Origin: Spinacia oleracea
Taxonomy: Eukaryota; Streptophyta; Magnoliopsida; Caryophyllales; Amaranthaceae
DNA length: 64,000 nucleotides
Direction of reading: 5' to 3'
Assembly: GCF_020520425.1 (NCBI RefSeq)
Contig: NC_079487.1
Coordinates: forward strand, 80,853,141 to 80,917,140
Positions 1 through 64,000 of this stretch are shown piece after piece. The position numbers and the translations under genes were made by a program. Numbering within the stretch: position 1 is the first letter of the stretch; every line of letters begins with the position of its first letter. Under the pieces are notes generated by a model. That model ran no database searches. It saw nothing but the letters and a program-made list of their open reading frames with translations, and was not told the DNA's origin.

Positions 1-904
1 GAACGTACACACGCACCGCACGAGCACCGCACGCCCATGCGCAAGCCTCGCGGCCCACGCTGAGCGCACGGCGCACAAGCCCACTGCCCGCAGCCCATTT
101 GTTTGATCCGTGCGCGCGCACCAAGCCTTGGCTGGGCCTGGCCTTGCGTTGGGCCTGGTCGAGGCCTTGGCGTGTTTGCTTGATGCGTGTGGCTTGCTGG
201 GCGACGGCCTGGCTTCGTGCTGGGCCTTCGTCTAGCAAGCCTCGTCCGATGCTAATTCGTACGATACGCTTCCGATTAAATTCCCGATTCCGGAATTCAT
301 TTCCGATACGAACAGTATTTAATATTTCCGATTCCGGAATTAATTTCCGTTTCGAACAAATGTTTAATATTTCCGTTTCCGGAATTATTTTCCGATTCCG
401 ATAATATTTCCGATTCTGACAATATTTCCGTTTCCGGCAATATTTCCGATTTCGGTAATATTTCCATTTCCGATAATATTTTCCGATACGTACCATGTTT
501 CCGTTTCCGGCAACATCTACGACTTGGATAATATTTATATTTCCGATACGATCCATATTTCCGTTTCCGGCAATATCATCGTTTCCGGAGTATTCATTTA
601 CTTGCCTTTGACGATCTTAGCTCCCACTGAAACCAAGATCCGTCGATTCCGAATAACCATAGATGGAGTATTTAATGCCATTAAATACTTGATCCGTTTA
701 CGTACTATTTGTGTGACCCTATGGGTTCAGTCAAGAGTAAGTTGTGGATTAATATCATTAATTCCACTTGAACTGAAGCGGCCTCTAGCTAGGCATTCAG
801 CTCACTTGATCTCACTGAATTATTAACTTGTTAATTAATACTGAACCGCATTTATTAGACTTAACATTAAATGCATACTTGGACCAAGGGCATTATTTCC
901 TTCA
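1..904 (-). mobile_element. Partial LTR of Copia family C1 (right end)
   Basis: The segment matches the two LTRs of the Copia element at 41796-52016, including the TTCCG-rich array, the block ending in CCAAGGGCATTATTTCC and the terminal TTCA at 901-904. Its left part is GC-rich and diverged from the other copies, and it is cut by the window edge. No polypurine tract follows position 904, so this is an outer LTR end: either the 5' LTR of a minus-strand element lying to the left, or a solo LTR. It encodes nothing convincing; the short ORFs across it are translations of the repeat. Confidence 0.8.
265..600. repeat. TTTCCG-type minisatellite inside the C1 LTR
   Basis: Variants of TTTCCGATTCCGGAAT and AATATTTCCGTTTCCGG recur every 20-30 bases. 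The same array is at about 42440-42710 and 51437-51720, but this copy has extra units between the TTCCGGAATTATTTTCCG block and the TTTTCCGATACGTACC block. Confidence 0.8.
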
Positions 905-1764
905 CATTGTTCTTGATTTTTCTTAAGTATATTGGAAGTTGTTTATTTTTCTTGCTTAATTAGTTGCAATTCATTTTGCAAAGAAAGAGAATCTTATAAT
1001 GTATGGTTTCCATGCAAATGATTAAAGATAGGTACACCGTCATCAATATTTTGAGAATTTTAGGTGGGTTTTATTTGTATATTTTTGTTGTTAGGGAACT
1101 TACAATTAGTTTTAGTTCTCCTATAAGGAAAGTTTTGTCAATATAGTTCAATAGTTAGAATTTGTTAAGCCTTTCCCTTAATTGGATATCATGAGTATAG
1201 TCGTACATTGTAACGGTTTTGTCTGATTTTTGTACAAATGATATGTTATTGGTGGTAATAGGTGATTTAACGTGGATCTATTTTTTCAGGGGAGATGAAC
1301 ATAAGTAGAAAAATGTAATGGTTAAAAAGACAAGACTTCATAGGTCGTAAAGTTTTATTATTGTCATTTCGTTTAGACACTTTCTAACAACTGCTTAAAG
1401 ACAACACAAATTCTTATTTAAAAGTAGTGTACAATTAATATTGTACACCGAAGTAAAAGTTGACTCAAAATGATTTAAGGTTACATTTATATATGTAAAA
1501 GTTATCTAATTTTTAGCGATAAATTTTTTATTTGAATAAAAATTATTTCTTCAAAATCACTAATAATGAATAAATTAATCATTTTAAATCTTTATTTATC
1601 AAATTTTTATTTTTATAATATAAAAGTTACAAAAAAGTAGGTTAAAGTTACAAAAAATTGCATAAAAGTTATCTTAGTGTACAATAAATTTACTGTACAC
1701 CTTGTGCGCGCAAGACCTTTTGTAAAAACAACATCACTTCTAAACTTCATTACACTACCAATAT
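905..1764. other. Unassigned AT-rich intergenic sequence
   Basis: I recognise no gene in this stretch. It lies between the C1 LTR end and a 53-bp piece of SIRE-like internal sequence. It contains the two short palindromes described separately at 1427-1448 and 1677-1700. Confidence 0.5.
1427..1700. repeat. AT-rich segment bounded by two GTGTACA palindromes
   Basis: GTGTACAAT at 1427-1435 and ATTGTACAC at 1440-1448 form one hairpin. GTGTACA at 1677-1683 and TGTACAC at 1694-1700 form another. Between them is about 230 bp of AT-rich DNA. The layout resembles a foldback or MITE-like insertion, but I see no target-site duplication that proves it. Confidence 0.35.
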
Positions 1765-1817
1765 TGCTTAAATTGTGATAAGCATCATTAGTTTGTCATC
1801 ATCGAAAAGGGGGAAAT
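1765..1817 (+). other. Internal 3' end and PPT copy upstream of LTR A
   Basis: These about 53 bases are nearly identical to the 52 bases just before the second LTR (8808-8859) and include the GGGGGAAAT purine tract. LTR A therefore has internal sequence on both sides, as expected for the middle LTR of a longer chain. Confidence 0.7.
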
Positions 1818-3929
1818 TGTTGAGTAGTGAGGTTTTGATGATTATAAACAAATGATGATTATCTAATTAACATGTGTGCTAAGATGTGCATAGGAAGAAC
1901 AAGCTATGATTAAACCAAGAGACAAGGGACATGAGCAATGATAAGTTATTGTTGACGAGAGCGGAGATGGCTACGTTATACATGTTGTTTATATGTAAAT
2001 TAGCATTTACATTGGTAAACTTCATGTGGTAAGTAAAGTGACAAAGGAGGAACGAAATGATACTTTATATGGTCCAGCAGGAACAACAAGAAAGAGATCA
2101 GAAACAGTTTAACAGAGTTCCTAGTTGTCTGACTGTTCCTGTTCCCAGTCACCTGTACGAGATACGCATGCGTGCATCAATAGAGTTTAGGAGTGCATAT
2201 AGTTCTTTCATATTTGCATCCTAATATGTTCGTTATATGCATGTGTAATTAAGAGTCCATATTGGGATAAGTTGTTTATTAGACTTAGGACTTTGCATTA
2301 GTTTAGGTCTCTTATAATATCCTATCATAAGTACATATAGTTGTGTGTGATTAGGACTCTTCATATAGTTATATATGCATTAGGAGTCTTCTAGGAATGC
2401 ATATCATAGCTGATCTCATTTATCATATATTATGGTGCATTGTAGACGATGTAGGAGTCTAAGAGTTTTAGTTTGCATAAGCATGTTAGGAAAGATTAAA
2501 TGTTTAGAGTTTAAGCTTTTATAATTAGTATTATGCATAATATAGGACTGTCTAGATTCAATGTATTTTAGGTGTTTGATTCACATAATACTTGCCGTAA
2601 ATATTAAGTTCATATTAGGATAGGAATAGTATTTATCCACTAGTATATTATATTCCATATTATCCTATGTGTATTTTAGTTAAGCAAATATTATAATATA
2701 TGATTTATGCATATTTATCATACTTGACTCAATATCTAACGTGGTTTATTATGCATGCAAATAAATGATAAATGACGTGTGTAGGTAAGACTTTGAAGAA
2801 GACCCAAAGACTTACAGGAAGAACGAGGATTCAAGAGTTAAAGAATCCAAGAGAAGAGGAACTTGGACTCGAGGAGAATTAAGAGTACAAGTACAGAGAA
2901 AGAGAAGAGAAGAAAATCTAGTAGCATTAGTGTGCTTAATAGATTTGTTTTAGAAACTGAAAGTTCAGAGCTGGTGGAACAACGTACGTGGAATAGTGTC
3001 AATGACGAGGATACTGGTCCTAGTCTGCACGTAGTATATAGGATTGAATGAGTATAGTATTAAGATCACGTTACCTTAGAGTTTGTGTCCTAATAGAAGT
3101 CTAAACATAATAATACTAAGTCATGTACTAAGGAGTTTTAGTATAGTTAGGATTATGTGTTTGATAGTAATTATGATTGCATTAGTTAATGGTTAAATAA
3201 TGTTTATCTTATTTAAGAGTCATGATAGAAAAGGAGTGTCGTTTAGATAGAGTTTTCATTAATATATCTACTGCATAAAGAGTTATTATTCGATCATATG
3301 TTTGTTAGAGTCTTAGGATAGAAGTCTATCATGATAGAGTTCTATTAGGTCTAGGATTCCTAAATAAAAGATAAACATAAAATATATATTCTAGGGTTAA
3401 TAGGTAACATGCATCACTATATATACTGCATTCATAAGTCTAGGAAAATTGTCTGGCTTAGTGGTGTTACGTGCTTAAGTTAAATCTACATTATAACCCA
3501 CGTCAGTACCGTCAGTTCCTGTTCCACATACGTAGTTCCTGCTCCAGCAGAATTCCAGATTCTATTTGTTATTCTATCTTTTATACTTGAGAGTTGGGAA
3601 GGGGTTTGAGTAAACCTTGTAATTGAGAGAATCAGCTTAGAGTCGAGCTGAAGAGTTGAGAGAGAAGATCTCTAGAGAGATCATTGAGAAGGAACGGTTG
3701 AGGGACTGTTGCTAAGGGAGTTGAGTTTAGGGAACTGTGATTTTCCTAATTAGTAAAAGGGTTTAAGTCCCTACGGGGCCGTGGTTTTTCCTCTCTATTA
3801 GGGTAGAGAGGTTTCCACGCTAAAATCTCTCTTGCAATCTCTTAATGTTTTTAATTCCGCGAAAAAGTAGATCCAACATCTACAAACACTAATTCACCCC
3901 CCCTCTTGTGTTGTTCATCTAAACTAACA
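1818..3929 (+). repeat. SIRE-like LTR A
   Basis: It starts TGTTGAGTAGTGAGG and ends CTAAACTAACA directly before the primer-binding site, giving TG...CA ends and 2112 bp. The first 1290 bp align to 8860-10149 with about 14 substitutions by eye plus two small indels (about 1%). The short ORF with a Lys/Arg-rich start near 2863 is repeated in LTR B because the LTR is repeated; I do not call it a gene. Confidence 0.85.
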
Positions 3930-3931
3930 AT

Positions 3932-3943
3932 TGGTATCAGAGC
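3932..3943 (+). other. Primer-binding site (tRNA-Met type)
   Basis: TGGTATCAGAGC lies two bases after the LTR end. It matches the classic plant Copia PBS complementary to initiator tRNA-Met. Confidence 0.9.
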
Positions 3944-3972
3944 TGGTGCTCTATATTTTACAAGTAATTCTG

Positions 3973-4059
3973 ATGAGTGATCCGGGAAAAGATGAACAAT
4001 GTTATGAAAGAAACAGTTCCCACAATTCTGCTGTTCCTGATGGACGAAAAGGAGGATAG
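3973..4059 (+). pseudogene. Truncated start of SIRE-like gag
   Basis: A short reading frame begins MSDPGKDEQ 30 bases after the PBS, the usual place for gag in this type of element, and meets a stop after 28 codons. Nothing downstream continues the frame convincingly. I infer a gag start from position only; there is no domain left to recognise. Confidence 0.4.
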
Positions 4060-5031
4060 CACGTATTTGATGATGATGATTAACACAAAGATTGAAGAAA
4101 AATAATTAGAGGTAAATTTTCAATCTTTATGATATTATTTATGTTCGCTCTTAATTGTTAAATATTATGAACATCATACGTTATATATTATTGGCCATAT
4201 GTGTGTTCATTCCGTAACGTAGAAATAGAAATCAACGATTGATTGTGAGCAACCTTGAATTAACCATGTTCATTTACAAGTTTTCAATAGGGCTTTGCTT
4301 TAAATTTAAAATAGTTCTTGCGGTTTTGAAGAGGAACAAAGTGGTCTTGTTTGTTGCACAATTCCAGCAAAATTAAAATTTTCTACTAGTCTTGTCGATA
4401 TTAAAAATATTTCTATTTTTCCAAAAGGTTTGAAATATAATTTTATTATCTTGAATCTGAAAAGTTTGATTTTTAAATAGATTTTAAAAATTGCAAAGAA
4501 TTTGTTTCATAAATATTTTACCAGGAACATGTGTGCAACAAGACTTGTTAAAAACAATATTGATTTGAGATATCAAAAATTGTTTTTGCAAATTGTCGAA
4601 AAGGTCATGTAACTTGAATTGAACCATGTGACCATGAACACCAAAATTATTGAGATGGAACTGAGATTCGTTGTTCCTTGTGTTGTTTTCGGTAAAACAA
4701 TTTTTGGTTCCAAAAGAGTTTTGAAATCTGTGTTTAAAAATTATTGAACTTCTTCATAATGCAAATAAAAAGGAAAAATCAGATTTTCAAAATAAAATTT
4801 TCAAAATTTGAATTTACTAGGAACAACCTATATATCGTTTATGGAACAAGTCATATCAATTTCAAAACAGGTTTTACGAATCAAAATAAGTTTCTTATTG
4901 GTGAAGTGTTGAACACATGTAGGTAGCTTATATGGAAATTTCCGACTTTAAGTTTTCAATTGACTTTGATGGAACTCAGACATGTTCCTACAACTGTTTC
5001 TAGTAAAGATGACCTTATCTATTTTTAGAAT

Positions 5032-5418
5032 TTGAAATCCGACTTTAACTGTTTTAAATACGATTTTTATGTGTCTTCAATGGAAGAGAAGGTTTTCAAA
5101 TCATTTCAAAAAAATATCAATCTTCATCTCACTAGAAACAGTACAAGGAACAGATCTGGAGGAACTGATTGTTCCTACTTATGGGAACTGAATTATTTAG
5201 GCACTGTTATTTTAATATTTTCAAAAAGTATGCCTAAAGTCAAGAAGGTTATGCATTATGAACTATTTACTTATTCAGTACCATATGAATGCATAATTAA
5301 TCTTGTTAGTATTAGTAGTATAGTAGAACATGTTGGAAAAAAAAAAGGGGCACATATGACTACTCCTACTAACAAGAAGGGACTCAAGCAAATTTGGGTA
5401 CCCAAGACCAAGAACTGA
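5032..5418 (+). pseudogene. Remnant of SIRE-like polyprotein
   Basis: A 128-codon open frame ends with TNKKGLKQIWVPKTKN. This resembles the NxKGPKxIWVPK-type linker found in SIRE/Maximus polyproteins between the gag and protease regions, from established knowledge of the lineage. The rest of the frame is AT-rich and I cannot place it in a domain. It is flanked by non-coding internal sequence. The call is tentative and rests on that one motif. Confidence 0.35.
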
Positions 5419-7811
5419 TCTATTTTGCAGGCCATATGTGAGAAAAGACAATATAAAGCTCATGATAAAAATGTTATTCATGCACATATTTGAAGACATA
5501 TAAGTGCGTTCTCACGAAAAAGCCTTTAAAAGAGGTTCTAGAAGAGAAGTTGTATTACAGGTTTATATCATTATGCAAGAGATCTATAACGAAGAAATGA
5601 ACAGCTAACGAATCACACAAAGAAGAAAGGAAAGATGGTATATCCCTTAAGGTCCGTTGAAATATTAGGAACAGGCGCAGTAGGAACTGGATAAGAAAAC
5701 AGTAAAAAGTCAAATTCAATTCCTCCACAACAAATCAGTTCCTTGTAATCAAGATGGATGAAGACAACGAACAAACTCATATGGATTAAATTGAAGTTTC
5801 AAAGACTACGTTAAGGAGACTGAGTTATGAGTAATATGAAGAAGGGAGTTTAATCAAAATCCTTATTTACTTTGGGTGATTTACTTTGTTTCCTTTATTT
5901 CTTATATTATTAACTTCACTTTGTGTTTGGTCAGTTGTGCAAATTAACGATAAGGTTTTGAAGGTCTATTCTTGAAGTAAATGAAATTGAAGCGTAAAAA
6001 TATGTTCCACGTATCAAGGAAACAGAGACCAAGATTTGGAGGAACGACTGAAGTACCTAAGAATACAGGAACGAAAAAACAACTTATCCATGAGAAGGCT
6101 TTGACGCCGACGCATAAGTTCCTGTTCCAACTCATGAGGAACTCAATTTCACAAATATAACAGAAGTTCGGGAACAACTCTCTTAGTGAATATACAACAA
6201 GGAACATCAACAAGGTGTACTGTTGTAAGAGACTATCAAAAGGGAGTATTCACGTCTTGAATTTTCTGTATATTATTTCTATGCTTTAATATATATTTAT
6301 TTCTTGAAGACTAACCTACTAACCTTATAATTGCACAAAAGATTACACTTGGGTCTTAATTTTAGATTACATCATTGTGAGCGAAAACAAAGATGCTTTA
6401 CTGGTTAATAAAGACCCCAAACTGGCCAATGCAACTTATTCCTCAGATCTACGAGAGACAAACCAAGATGAAGAAGCATGGTCAAGCATAAAGACCAAAG
6501 GAAATAGAACGAGTTCCTGTTCAGATGAAAGAGGAACAGGGAACAGGGAGAAGTTGAGACGAACCATTCAGCATCACTTAGAGCGTTCCAGCAAAGAAGA
6601 AAAGAACACGAACAAGATCTCAACAATTAAAAGGTGTCACAAGGAGCAACTGGAGTACATGTGAAACTAACACTTAATGAAACTCGTAAGCAAGCCATCA
6701 ATGATCAAACCATATCCAATGTTTTCAAGCAAGTTTGGACTATGTGAGCTATAACACTCTTACTCATATTAATGATGTGTCAAATTGCATGAATATCGCA
6801 CCATTTATTTTAAGCAACTTTCTAAATGCTATTTCATGTGAATAAATGCTTTTGATGCTATCACCAAGTAGTAAAGGAACAAGACTTGTTGAAACTAACA
6901 TGAGCATAAAGTACCCTTTTCCCAAATGAACTTTTCGTTTAGGGCCCTTGTACACTTTTCAATTGAAGTAAATCATGCACGCCTATAAGTCAATGTGTCA
7001 CACTCAATTCTCATGTTTTAAAAGACATATTCACTTGCCCAAAATTATTAGAGGACTCGTTGAGAAATTTGGATGTTGTCCCAATACAAAATTCCTAAGT
7101 TGCCAAAGGAACAATGAAAGAAACGTTGAAGGAATAAGGCAGTAGTGTTCCTGAAATATTGCACTTCTTTTTAAATCTTTTAGAGGGAACAAACTTTCAA
7201 TACCAATATCATTCCCCAAGTGAGGTTTGTGTTTTCGTGATTGGGTTAAGCCTACCCAGGCCGAGCCATTAGCATAATTCTACAATCTTATGATTGTGGG
7301 CGTGTGCTAAGTTCAATCATACTCTACAATCCTGATCTTGTCTTTCTCCATATCATCTTTCAATAATTTTGAATGTTCTTTCCTTATCTCATATCATATG
7401 TGTACTCTACCACTTCATATTCTCACTACCCTTGAACTCCAAAAATATATTCTTCTTTCCTATGGTTCGACGATGCATGAAGAGTAATAATTATGAATAT
7501 GTTGTGAGAGGGAAGGCAAAGATGAAGTAGAAGCAGCGGGTTATAATTTATCAATAAAAGCTTTGAAGGAAAATCACCGTATGATGTACGTATCACATAG
7601 AAATTTACTAGGTATCATATGGAACTTCACTTCTACAAGGTTCCGCATGAAAGAAGATGGTAAGGAACTCAGGGGGAATAAGGTAGGGAACTTTGAACAT
7701 GGTTTTGATATTCGATGGTGGAACTTATATTTAATGGTAAGTCCTTTTTATATTATTATATGATCTTATACTCTAGGAAAGCTCAAAATTTTGTAATGAC
7801 GCCTTTGTTTC

Positions 7812-7905
7812 AAAAAAAAAAAAATTCAAAAAAAAAAAAATTCATAAAAAAAAATTCAAAAAAAAAAATTAAAAAAAAAAAATTAAAAAAAAAATCAAAA
7901 AATTG
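7812..7905. repeat. Interrupted poly-A tract
   Basis: Runs of 8-13 A separated by TTC or TT. The lysine-rich frame read across it is an artefact of the homopolymer. Confidence 0.9.
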
Positions 7906-8845
7906 AACCAAAGGTGATCAATTCTTGTACTTTATTATTTTCTCCTAGAATTCAATTATTATGAAGAATATCAATGAGTTACAGAAATTTAAACTCATAC
8001 ACTCGTTGAGCAGTAAAGGAACGGACGGTTCTAGGACCAGGAACAGGAAAAGGAAGCAACACTAATGTTAGTTCCTGTTCCACTAAACTTGGTAAGTTGA
8101 ACAACCACTGCAGGCACTGATTTCAGCAGTCAGTCCACGTTTCACTATGATGTCAGTTCCTTATGGAAGATTGGTGATATATGGGAACTTGGTACGATAA
8201 GGTGCTACATACAAAGAGATGGAGGTGTGTTGGGTTTGGTTTCATATTCATTAAAAAGCTCTAATGATTGTTGAGGACCTCATTTAAAAGAACAAACCAC
8301 AAACACATCATCTACCCTTGGTTCCCTCTACTCGATTATTCACCAAGCCTTTTCTTCACACCATTTCTACTTAATTCTCGCCCTTGGCAATTAACATTGA
8401 AACCATTTTCTTCTAACCTTTTTTTGATATTATTTGTCAAGTTACTTCATTGCTTCTAACATTGGGTCTTTGGATTGTGAATTGGAATTATGTAGCAACA
8501 ACATCCTTAGTTCAAAATTGGAAACTCGAGGACTTTTGGGACAAACAAGTGTCTAACCTATAAGGTGGTGTGTATGACATATAAACTCAGGGTGTGTATG
8601 GTTAACCTAAAAAGATTGTGTGCAAAGTAACCCTTTTCGATAATGCCAAAAGGGGGAAGAGTATGTATGATGCTTATTGTTTGATATAATACAATCTAAA
8701 TCCTTATCTATATGGTGTTTATTAGTATTGCTCTTACTATGTCATTATACTTGTTCATAACTTGTTGGTTTACAAAATTAAGGGGGAATAAGTGTAATCG
8801 ATTTATTGCTTAAATTGTGATAAGCATCATTAGTTTGTCATCATC

Positions 8846-8859
8846 AAAAAGGGGGAAAT
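8846..8859 (+). other. Polypurine tract before LTR B
   Basis: AAAAAGGGGGAAAT immediately precedes the TGTTGAG start of the 3' LTR, the expected place for plus-strand priming. Confidence 0.8.
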
Positions 8860-10149
8860 TGTTGAGTAGTGAGGTTTTGATGATTATAAACAAATGATGA
8901 TTATCTAATTAACATGTGTGCTAAGATGTGCATAGGAAGAACAAGCTATGATTAAACCAAGAGACAAGGGACATGAGCAATGATAAGTTATTGTTGACGA
9001 GAGCGGAGATGGCTACGTTATACATGTTGTTTATATGTAAATTAGCATTTACATTGGTAAACTTCATGTGGTAAGTAAAGTGACAAAGGAGGAACGAAAT
9101 GATACTTTATATGGTCCAGCAGGAACAACAAGAAAGAGATCAGAAACAATTTAACAGAGTTCCTAGTTGTCTGACTGTTCCTGTTCCCAGTCACCTGTAC
9201 GAGATACGCATGCGTGCATCAATAGAGTTTAGGAGTGCATATAGTTCTTTCATATTTGCATCCTAATATGTTCGTTATATGCATGTGTAATTAAGAGTCC
9301 ATATTGGGATAAGTTGTTTATTAGACTTAGGACTTTGCATTAGTTTAGGTCTCTTATAATATCCTATCATAAGTACACATAGTTGTGTGTGATTAGGACT
9401 CTTCATATAGTTATATGCATTAGGAGTCTTCTAGGAATGCATATCATAGCTGGTCTCATTTATCATATATTATGGTGCATTGTAGACGATGTAGGAGTCT
9501 AAGAGTTTTAGTTTGCATAAGCATGTTAGGAAAGATTAAATGTTTAGAGTTTAAGCTTTTATAATTAGTATTATGCATAATATAGGACTGTCTAGATTCA
9601 ATGTATTTTAGGTGTTTGAGTCACATAATACTTGCCGTAAATATTAAGTTCATATTAGGATAGGAATAGTATTTATCCACTAGTATATTATATTCCATAT
9701 TATCCTATGTGTATTTTAGTTAAGCAAATATTATAATATATGATTTATGCATATTTATCATACTTGACTCAATATCTAACGTGGTTTATGATGCATGCAA
9801 ATAAATGATAAATGACGTGTGTAGGTAAGACTTTGAAGAAGACCCAAAGACTTACAGGAAGAACGAGGATTCAAGAGTTAGAGAATCCAAGAGAAGAGGA
9901 ACTTGGACTCGAGGAGAATTAAGAGTACAAGTACAGAGAAAGAGAAGAGAAGAAAATCTAGTAGCATTAGTGTGCTTAATAGATTTGTTTTAGAAACTGA
10001 AAGTTCGGAGCTGGTGGAACAACGTACGTGGAACAGTGTCAATGACGAGGGTACTGGTCCTAGTCTACACGTAATATATATAGGATTGCATGAGTATAGT
10101 ATTTAGATCACGTTACCTTAGAGTTTGTGTCCTAATAGAAGTCTAAACA
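8860..10149 (+). repeat. SIRE-like LTR B, truncated by Gypsy insertion
   Basis: It matches the first 1290 bp of LTR A and stops at GTCTAAACA. The next base starts the Gypsy LTR (TGTAACACCCC). The missing 3' part of LTR B does not reappear to the right of the Gypsy chain, so the right junction was lost in a deletion or rearrangement. Confidence 0.85.
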
Positions 10150-13086
10150 TGTAACACCCCGACAATTCTCTCTTTTCTAAAACAACATTTTAATATAAAA
10201 CGTAGAGAATTATCAAGGCATTATCGCCCGTGTGAAAACGTAACGGCCTATTCAGAATTTTGCAGCGGAAAACATAAAACTAACTTTAGGTTTATAAATA
10301 ATCGATTACATAGTTAATCCCAAAACCAATCAACGAAAATAAGATCAACTAACAAGTTTAAAGTCCAATTAAACAAACCCAAGTTAACTTAGCAAATCAA
10401 AACTAAATACAAGCTCTCTATTCCCGATCCCAATGATGCAACATCTTCAAACCTGCAGATGGACAATGCTTATTGATCCTTAGAGACTGCTCACCAAAGA
10501 TTGGGTCATCACAGGATCAATAAGGCATAACCATGATCAACATGCACAAGCAAAAGCACGTAATCAGCAAAGCTGAGTACTACATACTAAATCAATAATA
10601 ATCCTAACATGATTCTATTAAACGAACAATCCTAACATGGTACTAAATAAAACATAAGCAAGGATAATCAAGATATATTGACTTGAAGACTATACTTGAC
10701 TGAACTAGACCTTTGTATCATTAACATTATTTTAATTGAAATAGTCAATGGACTGAGTTGTCTACTAGAAACTTCTTCTTCTTCACTAAGGAAGACGAGG
10801 TACGGGCGCGACTCCGTAAACCCCAATGACCTGCGATATCGAGGGACTTTTAAATAAAAATAGAACCGGTGATCAATCCGGCCCCAGAAAAAGCCATAGG
10901 CTACCCATGACCCCAACTCCTGATTGTCCGTCACTTTAGACGTGCACAGTCTAAAGCTATTGCTACTCATTTTCACTTTACATGACTTAACTTTTAATAC
11001 TTGGTTATGACTCATCAAACATAAATATTATATTCAACAAGTAAACACAACTTCTTTTATCTTTGAATTAAACCAGTGATCACAACGTTCAACCAAGAGC
11101 CAATTCCAACTATTTTAATCCTTTCTTTATCCATATTTAAAAACCTTTATTAGGTATAAGGTTCAACTACCAAACAAGGTCCTCGGCCCTTATAAGGTAG
11201 TGAAAATCTAAAGAGGAACAACGATCAATAAAGATCTAAACCAATATTAAATAATATAAAGTTCCACAAAACCAACATGCTTGCATCAATATTCCATGCT
11301 AACATGATTCAATTCTTATAAATAAAGTCCTATGCTCAACGCATTAATTCAACGACATTGAACATGAAATTCCAACATAAACAAGTTCATAAATATATTC
11401 ATCATATTCTCAATACAACACACATCCAAGCACACAGGTATGTACGTACCTTGTGTAAACAAACTGATAGGCCACTTTAACGAATTCAAAAGTCACCCAC
11501 AAAGAATTCTCCGCCTAAAATAATCAAGAAACGTACCCAAATCAATTCCTAATCATTGGCTACCATAACAAAGCATTCTAAATGAATCCTAAACATATTT
11601 AGAACATTCCCCAATATCAAAACTTAAACCTTTGATTTCCTAGCATCATAACTATTGAATTAGTGATTGAACTTCGTTGAAAACTCTTTGCAAACATCGT
11701 ACTTTAAATTTTCAGCAATATAACTAATTTCAAACTACTCCAAAACATAATTAACATTCTTAAAATCATACAAATAATAGCTTTAATAATGTATAATCAT
11801 TCTATTATGATTTTAGAACATTAAAACCTTAAAAATCCATACTTTAATAATTAAATTCCTTATTTCAATTCAACTATGTAATCTGAAAATTAAATTATCA
11901 ATTAAGCATAATGTATAATCTGAAAATCTAACTTAATCATAAAAACTTATAATTTATATTCACGAAACATGAATTAAATTAATAAAACTTCATTAAAACC
12001 CTAACTTAAACATAGTTAATAAGTCTGAAAATAATTAAATTAATTTCAACAACATATAATCTGAAATTTCATAACTTAATCATAAAAATCATAAATTTAA
12101 TTCAAGAAACATAAATTCAAATTAATTAAATTAATTAAAACATTTAAATAACTTAGGATTCAAGAAATAACCAAAAGGAGAAAGAGAGAGGGACTGTCGG
12201 CGGCTGGTGCAGGCACGACGACGACGGAGGCGCGGCTGGTGGCGACGTGACTGGGCGGCGTGACTGGTGTTGGTGGTTGCGGGTGGTTGCAAGCAACGAA
12301 AGAGGAAGGAGAGAATTGGTGTGTTCAGTGCAGCAGCGGCGCTGCAGGTGGCGGCGCAGCGTGGAGGGAACGACGAAGGTGGTTGTGCGACTGGTGGTGG
12401 GTACGGTGGCGGGCTGCGGTGGTTGCTATGGTTGCTGCGAGAAACCGAAACAAGTAAGGCAAGAAAACGAAGGGGAAGGAGAACGAACGAGTGAGAGAAT
12501 GAGATGTTACCGTGCGGCGACGGAGAGGGACTACGGCGGAGGAACAGGCGGCGGTCAGGCAGGGTGGTGGCGGCTGGGCAACAAGCAAGCAATGGAGGTT
12601 GAGGGTTGAGTTTTCCTTTTTACGTGAAAGAGAGGAAGGAAGGGGTTTTGGGTGAGGTTGGTTTCACGTGAATTAGAAAAGAGGGGTATGGGTTTTTTTT
12701 TGTTTTTTTTTTTATTTTGGGCTTTTCCCATGTGGGCTAGGATTAAGATTTGGATTTTAGTGTTTGAGTCAAAACCGAATAGAATTGTTTTTTTCGAATT
12801 CAACGAGTTTTCCTAATTCAAATTATTTTCAACATAAAATTCTAAAATAATTCTTGATTGCGCAAACCGTTAAAATATTTGGAATATATTTAAAAGAATT
12901 TAAATATACATTAAATATATAAATATAATAAAGTTCAAAAATCGTTAAATATTTAGAACATACTTAAAATAAAATGAATATACGTTAATTATATATTCAT
13001 TACTTAAAATTCATAAATTCTATTTAAATATAAATAATATACGTTAAAATATATTAATAAAAATTATAAATTTACGGGGGATTACA
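10150..13086 (-). repeat. Gypsy LTR 1 (3' LTR of body 1)
   Basis: It begins TGTAACACCCC and ends ACGGGGGATTACA, a TG...CA pair, 2937 bp. It contains a GC-rich block (about 12180-12600) made of GGCGGC, GGTTGC and ACGACG motifs. Open frames in the block (153 aa) and at 10668-11018 (116 aa, minus) recur in LTR 2 because the LTR itself recurs; they have no recognisable domain and I do not call them genes. Confidence 0.9.
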
Positions 13087-13100
13087 ATCTACCCCTCTTA
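13087..13100 (-). other. Polypurine tract of body 1
   Basis: The minus strand reads TAAGAGGGGTAGAT directly before the LTR start TGTAATCCCCC. The same tract is at 19692-19705 for body 2. Between here and gag (13101-13530) I see no coding sequence, so pol is deleted rather than mutated. Confidence 0.75.
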
Positions 13101-13530
13101 AAAGAAGTTTCGTCCCGAAACTTGACACGAAATTTCCAACATTTTCCCCAAAAGCTTTTAACTTATTCTTACTAGAGAAGTATTTGTGCCACCTAGGTGC
13201 ACTATTTTGCCAACTCAAAGCTGTTTGTGTTACTCATGAACACCTTTTCTTTTGCGGAGAATCTATTTGCTTTGCATCAACTTCTAAAGGTTGCTAAAAA
13301 ATAAGCATAAAATTCATAAAAATACCATAAAATAAGTAAAAAGCGCGAATTTCTATCGCATTCTACCCCCCTTAAAGAAAACGAGTTACGCCCTCGTAAC
13401 TCACCTTAGGGAATAGCTAACCAAAATTCTCTTTCGACGAATTCTATTCTCAAAATTCCTATTTCACTAAAACTACTAACTTTAAACTTTTCACAACAGA
13501 TGACGAAACAAAAGAACAAGTCACCACGAA

Positions 13531-14665
13531 TTAAATAATGCTTAACTTGCGCGGAGTTAATAGAAAAGTACCAGAATCTATATCGGCAGATCGTTCATCC
13601 TCATTCCGATTCATCATGTACAACTTTCCTGGAGCCTTATTCGGGTTGTTGTTATCATTTGCAGGCTTATTATAGTTCCCTTGATTGTTTTGTGCCCCTC
13701 CAGGCTTTGAATTTTGACCTCCAGACTGGTTAAACTTCACTTGGTTTTCACCTCCATTACTATTTTGTTCCTTTCTGTGCTTAGTGAAACACTCGTATTC
13801 CCTATGCCCACTTTTCTGACAATAGTTGCAGGTCACTAATTCTCCTTTGCAGTTCTTACCAGGGTGATTGTTACTGCACATCTTGCAATGATGCACTCTC
13901 TCAGATGGGTTCGAGTTGTTGTGGTGCCCCTGATTGTTTCCTCCTTGGAAATTTCCATTCCCATTTCTGTTTCTATTCCTTTTAAAGTTTTCTTGGTTAC
14001 CCCCAGCATTAAAATCTTTCCTCTTTTCCCCAATTACCACAGTTTTCTTGTCCCTTCTAGACTGCAGACCATAAATATGAGCAGCTCTCCCATATACTAT
14101 GTCTAAGGATGTAAAAGTTTCTCCACCTAATCCCAATTGAATTTCATCAGTCAGCCCTTGCTCAAACCTTTGAGCCTTTAGCTCCTCAGTAGCTACCACT
14201 TTAGGTGCAAACCTCGATAAAGCTATAAACTTGCTATAGTATTCAGCAATAGTCATATTCCCCATCCTAAGGTTGATGAACTCCTGCGCTTTCTGCTTTC
14301 TCATAAAAGGAGGATAAAATTTCCCCCCTCAAGGCAACAATAAACGAATCCCAATTGAATCCCTCAGCAGCACTTAGTCTAGTTCCATTTTCCTTCCACC
14401 AAAGGTCGGCCTCATCTTTCAGGTAAAGGACAGCTTGACTTACTCTCATATTCCCAGGGCAACCCACAGCCTCAAATAGTTTCTCAAATTCCCTAATCCA
14501 GTTTTCCAGGAAGGTTGGATCTGCTTGCCCCTTGAAATACGGTGGCTTAACCTTAGAAAGTCTTTCAAACATTTCCTCTGCAGAATCAGGGCGTTCAGTT
14601 CTCTCCTGGGTTAGCTTTTCCGCCAAGAGGCGAATCGCAGCAGCTAGATCATTGTTGTTGACCAT
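13531..14665 (-). pseudogene. Gypsy gag, body 1, frameshifted
   Basis: The same gag as at 20136-21269, split in two frames (14665-14267 and 14304-13531). The cause is visible: a run of six C on the plus strand (14330s) where body 2 has five. The N-terminal part has the Retrotrans_gag features (FLENWIREFEKLF, LKDEADLWW) and the C-terminal part has two zinc knuckles. The break falls in the middle of the capsid-like domain, so this copy would give no full Gag. It sits downstream of the 214-aa ORF and upstream of the PPT. Confidence 0.85.
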
Positions 14666-15340
14666 TCTAGAACGCGACCTGCAATTAGTATATTCTACTT
14701 TAGGTTTGAAACATCACTTATACGTTATCCCATACAATTTAATACTTGAATTGACCATAAAGATCGCCTCAACCAACAATGTTCACATTAATACACATCA
14801 TTTACGAGGGCACGACAATCGTTTACGAAGGTGCAACGATCGTCTACAAGATGCAATAATCATTGAAAAATAATTATCCTCAATAATTCACGAAAGACAT
14901 TTACACACTGCACATAAGGCATAACATTTTGAATCATATTGGTCATGAGGGTCTAGATTGGCCCTCACTTCCTTTATGTACTCAAATCATTTAATATTTT
15001 TGTGGCAATTGAATTGATCCACAATTCACACTGAGTATGCAACCAATAGGAAGATTAATCCACGACGTACTACCTAGAGGTTGGGGTATTATGGAATCCT
15101 CAAAATAGAATAAAGAACAATTCCTTGAAAACTTTAACTTTTATTGCTAACTCCATAGAGGTTTATTACATCCTTGAAAATAATAAAGAATATTTCAAAC
15201 TTCAATAAACTTAAACCTTAAACAGTTGTAGCTTTGCTACTTATTCTTTAAAACATAAAAGAGCTAACTAACTATTTATGACTTCAAAATCTTTGTGGCC
15301 TCTTGCCTATCCATTGCTCCTGAAACTTGCGAAGTGAAAT

Positions 15341-15985
15341 TTAGATCTCAAGATCATCGAACTCTTCTTCAGGGTCTTCATCGGGGTCTTCCTCAGGGTT
15401 TGCATCTTCACCCATGTCTTCATCTTGATTAGGCTCACTTGCCATCTCCTGTTCACTTTCGAGCTCTGCATCCGAATCACTAGATATCTCAATGGTTGGC
15501 TCATGAGCCGCTGGGTTAGGATTCTCTACCTCAACACCTACATTCTCATTCTCCACAGCTACATCATTTTCCTCTAGGTCATTATTTACACTAATTCCCA
15601 TAGGTTCTTCTGTAACTGAATCCCCAACATGACTCCCTACGATTTTACCGTCTCTAAACCCACTTTCTGCCGCTTCAATAATGGTGGTCAGAATTTCTGA
15701 ATCATATTTCCATCTACCATCCCAAGTTCCATACTTAGCCAAGTTTGGAGTTCCATTATCAGAATGCATGTCTTTAAACTTTTCCTTGAGTTCTAGGTAT
15801 GGAAATTTGTCAGGTAAGCAATTAATGATAGTGGCTGCTATGATATCCTTTCTCATTAAGATAGGTTGCCCTTGAACTTTAGCATAATATTCACATCCAA
15901 ACACAATTTTCTTCACGTAAATATCAGGGGTTTCTATATCAAGTTTCTCGAAGGATCCTATGTTGGTATACTTGGAAAGAAACAT
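15341..15985 (-). CDS. Extra 214-aa ORF upstream of gag, body 1
   Basis: The open frame starts MFLSKYTNIGSFEKLDIE and lies in the sense direction between the PBS (16737-16750) and gag. Residues 1-115 look globular with mixed charge and several aromatics (for example YGTWDGRWKYDSE). Residues 130-214 are very acidic and low in complexity, with EISSDSDAELESEQE and repeated DEDPEEE-like stretches. I recognise no known domain. The frame is intact in both bodies, with three amino-acid differences by eye (V/G, A/T, D/N). An ORF before gag is known in Ogre/Tat Gypsy elements, but the tRNA-Met-type PBS here does not fit that group. Function unknown. Confidence 0.6.
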   Translation of the reverse strand: MFLSKYTNIGSFEKLDIETPDIYVKKIVFGCEYYAKVQGQPILMRKDIIAATIINCLPDKFPYLELKEKFKDMHSDNGTPNLAKYGTWDGRWKYDSEILTTIIEAAESGFRDGKIVGSHVGDSVTEEPMGISVNNDLEENDVAVENENVGVEVENPNPAAHEPTIEISSDSDAELESEQEMASEPNQDEDMGEDANPEEDPDEDPEEEFDDLEI

Positions 15986-16736
15986 TTTATTCCTAAAATA
16001 AACAATTCAAGGTCTCACTAACGATTTTCCAGCCAAAACATAAACAAGGTTCAATAATCAATAAGTTTGGTGGAATCAAACAATTCTTTATGCACATGTA
16101 AATGTAACACTTAAACAATTAGCACATGCACATACATAACAATCAATATCTTATCATTGACTAGCTACTAATGCACATATAATTCTATCTTATATGCCCT
16201 TCTTATATTACCCATCTCTCATAAACTAAAGCAATAGAATAATTTAAATAGCAAAGTAAAAGGACGATAATATAAGAAAATTATAACATAGAATAATAAC
16301 ATAAATAAAAATATAAAATAAATAAAATGAAATAAGTTAAGAAAATGCGTAGCGAATAAATTCGAGAATAAAGTTATTAATTCGAAAATATTTATATTTC
16401 CTAATTAACGAATTCTAACTCTTGAAACAACTTTAAAAAAAATTGAACTCTTTTTTAAAAAAATGTATTCATATTATTTTTATTTATTTGTTTGAATAAT
16501 AAATAATAAGAAAAATAAAAATGTCGAAAGTATCACTTTAACTTGGAAAAATAATTTGATTTCGAACGTAAATAAGGAATATCGTATACTTTCAAACAAG
16601 GTAAAAGGAAATCGGCCCCCCCAAAAAAAAGTACCAATTTTTGAACACTATAATACGTAGAATCTCGATTTTTAAGAAATTTATTTTAAATAACTAGATA
16701 GTTAGGCGCCTAAAAATTTATTAAAGTAAAACCTTA

Positions 16737-16750
16737 GCTTCTAGATACCA
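16737..16750 (-). other. Primer-binding site of body 1
   Basis: The minus strand reads TGGTATCTAGAAGC three bases after the LTR end (…TGTTACA). The first seven bases match the tRNA-Met PBS core TGGTATC; the rest differs from the usual AGAGC. Confidence 0.7.
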
Positions 16751-16753
16751 CTT

Positions 16754-19691
16754 TGTAACACCCCGACAATTCTCTCTTTTCTAAAACAACATTTTAATAT
16801 AAAACGTAGAGAATTATCAAGGCATTATCGCCCGTGTGAAAACGTAACGGCTTATTCAGAATTTTGCAGCGGAAAACATAAAACTAACTTTAGGTTTATA
16901 AATAATCGATTACATAGTTAATCCCAAAACCAATCAACGAAAATAAGATCAACTAACAAGTTTAAAGTCCAATTAAACAAACCCAAGTTAACTTAGCAAA
17001 TCAAAACTAAATACAAGCTCTCTATTCCCGATCCCAATGATGCAACATCTTCAAACCTGCAGATGGACAATGCTTATTGATCCTTAGAGACTGCTCACCA
17101 AAGATTGGGTCATCACAGGATCAATAAGGCATAACCATGATCAACATGCACAAGCAAAAGCACGTAATCAGCAAAGCTGAGTACTACATACTAAATCAAT
17201 AATAATCCTAACATGATTCTATTAAACGAACAATCCTAACATGGTACTAAATAAAACATAAGCAAGGATAATCAAGATATATTGACTTGAAGACTATACT
17301 TGACTGAACTAGACCTTTGTATCATTAACATTATTTTAATTGAAATAGTCAATGGACTGAGTTGTCTACTAGAAACTTCTTCTTCTTCACTAAGGAAGAC
17401 GAGGTACGGGCGCGACTCCGTAAACCCCAATGACCTGCGATATCGAGGGACTTTTAAATAAAAATAGAACCGGTGATCAATCCGGCCCCAGAAAAAGCCA
17501 TAGGCTACCCATGACCCCAACTCCTGATTGTCCGTCACTTTAGACGTGCACAGTCTAAAGCTATTGCTACTCATTTTCACTTTACATGACTTAACTTTTA
17601 ATACTTGGTTATGACTCATCAAACATAAATATTATATTCAACAAGTAAACACAACTTCTTTTATCTTTGAATTAAACCAGTGATCACAACGTTCAACCAA
17701 GAGCCAATTCCAACTATTTTAATCCTTTCTTTATCCATATTTAAAAACCTTTATTAGGTATAAGGTTCAACTACCAAACAAGGTCCTCGGCCCTTATAAG
17801 GTAGTGAAAATCTAAAGAGGAACAACGATCAATAAAGATCTAAACCAATATTAAATAATATAAAGTTCCACAAAACCAACATGCTTGCATCAATATTCCA
17901 TGCTAACATGATTCAATTCTTATAAATAAAGTCCTATGCTCAACGCATTAATTCAACGACATTGAACATGAAATTCCAACATAAACAAGTTCATAAATAT
18001 ATTCATCATATTCTCAATACAACACACATCCAAGCACACAGGTATGTACGTACCTTGTGTAAACAAACTGATAGGCCACTTTAACGAATTCAAAAGTCAC
18101 CCACAAAGAATTCTCCGCCTAAAATAATCAAGAAACGTACCCAAATCAATTCCTAATCATTGGCTACCATAACAAAGCATTCTAAATGAATCCTAAACAT
18201 ATTTAGAACATTCCCCAATATCAAAACTTAAACCTTTGATTTCCTAGCATCATAACTATTGAATTAGTGATTGAACTTCGTTGAAAACTCTTTGCAAACA
18301 TCGTACTTTAAATTTTCAGCAATATAACTAATTTCAAACTACTCCAAAACATAATTAACATTCTTAAAATCATACAAATAATAGCTTTAATAATGTATAA
18401 TCATTCTATTATGATTTTAGAACATTAAAACCTTAAAAATCCATACTTTAATAATTAAATTCCTTATTTCAATTCAACTATGTAATCTGAAAATTAAATT
18501 ATCAATTAAGCATAATGTATAATCTGAAAATCTAACTTAATCATAAAAACTTATAATTTATATTCACGAAACATGAATTAAATTAATAAAACTTCATTAA
18601 AACCCTAACTTAAACATAGTTAATAAGTCTGAAAATAATTCAATTAATTTCAACAACATATAATCTGAAATTTCATAACTTAATCATAAAAATCATAAAT
18701 TTAATTCAAGAAACATAAATTCAAATTAATTAAATTAATTAAAACATTTAAATAACTTAGGATTCAAGAAATAACCAAAAGGAGAAAGAGAGAGGGACTG
18801 TCGGCGGCTGTTGCAGGCACGACGATGACGGAGGCGCGGCTGGTGGCGACGTGACTGGGCGGCGCGACTGGTGTTGGTGGTTGCGGGTGGTTGCAAGCAA
18901 CGAAAGAGGAAGGAGAGAATTGGTGTGTGCAGTGCAGCAGCGGCGCTGCAGGTGGCGGCGCAGCGTGGAGGGAACGACGAAGGTGGTTGTGCGACTGGTG
19001 GTGGGTATGGTGGCGGGCTGCGGTGGTTGCTATGGTTGCTGCGAGAAACCGAAACAAGTAAGGCAAGAAAACGAAGGGGAAGGAGAACGAACAAGTGAGA
19101 GAATGAGATGTTAACGTGCGGCGACGGAGAGGGACTACGGCGGAGGAACAGGCGGCGGTCAGGCAGGGTGGTGGCGGCTGGGCAACAAGCAAGCAATGGA
19201 GGTTGAGGGTTGAGTTTTCCTTTTTACGTGAAAGAGAGGAAGGAAGGGGTTTTGGGTGAGGTTGGTTTCACGTGAATTAGAAAAGAGGGGTATGGGTTTT
19301 TTTTTGTTTTTTTTTTATTTTGGGCTTTTCCCATGTGGGCTAGGATTAAGATTTGGATTTTAGTGTTTGAGTCAAAACCGAATAGAATTGTTTTTTTCGA
19401 ATTCAACGAGTTTTCCTAATTCAAATTCTTTTCAACATAAAATTCTAAAATAATTCTTGATTGCGCAAACCGTTAAAATATTTTTTTATTATATTTAAAA
19501 GAATTTAAATATACATTAAATATATAAATATAATAAAGTTCAAAAATCGTTAAATATTTAGAACATACTTAAAATAAAATGAATATACGTTAATTATATA
19601 TTCATTACTTAAAATTCATAAATTCTATTTAAATATAAATAATATACGTTAAAATATATTAATAAAAATTATAAATTTACGGGGGATTACA
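16754..19691 (-). repeat. Gypsy LTR 2, shared by both bodies
   Basis: 2938 bp with the same TG...CA ends as LTR 1. By eye it differs from LTR 1 at roughly a dozen or so positions, including a TTTTTTATT change near 19480 and several changes in the GC-rich block. It serves as 5' LTR of body 1 and 3' LTR of body 2. Confidence 0.9.
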
Positions 19692-20135
19692 ATCTACCCC
19701 TCTTAAAAGAAGTTTCGTCCCGAAACTTGACACGAAATTTCCAACATTTTCCCCAAAAGCTTTTAACTTATTCTTACTAGAGAAGTATTTGTGCCACCTA
19801 GGTGCACTATTTTGCCAACTCAAAGCTGTTTGTGTTACTCATGAACACCTTTTCTTTTGCGGAGAATCTATTTGCTTTGCATCAACTTGTAAAGGTTGCT
19901 AAAAAATAAGCATAAAATTCATAAAAATACCATAAAATAAGTAAAAAGCGCGAATTTCTATCGCATTCTACCCCCCTTAAAGAAAACGAGTTACGCCCTC
20001 GTAACTCACCTTAGGGAATAGCTAACCAAAATTCTCTTTCGACGAATTCTATTCTCAAAATTCCTATTTCACTAAAACTACTAACTTTAGACTTTTCACA
20101 ACAGATGACGAAACAAAAGAACAAGTCACCACGAA

Positions 20136-21269
20136 TTAAATAATGCTTAACTTGCGCAGAGTTAATAGAAAAGTACCAGAATCTATATCGGCAGATCGTT
20201 CATCCTCATTCCGATTCATCATGTACAACTTTCCTGGAGCCTTATTCGGGTTGTTGTTATCATTTACAGGCTTATTATAGTTCCCTTGATTGTTTTGTGC
20301 CCCTCCAGGCTTTGAATTTTGACCTCCAGACTGGTTAAACTTCACTTGGTTTTCACCTCCATTACTATTTTGTTCCTTTCTGTGCTTAGTGAAACACTCG
20401 TATTCCCTATGCCCCCTTTTCTGACAATAGTTGCAGGTCACTAATTCTCCTTTGCAGTTCTTACCAGGGTGATTGTTACTGCACATCTTGCAATGATGCA
20501 CTCTCTCAGATGGGTTCGAGTTGTTGTGGTGCCCCTGATTGTTTCCTCCTTGGAAATTTCCATTCCCATTTCTGTTTCTATTCCTTTTAAAGTTTTCTTG
20601 GTTACCCCCAGCATTAAAATCTTTCCTCTTTTCCCCAATTACCACAGTTTTCTTGTCCCTTCTAGACTGCAGACCATAAATATGAGCAGCTCTCCCATAT
20701 ACTATGTCTAAGGATGTAAAAGTTTCTCCACCTAATCCCAATTGAATTTCATCAGTCAGCCCTTGCTCAAACCTTTGAGCCTTTAGCTCCTCAGTAGCTA
20801 CCACTTCAGGTGCAAACCTCGATAAAGCTATAAACTTGCTATAGTATTCAGCAATAGTCATATTCCCCATCCTAAGGTTGATGAACTCCTGCGCTTTCTG
20901 CTTTCTCATAAAAGGAGGATAAAATTTCCCCCTCAAGGCAACAATAAACGAATCCCAATTGAATCCCTCAGCAGCACTTAGTCTAGTTCCATTTTCCTTC
21001 CACCAAAGGTCGGCCTCATCTTTCAGGTAAAGGACAGCTTGACTTACTCTCATATTCCCAGGGCAACCCACAGCCTCAAATAGTTTCTCAAATTCCCTAA
21101 TCCAGTTTTCCAGGAAGGTTGGATCTGCTTGACCCTTGAAATACGGTGGCTTAACCTTAGAAAGTCTTTCAAACATTTCCCCTGCAAAATCAGGGCGTTC
21201 AGTTCTCTCCTGGGTTAGCTTTTCCGCCAAGAGGCGAATCGCAGCAGCTAGATCATTGTTGTTGACCAT
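20136..21269 (-). CDS. gag: Gypsy Gag, intact, body 2
   Basis: 377-aa open frame starting MVNNNDLAAAIRLLAEK. Residues about 40-190 form a Retrotrans_gag region (PPYFKGQADPTFLENWIREF, YLKDEADLWWKENG, YYSKFIALSRFAP, RFEQGLTDEIQ). A basic, Asn/Gly-rich stretch follows, then two zinc knuckles, CKMCSNNHPGKNC and CNYCQKRGHREYEC (the second a perfect CX2CX4HX4C). The frame ends just after SADIDSGTFLL, which looks like the first residues leading into the protease of an autonomous relative. The product would form virus-like particles and package the element RNA. Pol functions are missing. This is the intact counterpart of the broken gag at 13531-14665. Confidence 0.85.
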   Translation of the reverse strand: MVNNNDLAAAIRLLAEKLTQERTERPDFAGEMFERLSKVKPPYFKGQADPTFLENWIREFEKLFEAVGCPGNMRVSQAVLYLKDEADLWWKENGTRLSAAEGFNWDSFIVALRGKFYPPFMRKQKAQEFINLRMGNMTIAEYYSKFIALSRFAPEVVATEELKAQRFEQGLTDEIQLGLGGETFTSLDIVYGRAAHIYGLQSRRDKKTVVIGEKRKDFNAGGNQENFKRNRNRNGNGNFQGGNNQGHHNNSNPSERVHHCKMCSNNHPGKNCKGELVTCNYCQKRGHREYECFTKHRKEQNSNGGENQVKFNQSGGQNSKPGGAQNNQGNYNKPVNDNNNPNKAPGKLYMMNRNEDERSADIDSGTFLLTLRKLSII

Positions 21270-21944
21270 TCTAGAACGCGACCTGCAATTAGTATATTCT
21301 ACTTTAGGTTTGAAACATCACTTATACGTTATCCCATACAATTTAATACTTGAATTGACCATAAAGATCGCCTCAACCAACAATGTTCACATTAATACAC
21401 ATCATTTACGAAGGCACGACAATCGTTTACGAAGGTGCAACGATCGTCTACAAGATGCAATAATCATTGAAAAATAATTATCCTCAATAATTCACGAAAG
21501 ACATTTACACACTGCACATAAGGCATAACATTTTGAATCATATTGGTCATGAGGGTCTAGATTGGCCCTCACTTCCTTTATGTACTCAAATCATTTAATA
21601 TTTTTGTGGCAATTGAATTGATCCACAATTCACACTGAGTATGCAACCAATAGGAAGATTAATCCACGACGTACTACCTAGAGGTTGGGGTATTATGGAA
21701 TCCTCAAAATAGAATAAAGAACAATTCCTTGAAAACTTTAACTTTTATTGCTAACTCCATAGAGGTTTATTACATCCTTGAAAATAATAAAGAATATTTC
21801 AAACTTCAATAAACTTAAACCTTAAACAGTTGTAGCTTTGCTACTTATTCTTTAAAACATAAAAGAGCTAACTAACTATTTATGACTTCAAAATCTTTGT
21901 GGCCTCTTGCCTATCCATTGCTCCTGAAACTTGCGAAGTGAAAT

Positions 21945-22589
21945 TTAGATCTCAAGATCATCGAACTCTTCTTCAGGGTCTTCATCGGGGTCTTCCTCAG
22001 GGTTTGCATCTTCACCCATGTCTTCATCTTGATTAGGCTCACTTGCCATCTCCTGTTCACTTTCGAGCTCTGCATCCGAATCACTAGAGATCTCAATGGT
22101 TGGCTCATGAGCCGCTGGGTTAGGATTCTCTACCTCAACACCTACATTCTCATTCTCCACAGCTACATCATTTTCCTCTAGGTCATTATTTACACTAATT
22201 CCCATAGGTTCTTCTGTAACTGAATCCCCAACATGACTCCCTACGATTTTACCGTCTCTAAACCCACTTTCTGCCGCTTCAATAATGGTGGTCAGAATTT
22301 CTGAATCATATTTCCATCTACCATCCCAAGTTCCATACTTAGCCAAGTTTGGAGTTCCATTATCAGAATGCATGTCTTTAAACTTTTCCTTGAGTTCTAG
22401 GTATGGAAATTTGTTAGGTAAGCAATTAATGATAGTGGTTGCTATGATATCCTTTCTCATTAAGATAGGTTGCCCTTGAACTTTAGCATAATATTCACAT
22501 CCAAACCCAATTTTCTTCACGTAAATATCAGGGGTTTCTATATCAAGTTTCTCGAAGGATCCTATGTTGGTATACTTGGAAAGAAACAT
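21945..22589 (-). CDS. Extra 214-aa ORF upstream of gag, body 2
   Basis: Second copy of the ORF at 15341-15985, in the same place between PBS and gag, with the same length and the same acidic C-terminal half. It has GCEYYAKVQGQPILMRKD in the N-terminal half and EEDPDEDPEEEFDDLEI at the end. I find no transmembrane segment, zinc finger or nuclease motif. The position suggests it is the first ORF on the genomic transcript. Possible explanations are an element-specific accessory protein or a captured host fragment. No function can be given from sequence alone. Confidence 0.6.
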   Translation of the reverse strand: MFLSKYTNIGSFEKLDIETPDIYVKKIGFGCEYYAKVQGQPILMRKDIIATTIINCLPNKFPYLELKEKFKDMHSDNGTPNLAKYGTWDGRWKYDSEILTTIIEAAESGFRDGKIVGSHVGDSVTEEPMGISVNNDLEENDVAVENENVGVEVENPNPAAHEPTIEISSDSDAELESEQEMASEPNQDEDMGEDANPEEDPDEDPEEEFDDLEI

Positions 22590-23339
22590 TTTATTCCTGA
22601 AATAAACAATTCAAGGTCTCACTAACGATTTTCCAGCCAAAACATAAACAAGGTTCAATAATCAATAAGTTTGGTGGAATCAAACAATTCTTTATGCACA
22701 TGTAAATGTAACACTTAAACAATTAGCACATGCACATACATAACAATCAATTTCTTATCATTGACTAGCTACTAATGCACATATAATTCTATCTTATATG
22801 CCATTCTTATATTACCCATCTCTCATAAACTAAAGCAATAGAATAATTTAAATAGCAAAGTAAAAGGACGATAATATAAGAAAATTATAACATAGAATAA
22901 TAACATAAATAAAAATATAAAATAAATAAAATGAAATAAGTTAAGAAAATGCGTAGCGAATAAATTCGAGAATAAAGTTATTAATTCGAAAATATTTATA
23001 TTTCCTAATTAACGAATTCTAACTCTTGAAACAACTTTAAAAAAAATTGAACTCTTTTTTAAAAAAATGTATTCATATTATTTTTATTTATTTGTTTGAA
23101 TAATAAATAATAAGAAAAATAAAAATGTCGAAAGTATCACTTTAACTTGGAAAAATAATTTGATTTCGAACGTAAATAAGGAATATCGTATACTTTCAAA
23201 CAAGGTAAAAGGAAATCGGCCCCCCAAAAAAAAGTACCAATTTTTGAACACTATAATACGTAGAATCTCGATTTTTAAGAAATTTATTTTAAATAACTAG
23301 ATAGTTAGGCGCCTAAAAATTTATTAAAGTAAAACCTTA

Positions 23340-23353
23340 GCTTCTAGATACCA
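23340..23353 (-). other. Primer-binding site of body 2
   Basis: Same TGGTATCTAGAAGC as body 1, three bases from the start of LTR 3. Confidence 0.7.
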
Positions 23354-24009
23354 CTTTGTAACACCCCGACAATTCTCTCTTTTCTAAAACAACATTTTAA
23401 TATAAAACGTAGAGAATTATCAAGGCATTATCGCCCGTGTGAAAACGTAACGGCTTATTCAGAATTTTGCAGCGGAAAACATAAAACTAACTTTAGGTTT
23501 ATAAATAATCGATTACATAGTTAATCCCAAAACCAATCAACGAAAATAAGATCAACTAACAAGTTTAAAGTCCAATTAAACAAACCCAAGTTAACTTAGC
23601 AAATCAAAACTAAATACAAGCTCTCTATTCCCGATCCCAATGATGCAACATCTTCAAACATGCAGATGGACAATGCTTATTGATCCTTAGAGACTGCTCA
23701 CCAAAGATTGGGTCATCACAGGATCAATAAGGCATAACCATGATCAACATGCACAAGCAAAAGCACGTAATCAGCAAAGCTGAGTACTACATACTAAATC
23801 AATAATAATCCTAACACGATTCTATTAAACGAACAATCCTAACATGGTACTAAATAAAACATAAGCAAGGATAATCAAGATATATTGACTTGAAGACTAT
23901 ACTTGACTGAACTAGACCTTTGTATCATTAACATTATTTTAATTGAAATAGTCAATGGACTGAGTTGTCTACTAGAAACTTCTTCTCACTACTACATAAA
24001 CGAGCTAAT

Positions 24010-24360
24010 GCAACCCTGAAAAACCGTTGCAATAGGCCTAAAAACCGTTGCTATATGCCTACTGCAACGGTTCATAGACCGTTGCTGTTGCTGCCGTTGC
24101 GGTCTAGTAGGCCTAATACAACGACCCTTTCCTATATAGAAGAACCGTTGCATTTGATCTAACGCCACAGTTTTCTAGACCTAATGCAACCCCTTTCCGT
24201 ACAGAAGAACCGTTGCATTATGTCCAATGCTACAGGTCTTTTGCACCTAATGCAACGACATTTGATTCAAAGGGACCCTTGCATTATGTCTAATGCAACA
24301 GTCTTTTGGACCTATTACAACAACCTTTACACTCTCTATCAGAACCGTTGTAATAGGACA
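24010..24360. repeat. CACTA left subterminal repeats
   Basis: Multiple direct and inverted copies of AACCGTTGCA and CCTAATGCAAC, presumably transposase-binding sites. Matching copies at 27715-27910 mark the right subterminal region. Confidence 0.8.
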
Positions 24361-24666
24361 GATCCCCAGCAAATTTAAATCGTACACCCTGCTTATTTGA
24401 TGTTAATAACAACTAAGCAATTAAAAATAAAACAACTAAATGATGATAAAATTTAATTTTTATTAAAAAGATCCATAGATATTTACATTGTTCTCCAATA
24501 GTTTGGAAATTTACAAAATGGTATTTAGAGTGCTTATAAAGCCATACTTGTATCAAACCCCAAAGGTTACATATCACAATTTACATTAGTCAAGATAAAA
24601 AGTAGTAATTATTCCTTGTCTAGCATATTTAAATCTTGAAGGGGACCTGTAGATATAAATATTTTC

Positions 24667-25135
24667 TTACTTCACCACAGGGATCCATCCCGTAAAGTTG
24701 AGACCTTCTACGTGTTTTTGAGACACTAGAGCCTGCATCTGTTCCAACATACAAAGAAATTAAGCTAAGAAAAACATAACATTAACTCATGAAGTACGAG
24801 AGCATTTATATGCCTTAAGAATATAGAGTTGACAATTTATCAACTTAAATGAGAGAGATTAAAGAGAATAGAAAAACTTTATCATAGGCAGTAGGAATGA
24901 AGCCAGATAAAATAGCTTCCATGAAAGAATAAAACATAACACATTCTCAAATATGAAAAAGGAGTGTATGTATCATACTGAGAGTTAAAATAAGAAAAAT
25001 CAAGATAATATAGTAACTTTGGTTAAATGATTCCAAGGGCAAGAACCATTAACCATACCTCGGATTTCGGCTCCCAGGCCTTCACTTGCATTCCATGAAC
25101 CACAAATGGAGAGAAGACTCCACTGGCGACAACTG
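24667..25135 (-). pseudogene. Two gene-like exons inside the CACTA element
   Basis: Minus strand. An upstream exon ends at 25059 with ...VVHGMQVKAWEPKSE before GTATGG. The next begins at 24738 after an AG and reads MQALVSQKHVEGLNFTGWI and then PVVK before a TAA stop at 24667-24669. Both junctions are in phase 0 and the codon content looks coding. I do not recognise the protein. Further candidate exons lie upstream at 25564-25620 and 27080-27420. The set could be the element's own accessory gene or a captured host gene; I cannot tell which. Confidence 0.4.
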
Positions 25136-26311
25136 CTACATCAATAGCATAAAGAAAACCACACACAAGCCAGATAAGTCAATTAACTTATATATTGCAG
25201 CAAGAGCTTCCTATAGCTTAAAAAAGAAGCTAAAGGCTGCACCATACCACTACTTGCAAGTTTGTCGTCTGATCCTAAAAACTTCTCTATGTTGTCTTTG
25301 ATACTAGAGGAACTGGACCAAGTGACATGACATTGCTACGAACTGTACCAAAATAAATAAGAGGGACACTGGCAGCAGGTTGGACATAGTATTATCTAAT
25401 TTAGAGTAGACGAAGGAACACTACCTTAGCTTCCAGTAGCAAGATAAAAAATGAATGAACATTGGTTGCATATTATTTCACAAGAACTTGAAATAGAATG
25501 GTGTAAAATAAGAAAGACAGTAACATAAGAGAGGAATCAAGTAATAAAAGACAATATCTACACATCGTTGTTCTTGCGGTACCAAGATATTAACCACCTC
25601 GATGCAGTAGGAATAAAATATTCTCCAAAGACTAATAAATACGGTGCATTAGATTATCCATGAACTTCTCCTCTCTGTTAAAATGAATAAACAAATAAAT
25701 AAAAGAGAACATACAAGCGAGTCTTTTTCTGAGAATTTTTCAACTCTAATAATGAACAATATTTAGCCATATTCATTTCTACGAACACACATCTTAGCCA
25801 ACACCTTGAAAATATGTGGTCCAACAATTAACCACCTTGGAACAACCTACAAGATCCAACAAATGGCATCTGAGTCTAAAATTACGATTTACAAACACAG
25901 GTACATGAGCATTCCTAAACATCTACCCAACCGTTATACCACAACTCTCTCAAAGATACATTGACTAGTTTCTGTGGCACAACCAACTAGTGTTGATATT
26001 CAGAAATTCTGAAGGCACTGTTACTTAATACGTGATATGAGAATGGATACAGTGATTCATTTAGCCATTAGTTTTGCAAAGTTAGTCATAATATGTGCCA
26101 CTCCCACATACAAATTAACATTTTCCGGATCACATAATCACATGTTATTGGCGGTTAGCAAATAAGGAAACACTATTATGAAATTAAGTATATTACACTA
26201 GAGAATACTAGCTTATAACATGAACAATAAGTCTTAGAGCCTTAACTCCTTAAGCATTTATTTTTACATGCTAATACAATTTTGACAGCAAAATTAAAGA
26301 CAATCTAATTA
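25136..26311. other. CACTA interior, no clear gene
   Basis: AT-rich sequence with short open frames only. A stretch at 25564-25620 reads PTASRWLISWYRKNND on the minus strand and may be another exon of the gene-like fragments. Confidence 0.35.
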
Positions 26312-26573
26312 GTTCCTCCGTTTCGAAATAATAGGGACATTTTTACTTTTGACCCTATTCATAAATTTTAATTTGACTATCATTTGTGATTTATGGGCAA
26401 GGAAAAATATAGTCGTGAGTATATTCATTTAATTCATCTCGATATGTACTTTCGGAATATCAACTTCTTATAATTTTTAAGAATACAAAATTAGAGATAT
26501 TAATGTTCAAATATTTACCTTTACAAGCGTGAAAAGATAAACTATCCCCATTATTATTTCGAAACGGAGGGAG
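26312..26573. mobile_element. Stowaway-like MITE
   Basis: The ends GTTCCTCCGTTTCGAAATAA and (reverse complement) CTCCCTCCGTTTCGAAATAA are inverted repeats, flanked by TA at 26310-26311 and 26574-26575. It is 262 bp with no coding sequence. Nested in the CACTA element. Confidence 0.85.
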
Positions 26574-27074
26574 TATTTCTTGCAATCAACTCAAATAAAT
26601 CGGATTCTTTGATACCGGCTTAGCAAAGTCCAAAAAAACTAGTCATATGTGAAACAAAATCTAAGTCACTGAGAAGAACAGAATTAACTTCTTTATTAAA
26701 TTTTGCTACATTATTTTTGACATTAAGAAAAGGAGGAGAAATATTTTTGATTTTCTTACAGTGGTATTTGTGGTTCTTCTCATCTAATTTGATTAAATCC
26801 TTATAAAGAGCAAACAAGCTAGTACAAATTTCAATAACCAATTAAGTTGAACATAATTCAGCCATTCCACTTACTAAAACATTAATTATCATGCCAACTA
26901 GAAACCCAATTATAGATAATCTGAATCTTGAAGCTATTTCACAACAGGATTGCTGGAAATGAATTAAAGCTCTGTTCTTCTAGGTTAAAATTGGTACCCA
27001 CAATAACATTCAATACAAAAAAACACAGAAAATTATTGGAAGCAAAAGAAACGAGAAACCTAGTAAAGTGCAAG

Positions 27075-27430
27075 AGAGAAACCTCGAAGGAGTGGGAGTG
27101 AAGTTCGACCGAACAAGGAGAGCAGACATCGGCGGTGAAACCCAACGCATCGGAATAGAATTTAGCAGCTCCGGGAGATTGAGAACATCCTTCAAATGTT
27201 AAGAGAATTAATGTTCTCAGATTATTAAGAAATAAAAAATTAGTACTCAATTATAAAATGCTGAAAAATAACCTAAAAATTGAGAATTCTTAACCCTAAA
27301 AATCGAAGAAAAGAGTACCTGAGAAAGGGGCCAGCGTAAGAGATCAGCGGCGCCGCAACCATTAGAGGTGGAGACGATTTCGTCTAAAGTTAACAGAATT
27401 AGCTTCCATAGAATTTGCGAGAGGTCGAGT
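27075..27430 (-). other. Candidate 5' exons within the CACTA element
   Basis: On the minus strand an open stretch reads ...DEIVSTSNGCGAADLLRWPL before a GTACTC donor near 27320. It is followed after an AAG acceptor at about 27189 by a second open stretch (DVLNLPELLNSIPMRW...) ending at a GTTTCT donor near 27080. The frames agree in phase 0. No family is recognised. The position near the right end suggests the 5' end of a minus-strand transcript that includes the exons at 24667-25135. Confidence 0.3.
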
Positions 27431-28218
27431 TAAAATTCAAAGAGAGAAAGTCGGATTTAAGAGGTTTTGGAGAGCTATCTGAACTGGGAGAGCATAGGAT
27501 TCTAAGCTTTTATAATCTATGAATGACTATGAGAAAATAGGAGAATGAATTTGTTGAATAAAATTACAGATTTGTGTTCTTCAATTACATTGAAAACGAA
27601 AGTGGGTTTTCATATTTACTTGAAGGGGGTTCTGGAAGTTTTGGGAAATGAGGAGTGTTGAGCGCCCATTTCTTTGATTTTTTTTTTATATTAACGCAAA
27701 GCTATGATAAGGACACGTTGTAATAGCTTCACAATATGCAACGGCTCAAGTTCTAATACAACGGCTCGTTCAAAACACCGTTGCCTTAGCTTGGACCGTT
27801 GCAAAATACAGTTGCATTAACCAAGACCGTTGTACAAAACCGTTGCATTAGCCAAGGCCGTTGCAAATATGCGTCGCATTAGTCCTAGACCGTTGCATTT
27901 TCCGGTTGCATTTGCTCATTTATGTTGTAGTGTCTTCTTCACTAAGGAAGACGAGGTACGGACGCGACTCCGTAAACCCCAATGACCTGCGATATCGAGG
28001 GACTTTTAAATAAAAATAGAACCGGTGATCAATCCGGCCCCAGAAAAAGCCATAGGCTACCCATGACCCCAACTCCTGATTGTCCGTCACTTTAGACGTG
28101 CACAGTCTAAAGCTATTGCTACTCATTTTCACTTTACATGACTTAACTTTTAATACTTGGTTATGACTCATCAAACATAAATATTATATTCAACAAGTAA
28201 ACACAACTTCTTAATATA

Positions 28219-28535
28219 CTCCCTCCGTCCCAAAATTATCTTCCTGCTTTCCTAAACGAGCGTCCCAAAATTATCTTCCTGTTTTTAATTTTGGCTACTA
28301 AGGTCCCCACTTTCTCATGTACTATATTAATTAAAATTGAATTGAAAACCCCACCCATGTACTATATTCCACTTTTCCCATGTACTATATTCTCTTTCAC
28401 ATGTACTTTATTCCACTTTTCCATACAATTCAATCATCATTTGTACTTTATTCCACTTTTTCATGTACTATATTCCACTTTTCTTAAAATCCGTGTTTTT
28501 GGTCAAACAGGAAGATAATTATGGGACGGAGGGAG
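28219..28535. mobile_element. Stowaway-like MITE
   Basis: Terminal repeats CTCCCTCCGTCCCAAAATTA and its near complement, flanked by TA on both sides (28217-28218 and 28536-28537). It is 317 bp. Inside, TTCCACTTTT and ATGTACTATATTC motifs repeat. It sits at the point where Gypsy LTR 3 breaks off. Confidence 0.88.
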
Positions 28536-28537
28536 TA

Positions 28538-30624
28538 GTTTTGTTACTTTAAGTGATTGAGGTTGTGTTAATTCACACTGATTAAAGATATATTAATCTA
28601 TTGCTTTCATATCGGTGATTCAGTGTCTACGGGTTGTTGATGCATGGTTTGTTAGTTAAATGTACCAGGCTCTCAGGGAAAAAAGATTGGTTCTTTACAT
28701 TTTCTTTAAAAAATATGGTTTGTATTTTGGGAGGATATGGTGTGAATATTATTGTTAAAAAGAGTAATGACTTACATCGAATTGCAAGAGAGACAACATC
28801 GACGAAATAGTTGGCGGAATTATCCCAGACAAGCGATTTTATGAGAGGTCGACAAAACGAGGGCTTTTGACCTTATAGCCTAAAGTGAGTGCCTTCATGG
28901 GTGCGTATTTACCCTTACTCTTTGTTTGATACTGATTGTTCGTCTTTCCTTGTTCTATTTTAGAATTTTTGTTGATTGATATGGATCTGGGTTAAATAAT
29001 GATACTGATTGTGTGGGGTTTTGTTAATTGGATTATGTATGTAATTTGATTCTTTTTTTGTGGTATGATATTAGGTAGGCAATTCTGTGATTTGAAATCA
29101 CTACTGCTGGCTATTTTGTTCTGTTTGAAAGGTGACTGGCAACTTAGCTCTTGGCTAAATTGGGGGGTTGGATGTCTAGATACTGTTGTTGGGTGTGGGT
29201 AGGATGCTGCTTCTGTGGACTTCAAGTCTGGTTAGTCAGTTGAGGCTGTTGTTTGTAGTTGCTTTTGCCACGTTTGTCATACAAACCATTTTTAGTGATG
29301 TTACTGGTCTTGTCTGCTGTAGGGGTTCAGGTTTTTGAGCTACAACTTCTGTGTTTGCTGTCTGCAAATTGAAAATCCTCCGGGGGATTTTCCTGATCAT
29401 CAAAGAGAAACAACAGTTGTATTCTTCATTGAGATCTTTAAATCTACGAGGTGCATCCCTTAACCCTTCAATACTGCTTCATAAATGATTTTGTTTGTTG
29501 CTTCATATTATTTAGTCAATGTTTGTCAGTATCTGTAGATTCTTTATCCACGTCGAAATTTGCAGGGAGGTTGTTCGCGCAAGCTAATTGAGTGTCTGAA
29601 TTCGTACTTGTTAAAACATGGTCCAAATCTGGGACGCGAGTCCTTAGATGTTCATAAATCTGTGACTGTGAAGCTGATTGTATTTGATAATTGGCATATT
29701 GCCGATGGTGATCTCAAGGTCTCAACCTAAATAACTAATGCCCAATGTAACATTTACTTGCTCTTTCCTTACAACGGTCTTTTCAACTTATAAATTTTGT
29801 ATTTTTTTTTATGAGGGTTTCATTTTGTATATGAAGTTACAGATAAATTTGATGAGAGTTAACGAAGATGAAGAGGAAGATAAAGATACATATGGTATCA
29901 GTATGGAGCTAGATCAATACAGTATCCATGGCATTGCTGCATCACGGTGTGATTTATGTCATTTCAGTCTCCTTTCTCTCTTGTTTCCTCGTGGTTTCTT
30001 GTTTCCCTCAGATCCTTTCAAATGTTGTCGAGCTTTTGCGTCAACATCAACTTCAGGTGTTGTTGACATCAGTTCATAATGTACTCCAAAATACTCAAAT
30101 GTTTGTATTACACCTTGCAGGCTTATATAGTTACATTAGGTTAGGAGATGATGTCAAGGTAATGGACTTCTACAACTCGACTCCATAGTTGAAATTTAAT
30201 TGTGTCATCGGGAACTAGATGGTGGCATCTAGATGTAGAGTCTAAAGATGGCATGTATTATGAACATGATGATATGGCATAGGTGATTTATGACTTCATT
30301 TTATTATAGAATTTTGTATTTCTTTCAAAGAAGATTATAAGACGAAACATTAAGTTGCTTTATACGTTAACATTTTTTGTAATATTTTTTTCGATTAATG
30401 AAAGATTTGGATTATTTTGGTATTATAAGTATGCTACATTTGTAAAATAATAATAGTATTATCAGGTGGCAAAAAAAATAGCTACAAGACTCGAACCGGA
30501 TATATAGGTCGTACGTACGATACAATTGTTTTTTTTTTTGACAAATGCTACAACCCTAGAACGTACGGTACAATTTAGTGCAAAAACAGAAATACATTCA
30601 GCGCCAAACAAAAAAAAATAAGCG
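28538..30624 (+). other. Unidentified exon-like blocks
   Basis: Several plus-strand open blocks have consensus splice borders. 29566-29718 (51 codons, phase 0 at both ends) contains CSRKLIECLNSYLLKHGP and VKLIVFDNWHIADGDLK. 29843-29946 contains MRVNEDEEEDKDTYGISM. About 30011-30055 contains ILSNVVELLRQHQLQ. Phases do not join cleanly, so this may be a gene fragment or pseudogene. I cannot name the family. The rest of the stretch is AT-rich with nothing recognisable. Confidence 0.35.
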
Positions 30625-31019
30625 CAAAAAAAAAACAAAGAAACCTCGATCTTTTCTTGAAAAGTGGTTTTTTAGGTTTATTAATTATCTATGCCCAGTA
30701 AAATATAAGACACCTCTTTTCTAGAAAGTTGGTTTCTTAAATAAAATTAAAGAGACCTCTTTTCGATTGGAAGTGGTCTTTTTAATTTTATAAAGAACCC
30801 ACTTTTCTTGAATAGGTGGTTCCTTATATAGGACAATTAAATAATAAATTTTATATATAAATAACCACCTTTCTAGGGCAGGTGGTTTCTTATTTTTAAC
30901 AAAGAAACCACCCCCAAAAAGTGGTTTCTTAACCTAAGAGACATGTGATTCTGAGACCACCTCTCACGAGGTCTCTTATGTGTTTTTTAGATGGTTTCTT
31001 TTGGGATTTTTGAGGTAGT
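30625..31019. mobile_element. One terminus of a second CACTA element
   Basis: The minus strand starts CACTACCTCAAAAATCCC at 31019 and is followed by many AAGAAACCAC/GTGGTTTCTT repeats in both orientations over about 390 bp, as in CACTA subterminal regions. I do not find the matching left end, so the element is truncated or its left end was replaced. The exon-like blocks at 28538-30624 may lie inside it. Confidence 0.6.
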
Positions 31020-32256
31020 GCATTTCTGGTGTGTCTTTTAGTATATAGTAATAGATAGATAATAGATAGATATTTTTTTTATCCGTAACATATATGTTCT
31101 TCAAATCAGTATTAATATATTTGTTTTATCCTTATCGTAATACATGTAATCATATTTTTTTTTTCATATATCCTTATATTATATTAAATAGAAGGAAAAA
31201 ATAAGAAAAAAAAAATCAGAAAATCATATATTCTAAAAGATTCTTCAATTAATTTTTTTTAAAAAGAAAAAAAATACTAAGGATAAAAGATTCTTCAATT
31301 AAATATATTATTTATAAAAAAATAATAAGGACTAACCAGGATGTGACACTGTTATTCTTGGTGTCTTTTACCTATTAGATAAATAGATATATAGATAGAT
31401 AGATAGATAGATTACTTTACTTTTATATTAAAATTTAGAGTTTTCATCAGGTAAGAGCATGAGAATTAGGGAGTTTCACTATTTAGATTGCAAGATTGAC
31501 ACATCGTATGACCTTATTGTTTGAACTCTGCGAATGAATTTTAGTGTTTAATATTTGTTGTGATAAGTTGTAACAACACAATTTTAAGGTATTTAATAAT
31601 TTCGCACGCAAGAAGCTTTAATTAATAACTTTTACACAACAATCCTTACGGTTTCTCTCAAACCCTAGCCTCCGTTAGTGAATTTCGAAGGGGCTTCCAT
31701 CGATTTTATCGGTGGAAAGCCCCGATCTTTTTATTTTGTTGTTCTTTTTTAATTTTGTTTGATTAGGGTTTTAATAATACTTCCTCCTTGTATGAGGAAT
31801 TGTTCTCCCTCGAAAGACATGCAGGGTTTTTTTCTCCTTTTAGGGAGAATTTTTCTTAGGTTAGAGGATCCTAAATTTCTGGTTTACGAGGGAGAATATT
31901 ATTTAATTTCGCAGGAGAAATTGATTCAGCGATGAAGATTTGTGCGGTGTCGCAGCAGATGTCAGTTCTACATCTACAATCAATTGAATCTGATTTAATT
32001 CAATATCAAAATTACAACAGATCAAAAGACCCCCTCGTTGAAAGTTGTATCAAACAACGATGTGTTAGAGGGTATACAAGATGTTCGATGCGCGATGATT
32101 GTAGTTTTGCAGAAAACGAGTTTTATTTGATTCGATTTGTTATGTATTTGATAGATTCAGATTTCTTTTGTAGATGTCGTATGACTTTTATTAATGAATT
32201 AATTTTAATTCAAAAAAAAAAAAAAAATGGCACCCATCGCGTGCATATAAGACTAG
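31020..32256. other. AT-rich intergenic sequence with microsatellite and poly-A
   Basis: It includes a GATA-type microsatellite (ATAGATAGATAG) at about 31376-31412 and a poly-A run at about 32211-32227. A 114-codon frame at 31932-32276 has no recognisable domain. The end (hairpin GCAC...GTGC at 32230-32244, then CTAG at 32253-32256) looks like a Helitron 3' terminus. Confidence 0.4.
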
Positions 32257-33412
32257 TCTATATTATTAAAGCATAGTGAAAAGGGTGAGCATGGGTCGGG
32301 TACCCGAACCAATGCATTATTCGGTCGGGAAATCGATAACCAATAAGCCTAAAATTGATATCCACGAACCGAACCGTTAAGTTCGGGTACCCGTACTTCG
32401 GGTACCCAAACTTTCGAATCGGATATCGGGAACCCGTTATGATATCCAATTGGAAAAAATAGACTTTATAACTAGATTATTGTAATATCATCCAACACTA
32501 AATACCAACACTAACACATGATTTTGACTACGTTACTAATGAAATTAGAATTTACTCAAATTATACATTGATTATTTACAATTAGGATTTTGAGCTCTTG
32601 GGAAAAAAAATTAAATTGGGAAATACTTAAAAAAATGGGCTTATCAGATCTTTATCGGGTACCCGTTATTTATAAAATGATATCCGTAATCATATCCAAT
32701 AACCAAATTTCAGATCGGGTACCCGAACCGATAACCATATCGGATCGGGTATCCACTTTTTTTGGATCGGATACCGGTTTGGGTTTCGAATTTTTGGTTT
32801 TTCAGATAGTTCTGCTCAACTCTACCTAGTAATAAGGAACGAGAGGGCTCAAAACCTCAAACCAACTCCCATTAACCAGTTATATTAGCAAATCTCATCC
32901 ATTTTACTTTTAAACAAAAACCAAAAAACAACTCCTAAATAAAACACGTTAACTTTGATGGGATGCCACTTACCATTAAAATTAGGAAATGTCAACAATA
33001 TTTTTTTGAAAATTAAATAAATAAATCACCTCTTAAGTCAATCATGCGAAATTAAAAGAAAACGTAGCAAATTAGAAAGGGAAGCCAATTAAAAAGGTGA
33101 GCATGACAAATTTACTTAAGTGTTTCAATATTCTACAAACCAAAGAAGTAAGCATGCTAAATTTTAAACCAATTTACATGAAACCATTATACGATTAACA
33201 ATTATCTCAAAAGTACACGGAGTAAGTAGTAAATTTGTTATACTTATTTATAAGAAAATTTGGAAGGAAATACATGTATAGTTGACCAAAAATTAGTCTA
33301 TACCTATTACATATACCTATATTTACTTATACGGATACCTATACATGACTAGGGAAACAGAAAGCACCTAAGATTTATAGCTATTCCGTGCATTAGCACG
33401 GACATATACTAG
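32257..33412 (+). mobile_element. Probable non-autonomous Helitron
   Basis: It starts TCTATATTATTAAAGCATAG, a common plant Helitron 5' end, and ends with the hairpin CCGTGC-ATTA-GCACGG (33386-33401), eleven bases and CTAG, followed by T. No Rep/helicase is encoded. The base before the start is G, the last base of another CTAG, not the usual A, so the left side may abut an older Helitron. Its first 550 bp are rich in GGGTACCCGAACC-type palindromes. Confidence 0.5.
32284..32825. repeat. Cluster of GGGTACCC / GATATCC palindromic motifs
   Basis: CGGGTACCCGAACC, TCGGGTACCCG and GGATATCGG variants occur at both ends of the segment in both orientations. The ends GGTGAGCA and TGCTCAAC are weakly inverted, so an old hAT-type MITE is possible. 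I see no clear 8-bp duplication. Confidence 0.4.
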
Positions 33413-33443
33413 TTTCAATTAATATAAATAAATTACGCACATA

Positions 33444-33711
33444 CTCCATCTCAAGAAATGTCATTTTTGCATAATACAACGGCATTATCCAATTAAGCTA
33501 TAACATTTACATGTTAATTTTGCAAAATTAATATTAATATAATAATAGAATATTATTAGTGTGAATAAAATACAAACACAATTTCATTAAAGAATATATA
33601 ATTAGTTGTTATTTACATAATAACCCGGGGCATCACCTGGACCTAAATACTAATTAGTTGTTAAATCATGTGTATGATACCAAAGGTGAAGAATAAAAGG
33701 AGCGGAGGGAG
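33444..33711. mobile_element. Degenerate Stowaway-like MITE
   Basis: Left end CTCCATCTCAAGAAATGTCA and right end (reverse complement) CTCCCTCCGCTCCTTTTATT, flanked by TA. Similarity beyond the first bases is modest. It lies downstream of the host gene's stop codon. Confidence 0.55.
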
Positions 33712-34206
33712 TAGGTAACAAAGGTAAACTAAACAGTTTTCTCAACTGGAAAACCTTGCTTTGCGTATTGCAATTATAATTACAATGTAAACATACACAG
33801 ATGTAGTTGAGCTTTTACCTATTCAACGTATAAGCGCTGCATTCAAGGAAAAAATGGAATTGAGGCTTGATTTTGTAGCCCAATTATAGTTTCGAACTTG
33901 AGAAATTCAAGCCATATCAACTACCCAGCCTAACGATGATGGCTTTACAGCCTACTTCTTTGGTATTATGAGCAAAAACATACCAAGTATATGAATAAAA
34001 GATGGCAGAGCCAACTACATTGTCTTATACAGTTATACACAAGGGTAACAATTTACAAGCACAATTAAGCTGAACGACAGTTTGGATCTTTATGTACAAA
34101 TTCTAAAGGTGGGACAGCCATGTAATTCCACGCCTCACACAGACTTGGTGTCCGCGTGCAATCAAGTAATCACCTGCATCGATCCATACTGTCATGAAAG
34201 GATTGT
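33712..34206 (-). other. 3' region of the host gene
   Basis: Non-coding sequence between the MITE and the stop codon at 34207-34209. It should hold the 3' UTR and polyadenylation site of the minus-strand gene. I cannot place the cleavage site. Confidence 0.4.
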
Positions 34207-34678
34207 TCAGTAAGCCACACCACCGGAGAAGCTGTCTCCGTCATGATGTAGACTCTCGGTGAGCCAGTAACCATCCCAAGACCCACCAAGCCGCTGCTTA
34301 TTCAGAAAATTCAAACTTTCAATATGTGTCAGGCAGAACTAAACCACAGTAAAAAGAAAACTTTAAAGGAACAACTTCACTTTCATTCCATTCCATTTTA
34401 ATTTTATTTTAATTCATTTATTTCTTGATCAGTACAAGGGTGATCAAAGGCCAAATCCCAAAAATCGACCTCTTTCGATGATGATCAAAGAGAGAAGTCA
34501 GGGATTTACTATCCTTCCATTTCGTTCCCTCAATATGTTCAAAATAAGGGGCAACTTAAAATTCCAAATTGGAGCACCTACGATTCAAATTATGACGATT
34601 TCTTAGCTATCATGATCCATTAGACCGATGAAAGAAGATGCGGAAAACTAATAGCATGAACCAAGAGAACAGACATCA

Positions 34679-34712
<34 letters not shown>

Positions 34713-34786
34713 TCGTGTAATAAAGTAACAGAGACTAGACATTTTCAAATTAATTAAAAAGAGTACATCAACAATCTTATGCAATG

Positions 34787-34827
<41 letters not shown>

Positions 34828-37800
34828 TTATTAACTGAATAAATCCACTAATCGTCCAAAGATAATTCGTTTTCAGAGGGTGACAAACCTGAACCATGGT
34901 AAATTCAAATATCTCTTCTTCTGCTGGACGAGTTCCTTGCAACCAAACTCGTTGCTTGAAGAGATTCTGAGCCACGATAGCACTAATGAAGATTAGCAGG
35001 TATAACAACATTAATTCACAGGACCTGCAAATAGTAAATATCCCATGTTGAATAATGCAAAAATATCCAAGCCTACCTCCTTAACCCATAAACTGCTCAG
35101 TATTTTCCTTTCCTTATGACCAAGCAACACTCGGTAGCTGGAATGGTGAAATATTCGCCTGAATCGTTCAAACTGCAGGAGAAGCAGAAAAGTTAACTGC
35201 ATGTTATTTTGCAAACATGAATCATAAAGAATGAAGATGAAGTTATTTTCCAGAGATGTACGGACCTGCCCTAAATCAAAGTGTGGTCCGAAATAAGTAG
35301 ATCTTTCAAAAGGATCAAATCCAGCAAACTGTTGATAGCAAACAAAATTTTATGTCGCAGAATAAAAAGAAAAAACGCTGAATCCCATCTGAGTATATGG
35401 CAATTTTACCCTATACATGACCTCGATCCCATAATCTTGATAAGGTTGATCATTGTACTTCAAGGCATCAAGCTGATGGCTAACAGCTTCTTCTGCACTA
35501 AACTATATGATAAGTTAAAATAGATTTTATAATGAATTTTAGAAAAGCAACAAACTTTGCAAAGAGAAATTACATTTATTGTTGGACCAAAAGGTTTCTT
35601 CTTGCGAGCTTCAAGCCTACAGAATTATGGAGGAGGAAAATTAGCAAGTAATGCATTAGAGATTAGACTGATCCAAGAAATTTGCTGGGGGTAAGCTTCA
35701 ATAGACGCCCACCAACATGCCAGGCACTTTCCAGAATGTATTACCCCAATTAAACATGAAACTGGAAAAGGTCCAGTCCATGTAAAAGAATGACAGGACC
35801 AAAAAGCTCAAGCTGCAAGCGTCAAGCGTAAAGCATGGCTTTCAAGTTAAGAAGGGGAGATATTTATACTCCAGTATAAAAGTTTAGCATCAGTGCTGAA
35901 CTCAAAACTGGAAGACAACTAGAAAAGGAGATAATGTGCAAAGCACCAGTAGAAGATTCAGCAGCTACTGCAGCCCCTGCTTCTTCGGGTGGAGACAGTG
36001 AGAAACAACTAAAGAAAGACATTCCAATATTGGCACGGAGGGGGCAGGGATTTGCAGAGTTTTGATTAGAACTAATACGCCCTCAACAATGTCAAAACCG
36101 TACCCTAAAAGGCTAAATTCAGGAGTCAGCAAAGTGCATACTAGCAAGTACCAATTATTCTCATGATAGGTTCATTTTATTTTTCACCCGTAGTCCCTTA
36201 AACAGAATCCACACACATAAACAAAGAGAGAGAAATCAACAATTATAAACTGGTTCTTCAGTTCAGTTTTAGCCTTAACACCATATGCAATGGACTAAAA
36301 GTATAAGCCTCAATGTCCAATCAAACATTCACCAAAACTGTTTGCACTTCTTATCACATAGTAGCGCAAATACAGGCTTTGGTTATCACAGGGTAAGGCT
36401 GCGTACATTTGACCGTGTCCCCGCCTGGATAGGAGCCTCTATAATCCAAGTGCCAATACCGTAATAGGCACTAGGAAGCCGAGTTCACACAAGCTAGAAA
36501 AGGCAATGATGCAGACAGGTTTAAACCGGGTTTTAAATACAACCAGCCACAAAATGCAATGATGCCAAGGATACCAACTAAGCTAGTTGACACGTCCAAA
36601 TAAAACGTACCCTTGATCAATAAAAGAGTTAGTCAAACGTGTAAAATATTCTCCTCGAAAATGACTTTCCCCTATTCAATCATTTTTCGTTGTTTGTTTT
36701 AGCAAAACAATTTTCCAATAATCCTCTCAAAGGTGGAAAATAACTCCGCCTGTGAGTGTCGCGTATGCGGCATTCACTTGTGAGTGTCGCGTATGCGGCA
36801 TTCGCTGCCGGTCCCAAGCCCGGATAAAGGAGGAGGGTGCGGTAGGTCGGTGGCGGCCAGCATTAAAACTAAGCCACATATCATGACATGAATCGACAAT
36901 GGAATATCGTGGGGGCGTCCCCTTCTCAGCGACGCGCTACACCTCTTAAGCCCGGGTGTAGTGAAAAATATGTGAGGGTTGCTAGGTCGTCGCCCAGAAG
37001 CGGCGCGCCACCCCTACACCTGGGGGTGGTGTCAAATATGCAAGGGTGCGCTACACTTCCTAGGCCCGGGTGTAGTGGAAAATATGCAAGGGTTGCTAGG
37101 CCGTCGCCCGGAAGCGGCGCGCCACCCGATGGTGGTGTTAACTATCCAAGGTTTCATGGTAAGGGTAAGGGTAAGGGTAAGGGTAAGGGTAGTAGGATGC
37201 GATTTGGGGCTTGGAACATTGGCTCTTTGACAGGGAGATTAGTCGAAGTAGTAGAGGTTATGAGGAGGAGAATTAACATATTATGTTTGCAGGAGACTAA
37301 GTGGGTTGGAAACAAGGCAAGAGAAATAGCTCCATGTGGTTATAAGCTTTGGTATTCGGGAAAAACTAGGGGTAGGAATGGGGTAGGTATCCTTATTGAC
37401 AGAGATTATATTGATGATGTAGTGGAGGTGTCCCGAAAGAGTGATCGAATTATGAGTATTAAGCTTGTGATAGGGGATGAGTTTGTAACTATTGTGAGTG
37501 CCTATGCACCACAAGCAGGACTAGATGCGTCAACTAGACAAGAATTTTGGGAGGATTTAGAAGAAGTGGTGCAACGTGTCCCTAGAAGTGAGAAACTCAT
37601 CATTGGTGGGGATCTCAATGGACATGTAGGCTCGAGTCGCGATGGATTTGAAAGCATTCATGGTGGTTTTGGGTATGGGGAGCGGAATGAAGCGGGAAAT
37701 GCTATTTTGGATTTTGCATTGGCATATGACTTGGGTATAATGAACACTTGGTTTGAGAAAAGAGAATCTCACCTAGTAACCTATAGGAGTAGAGATAATG

Positions 37801-40800
37801 CGAGTCAGATTGACTTCTTTTTAGTAAGGAATGCTTTGAGACAGTGCTACACCAATTGTAAGGTGATTCCGGGTGAGAGTACAGCAACCCAACATAGACT
37901 TGTGGTACTTGATTTTCGAGGTAGAAGTTATATAAGAAAGAGAAGACCACTAGTGGAGCCTAGGATCAAGTGGTGGAAACTTCAAGGGGAGCAACAACTA
38001 AAATTCGTGGAAAAGGTGGCAAGTGAAGGTATTTGGGTCGAGGATATGGATTTGGATATAGACTCATTATGGACAAGAATGGAGCACACCATAAAGGGAG
38101 TGGCGAAAGAGGTCCTAGGGGAATCTAAAGGAATCATGCCACCAAGTAAGGACACATCTTGGTGGAACGAAGTTGTGCAACAAGCTATAAAGAGCAAACG
38201 AGAATGCTATAAAGAGTTGGGAAAATGTAGAAGTGATGAGAACTACAAGAAGTACAAGGAGGCTAAAAGGGAAGCAAAGAAGGCCGTAAGAGAGGCTAGA
38301 GCAAAGGTGAATCAGGATCTTTACGCAAGATTGGATACAAAGGAAGGTGAAAAAGATATCTATAGACTTGCTCGAATGAGAGATAGAAAGACGCGAGACA
38401 TCGGGAGGATTAAATGTGTGAAAGATATTGATCAAAAAGTTTTGGTGGGAGATAAGGAAATCAAGGATAGATGGAGGTTCTATTTTGATAGCTTGTTCAA
38501 CGGGGATCAAGGGCGCGATATTGGGGATACAAATATCCCTAGGGATATGTTTAACCTAGACTTTATGCGAAGAATTCAAAAGAGAAAAGTCGAAATGGCA
38601 CTGAAAAAGATGGGACGCAAGAGGGCAGTGGGGCCCGATGGTATACCTATCGAAGTCTGGAGATGCTTGGGAGAGAGAGGGGTTGTATGGTTAACAACTC
38701 TTTTCAACAAGATTTGGGGAAGTAATAGGATGCCATTAGAGTGGAGGAAGAGTACTATCATCCCCTTGTACAAGAATAAGGGTGATGTCCAGGATTGTGC
38801 CAACTATCGAGGAATCAAACTAATGAGTCATACTATGAAACTTTGGGAGCGGATTATTGAGCAAAGACTGAGGAAAACTGTGAAAATTTCGGAGAACCAG
38901 TTTGGATTTATGCCTGGGAGATCGACTATGGAGGCCATTCATCTTATAAGGCAACTAATGGAGAATTATCGGGATAAGAAGAAGGAGTTAGATATGGTTT
39001 TCATAGATTTGGAGAAGGCGTATGACAAGGTACCAAGGGAAATCCTTTGGTGGGCATTAAGTAAGAAAGGAATACCGAGGAAGTATATTGATATCATCAA
39101 GGACATGTATGAGGGAGTTAGCACGAGTGTGAGAACTAGTGTTGGTAAGACCGAAGAATTCCCCATTACGATTGGAGTGCATCAAGGTTCCGCACTTAGC
39201 CCGTTTCTTTTTGCTATAGTCATGGACGAATTGACGAGGTCAATCCAAGATGGTATTCCCTGGTGCATGATGTTTGCAGATGATATTGTGTTGATTGATG
39301 AAACAAAAGAAGGAGTGGAAAGTAAGTTGGAGTTATGGAGACAAACGTTGGAATCTCGGGGTTTTAGGCTAAGTAGAAACAAGACGGAATATATAGAGTG
39401 TAAGTTTAGTGGAGTCCAAGATAGAGAGACAGGGGATATTACCTTAGATGGGAAAATTGTCCAAGGCTCTGAAACGTTTCGTTATTTAGGATCTATTATC
39501 CAAAAGGATGGAGAATTGGATGGCGATGTGGCCCATAGAATCAAAGCAGGTTGGTTGAAGTGGAAAGGTGCCACGGGGTTCCTATGTGATTCAGGCATGC
39601 CCCAAAGATTGAAGGGAAAATTTTACCGCACGGCAATTCGACCAACTTTGTTATACGGCACAGAATGCTGGGCAGTGAAACATTGTCACGTGCACAAGAT
39701 GAATGTGACGGAGATGCGCATGTTACGTTGGATGTGTGGGCATACAAGAAAGGATCGTTTGAGAAATGAGATTATTAGGAAGAAAGTAGGGGTTGCACCG
39801 ATTGAGTTTAAGATGATGGAAAATCGTTTAAGATGGTTTGGACATGTGAGCAGAAGACCAAGTGATGCCCCGGTTAGGAGGATAGAAGGGTGGCAAAGTG
39901 ATAGAATTGCTAGGGGTAGGGGAAGACCTAAGAAAACTTGGAGGAAGGTGATTGAGCACGATATGAGCTTTCTTGGGATTGAGGAAAATATGGCGTTGGA
40001 TAGGACAGAGTGGAGGGAGAGAATATGCATTGATGACTTCAGTTGATTTATACAGTTTTCATGTTTTTGTTTCTTTCTATTTTTATTTTATTTTTTATTC
40101 TTATTTTTATTTTTATTTTATTTTTAAAATTCTTTTAATTTTTTTTAATTTACATGCTATTTTGAAATATACTTATTTTACTTAATCATTTATTTTAAAC
40201 TTTACTTATTTTTTTATTATCTCTTACAATATATCTTCTATAATATATATACATTTTTCTCTTATCTTACTTTCATTAATTCCACTTTCTCTTCCTTGTT
40301 TTTCTTATTACTTCTTGCTCCTTTTTTGTTTGATTGGTGACAATCACGATCTCCTACGACGATTCATGTTAGCCGACCCCAAATCATTTTGGGACTAAGG
40401 CTTTGTTGTTGTTGTTGTTGTTGCCTCTCAAAGGTGGAAAATATTTTTCATTAAAAACGGAAACTACTTTTCCTCTCTACCTCCCTCAGTCCCTCCTCTT
40501 TCTTCCCATGGATATTCACCCGTCTACTCCCATTTTCCTTTACTCTTGAATTTCTTGTAAGGAACCAAACAAAAGAAAGTAATTTGGAATAGTGGCTTTC
40601 AATCATTTTTCACTGAAACGTTTTCTTGTAAGGAACCAAACAAAACCTTATTCCAAGTTAAATCAATTGGGAAATCAACTAGGAAACCTAATTCCCAAAA
40701 TTATCTGCCAATTTGAATTCTTCCATCTATTAAAGCCCATTTTTGGACCAAACCCACCTCAAAATTCTACAGAACAATCACTCATGATAGTGTCTAACGA

Positions 40801-41128
40801 GCCTTAAGGAAGTAGCAATGATGTATGCGGGATTCGACTACATTTTCTCACCCATGATTTAATTAGTACCAATTAAGCTAACTTGCATCTACACAATAAT
40901 CAATCAATAAAACTGTAACAATAATACAATATATGTTACTTAAATTACAAAATAATTGAAAAAAAGAAGAGAAGATTACCAAACAGCAGATAGAAAATCA
41001 GGGATATCAGCAGAAGCCCTGAAGCGGGAAGAAGGAGAAGGGAAGTGCGTAGGCCTATGTTGCCCATTGAAAGATTTGGATAAGAGTGTGAGAGATGGAG
41101 GAGTTGCTAAAGATGAACTAAACGACAT
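34207..41128 (-). CDS. Seven-exon host gene for a 202-aa, probably plastid-targeted protein
   Basis: Coding exons by GT/AG borders and phase: 41128-40980, 35616-35574, 35502-35410, 35328-35266, 35172-35077, 34966-34889 and 34293-34207. They sum to 609 nt with no internal stop. The protein starts MSFSSSLATPPSLTLLSKS, Ser/Thr-rich and nearly free of acidic residues, as in chloroplast transit peptides. A conserved-looking core follows: FSAEEAVSHQLDALKYNDQP, FERFRRIFHHSSYRVLLGHK, VWLQGTRPAEEEIFEFTM, and a C-terminus GGSWDGYWLTESLHHDGDSF. The QLDALKYND...F pattern recalls small NTF2-like/DUF4864-type proteins, but that is a tentative family guess. Exons 2-7 are compact (35616-34207), while intron 1 is 5.4 kb because it holds a LINE. 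The function is not known to me. Confidence 0.82.
34680..34827. repeat. Poly-A run and ATT microsatellite in the last intron
   Basis: About 31 A in a row from 34680, then a TTA/ATT triplet array at about 34788-34827. Both lie in intron 6 of the host gene and are likely length-variable. Confidence 0.9.
36388..36460 (+). mobile_element. Possible SINE fragment in intron 1
   Basis: GGGTAAGGCTGCGTACATTT followed by CCCCGC and GGAGCCTC resembles the 3' half of the widespread plant Au-type SINE. Only this part is present and I see no tail or duplication. Confidence 0.35.
36723..36742 (+). repeat. LINE target-site duplication, left copy
   Basis: Identical over 20 bases to 40424-40443 at the other end of the LINE; the sequence before and after joins as one AT-rich intron sequence. 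Confidence 0.95.
36888..40046 (+). CDS. RTE LINE polyprotein: AP endonuclease and reverse transcriptase
   Basis: 1052 codons with no stop. The first about 100 residues are a repeat-rich leader (two RSSPRSGAPP/RPSPGSGAPP-like units and a GKGKGKGKG run). An in-frame Met at residue 104 (MRFGAWNIGSLTGR) could be the real domain start. Residues about 104-330 are an APE-type endonuclease: LCLQETKW, GGDLNGHVG, QIDFFLVRN and the TQHRLVVLD histidine motif. Residues about 600-870 are the reverse transcriptase: ANYRGIKLMSH, NQFGFMPGRST, VFIDLEKAYDKVPRE, GVHQGSALSPFLFA and the catalytic FADD at about 796-799. The C-terminal part has WMCGHTRKDRLRNE and RLRWFGHVSRRP, typical of plant RTE ORFs often misnamed craniofacial development protein 2. 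All catalytic motifs I can check are present. Confidence 0.93.
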   Translation: MNRQWNIVGASPSQRRATPLKPGCSEKYVRVARSSPRSGAPPLHLGVVSNMQGCATLPRPGCSGKYARVARPSPGSGAPPDGGVNYPRFHGKGKGKGKGKGSRMRFGAWNIGSLTGRLVEVVEVMRRRINILCLQETKWVGNKAREIAPCGYKLWYSGKTRGRNGVGILIDRDYIDDVVEVSRKSDRIMSIKLVIGDEFVTIVSAYAPQAGLDASTRQEFWEDLEEVVQRVPRSEKLIIGGDLNGHVGSSRDGFESIHGGFGYGERNEAGNAILDFALAYDLGIMNTWFEKRESHLVTYRSRDNASQIDFFLVRNALRQCYTNCKVIPGESTATQHRLVVLDFRGRSYIRKRRPLVEPRIKWWKLQGEQQLKFVEKVASEGIWVEDMDLDIDSLWTRMEHTIKGVAKEVLGESKGIMPPSKDTSWWNEVVQQAIKSKRECYKELGKCRSDENYKKYKEAKREAKKAVREARAKVNQDLYARLDTKEGEKDIYRLARMRDRKTRDIGRIKCVKDIDQKVLVGDKEIKDRWRFYFDSLFNGDQGRDIGDTNIPRDMFNLDFMRRIQKRKVEMALKKMGRKRAVGPDGIPIEVWRCLGERGVVWLTTLFNKIWGSNRMPLEWRKSTIIPLYKNKGDVQDCANYRGIKLMSHTMKLWERIIEQRLRKTVKISENQFGFMPGRSTMEAIHLIRQLMENYRDKKKELDMVFIDLEKAYDKVPREILWWALSKKGIPRKYIDIIKDMYEGVSTSVRTSVGKTEEFPITIGVHQGSALSPFLFAIVMDELTRSIQDGIPWCMMFADDIVLIDETKEGVESKLELWRQTLESRGFRLSRNKTEYIECKFSGVQDRETGDITLDGKIVQGSETFRYLGSIIQKDGELDGDVAHRIKAGWLKWKGATGFLCDSGMPQRLKGKFYRTAIRPTLLYGTECWAVKHCHVHKMNVTEMRMLRWMCGHTRKDRLRNEIIRKKVGVAPIEFKMMENRLRWFGHVSRRPSDAPVRRIEGWQSDRIARGRGRPKKTWRKVIEHDMSFLGIEENMALDRTEWRERICIDDFS
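37159..37191 (+). repeat. GGGTAA microsatellite inside the LINE ORF
   Basis: Five to six tandem GGGTAA units, coding for the GKGKGK run. Copy number can vary by whole units without breaking the frame. Confidence 0.9.
40424..40979 (-). other. Intron 1, LINE-distal part
   Basis: Begins with the right copy of the 20-bp duplication, then AT-rich intron sequence up to the GT donor at 40978-40979. No gene seen. Confidence 0.7.
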
Positions 41129-41550
41129 CGTATTTGTTTTCTTTGACAGAATTAATTTATCTTCTGCGCTGCGTTTCTGGGTTTAAGATTGTGAAAAATT
41201 GGAGGATGAAGATGATCAATTTTTGTGAAAATATGTTGAATTTGTTTTCTGTGAGAGTTATTGATATTGGATTTTGATCAATTTTTGGTACGCTTTTGAT
41301 GTCAAGGCCGCTGGATTTTCACAAAAAGATGATTGGACGAGCATCTAACGTGAAAAGAAAAGTATTGGTTAGTGACAAATTTGCTCACTACCAGTCTACC
41401 ACGACTCCACGAGTACCAATTCAGTACCTCACCAAAGAAGAAGACTTGAACAAAAAGAAGCTGAGTAAGTGAGTAGTGAGGCCCCTGATCTACTAAAGAT
41501 TGGTACTTCTCGAGTAATAGCGTAATATAAATGTATTTCAAATATATGTA
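41129..41550 (-). promoter_or_regulatory. 5' flank of the host gene
   Basis: Sequence upstream of the ATG at 41126-41128. The first 60-100 bases are probably 5' UTR (AATACGATG start context). I see no confident TATA box. MITE debris begins at 41551, so the native upstream region is at most about 420 bp before transposon sequence. Confidence 0.4.
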
Positions 41551-41795
41551 CTACCTCCGTCCCGGAATACTCACAACGGTTTGACTGGACACGCTTGTCA
41601 ATGCACAACTTTGACCATCAATATATTCAATTATATATTACTCCCTCCGTCCCTTAATACTCGCACCGTTTTGACTGAACACGCATGCCGATGCACAACT
41701 TTGACCACCAATATCTTTAACTACATATTATAAAAACTTATAAATTTTTTAATATTTTGAAGCCAACACTATATTATATACTAAATTTTTTATAT
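41551..41795. mobile_element. Two MITE left ends in tandem, truncated
   Basis: CTACCTCCGTCCCGGAATAC at 41551 and CTCCCTCCGTCCCTTAATAC at 41641 begin two copies of the same family, 90 bp apart, each preceded by TA. The two share CGGTTTGACTG-like and GCACAACTTTGACCA blocks. No right end is present; the sequence runs directly into the Copia LTR at 41796. Confidence 0.75.
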
Positions 41796-43019
41796 AGTCT
41801 TTAGGACTCCAAGTGTCGTCCCTCCGTAGATAGTCCACAGCACGTCCGGATCCGCCTTAAGATTGACCAACTAGAATCGCCCTTAAGGTACTAGAATTTT
41901 CGGCACTTTTGAGCAAGATGTGTGTCTGAATTTTTCTCTCAAAACTCACTTTGAATACTTTAAAACTCGTTATAAATTGTGAACCCAGGCCACATATTTA
42001 TAGGGGTATGGAAAGAGAATTGGAATCCTATTAGGATACGAATTAATTAAACTTAGAATCCTACAAGAACTCTAATTAATTAATTTATCAAATAGAATTA
42101 GGAATTTAATCATTAACCGAACTCTGCACGTTTTAGGAATCATGCATGAACACAAACACTTACGCACACACACACGGCAGCCACGATGGGCCGCCCATGC
42201 GCGTGCGTGCGAGCAGCAGCCCACGCAGCGAGGCCTACGCGAGCTACAAGCCCACGCAAGCACCTGCGCGCGCTGCGCGCGCTGTGCGCGCTGCCACGGC
42301 CTGCTGGGCTTGGCCTTGCGCTGGGCCTGGCGTGGCCTTGGCTGTTCGTGTGGCGCGCTTGGCTTGCTGGGCGATGGCCTGGCTTCGTGCTGGGCCCTCG
42401 TCCGGCAGGCCTCGTCCGATGCTTATTCGTAAGATACGCTTCCGATTAAATTTCCGATTCCGGAATTCATTTCCGATACGAACAATATTTAACATTTCCG
42501 ATTCCGGAATTAATTTCCGTTTCGAACAAATATTTAATATTTCCGTTTCCGGAATTATTTTCCGATTCTGGCAATATTTCCATTTCCGATAATATTTTCC
42601 GATACGTACCATGTTTCCGTTTCCGGCAACATCTACGACTTGGATAATATTTATATTTCCGATACGATCCATATTTCCGTTTCCGGCAATATCATCGTTT
42701 CCGGAGTATTCATTTCTTGCTTGTGACGATCTCAGCTCCCACTGAAACCAAGATCCTTCGATTCCGAATATTCATAGATGGAGTATTTAATGCCATTAAA
42801 TACTTGATCCGTTTACGTACTATTTGTGTGACCCTACGGGTTCAGTCAAGAGTAAGCTGTGGATTAATATCATTAATTCCACTTGAACTGAAGCGGCCTC
42901 TAGCTAGGCATTCAGCTCACTTAATCTCACTGAATTATTAACTTGTTAATTAATACTGAACCGCATTTATTAGACTTATCATAGAATGCATACTTGGACC
43001 AAGGGCATTATTTCCTTCA
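41796..43019 (-). repeat. C1 3' LTR, truncated at its outer end
   Basis: Matches 50793-52016. The minus strand starts TGAAGGAAATAATGCCC. The TATAAATA box is at 41995-42002. A GC-rich block lies at 42160-42420 and the TTTCCG array at about 42440-42710. The first 155 bp of the plus-strand LTR (50638-50792 in the other copy) are missing, replaced by MITE sequence. Confidence 0.9.
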
Positions 43020-43882
43020 GTCTCCCACTTGTCCTTAGGGACAAGTGTGCATTTCCTAATTCCTTTGTCGCTCGATGCTTACTCTTGAACATAAGGTAAG
43101 AGTTGTCATCCTTATTATGTCCAGAGGTGTTCCTCGGTTTCAGAGTTCAACTGATCAAATAAACAGATAATCATAGCCTATGATTCATCCGAGCACGGCC
43201 ATGCATTTCACAGTTTCTAGCTCTCCGAGTGGCCTTGTACAACTTTTAAGCATCTCATCCCGATTTATGGGAGGACAATCCCAATCTTGTGATCTTGAGA
43301 TTAGACTTCGTTTGATAGGTGATTACCTGAGCGTTGCCTTTATAGCCTCCTTTTACGGTGCGACGGTTGGTCAACGTCAAAGCAACCAGTTCTCAAACAA
43401 GTAATCTCAAATCACTCAGGTATGAGGATTTAGTGTCTAATAATTTAATGAAATTTACTTATGACAGATTTTCATCTCTTACAGTAAAGTTTCATAGGTC
43501 TTGTCCGATACTAATCTTCCCAAAGTAAGTATCTATGCAAATGATTATGACATTGCCATGTCCACATAGTTCAAGAAACAGAACTACTAGTCATCTTGTA
43601 TTCTAATCGTCTAACGTTTTCTATGCGTCCAATTTTATAGAAAACTCCGATTAGGGACCATTTTCAACCTTTGACATTCAAGTTCACTTGATAGACATTT
43701 CTTAGTCACAGGACTGGTCCTGACAGTCTATCTTGAATATATCGTCAAGTTGAAGGGACTCATCATTTAATAAACCACAAATTAAATGGAAAAATGAATT
43801 CTTTTCATTTATTGTGAATGATCAACCAATAATGTTTTACAAAGATTTAAACTCTAAAACTTTAAAACATTAAACAGAGACA
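43020..43882 (-). other. Copia PPT and region downstream of pol
   Basis: The minus strand reads CAAGTGGGAGAC directly before the LTR (43031-43020), the usual Copia purine tract. The rest, up to the pol stop at 43883, is non-coding 3' sequence of about 0.85 kb. Confidence 0.8.
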
Positions 43883-46555
43883 TCAAAGCCATTCTCCAAT
43901 ATGCTTGATTCCCATAGCTGCAGTGTGCGAGTTGTGCTTCACCTGCGGCAGAGGTTTAGTTAATGGATCTGATATGTTGTCATCAGTTCCAATCTTGCTT
44001 ATCTCGACTTCTTTTCTTTCAACGAACTCTCGTAGAAGGTGAAATCTACGAAGTACATGCTTGACTCTCTGGTGGTGTCTAGGCTCTTTTGCCTGTGCAA
44101 TAGCTCCGTTATTGTCACAATACAGGGCTATTGGTCCTTTAATGGAGGGGACTACACCAAGTTCACCTATGAACTTCCTTAGCCATATAGCTTCCTTTGC
44201 TGCTTCATGTGCAGCAATGTACTCCGCTTCAGTTGTAGAATCCGCAATGGTGCTTTGCTTAGCACTTTTCCAGCTTACTGCTCCTCCGTTGAGGCAGAAG
44301 ACAAACCCAGACTGTGATCTGAAATCATCTTTGTCGGTTTGGAAACTTGCGTCCGTATAGCCTTTAACAATTAATTCATCATCTCCACCATAGACCAGGA
44401 AGTCATCTTTGTGCCTTTTCAGGTACTTCAGAATGTTCTTGGCAGCAGTCCAATGCGCCTCTCCTGGGTCTGACTGGTATCTGCTCGTAGCACTGAGTGC
44501 GTACGCAACATCCGGGCGTGTACATATCATAGCATACATTATTGAACCAATCAATGATGCATATGGAATCCCATTCATTCGTCTACGCTCATCAAGTGTT
44601 TTTGGGCACTGAGTCTTGCTTAGAGTCATTCCATGAGACATGGGTAGGTAGCCTCGCTTAGAGTCCGCCATCTTGAACCTATCAAGCACCTTATTGATAT
44701 AAGTGCTTTGACTAAGTCCAATCATCTTTTTAGATCTATCTCTGTAAATCTTGATGCCCAATATGTACTGTGCTTCTCCTAGATCCTTCATCGAAAAACA
44801 TTTCCCAAGCCAAATCTTGACAGAGTTCAACATAGGAATGTTATTTCCGATAAGTAATATGTCGTCGACATATAATACTAGGAAAGCAATTTTGCTCCCA
44901 CTGACCTTCTTGTATACACAAGATTCGTCTGCGTTCTTGATGAAACCAAAGTCACTGACTGCTTCATCAAAACGTATATTCCAGCTCCTGGATGCCTGCT
45001 TCAATCCGTAGATTGACTTCTTTAGCTTGCATACCTTTTTAGCATTCTTTGGATCCTCAAAACCTTCAGGCTGTGTCATAAACACAGTTTCTGTTAAAAC
45101 GCCGTTTAAGAAAGCAGTTTTGACATCCATCTGCCATATTTCGTAATCGTAATATGCAGCGATTGCTAACATTATTCGAATAGACTTTAGCATTGCAACT
45201 GGTGAAAAGGTTTCATCGTAATCCACACCGTGGACTTGCCTGTAACCTTTTGCAACCAATCTAGCTTTGAAAACTTCAAGTTTCCCATCCTTGTCCTTTT
45301 TCAGTTTGAAAACCCATTTGCTTCCAATGGCTTGGTAGCCATCTGGCAAATCGACCAAATCCCATACTTGGTTTTCAGACATGGAGTCCAATTCAGATTG
45401 CATGGCTTCTTGCCATTGTTTGGAGCTAGGGCTCGTCATAGCTTGTTTGTAAGTCGCAGGTTCATCACTTTCAAGTAATAGAACGTCATAGCTCTCGTTC
45501 GTCAAAATACCTAAGTACCTTTCCGGTTGAGATCTATATCTTTGCGATCTACGCGGGGTAACATTTCTAGATTGACCATGATTCTCACCAGATTCTTCTA
45601 AAGATCTCTGAGTTTCATCCTGAATGTCATCTTGAGCATTCTCTAGAGTTTGTTGTTCGACTCGAATTTCTTCGAGGTCTACTTTTCTCCCACTTGTCAT
45701 TTTGGAAATGTGATCTTTCTCCAAAAAGACACCATCTCGAGCAACAAACACCTTGTTCTCAGATGTATTGTAGAAGTAATACCCCTTTGTTTCCTTTGGA
45801 TAGCCCACAAGGATACATTTGTTAGATTTTGGATGAAGTTTGTCTGAAATTAATCGTTTGACGTAAACTTCACATCCCCAAATCTTAAGAAAAGACACAT
45901 TTGGAGGCTTTCCAAACCATAATTCGTATGGAGTCTTTTCGACAGCTTTAGACGGAGCTCTATTTATAGTGAGTGCAGCTGTATTTAGTGCATGTCCCCA
46001 AAATTCTAATGGAAGTTCGGCCTGACCTATCATTGACCTGACCATGTCTAGCAAGGTTCTGTTCCTCCGTTCCGACATACCATTCCATTGTGGTGTTCCA
46101 GGAGGAGTCAATTCTGATAGAATTCCACATTCTTTCAGATGGTCATCAAATTCATAGCTCAGATATTCACCGCCTCTATCAGACCGCAGTGCCTTAATCT
46201 TCTTGCCTAATTGATTCTCTACTTCACTCTGAAATTCCTTAAATTTGTCAAAGGATTCAGACTTATGCTTCATTAGGTAGACATAACCATACCTACTGAA
46301 GTCATCAGTGAAAGTGATAAAGTAGCTGAAACCACCTCTAGCATTTGTACTCATTGGTCCACATACATCTGTATGGATTAAACCCAATAGTTCATTTGCT
46401 CTTTCTCCAACTTTAGAGAAAGGTTGCTTTGTCATTTTGCCAAGTAAACATGATTCGCATTTACCATAATCCTCTAAGTCAAATGGTTCTAGAATTCCTT
46501 CCTTTTGAAGTCTTTCTAAGCGTTTCAAGTTTATATGGCCTAATCGACAATGCCA
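43883..46555 (-). CDS. pol: Copia integrase, reverse transcriptase and RNase H
   Basis: Open frame of at least 881 codons from the Met at 46528; the same frame is open further upstream through LTYLWHCRLGHINLKRLERL, the pre-integrase domain, so the true start is in the preceding gag-protease frame. Domains in order: GAG-pre-integrase with CESCLLGK, integrase core (LIHTDVCGPM, ALRSDRGGEY, NGMSERRNR), the linker, reverse transcriptase (AFLNGVLTETVFMTQPEGF, catalytic YVDDILLIGNN), and RNase H (SSKQSTIADS-like segment read as KSAKQSTIADSTTEAEY, then CDNNGAIAQAKEPRHHQRVK and DPLTKPL). No internal stop. It is separated from gag-protease by one base in a run of A near 46580. Confidence 0.9.
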   Translation of the reverse strand, partial: WHCRLGHINLKRLERLQKEGILEPFDLEDYGKCESCLLGKMTKQPFSKVGERANELLGLIHTDVCGPMSTNARGGFSYFITFTDDFSRYGYVYLMKHKSESFDKFKEFQSEVENQLGKKIKALRSDRGGEYLSYEFDDHLKECGILSELTPPGTPQWNGMSERRNRTLLDMVRSMIGQAELPLEFWGHALNTAALTINRAPSKAVEKTPYELWFGKPPNVSFLKIWGCEVYVKRLISDKLHPKSNKCILVGYPKETKGYYFYNTSENKVFVARDGVFLEKDHISKMTSGRKVDLEEIRVEQQTLENAQDDIQDETQRSLEESGENHGQSRNVTPRRSQRYRSQPERYLGILTNESYDVLLLESDEPATYKQAMTSPSSKQWQEAMQSELDSMSENQVWDLVDLPDGYQAIGSKWVFKLKKDKDGKLEVFKARLVAKGYRQVHGVDYDETFSPVAMLKSIRIMLAIAAYYDYEIWQMDVKTAFLNGVLTETVFMTQPEGFEDPKNAKKVCKLKKSIYGLKQASRSWNIRFDEAVSDFGFIKNADESCVYKKVSGSKIAFLVLYVDDILLIGNNIPMLNSVKIWLGKCFSMKDLGEAQYILGIKIYRDRSKKMIGLSQSTYINKVLDRFKMADSKRGYLPMSHGMTLSKTQCPKTLDERRRMNGIPYASLIGSIMYAMICTRPDVAYALSATSRYQSDPGEAHWTAAKNILKYLKRHKDDFLVYGGDDELIVKGYTDASFQTDKDDFRSQSGFVFCLNGGAVSWKSAKQSTIADSTTEAEYIAAHEAAKEAIWLRKFIGELGVVPSIKGPIALYCDNNGAIAQAKEPRHHQRVKHVLRRFHLLREFVERKEVEISKIGTDDNISDPLTKPLPQVKHNSHTAAMGIKHIGEWL

Positions 46556-46574
46556 CAGATAGGTGAGATCTGAA

Positions 46575-47849
46575 TCATCCTTTTTTGGCCTTTTTGGTAT
46601 TTATGTTATATACTTGTTTGTCGTGATCTAATAAATAAAGTCCATTGACTAATCTAGCAGATCCATAAAACATCTCTTTAAAATAAAACGAACAACTATT
46701 GTCTTTTATTAAAAAGGAAAATCCCTTAGCATCTAAGCAAGAAACTGAAATGATGTTTTTAGTAAGACTTGGAACATGGAAACATTCTTCCAGTTCCAAA
46801 ACTAGCCCGGAGGGCAACGACAAATAGTAAGTTCCTACAGCTAATGCAGCAATCCGTGCTCCATTTCCCACTCGTAGGTCGACTTCACCCTTGCTTAACT
46901 TTCTACTTCTTCTTAGTCCCTGTGGATTGGAACATAAGTGTGAGCCACAACCTGTATCTAATACCCAAGAAGTTGAATTAGCAAGTATACAGTCTATAAC
47001 GAAAATACCTGAAGATGGAACGACTGTTCCGTTCTTCTGATCTTCCTTTAGCTTCAAGCAATCTCTCTTCCAATGCCCCTTCTTCTTGCAGTAGAAGCAT
47101 TCGGATTCAGAAGTGGGTTGACTGACCTTCCTCTTTATAGATTTGGCGCCAGTTTGCTTAGTTGGGCTGGCCTTGTTGCCACCTTTGTTAGCATTCCTCT
47201 TCTTTCCAGATTTCTTGAACTTGCCCCCACGCACCATAAGCACATCCTGCTTATCACTTTTGAGCGTCTTTTCAGCGGTCTTCAGCATACCGTGAAGCTC
47301 AGTGAGCGTTTTGTCCAGACTATTCATACTGTAGTTCAGTTTGAACTGATCATACCCGCTATGAAGAGAATGGAGGATGGTGTCTATAGCCATTTCCTGA
47401 GAAAATTGCTGATCCAGCCGACTCATATTCTCAATGAGTCCAATCATTTTGAGAACATGTGGACTTACGGGCTCGCCTTTCTTAAGCTTGGTCTCAAGAA
47501 TTTGCCTATGAGTCTCGAATCTTTCGACTCGAGCCAGATCTTGGAACATGTTCTTCAACTCACTGATGATTGTGAAAGCATCTGAGTTGATGAACGTTTT
47601 CTGCAGATCCGCACTCATGGTGGCGAGCATTAGACATTTCACATCCTTGTTGGCATCAATCCAACGATTGAGGGCTGCCTGAGTGACCCCGTCGCCTGCA
47701 GCTTCGGGCATCGCCTCATCTAGGACATACTCCTTTTCTTCCTGCATAAGAACTATTTGCAAGTTCCTTTGCCAGTCAAGGAAGTTTTTCCCGTTCAACT
47801 TCTCCTTTTCGAGAATTGGTCGAATGTTGAATGAATTGTTGTTTGCCAT
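46575..47849 (-). CDS. gag: Copia Gag and aspartic protease
   Basis: The start is placed at the ATG at 47849 (MANNNSFNIRPILEKEKLNG), the usual Copia Gag start; the frame is open for 31 more codons upstream without gag similarity. Gag motifs include LNGKNFLDWQRNLQIVL and LKTAEKTL, then a basic region and the zinc knuckle CFYCKKKGHWKRDC. The protease follows with WVLDTGCGSHLC (catalytic DTG) and ARIAALAVGTYYLSL. The frame ends ...YNINTKKAKKG and stops. The integrase frame resumes in the same run of six A if one A is skipped. This is either a one-base insertion in this copy, a sequencing error in a homopolymer, or a +1 shift site; the sequence alone does not decide. Confidence 0.9.
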   Translation of the reverse strand: MANNNSFNIRPILEKEKLNGKNFLDWQRNLQIVLMQEEKEYVLDEAMPEAAGDGVTQAALNRWIDANKDVKCLMLATMSADLQKTFINSDAFTIISELKNMFQDLARVERFETHRQILETKLKKGEPVSPHVLKMIGLIENMSRLDQQFSQEMAIDTILHSLHSGYDQFKLNYSMNSLDKTLTELHGMLKTAEKTLKSDKQDVLMVRGGKFKKSGKKRNANKGGNKASPTKQTGAKSIKRKVSQPTSESECFYCKKKGHWKRDCLKLKEDQKNGTVVPSSGIFVIDCILANSTSWVLDTGCGSHLCSNPQGLRRSRKLSKGEVDLRVGNGARIAALAVGTYYLSLPSGLVLELEECFHVPSLTKNIISVSCLDAKGFSFLIKDNSCSFYFKEMFYGSARLVNGLYLLDHDKQVYNINTKKAKKG

Positions 47850-50622
47850 ATTAAAAACTACAATTGAAAAGCATAAACAAATAAATAACCATTCACAGTT
47901 TCTCTTAATAAACTTAAATTCTAGCATACATGCATAATTCAATGTTTATTAAGCATTTTATTCAAGTTATGTGTTCCGGCAGGTGTGAACAAAATGATTC
48001 CAAGATCCTAAAATCATTGAAGAACTAAGCACAGTTTGTCGACTTAATCCTAGAACATCTTAGGTAAGCAAAAGCCTTTTGCTAATAGTCTAGAAACTAT
48101 TCTTGGTTGATAGGTACGTCTAAGAACTTATTAGGTAAACCTATCGATTTTGCCACGACATAAAAGGACTCCTTACTTATATCGTTGAGTTTCACCAAAA
48201 CTAACATGTACTCACAATTGTTTGTGTACCTTGCCCCTTTAGGACCAATAAGTAACACCTCGCTGAGCGAAAACTATTACTAGATTGATGTAAAGGATAT
48301 CCAAGCAAGTGTATATTTTGGCATGGCACCTTTTAACTCAATTTTTAAGTTTGGAACTTAAGGCTCTTACTATGTTGGTTAGATTTTAAGTGAACTAAAA
48401 TCCTTAATCATGCAACATAATCAAGCTTTTGATCTCATGCATTTTAAGACATATTTAAAAGCAATAAATAACTTAAAACATGCATAAGATTAAATGTGAT
48501 CTAGTATGGCCCGACTTCATCTTGAAGCTTTGACTTCAAAGTCCGTCTTGAAAATCTCCGTGGGAGGCACCATTTTCTTCAAATAGGATAAGCTATAACT
48601 AATTACAACTATTTGATGGTTCGCAGACCATATTTGAATTGAAAAATAACTTTGGTACTTTAGACCAATTACATTCAAATTAATGGTACGCAGACCATAT
48701 TTTCTATCCTATTTGGGCCATACTAGTCACTTCATAACCTGCAAAACAGTACATATATAATATATACCATTCACCCATTCATTATCATGAATGGCCCACA
48801 TAGCTGGTTAGTAAAACACATTATGCATCACGTAAACATTTGCAGCAATTAATCAAGGGCACCAATAATCTACCAATTATTCAGTCCTTATTAATTCTAA
48901 TCAAGTTGTTTTAACCTTAAGGATTTGTAGACCTAATCAAGAGTTTATGACTAAAAAGCGCTCCCACTTAAACCAATAAATTCATATGCTTTACTAATTT
49001 TAAACATAAAAATGTATTTCTAGTCTAACCGGAAACATACAAATTTAATTAAAATTTAAAGCTCATATAAATTTATAATTGAATCCAAAAAGTTTAATTT
49101 AATTTCAGTCGTTATTTAAATTAATTCATGATTTTAATTTTAGTAAAATAATTAGAATAAATAAAATTTATTATAATTACAATATTCAAAATTAAAATCC
49201 AAGAAAATAATTTAAATTATTAATTTTAAAATTAATTAAAATTACGTGAACTGAAATTTTCAAATTAAACATTCAAAACGATCTAATCGTAACGCAAACA
49301 CCCTACGCATTGCACGCCCATGGGCCGCACGCACACAGCCATTGCAGGCCATGTGCACGCAGCCCATGCGCTCGTCGCATAGCTGCTGCATCTCCCATCG
49401 CAAGCCATCGCACGCTGTGGTGCTCGCTGTGCGCGCCAGCGCTCATCGCACGCGAGCCATCGCTCGCAGTGCGCGCTCGCCAGCGCTCGCTGCGCGCGCT
49501 CCATAGCTCGCTGTGCGCGCGAGCCATTGCTCACTGTGCGCGCGAGCCATCGCTCGCTGTGCGCGCGAGCAACGCTGGGCGCAGCGCTCGTGGCACGAGA
49601 GCTTGCGCTCGCTGCGCGCGAGGCTGCGCGCTCTTGCGCGAGGCAGTGCGCGTTGTGGCGCAGCTCGCTTGCTGCCCACACGCGACTGCCTTGGCTTGCC
49701 TTTCGCCCATGCCCATTTGTTCATAGCTCGTGGCCCACGACACAAGGCAGGGCTGCTGCCTTGTGCTCGTGCACCTTGCCTTGCTCATTGCATTGGTGCC
49801 GCACGGGCGACGAGCTCCCTTGCTCGTCGTCGCATGCCCGCACTATACAACACCCCTTAAGGGTAACACGAAGCGTCCATTGCTTAGTGCGTGCAAGTTA
49901 TATGAACGAATCGCATAAAAATTTAAAATTTATATTTAAAATTAATGACAAATTAATAAATAATATTAATTTCATAATTTTAGGGCGAAAAAATCGAAAA
50001 TTTATTATTCAATTGATTTTCGATTGTTATGGATTCAAGTCTAGGTCATAAAAATTTAAAATTTATCATAAATTTACAATTTTTATGGTGGTTTTTAATC
50101 ATAGGTTTCTAATTAAATTATAATTAATTATGAAAATCAAATTAATTCTAAATTATTCTAATTTTCAACAAATTAATCATAATTACAAATTAGATTGCAT
50201 AATTAACAAGGCTAGGCATTCAAACTTGTTAAACATATACAGTAGGTCAATCAAAAATTCAAGATTTATCAACAAGAATCGCAAATATTTAATTTAACAT
50301 CTTAAATTTACGAAATTTTGCATTCGAAAAACTAAAACCTTCGAAAAGTCATAGTTAGGCTTCGAATTTGAGAATTCTGGGTTCGGCAGAAAAAAAATAT
50401 TTTTGTCAAAATTTTAGAATGCCTTTTACATGCGGAATTGACACAAAAATCACTCGATTTGGATGAGTAACGAAGAAACTGCCGAAAAACTACGTACGTA
50501 TAATTAAATAAACGCAATTTGCAATTAATTAACAATTACGAAAATTAATCACCCCTTTTAATTCTTGCAAATTTGTAATATTTAACCATGTTCATGCAAA
50601 TTAGATTATGAAAATAATAAGG
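47850..50622 (-). other. Very long Copia leader between PBS and gag
   Basis: About 2.8 kb separates the PBS from the Gag start, far longer than in most Copia elements. It is AT-rich except for the GC-rich array at 49283-49856. The region 48600-48720 repeats the word GCAGACCATATTT. No convincing ORF is present; frames of 70-174 codons across the GC-rich block run on both strands and in several frames at once, as expected of low-complexity DNA. Confidence 0.75.
49283..49856. repeat. GC-rich tandem array in the Copia leader
   Basis: Units of GAGCCATYGCTCRCTGTGCG type recur, with an exact 23-bp period at 49498, 49521, 49544 and 49567. Looser GCGCTCGCTGCGCGCG variants occur to about 49640, and GC-rich non-tandem sequence continues to 49856. 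The units contain GCGCGC palindromes and would fold strongly as RNA. Confidence 0.85.
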
Positions 50623-50636
50623 GGCTCGTGATACCA
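50623..50636 (-). other. Copia primer-binding site
   Basis: The minus strand reads TGGTATCACGAGCC one base after the 5' LTR end, a tRNA-Met-type PBS. Confidence 0.85.
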
Positions 50637-50637
50637 C

Positions 50638-52016
50638 TGTTAGGTTATGATACATATGATACTACATAAATCATGCGGAAACAACCATTAACCCAGGAAT
50701 ACATATTATTTACACATAATCATATAGCATAATTTAGATGCATACTCTTTGTTGCGTGCCCTCCCTAGCTGCGCCCGAACCGAACAAGAACAAGTCTTTA
50801 GGACTCCAAGTGTCGTCCCTCCGTAGATAGTCCACAGCACGTCCGGATCCGCCTTAAGATTGACCAACTAGAACCGCCCTTAAGGTACTAGAATTTTCGG
50901 CACTTTTGAGCAAGATGTGTGTCTGAATTTTTCTCTCAAAACTCACTTTGAATACTTTAAAACTCGTTATAAATTGTGAACCCAGGCCACATATTTATAG
51001 GGGTATGGAAAGAGAATTGGAATCCTATTAGGATACAAATTAATTAAACTTAGAATCCTACAAGAACTCTAATTAATTAATTTATCAAATAGAATTAGGA
51101 ATTTAATCATTAACCAAACTCTGCACGTTTTAGGAATCGTGCATGAACACAAACACTTACACACACACACACGGCAGCCACGATGGGCCGCCCATGCGCG
51201 TGCGTGCGAGCAGCAGCCCACGCAGCGAGGCCTACGCGAGCTACAAGCCCACGTAAGCACCTGCGCGCGCTGCGCGCGCTGTGCGCGCTGCCACGACCTG
51301 CTGGGCTTGGCCTTGCGCTGGGCCTGGCGTGGCCTTGGCTGTTCGTGTGGCGCGCTTGGCTTGCTGGGCGATGGCCTGGCTTCGTGCTGGGCCCTCGTCC
51401 GGCAGGCCTCGTCCGATGCTTATTCGTACGATACGCTTCCGATTAAATTTCCGATTCCGGAATTCATTTCCGATACGAACAATATTTAACATTTCCGATT
51501 CCGGAATTAATTTCCGTTTCGAACAAATATTTAATATTTCCGTTTCCGGAATTATTTTCCGATTCTGGCAATATTTCCATTTCCGATAATATTTTCCGAT
51601 ACGTACCATGTTTCCGTTTCCGGCAACATCTACGACTTGGATAATATTTATATTTCCGATACGATCCATATTTCCGTTTCCGGCAATATCATTGTTTCCG
51701 GAGTATTCATTTCTTGCTTGTGACGATCTCAGCTCCCACTGAAACCAAGATCCTTCGATTCCGAATATTCATAGATGGAGTATTTAATGCCATTAAATAC
51801 TTGATCCGTTTACGTACTATTTGTGTGACCCTACGGGTTCAGTCAAGAGTAAGCTGTGGATTAATATCATTAATTCCACTTGAACTGAAGCGGCCTCTAG
51901 CTAGGCATTCAGCTCACTTGATCTCACTGAATTATTAACTTGTTAATTAATACTGAACCGCATTTATTAGACTTATCATAGAATGCATACTTGGACCAAG
52001 GGCATTATTTCCTTCA
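50638..52016 (-). repeat. C1 5' LTR, complete
   Basis: On the plus strand it begins TGTTAGGTTATG and ends TTTCCTTCA, 1379 bp. The following CTCCG (52017-52021) would be the target duplication, but the other flank is lost. It contains the GC-rich block and the TTTCCG array. Confidence 0.92.
50992..50999 (-). promoter_or_regulatory. TATA box of the Copia 5' LTR
   Basis: The minus strand reads CCCCTATAAATATG. TATAAATA is a good TATA box, about 350 bp before the LTR end, so transcription would start around 50960 and run into the leader. The same box is at 41995-42002 in the other LTR. Confidence 0.7.
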
Positions 52017-52039
52017 CTCCGCACGAGAGTCGCTCCTGA

Positions 52040-52531
52040 GTAATCATTACAGAGAATGGAAGATAAATTATGACTAGTCTTAGGATCTAAACATTTTCCC
52101 CACAATGAGGTGTCCAACATTAGCTATCCAATCCGCTGCTGAGTTTGATTATCTGAAAACATGATCAATTTCCCAAGTGTCGAAAAGGTCGAGGAGATGC
52201 TTAATATCCTTTATGATGTTATTAATTTTCCATGGAGGCGCACAATTTCCTTTAACAGAGTTGATGACAAGAAGATTATCACCTTCGATCTGAATGTGAG
52301 TAATGTTGAGTCGTCGAGCTTCTTGGAGACTTTTGTGGAGGGCAATAGCTTCAGCCATGATACATAGATATAAATTGTAATTGTATAAGTATTGAAGAAA
52401 GGCCTATGAGCCATAATGAAGCCCAATCCAGTTACTAGAATTCCATGTAAAGACCATGTATTAACTAGCCGTTTTTTGCCATTTCCGTCAACTATTTTGT
52501 GGCAACATGTGACTGATTCTAGGTGTGACAT
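52040..52531 (-). pseudogene. RNase H-like fragment of a LINE-type polyprotein
   Basis: The minus strand encodes VTGLGFIMAH near 52420-52450. In a different frame from 52358 it reads MAEAIALHKSLQEARRLNIT, HIQIEGDNLLVINSVKG and LFDTWEIDHVFR; the next part, AADWIANVGH, is in a third frame. Together these follow the plant RVT_3 RNase H fold found at the end of L1-type LINE proteins and in related host proteins. At least two frame breaks are present. The Copia LTR lies immediately to the left at 52016. Confidence 0.7.
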
Positions 52532-52719
52532 GATGTGTTTTTCTAGGTTGATTCTCTAGGCATGCTAGCTGTCTTTCTCTCATTGGTTTGGTATAACTCT
52601 TAGGGCTGTATATAAAGCCTTGCTTAGCCTCTCTTTAGGGCAAACCGCAATGAATGAAACACTGGATTGGAGCAACTGCATTTCCCTACTTCTTTGAGTT
52701 ATATGCAACAATGTTTTCA
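52524..52719 (+). repeat. Short LTR of an Ale-like Copia element
   Basis: The right end TTTTCA abuts the PBS TGGTATCAGAGC (52720-52731). The left end is placed at TGTGACATGATG on the basis of TG and the end of RNase H similarity; it is uncertain. A TATA-like TATATAAAGCC is at 52610-52620, close to the expected start site. Confidence 0.55.
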
Positions 52720-52731
52720 TGGTATCAGAGC
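52720..52731 (+). other. Primer-binding site of the Ale-like Copia
   Basis: TGGTATCAGAGC directly after the LTR end TTTTCA. Confidence 0.85.
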
Positions 52732-52868
52732 TACCAGTTCAGGTTGGTATTGTCTCAACATCTCCTTAAATATTGTATGCTTCAATTAGTGTTAGTTAAT
52801 ACATGATTAGAATAGTTTGATTGATAAAGCTTCAAACTTTGTTATATATATCCTGGTATGTGTGAATC

Positions 52869-53625
52869 GTGTTCATGCCCAGATCTAGATCCAACAATAG
52901 AAATATGACAACCATAGAAACCACTAGCCCTTTATATTTGTATCCTTCTGATGGTAGTACCTCAGTAGTAGTAGAAAAACTTCAGGGGGGATCTAACTAC
53001 AGATCGTGGAAGAGATCTTTTGAAATCACTCTAGCTGCAAAAATAAAGCTAGGATTTTTTACTAGTTTAGTCAAAAGAGACCCTACTGATGATGTGAAAC
53101 AAGAACATTGGGACACCTGCAATAGCATGGTGATCTCATGGATCATTGGAAATGTGACTGAAAACATAAAAAAGTCTATCATGTTTAGTACAAATGCTTC
53201 TCAAATATGGAAGCAACTTGACCAAAGGTATTCAGTCATAAATGGGTCAAGGAAGTACAAACTAAACAAGAAGATTTATGAGATGAAACAACAAGGAAAA
53301 CCGATTACAGACTATTATACAGATCTGAGAGGATTGTAGGAGGAACTTGAGTCTCTTCACACATACCCACCAATAACTTCCAAGACCACAGAAGTAAATG
53401 CATTCATCAATGCACTCCATCAACAACAAGAAGAGCAGAAGCTATTTCAGTTTCTGAATGGTGTAGATGATGTATATGGAGGATTGAGAAGCAATCTCCT
53501 GATGATGAGTCCCTTACCATCTGTTGACTCTGCCTGCAATGCACTGCAACAAGAAGAGTCTCAAAGAGAGATTCTTAAACCTATCAAAGAGGAATCAGAA
53601 CCTCTAGCCATGTATAGAAAGGGCA
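52869..53625 (+). pseudogene. gag: Ale-like Copia gag, interrupted
   Basis: The frame begins MFMPRSRSNNRNMTTIETT; the Gag start is probably the second Met (MTTIETTSPLYLYPSDG). Copia gag features follow: LQGGSNYRSWKRSFEITLAA, WDTCNSMVISWI and IWKQLDQRYSV. A TAG at 53337-53339 replaces a Trp codon expected from related Gags (RGLWEELE). The frame is open again beyond it through LFQFLNGVDDVYGGLRSNLL until 53625, where a CACTA element starts. The pol part is absent from the window. Confidence 0.8.
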
Positions 53626-53850
53626 CACTACTACAAAATAGGCTTATAGCAACGCCCTTTTATGCAACAGTTTCAATGGCGTTGCTATATCATACTTATT
53701 GCAACAGTTAAATAATTATTAATTTGAGTAGACTTTAACTTTAGAAAAGTGTTACTATAGAAAATCTATTGCAACAGTTGTATAATTTAATTATTTATTG
53801 CAACAGATTTTATTTATATAATATTTTGATGAAATATTGCAACGGTTTTT

Positions 53851-55966
53851 TTGTCAAATATCTAAACAACATTAAAAATTAAAAATCAAAAATTAAAAAT
53901 GCTGAAAAGTTTTTGGAACTTTTTGTTGAGCGCTAATTATTTTTGGTTTCCCTCCTTCAATCCCAAACCCTTACGTTTCACCCCAAAGTCCCAAACCCTT
54001 CTGTTTCACCCAAAGCCTTCGTCTCTTTCGTTGCTTCGTTCTTCTTCTCTGTTCTCTTCCACCTGATTCGTTCTTGTCAATCCTCTCCATCATCGTTTCC
54101 CGAAGCCAGGCGAATTGGATATTAGCGTTTCTGAATTAAGAATTGGGTCCTTTGCATCGGAGAAAAGTAGAAACCCGCAAATTGCTTTTGTGAATTGGCT
54201 AGAAGGACATACAAGGTAAGTTTGTATATATTTCATCGAATTTTGTCTTAAATTTCAGAATTATGCTGCTTAATTAACTGGTTAAAATTGGAATTTTTTT
54301 GTGTGGTTTTGAGTCTGTTTCTTAATTCGGGAATTCTGTTGATTTTTATTATGTGCGTATGATTTATTTACAATTTGTTTTTGTTGATTCCACAATATCA
54401 ATCAACTGTATTATCGATCGATGGTTATTTTTGGATGATTTTATTCTGAATTTTGGTACTTTCCGCTGTAATTTATTTGTTCTTTAATGTCTCCTTCTTC
54501 GTTTTCTGAACTTGTTCCTCTGTGTTCTTACTTCTGTGTATGCAGTTGCATCTATTTCTCTTCTAAATGCAAGTTTGTTTCCTATGAGTTCTTAATCTTA
54601 AAATTTCTAATACTAAATGCTACTGCACTATGCTTCAAATTCGGTGTTTCCCTTTTTAGAGTCACAGACCTGATTAGTAATGCCACGAGCAAATAACTTC
54701 ACATATGATGCTGCTAGTTTTTTTTTTTGGGTGCTTGGGTGTTGCTGGTGCGTGGCTGATGGTTTCGTTCTATTCAGGTGTTGGGTGCTAGCTCTTTGAT
54801 GATGTGTTGTTGTTGGTATAGTCTGATGGATAGGTATGGTAACTGCTGTGTTTTGTGTAGTTGGTTGGGGTTCTGCTGCTTCTGCAGACTGTGCTGTTCT
54901 TGCTAGGTTGTGTGTGTTTTGCAGCTGGTTGGGTGTAGCTGTGGTTCTGGGTCTGGGTTTGATGTTGCACTGTTGTTGGGTCTGGTTCTAATGTAGCTGT
55001 TGGGTATGCTACTTAACACTTGTTTGTTTGTTCAACTTGATATGTTCTTCTTGTAAGTTGGGTTGCTGTCCTAGTTGGTTGTTATTGAACTATCCATATC
55101 TAAGTGAAACAACTACTCTGTATTTTCAGATGTTGGTGTGCAATATTTTGACATCAATAGAAACTATTATTGCTTAGTTTTTTTCCAATCTGATTGCCAG
55201 CAGCTTGAATGCGGGGGATATATTTAGGACACGGTTGGGAGAACATGACTGTCTTGGCTACTGTTATCTATTAATTGAAAAGAGTAACTGAGTTGTGATG
55301 TAGACAAAGAGAGAAAAGCTCACTTGGGGAATTGCTTTTATTGCAATGTTTTTGTGTATCGTGTATGTTGTTAAGGATACTAATTAATTAATTCCAAGTA
55401 AAACCATAGTGTCGATTCCCTATTTTACTTATTTATGACTCTGTTCTTGTTTTTATATGCTCGATCAATATCATACTCTCTAATTCAACAATAATGATTC
55501 TGAACTTGGTTTTTGGTACTTGTTATTTTGGATTTGATTTTTTGATTTTGAAATTCTGCTATGAAGCAGCCCTTCCGTTAAGCTGGTGCAGACTGAGCAC
55601 ATTTTGACTGCTGTTGGTTTTGGGCAAAAATTCTCTTGGAATCAAAGGTACTTCCACTCATTGATTTGTGCTTTCTTTATTGGGTTTTTGACTAACTTTA
55701 TCGTTTTGATTATTTTTTGGTTTGTTGTAACTGAAATTACTTGTTATTTAAATTGGTTGTAACTTAAGTTACTCGTTATTTTTGCCCATAATTATTTTGG
55801 TATCTATGTTGAAGTTGATGTTTTGAATTGATTCCCTATTCTACTTCTTATGCCCTTTTCCTATTTTTGTATGCTCTAGATCTCTTGACTTTTTATAGAC
55901 TTTTTTGTGATCTATAGACTTTTTTTTGTGTAATTTAGGCATTGTCGTTGTGAAATATATTTAACA
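53851..55966 (+). other. CACTA 5' leader region
   Basis: T-rich sequence with candidate untranslated exons and introns (for example a GTAAGT-type donor near 54215). It has no protein-coding frame I can support. It should contain the promoter of the transposase gene. Confidence 0.5.
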
Positions 55967-58900
55967 ATGGATCAAAATTGGATGAACTTCCCTAGAGGGT
56001 CAGAAGGTTTTAAAGCTGCTTTGAATATTTTTCTTGATGGTTATTTTGCAAAGGATGCTATTGGAGGACAAACCTTTTGCCCTTGTAAAAAGTGTTCTAG
56101 GCGTTTTTGCCATTCTAGAGACGTCATTTATGATCATTTGATTGTTGACGGATTTGTAAAGGGATTCAGGGAGTGGGTCGTTCAAAGGGAAGCATCTTCA
56201 TCTACAAGTAACGATATGTCTGGAATTAATGATCAAAATACATATGATGATATCGATGGTTTATTACATGATACTTTTATTGAGGTGGAAGAAGGTTTAG
56301 ATGGAGATCAAGGTGTTCCAAGTGAGCCAAATGAGGAGGCTAGAAAGTTTTATAAGCTAGTAGAAGAAGGGAAGCAAGAGCTTTATCCGGGTTGTAAAAC
56401 TTTCTCAATGTTATCCTTCATAATCCGTTTATTTCTCTTCCAGGTCCTTAATGGCTTAAGCAATGCGGCCTTTGGGGATCTCTTAGAGTTATTAAGAGAG
56501 GCGTTTCCTATGGCTCGACTTCCAAAATCCTATAACGAATCTAAGAATATAATCAAGGATTTGGGTCTTGATTATAAAAAGATACATGCTTGTCCCAACG
56601 ATTGCATTCTTTACAGGAAGGAGTATGAAGGAGCTGATGTTTGTCCCAAGTGTGAAACATCAAGGTGGAAGTCTAAGAACGTCCCTGCAAAGGTTTTGAG
56701 GCATTTTCCTTTGAAGCCTAGACTCCAAAGACTTTCATGTGTTCTAAAACAGCTGAGTCAATGGTTTGGCATGATAAAGAGCGAACAAAAGATGACAAAA
56801 TTAGACATCCAGCAGATGCACAATCTTGGAAGGAATTTGATGAGACGTATCCTGACTTTAAAAAGGAACCAAGAAATGTTCGACTAGCTCTTGCCAGCGA
56901 TGGATTTAATCCATTTCGAACTATGAGTGTTGCTCATAGCACATGGCCTGTTGTGTTGATTAATTATAACCTTCCACCCTGGTTTTCTATGAAACCTGAA
57001 TATTTTATGTTGTCTTTGTTAATTTCGGGCCCTAAGTCTCCTGGAAATGACATAGATGTTTATTTGCAACCGTTGATTGATGAACTGAAGGAATTATGGG
57101 AGTATGGGGTTGAGACATATGATGCATTTAAAAAGCAATCATTTCAATTGCATGCTGCTTTAATGGGGACGATAAATGATTTCCCGGCTTACGCTATGTT
57201 ATCTGGATGGTCTACTAAAGGAAATTATGCATGTCCTAATTGTAACCATGATGTGACACCGAAATATTTGCCTCACATCAAAAAAAATTGTTATATGGAC
57301 ACCCGTAGGCTTCTTGATGCAAGTCATCCATGGCGAAAGGATAAGAAATCATTTAATGGAGAAACAGAGGATAGGTGTGGACCTTCTCCGTTATCAGGCA
57401 CTGACCTAGTAAATGAGTTAGAGAACTTTGTAAATGATTTCGGGAAACCAAAGAAAGGTGGAGGAAGTAAAGGTCCATGGAAAAAGAAACCAGCTTTTCT
57501 TCAATTGTCATATTGGCCTAATATCAAATGTCGTCATAATCTTGACGTCATGCATATTGAGAAAAATGTTTTTGACAATATTGTTGGCACGTTGTTAGAC
57601 ATTCCAGGAAAGTCTAAGGACCACAACAATGCGCGTCTTGATTTAGTGGCCCTTGGCCTAAAGCCACATCTCCACCCTTATCTTTCTGATGATGGCAACC
57701 ACATGTTATTTCCACCGGCACCTTATACAATGGGTAATGAAGAGAAGGATTTGTTCCTTAAAGTTATTAAAGAAACAAAGTTACCTTCTGGGTATGCATC
57801 GAATATAGGGAGATGTGTACAAGTTAAAGAAAGAAAGTTTGCTGGTTACAAAACTCATGATGCACACGTTGTGCTTCATCACTTGCTTCAAGTTGCTGTT
57901 AGAAAAACATTGCCAAAAACTGTAGCAGTACCTTTGATTAGATTGGGTAATTTTTTTCGGGGTATATGTAGTAAAATTGTCGATCTTAAAGAATTAGACA
58001 GATTAGCATCTGAAGTGGTTGATGTAATTTGTCAATTCGAAATGATATTTCCTCCTGCTTTCTTTGATATTATGATGCATTTACCCGTTCATTTAGTAGA
58101 GGAAATCAAATTTGGTGGACCTGTGCAATATCGATGGATGTACTTTATTGAGAGGTATCTTGGTAGGTTGAAGTCATATGTCCGAAATAGGAGTAACCCC
58201 GAAGGAAGCATAGCAGAAGGGTATATGATGGAAGAATGCTTGACTTTTATTTCTCGATATTTACGTGAAGGTGTAAACACTAGACTGGACAGAAGATGTG
58301 CTAGGAATTTCGGGGTGGCTGATAGGGATGAGGAATCATCTATTTTTCCTAAGATAGGATATCCTCCTGGAGGAAAAGGGAAAAGAAAAGGGAAGGGATT
58401 TACTTTTGATTTTCAAAGTTTGAAGCAAGCTCATAGATATATCATCTTCAATTGCGGCGATGTTACAGTGGAAACTTATATCAAGTAAGATGTTATAAAT
58501 ATTTTTTATTTACTTCATTTTTATTTTAATAATGACTTATACATTTTTTTTCTTCAAATTTAGAGAACACCAAACTTGGGTGAATAGCCAGGGTCGAAAG
58601 CGTAGATGGGATACCGCACAAAGTCATAGTAGAGATTTTATTGTTTGGTTTCAGGAAAAGGTTCAAATGGAACAAGTTAATGGTGACATTTTTTGGTTGT
58701 CTAAGGGTCCTAATCCTAAGGCCAGGAGGTACACTGGATAATGTATTAATGGTTATAAGTTTTACACAAGAGAGCGCGACTCAAGAGTAAAGACGCAAAA
58801 CAGCGGAGTCACTTTAACAGCCTTGACTTCAAGTTTTGCTAGCTCAAGGGACCGAAATCCTGTAGATGGAGATGTTACCTACTATGGTGTTATAGAAGAA

Positions 58901-59368
58901 ATTATTGAATTAGACTTTTGGTCTCAATTCAGTGTTGTGTTATTTAAGTGTGATTGGTTCCTTGGTGATGTCGATGAGTGTGGGCTTACATATGTCAATT
59001 TCAAGAAGAAATGTTCCAAAGATGATCCTTTTGTATTGGCTTCTCAAGTTCAACAAGTTTACTTCTCCCAAGATCCAGTTGAAAATGATATTCAGTATGT
59101 TATGCAGGATGTTCCAAGAGATCTTTTTGATTTTGAGGAAGAGCTTAATAAGGAAACATATTGGGAGGATCCTGTTGATTTCAATTGTAATGGCATGCCT
59201 CATGTTGATGCAAATGATATTCATGCAAGAGCCGGTGGTGAAGTACGATCTATAAACATAAGTGATTTGTTAGATGTTCCGACCGAGCCTGAAGTTGACT
59301 CTGACCATGATGATACGGATTGGGATTGGATGCTTGCTATTGAGGATATCCCGATTCCTGAGTCATAG
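55967..59368 (+). pseudogene. tnpD-like: CACTA TNP2-type transposase, broken
   Basis: Domains in order: transposase-associated N-terminal zinc domain (FCPCKKCSRRFCHSRDVIYD), TNP2 catalytic region (HACPNDCILYRKEYEGADVCP, NYACPNCNHDVTPK, RHNLDVMHIEKNVFDNIVGT), DUF4218-like region (PPAFFDIMMHLPVHLVEEI, IAEGYMMEECLTFISRYL) and DUF4216-like region (FWSQFSVVLFKCDWF). An intron at 58485-58563 (GTAAGA...TTTAG) joins the third and last parts in phase. Two breaks are visible: a missing T near 56731 shifts the frame, and a TAA at 58739-58741 sits where an aromatic codon is expected. The protein as written would be truncated, so this copy is probably inactive. Confidence 0.85.
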
Positions 59369-60707
59369 GGGTTACCTAAGGATAACCAATCCAATCAGTT
59401 TTAGTTTCTTTAATATACTTTTTATATACTTTTTTGGTAATATTTGGATAAGGGAATGCGTTTGAACCTTTTAATTTTTGTTGTTGAAGATACCCCAAAG
59501 ATGAGTTTGAACCTTTTGATGTTCCTGGTCTGCTTAGTTCTATTTTTTGTGCTTAGGTTATTTTTAGTGCTTAGTTTTATTTTTTCAGCTTCTTTGTTGA
59601 GTAATGTTCTGCCTACTTATAACCTTAAATGTTGACTTTGTGTGTTTTGTTCCAAAATCGACCATGCTGGCTGCTGTTTTCTGATTTGTTGTTTATTCCG
59701 AGTTCTTCGGTTCTGGTAGTCAGGTCCGCCTGCTTACTTAGTTCCGCTTTTTTGTGGTGGTTAGTTATAATGTACTACTAATGTACTGATGTGTTTTGAT
59801 ATTGTTTGTATAGCTTTTAGGCTAGCTTGCAACTTGGTTTTGTTATTGTTTGTATAGGTTTTAGGCTAGCTTGCAACTTGGTTTTGTTATTGCTTCCAAA
59901 TTTATCAATCGAGTACAATAGCAGCACATCCATAAACTTAATGCAGCAGCAATTCTAATGATCATTTACATTTTCTTCTCAAATGCCCCTGTTCTAATTT
60001 AACCCTGATGCTTCCCCCTTTCCATTATATCATGAAAACAAAAAAAATTATCATTTTGTTTGGAATTTTTTGTTAAAAAGGTCACAGTATTTTGTGGATT
60101 TCCTGAAAATTAGTAGGCAATCTACCTCAAATATTAGTTGGAACTTAGAAGGCTGACAATCAAGGCATTCCAACAGCATGACAGACTTAGACCTAGTAAC
60201 TTTGGAAACTTGTAGAATAGATATGCTGCAGACACCAACTACTCAATTGCCCTGCTGAAAATCTATCATGGACTTTTTTAGTTCGTTTTTGCATCTTCTC
60301 CTGGAGTACACTAGTATTGCACTGAAAATTAAATTCTAATACTTCCTGTGCTGTGGTTTCTAATATTCAAAAATTCTAATAACACTAGTATAGCACTGAA
60401 AATTAAATTCTAATGTCTAGTTTCTTTTCTTCTTTCTTTATGCACTGTAATTAGTGCATTGTATTTCTGTGGTAATATTACAGTCTCTGTGGCTGTCTTG
60501 AATTTTGAGATTTCTGATTTGTCTCTCTTTTGTGAAATATTCAGAGATTTTATTATATTCTGCTTGTGTCATATCGTCAAACCATTGTTCTAAAAGGTTT
60601 ACTTATTTTTCCAATATGGATGCCTACAATTCGTTTATTTTCTTTTCATCCCTCGAACTAATCTTTTGAATATTTGTTTGTTTTTGTTTGCATTATTGCA
60701 GTAGAAA
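59369..60707 (+). other. CACTA intergenic region
   Basis: No gene recognised between the two CACTA genes. It contains a 44-bp tandem duplication at 59801-59888 and a second direct duplication of about 33 bp containing GCACTGAAAATTAAATTC (about 60309-60343 and 60382-60415). Confidence 0.6.
59801..59888 (+). repeat. 44-bp tandem duplication
   Basis: ATTGTTTGTATAG...GGTTTTGTT occurs twice in a row with one difference (C/G). Confidence 0.9.
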
Positions 60708-61031
60708 ATGGCAAAGAATGGAAACCAAAAAGCTGACAGAAGCTCAACTACAACTGCATTAGCACCGTATGAGAAAATAAGGTCCATGACCATAGAAAAG
60801 AATGCCCAAAAATTTAGAGACCTCGGGTTATTTGATATTGCTCAACAAATGCGGGATAAAAATAAACGTTTTGCAAAAGGAAAGGAGAATGTCAATTGTA
60901 ACCAAGATGATCAAGACTATGTACCTGAAAATGATCATGACTCTAATGATGATGAGGTGGAGATTTCTCGAGTGAAAAAGGTGGCAACTGAAGCCACAAC
61001 CAATTCCGCAGCAAAATCTATACCAAAAAAG
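60708..61031 (+). CDS. First exon of a TNPA-like second CACTA gene
   Basis: The frame begins MAKNGNQKADRSSTTTALAP and contains YEKIRSMTIEKNAQKFRDLG, a short coiled pattern frequent at the start of second-gene (TNPA/Ptta-like) proteins of plant CACTA elements. An acidic stretch follows, then VKKVATEATTNSAAKSIPKK before a GT donor at 61032-61033. The stop read further on (61077-61079) lies in the intron. Later exons are not found before the hAT sequence, so only the 5' exon is seen. In the En/Spm system the second protein binds the subterminal repeats; that role here is inferred. Confidence 0.55.
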
Positions 61032-61772
61032 GTTTTACTTTCCAATTATCATTCTTCTTTTTTGTGTCTAGTGTTCTGAATTTCTGAATTTTGTTCTACT
61101 TGGTTCTGTTTTTGCTTGGTTCTGTTTTGTGCTTGGTTCTTTTACTGAATCACTTATTGGAGATCGCCTTAGTTGCTATCTCCATGTACCTCTCAAAGCT
61201 GAATATGGCTCCAAGTCAAGACATTAGACACTGCAGTTAGACCGCCAAAATCTGACAACAATTACAGATGAAATTCTATGTCAATTTTATAACAAAACAG
61301 ACATAGTGTCTGCTAAAAATTAACCTGATCAAACACTTTAACAACTGAACAAGTTACAGACGTGCCCAGACATTTAGCCAATGTTCTACTCCGTATTATT
61401 TAACATCACCTAACACCTTGTATAAGCATGTCATTGCAAGGAACCCAAATAGGCCTCCCATCAGGTTACCCCTATTACTGATATACTGTATTTTCTTCCT
61501 TTCTGATCTGATTTCCAGCAGTCATTCACATGAAAATGGATGTTGATAACTTTCTAGTTTGTGCATTAAGTGATGGTGCATGCCTGCCTTCAATTCCATG
61601 TTTCAAGAATTTTACAAATATAAAAGGTGATGCAAATGATGGCATATACATTTATGATTACGTGAAATTTTAAAAGAAAATTAAATGCAAATGTATTTTA
61701 AGTAAGTGCCTTTATTCAATGATTGGCAACTAAAACAAACAAGACTTAGGATTAGTAATCACCACTTGGAAG
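61032..61772 (+). other. Probable intron of the second CACTA gene
   Basis: AT-rich, no coding region recognised. No clear acceptor and downstream exon found before the hAT end. Confidence 0.4.
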
Positions 61773-64000
61773 CAGAGTTACCTGGTTCGTGGTTCGCTTC
61801 GGTACGGGGTACGAGTTCGGGTTCGCGGTTCGCGGGTAGCTGATTTTCGGTTCGTGAGAGGTTTATGGGATTTTTTTTTTGTGTGTGTGTGTGTGTGTGT
61901 TTTAGTGTCATTAAAATTGAGGCCTAAATTCTTAAGTACTCGTACAACCAGAACTAGCTGACCTGTGCAGACTGCAGAGTCTGACTTTTAGTAATTTTCT
62001 AAGTATGGGATATTGATCAAACATTTAATAATTAATACTGATGCTCAAAAATAAGTCAACTAAATAAAATTCAATAGATAAAAAACTAAAAACAAAGAAG
62101 ATTAAACAAACAAAGAAGTTTAAATACTCTACTGCATAAACATTAAACAAACAAAGTACTTAAAAAACAAAGAACGTTAAACAAACTAAGAAGTAATTAA
62201 AAAGCAAAGATCCTCTACTGCCATGAATTCTAAACAACAAAGAACTCTACTGCATGAACATTAAACAAACAAATAATTCTACTACTGCATCTGTTTCTTC
62301 CCCTTCCCCTTTGCCTTCTGACTTTTTATTTCACTTGCTTCCACCTTTATTCTTTTATATGGGTTATCTATTATCGTGAGATCCTCTTCATCTTCAACAT
62401 TTGAATCCAATCCAGCCCATCTCATGTCTTCTAATTCAGCAGGTGAGTCTTCAAGACAAGAATTTTCAGGATCAATATCCCATTTTCTAGAGGGACCTTG
62501 CTTGTAACTTTCAGAGAACCTAGACAAAAGACGAAGATTAGAATGGATGTAAACTAACTTATCTGCCGTTGAACAATTTAATCTGTTTCTTTTCAAGCTA
62601 TGAACAAGCCCGAATGTACTCCAAGCCCTCTCTGCCGAAGAGCTACTAATGGGTTGAGCTAACACCTTCTTAGCCACCTCTGCCAATTCGGGAGTTTGTG
62701 ATCCATACATAGACCACCAATCAATAGCTTCCATGGTGACAGCATCCATTTGGGCTTGTGGCAGTGAGTATATCCCTTTCTTCAACTGAAATTCAGTAAA
62801 TTGATCACGTAACTTTTTTTCTTCATATTTGTCTTCAGTTATTTTCCCAAATGCTTCCATACAACCCATAACCACCTCTTTATCAAGATTAGGAGCCCTT
62901 CTAGTATACCCCCCAGGAGCAGGAGATTCTAAGTAAATCTTGTCATAAAAATGAGGTGAAAGAGCAAAACCTAAACAATGGAGAGGAATGGTCATCTTAT
63001 CCCACCTTGTTACCAATATTGTTTCTACTTTAGCAAACTCAGAGACATATTTGCTATCCCTCATAATATCTTTTATTTCACCAATCATGTTATCCATTCT
63101 CTCATATATTTCCCCCATCTTAGGACCATCACCATCACAGAACTTCAGTAATTTGTAAAGTGGTTTGGTGAAACTTACAATTTCTTGAGCTTCACTCCAA
63201 AAATGTGGATCTTGAATAGTTCTTGTTATCAATTCACCCATAGCTCTTGTATCTGCATCTTGTCTCTTCAACCACTCTCTACATGCCTTGAAAAAAATAG
63301 TAGTTTCAAGTGCCTCTCTACAAGAGAGTAACCTCTTCAACATTTTGTAGTGACTGCCAAATCTGGTCTTTGCTACCTTCAATAAAATTCTAGTTGAACG
63401 AGCTTTAAACAATGCTAACAAGTATTTATGACTAGTGAAAAAATTCACCACTTCTTTTCCACATTTGTAAGTGCCTCGCATCCAATCAAAAGCAGCAGCA
63501 AGATCTTTAAATACCAAGTTCAAAGTATGACATACACATGGAGACCAGAATATGTGTTTGTGTACCTTTTCTATTTCTCTTCCAGCAGCTATGCAGTTCT
63601 TAGCATTGTCTGTCACCTTCCCTGTTTTCTCCACCGCATTGAATACTCCAGCATACATAAACATGGCACCTCTACTGTTTGTTGCAATGACATTGATAAG
63701 TTGATCACTTTTGCAATTAGACCAACCATCCGAGACAACAGATACACCATGAGTGTACCAAGTATCTTTTACTAGAGCCAAATCTTTTTCGACGCTCCTC
63801 TTACATTCATCAAGCAAAGTGGTACGTGCTTTCTCAAATGATGGTGATTTGTAACCTTTTGGAGCATTATTAATAGCATGTACCATCTCTTGCCACTGAG
63901 GGCTTCTTAGACAATTAAAAGCTATGGCATTTGCACAAATACACCTCATGATTTTCAAATCAACTGTTGCCCTTTCCATGGTCCCAAATGCTATTTCAAG
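61773..64000 (-). mobile_element. hAT element, 3' part
   Basis: The putative end CAGAGTTACCTGGTTCGTGG is followed by dense TTCG/GGTTCG motifs and a GT microsatellite (about 61880-61901), then the 3' end of a transposase gene on the minus strand. The other terminus is outside the window, so no target duplication can be checked. The left boundary is therefore an estimate. Confidence 0.5.
62282..64000 (-). CDS. hAT transposase, C-terminal part (open at window edge)
   Basis: The frame is open beyond the first in-window Met (63979) to position 64000, with codons for LEIAFGT before it, so the start is outside the window. At least 565 residues are visible. Features: the N-terminal helical region (IAFNCLRSPQWQEMVHAIN, NNAPKGYKSPSFEK), a DUF659-like core with the catalytic-type SDGWSN motif, CVCHTLNLVFKDL (the conserved C/H motif region), TRFGSHYKMLKRLL, and the hAT C-terminal dimerisation region SSSSAERAWSTFGLVHSLKR with NRLNCSTADKLVYIHSNLRL. 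The last about 80 residues are acidic and then Lys-rich, ending KAKGKGKKQMQ, a likely nuclear signal. A BED zinc finger would be expected further upstream. No stop or frameshift in the visible part. Confidence 0.9.
   Translation of the reverse strand, partial: LEIAFGTMERATVDLKIMRCICANAIAFNCLRSPQWQEMVHAINNAPKGYKSPSFEKARTTLLDECKRSVEKDLALVKDTWYTHGVSVVSDGWSNCKSDQLINVIATNSRGAMFMYAGVFNAVEKTGKVTDNAKNCIAAGREIEKVHKHIFWSPCVCHTLNLVFKDLAAAFDWMRGTYKCGKEVVNFFTSHKYLLALFKARSTRILLKVAKTRFGSHYKMLKRLLSCREALETTIFFKACREWLKRQDADTRAMGELITRTIQDPHFWSEAQEIVSFTKPLYKLLKFCDGDGPKMGEIYERMDNMIGEIKDIMRDSKYVSEFAKVETILVTRWDKMTIPLHCLGFALSPHFYDKIYLESPAPGGYTRRAPNLDKEVVMGCMEAFGKITEDKYEEKKLRDQFTEFQLKKGIYSLPQAQMDAVTMEAIDWWSMYGSQTPELAEVAKKVLAQPISSSSAERAWSTFGLVHSLKRNRLNCSTADKLVYIHSNLRLLSRFSESYKQGPSRKWDIDPENSCLEDSPAELEDMRWAGLDSNVEDEEDLTIIDNPYKRIKVEASEIKSQKAKGKGKKQMQ

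Follow-up and report, generated by a model that had tools for sequence, protein, structure and literature searches.

Why should a retroelement without pol carry an additional open reading frame (ORF) between its primer-binding site (PBS) and gag, and is this frame kept because it works? The question is raised by a tandem array in the window, which is the whole 64,000-nt stretch of Spinacia oleracea DNA analysed here. The preliminary description had reported a 214-aa ORF at this place that is intact in both bodies of the array while gag is broken in one, and had proposed it as the best candidate for an undescribed component.

A tandem array of pol-less elements

The array occupies positions 10150-28212 on the minus strand and is arranged as LTR-body-LTR-body-LTR, with bodies of ~3.67 kb and LTRs of ~2.94 kb (ends by eye). 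Each body consists of PBS, a 5' leader of ~770 nt, the 214-aa ORF (ORF0), a spacer of ~675 nt, gag and the polypurine tract (PPT), in this order. The features are:

10150-13086, minus strand: LTR 1, TGTAAT...GTTACA on the minus strand, ends set by eye
13087-13099, minus strand: polypurine tract of body 1, AAGAGGGGTAGAT
13531-14667, minus strand: gag of body 1, with a 1-nt difference at 14328 that breaks the frame
15341-15985, minus strand: ORF0 of body 1, 214 aa; residues 1-120 at 15626-15985, acidic tail (residues 121-214) at 15344-15625
15993-15995, minus strand: 3' splice-site-like AG (TAG), seven nt before the ORF0 ATG of body 1
16737-16750, minus strand: PBS-like TGGTATCTAGAAGC, followed by donor-like AAG/GTTTTA
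16754-19691, minus strand: LTR 2, common to both bodies, 99.46% identical to LTR 1 over 2953 nt
20136-21269, minus strand: gag of body 2, whole, 377 aa (Pfam Retrotrans_gag 9.6e-14, Ty3_capsid 2.6e-7)
21945-22589, minus strand: ORF0 of body 2, 214 aa
23357-23986, minus strand: first part of LTR 3, with another LTR piece at 27933-28212

The 214-aa frame, its intactness in both bodies and the broken gag of body 1 are all as first described. Over 3.74 kb, 17 mismatches and 2 one-base indels distinguish the two bodies, and their ORF0s differ in four codons, with replacements at residues 28, 51 and 59 and a silent change at 167. The PBS at 16737-16750 is of a type which we take to be tRNA-iMet. Pol is absent from both bodies, and the distance from the gag stop to the PPT is only ~430 nt, too short for pol; gag of body 2 (20136-21269) looks to end just inside the start of an apparent protease region. 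LTR 3 is broken up by ~3.9 kb of other sequence (23986-27933), and no LTR parts were found in the window beyond 28212.

Tandem elements with common LTRs are called frequent in plants in PMC11899658. Among 27 close-set places picked by eye from 150 scored ORF0 places of the genome, 14 neighbouring ORF0 pairs had spacings of 6.6-7.35 kb; for 11 pairs the spacing was 6.60-6.73 kb, which is the unit size of the array in the window. This recurring spacing suggests that the pol-less structure is common to other copies.

The ORF0 protein has a highly acidic tail

When the PBS-gag stretch was shuffled 1000 times by a first-order Markov model, the longest ATG ORF had 132 codons and none of the 1000 shuffles reached 214. 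The acidic tail that had been noted at first sight is borne out by the residue counts: residues 1-120 contain 17 D/E and 16 K/R, and residues 121-214 contain 37 D/E and zero K/R. The whole protein is acidic, with a pI of ~4 (the lowest value that the program returns). In all 32 gap-free intact copies the tail has a net charge of -34 to -38 and EEFD near its end.

No domain had been recognised in the protein, and Pfam, PHROG and PDB searches likewise gave nothing convincing: window ORF0 and its relatives had no Pfam match and no convincing PDB match, and window ORF0 had no PHROG match and no relative among the viral contigs searched. The PDB match 6nyr (E 2.3e-7) was rejected as a repeat artefact, its score having accumulated from numerous weak alignments to a repeat protein. 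A profile search and a structure prediction of the first half had also been proposed; the profile search links window ORF0 to ORF0s of other elements (see below), whereas the AlphaFold2 model of residues 1-125 was uninformative, with a pLDDT of 38. The first half probably forms a small fold, and the tail is a charged tether, of which the composition is kept and the sequence is otherwise free to vary.

Homologous ORF0s lie upstream of gag-pol in the same genome

The window gag was compared with 30 of the 150 protease loci listed. A match was found in 29 of the 30, with identities of 27-43% (two 24-residue scraps excepted). L052 gave the best-scoring gag (31% over 370 aa), and the highest identities over more than 100 aa were those of L054 (43%) and L055 (42%), over 151 aa. 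No lineage was clearly nearest to the window gag among these 30 loci, and no autonomous partner for the window family was found among them.

The L055 element (C6:85227503) has a 1570-aa open frame, a chromodomain (PF00385, 4.4e-7) and a PBS; a 147-aa ORF lies between this PBS and gag. When this 147-aa ORF0 was used for a genome search, all 56 candidates were scored and 54 were matches, namely near copies and others, 22-42% identical, in which the open frame measures 91-183 aa. For ten of these 54 places, chosen by eye, a protease place follows downstream on the same strand at a computed distance of 1.7-2.1 kb. Window ORF0 was absent from these matches. The connection was made by profile: that of ten other-element ORF0s matched window residues 1-125 with 20.8 bits, compared with 6.4 for the best of 2000 shuffles, and hhalign of the ORF0 profile against window ORF0 gave a probability of 95.4 and an E of 1.8e-8 over 79 columns at 22% identity.

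Related ORF0s vary in their C-terminal part. The L112-type ORF0 (172-183 aa), upstream of a 1551-aa frame at C3:33011739, ends in EEDPEEEDPEEEFDE, a style near the EEDPDEDPEEEFDDLEI of window ORF0, and the L120 ORF0 (127 aa) is without an acidic tail. In the L056 lineage only ~370 nt separate PBS and gag (worked out by hand), and there is no room for an ORF0 of 214-aa size. The L103 ORF0 (L103 661-1101 minus, C6:85229760-85230200), whose element has an integrase with a chromodomain, starts MVRTRVTARKQTARRG. This start presumably resembles the histone H3 tail around K9, and by this likeness it is a possible histone mimic.

Ogre/Tat elements have a Tat-type pol and a tRNA-Arg type PBS. By PBS type and by the pol of a relative, an identity of the frame as Ogre/Tat ORF1 was not supported: the window PBS is TGGTATC-type (TGGTATC follows the LTR in 27/30 loci) and a chromodomain is present in one related ORF0-bearing element, the window element itself being without pol.

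ORF0 is a known class in Tekay chromoviruses

An extra ORF before gag had been called unusual outside Ogre/Tat elements, and this one a candidate for an undescribed component. Neither statement is supported, because the class, named ORF0 or 5' additional ORF (aORF), is known in Tekay chromoviruses. ORF0 lies upstream of gag in rice Retrosat2, RIRE3, RIRE8 and FRetro3, which are Tekay/Del chromoviruses (PMC3485330), and Retrosat-2 is placed under Tekay/Del in PMC6317226. Window ORF0 is likened to the rice and sunflower ORF0s by position and description, its sequence homology being with ORF0s of the same genome only. The rice elements resemble the window in the sense ORF before gag, in LTRs of ~3 kb with similar termini, and in an ORF0 that evolves faster than gag-pol with Ka below Ks, but they contain gag-pol and are >12 kb long (PMC3485330). 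As presented in PMC3485330, ORF0 is confined to grasses.

In sunflower, the Tekay group 2 elements have a sense 5' aORF in a dicot, largely disordered and without domain match, as in the window, and it is kept in 500/523 elements (PMC11728184). Unlike window ORF0, it is 402 aa long and proline-rich with a predicted NLS, and its elements have gag-pol (PMC11728184). Within the comparison given in PMC11728184, no amino-acid similarity between sunflower and grass ORF0s is reported; the same paper refers to a 2011 survey for the Arabidopsis Tekay 5' aORFs. The review of additional ORFs in PMC7264820 concerns mainly ORFs close to the 3' LTR. Among rice LARDs, Spip and Squiq, cited in PMC1940013 as non-autonomous partners of RIRE3 and RIRE8, are like the window family non-autonomous derivatives of ORF0-bearing elements. 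The LTRs of Spip and Squiq match those of their partners (PMC1940013), whereas no matching autonomous partner of the window family was present among the loci compared.

While the ORF0 class itself is already known from rice and sunflower Tekay, several points were unreported in the literature searched and are perhaps new: a homology that can be detected among the ORF0 families of a single dicot, the constraint on ORF0 within a pol-less family, its survival next to a dead gag-pol, and the start of the frame at a splice-site-like sequence. The grass Tekay ORF0s have been known for years without an assigned function. Here two diverged ORF0 families of one genome are joined to a third, whose carriers lack pol and have first-look candidate places in the thousands, and together they yield a domain profile, a selection test and a simple expression hypothesis.

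The first half of ORF0 is constrained

The genome searched comprises 894,210,420 bases in 242 contigs, six of them of 115-189 Mb. With the ORF0 protein as query, 150 of 3441 first-look candidates (a number that is not a copy number) were scored; all 150 had E <= 1.3e-135 over 213-214 residues, and five of them contained an internal stop. The 30 best ORF0 loci, being biased by protein similarity, were kept out of the main selection test. For that test, copies were picked by the non-coding spacer (40 scored of 882 candidates), and ORF0 was intact in 36 of the 40. Intactness by itself proves little about function, the family being young.

Variants were scored against the commonest base, without a tree, and divided into those private to one copy and those shared between copies. 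Leaving out L098 (67 mismatches, poor alignment) gave 39 copies, and leaving out also L097 (51 differences, 24 of them in one tail deletion) gave 38. For the whole ORF0 in 38 copies, private variants were neutral (N68:S26 versus 2.73:1 expected), and shared variants were N24:S19 (P 0.0105). The shortage of replacements lay in residues 1-120, where shared variants were N6:S12 versus 2.66:1 expected (P 0.0006, omega ~0.2). Private variants of residues 1-120 were N30:S18 (omega 0.63, P 0.08), which is not plainly neutral and makes the contrast in this half weaker than the shared count by itself would imply. No constraint was observed on shared variants of the tail (N18:S7, P 0.50).

When private and shared variants of the whole ORF0 were compared by Fisher's test, P was 0.009 for 39 copies, 0.077 for 38 copies, 0.045 for one copy per array and 0.027 for the 32 intact copies. 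For residues 1-120, P was 0.052 (38 copies), 0.048 (one per array) and 0.044 (32 intact). The contrast between shared and private variants in ORF0 is modest. In part this supports the initial reading: on shared variants, ORF0 behaves as a component under selection, its first half being constrained and its tail acidic. A dN/dS near one together with frequent stops, which had been named as evidence against function, was not what the shared variants of residues 1-120 gave; for the tail, dN/dS is near one.

Similar results were obtained for two other frames. The eight copies of the L112-type ORF0 had N16:S18 versus 2.81:1 expected (P 0.0008) and are constrained. For gag of 21 loci, shared variants were N39:S51 versus 2.54:1 expected, and private variants were N141:S48 plus 8 stops. 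The gag of the pol-less family, like ORF0, is under purifying selection, so the broken gag in body 1 is an accident of a single copy. ORF0 appears to be kept in working order. Taken together, the window ORF is very probably a diverged ORF0 / 5' aORF of a non-autonomous Tekay/Del-related family (a clade assignment made without a tree), functional under selection; this degree of confidence applies to membership and to function under selection, and not to the biochemical role.

ORF0 is found with different gags

In four of the 30 best loci (L002, L013, L014 and L015), leader identity to the window is only 72-74%, but that of the spacer is 97-99% and that of gag ~95%. The reverse was found in L006-L012 (7 of the 30 loci), which combine window-type ORF0 and leader (94-96%) with a different gag. 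In this sister subfamily the first 261 nt of the spacer are 91-92% identical and the remainder 54-57%, and gag is 75-77% identical over ~450 nt. No fixed ORF0 difference was found between the seven sister loci and 15 window-type loci, and therefore the sister subfamily probably got ORF0 and leader by recent recombination.

L006, L008 and L010 (read as L063, L061 and L062) are each followed by a frame-broken remnant of gag and protease-RT, and an integrase remnant was recognised by eye. Identity among the three remnants is 91.5-95.8%. Within the first 420 nt of gag, all three have the same frame-breaking deletion, and two of them have an insertion in common. The common deletion indicates that the sister subfamily multiplied after its gag broke, with ORF0 open in the copies seen. 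This intactness may be partly due to recency, and the sister loci were found via similarity of the ORF0 protein, a criterion that is biased towards intact frames. The L063 remnant retains an RT stretch of 138 open codons. In L025, around 2594-2599, ORF0 is retained and gag is largely absent.

If it is true that ORF0 is kept where gag-pol is dead, selection would be acting on a benefit not available in trans from other elements, and the role of ORF0 would then be directly testable.

ORF0 may be expressed from a spliced transcript

There are 13 upstream ATGs in the leader before ORF0, and 18 in the spacer before gag. In L112, L103 and L120, the ORF0 ATG follows directly after an AG, and 15-17 of the 20 preceding bases are pyrimidines; because L112 and L120 are related, the three do not count as independent cases. 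Of 4273 background ATGs, 6 have the same AG and pyrimidine context. The AG of the window type is 7 nt upstream of the ORF0 ATG (TATTTCAG/GAATAAA-ATG) and is kept in all 30 loci, as CAG in 29 including body 2, and as TAG in body 1 alone. Where a PBS was found (27 loci), a donor-like AAG/GTTT comes after it in 25.

The AG at the ORF0 start and the donor-like site after the PBS make leader splicing likely. On these sequence motifs we lean, by a little, towards expression of ORF0 from a spliced transcript with its donor just after the PBS and its acceptor at the ORF0 start. Such splicing would remove the leader with its 13 upstream ATGs.

Possible roles of the ORF0 protein

The reading that we favour, and hold tentatively, is that the ORF0 protein would be an accessory factor aiding the element's own RNA or ribonucleoprotein. 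Its small folded domain would be joined to a disordered acidic tail ending in EEFD, which would dock a basic partner, and reverse transcriptase and integrase would be supplied by other elements. C. elegans Cer1 offers a comparison of working, without any claim of homology, host and element being unrelated: an extra protein from spliced LTR-element RNA is needed there to export the unspliced RNA (PMC12786077). Suppression of silencing and chromatin targeting are live rivals of the accessory factor. The packaging helper and the partner-recruiting factor suggested in the preliminary description are still candidate roles.

ORF0 could suppress host silencing, as plant viral suppressors and the Vandal VANC proteins do. 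We regard this as possible but rather doubtful. The fast divergence of ORF0 between families is consistent with an arms race, and modulation of RNA silencing has been proposed from a weak resemblance in fold between a DRBM protein and the ORF0s of maize and sorghum (PMC11728184). However, the window protein is acidic overall (pI ~4), which does not suggest RNA binding, and, as a matter of argument only, a freely diffusing suppressor gives each non-autonomous copy little reason for keeping its own ORF.

An equally doubtful possibility is a chromatin or integration adaptor, in which the EEFD tail would bind histones or a basic nuclear protein and steer the pre-integration complex. The strong negative charge and the EEFD kept in all 32 gap-free intact copies agree with this, as do the ends of other ORF0s (EEEFDE, EDEFDE, EEEFEE and SSDFD), and the insertion distribution of sunflower Tekay elements differs with and without the 5' aORF (PMC11728184). 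The H3-like stretch at the L103 ORF0 start would also fit, but it is missing from the window type. Moreover, tail variants are unconstrained beyond composition, and the L120 ORF0 is without such a tail.

Returning to the accessory factor, a stricter form of it seems unlikely to us, in which ORF0 would be a minimal selfish module. Its product, made from spliced RNA, would act preferentially on the RNA of the copy that encodes it (Rev- or escort-like), and the frame would be kept open by selection despite dead gag and pol and be moved between backbones by recombination.

That ORF0 is a mere passenger, open only through the youth of the family and the recombinational spread of its 5' region, is improbable. 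The array is young (LTRs 99.46% identical), subfamilies with gags ~25% apart show zero fixed ORF0 differences, private variants of the whole ORF are neutral, and Fisher's P was 0.077 in one of four copy sets. The shared variants of residues 1-120 are nevertheless short of replacements (P 0.0006), as are the eight L112-type copies (N16:S18, P 0.0008), and the homology to other ORF0 families shows long maintenance.

Capture of a host gene fragment by the window subfamily, an origin raised in the preliminary description with which the lack of a Pfam domain match agrees, is largely refuted and very improbable, since diverged homologues lie at the same place in long gag-pol elements of the same genome (distant matches inspected in part).
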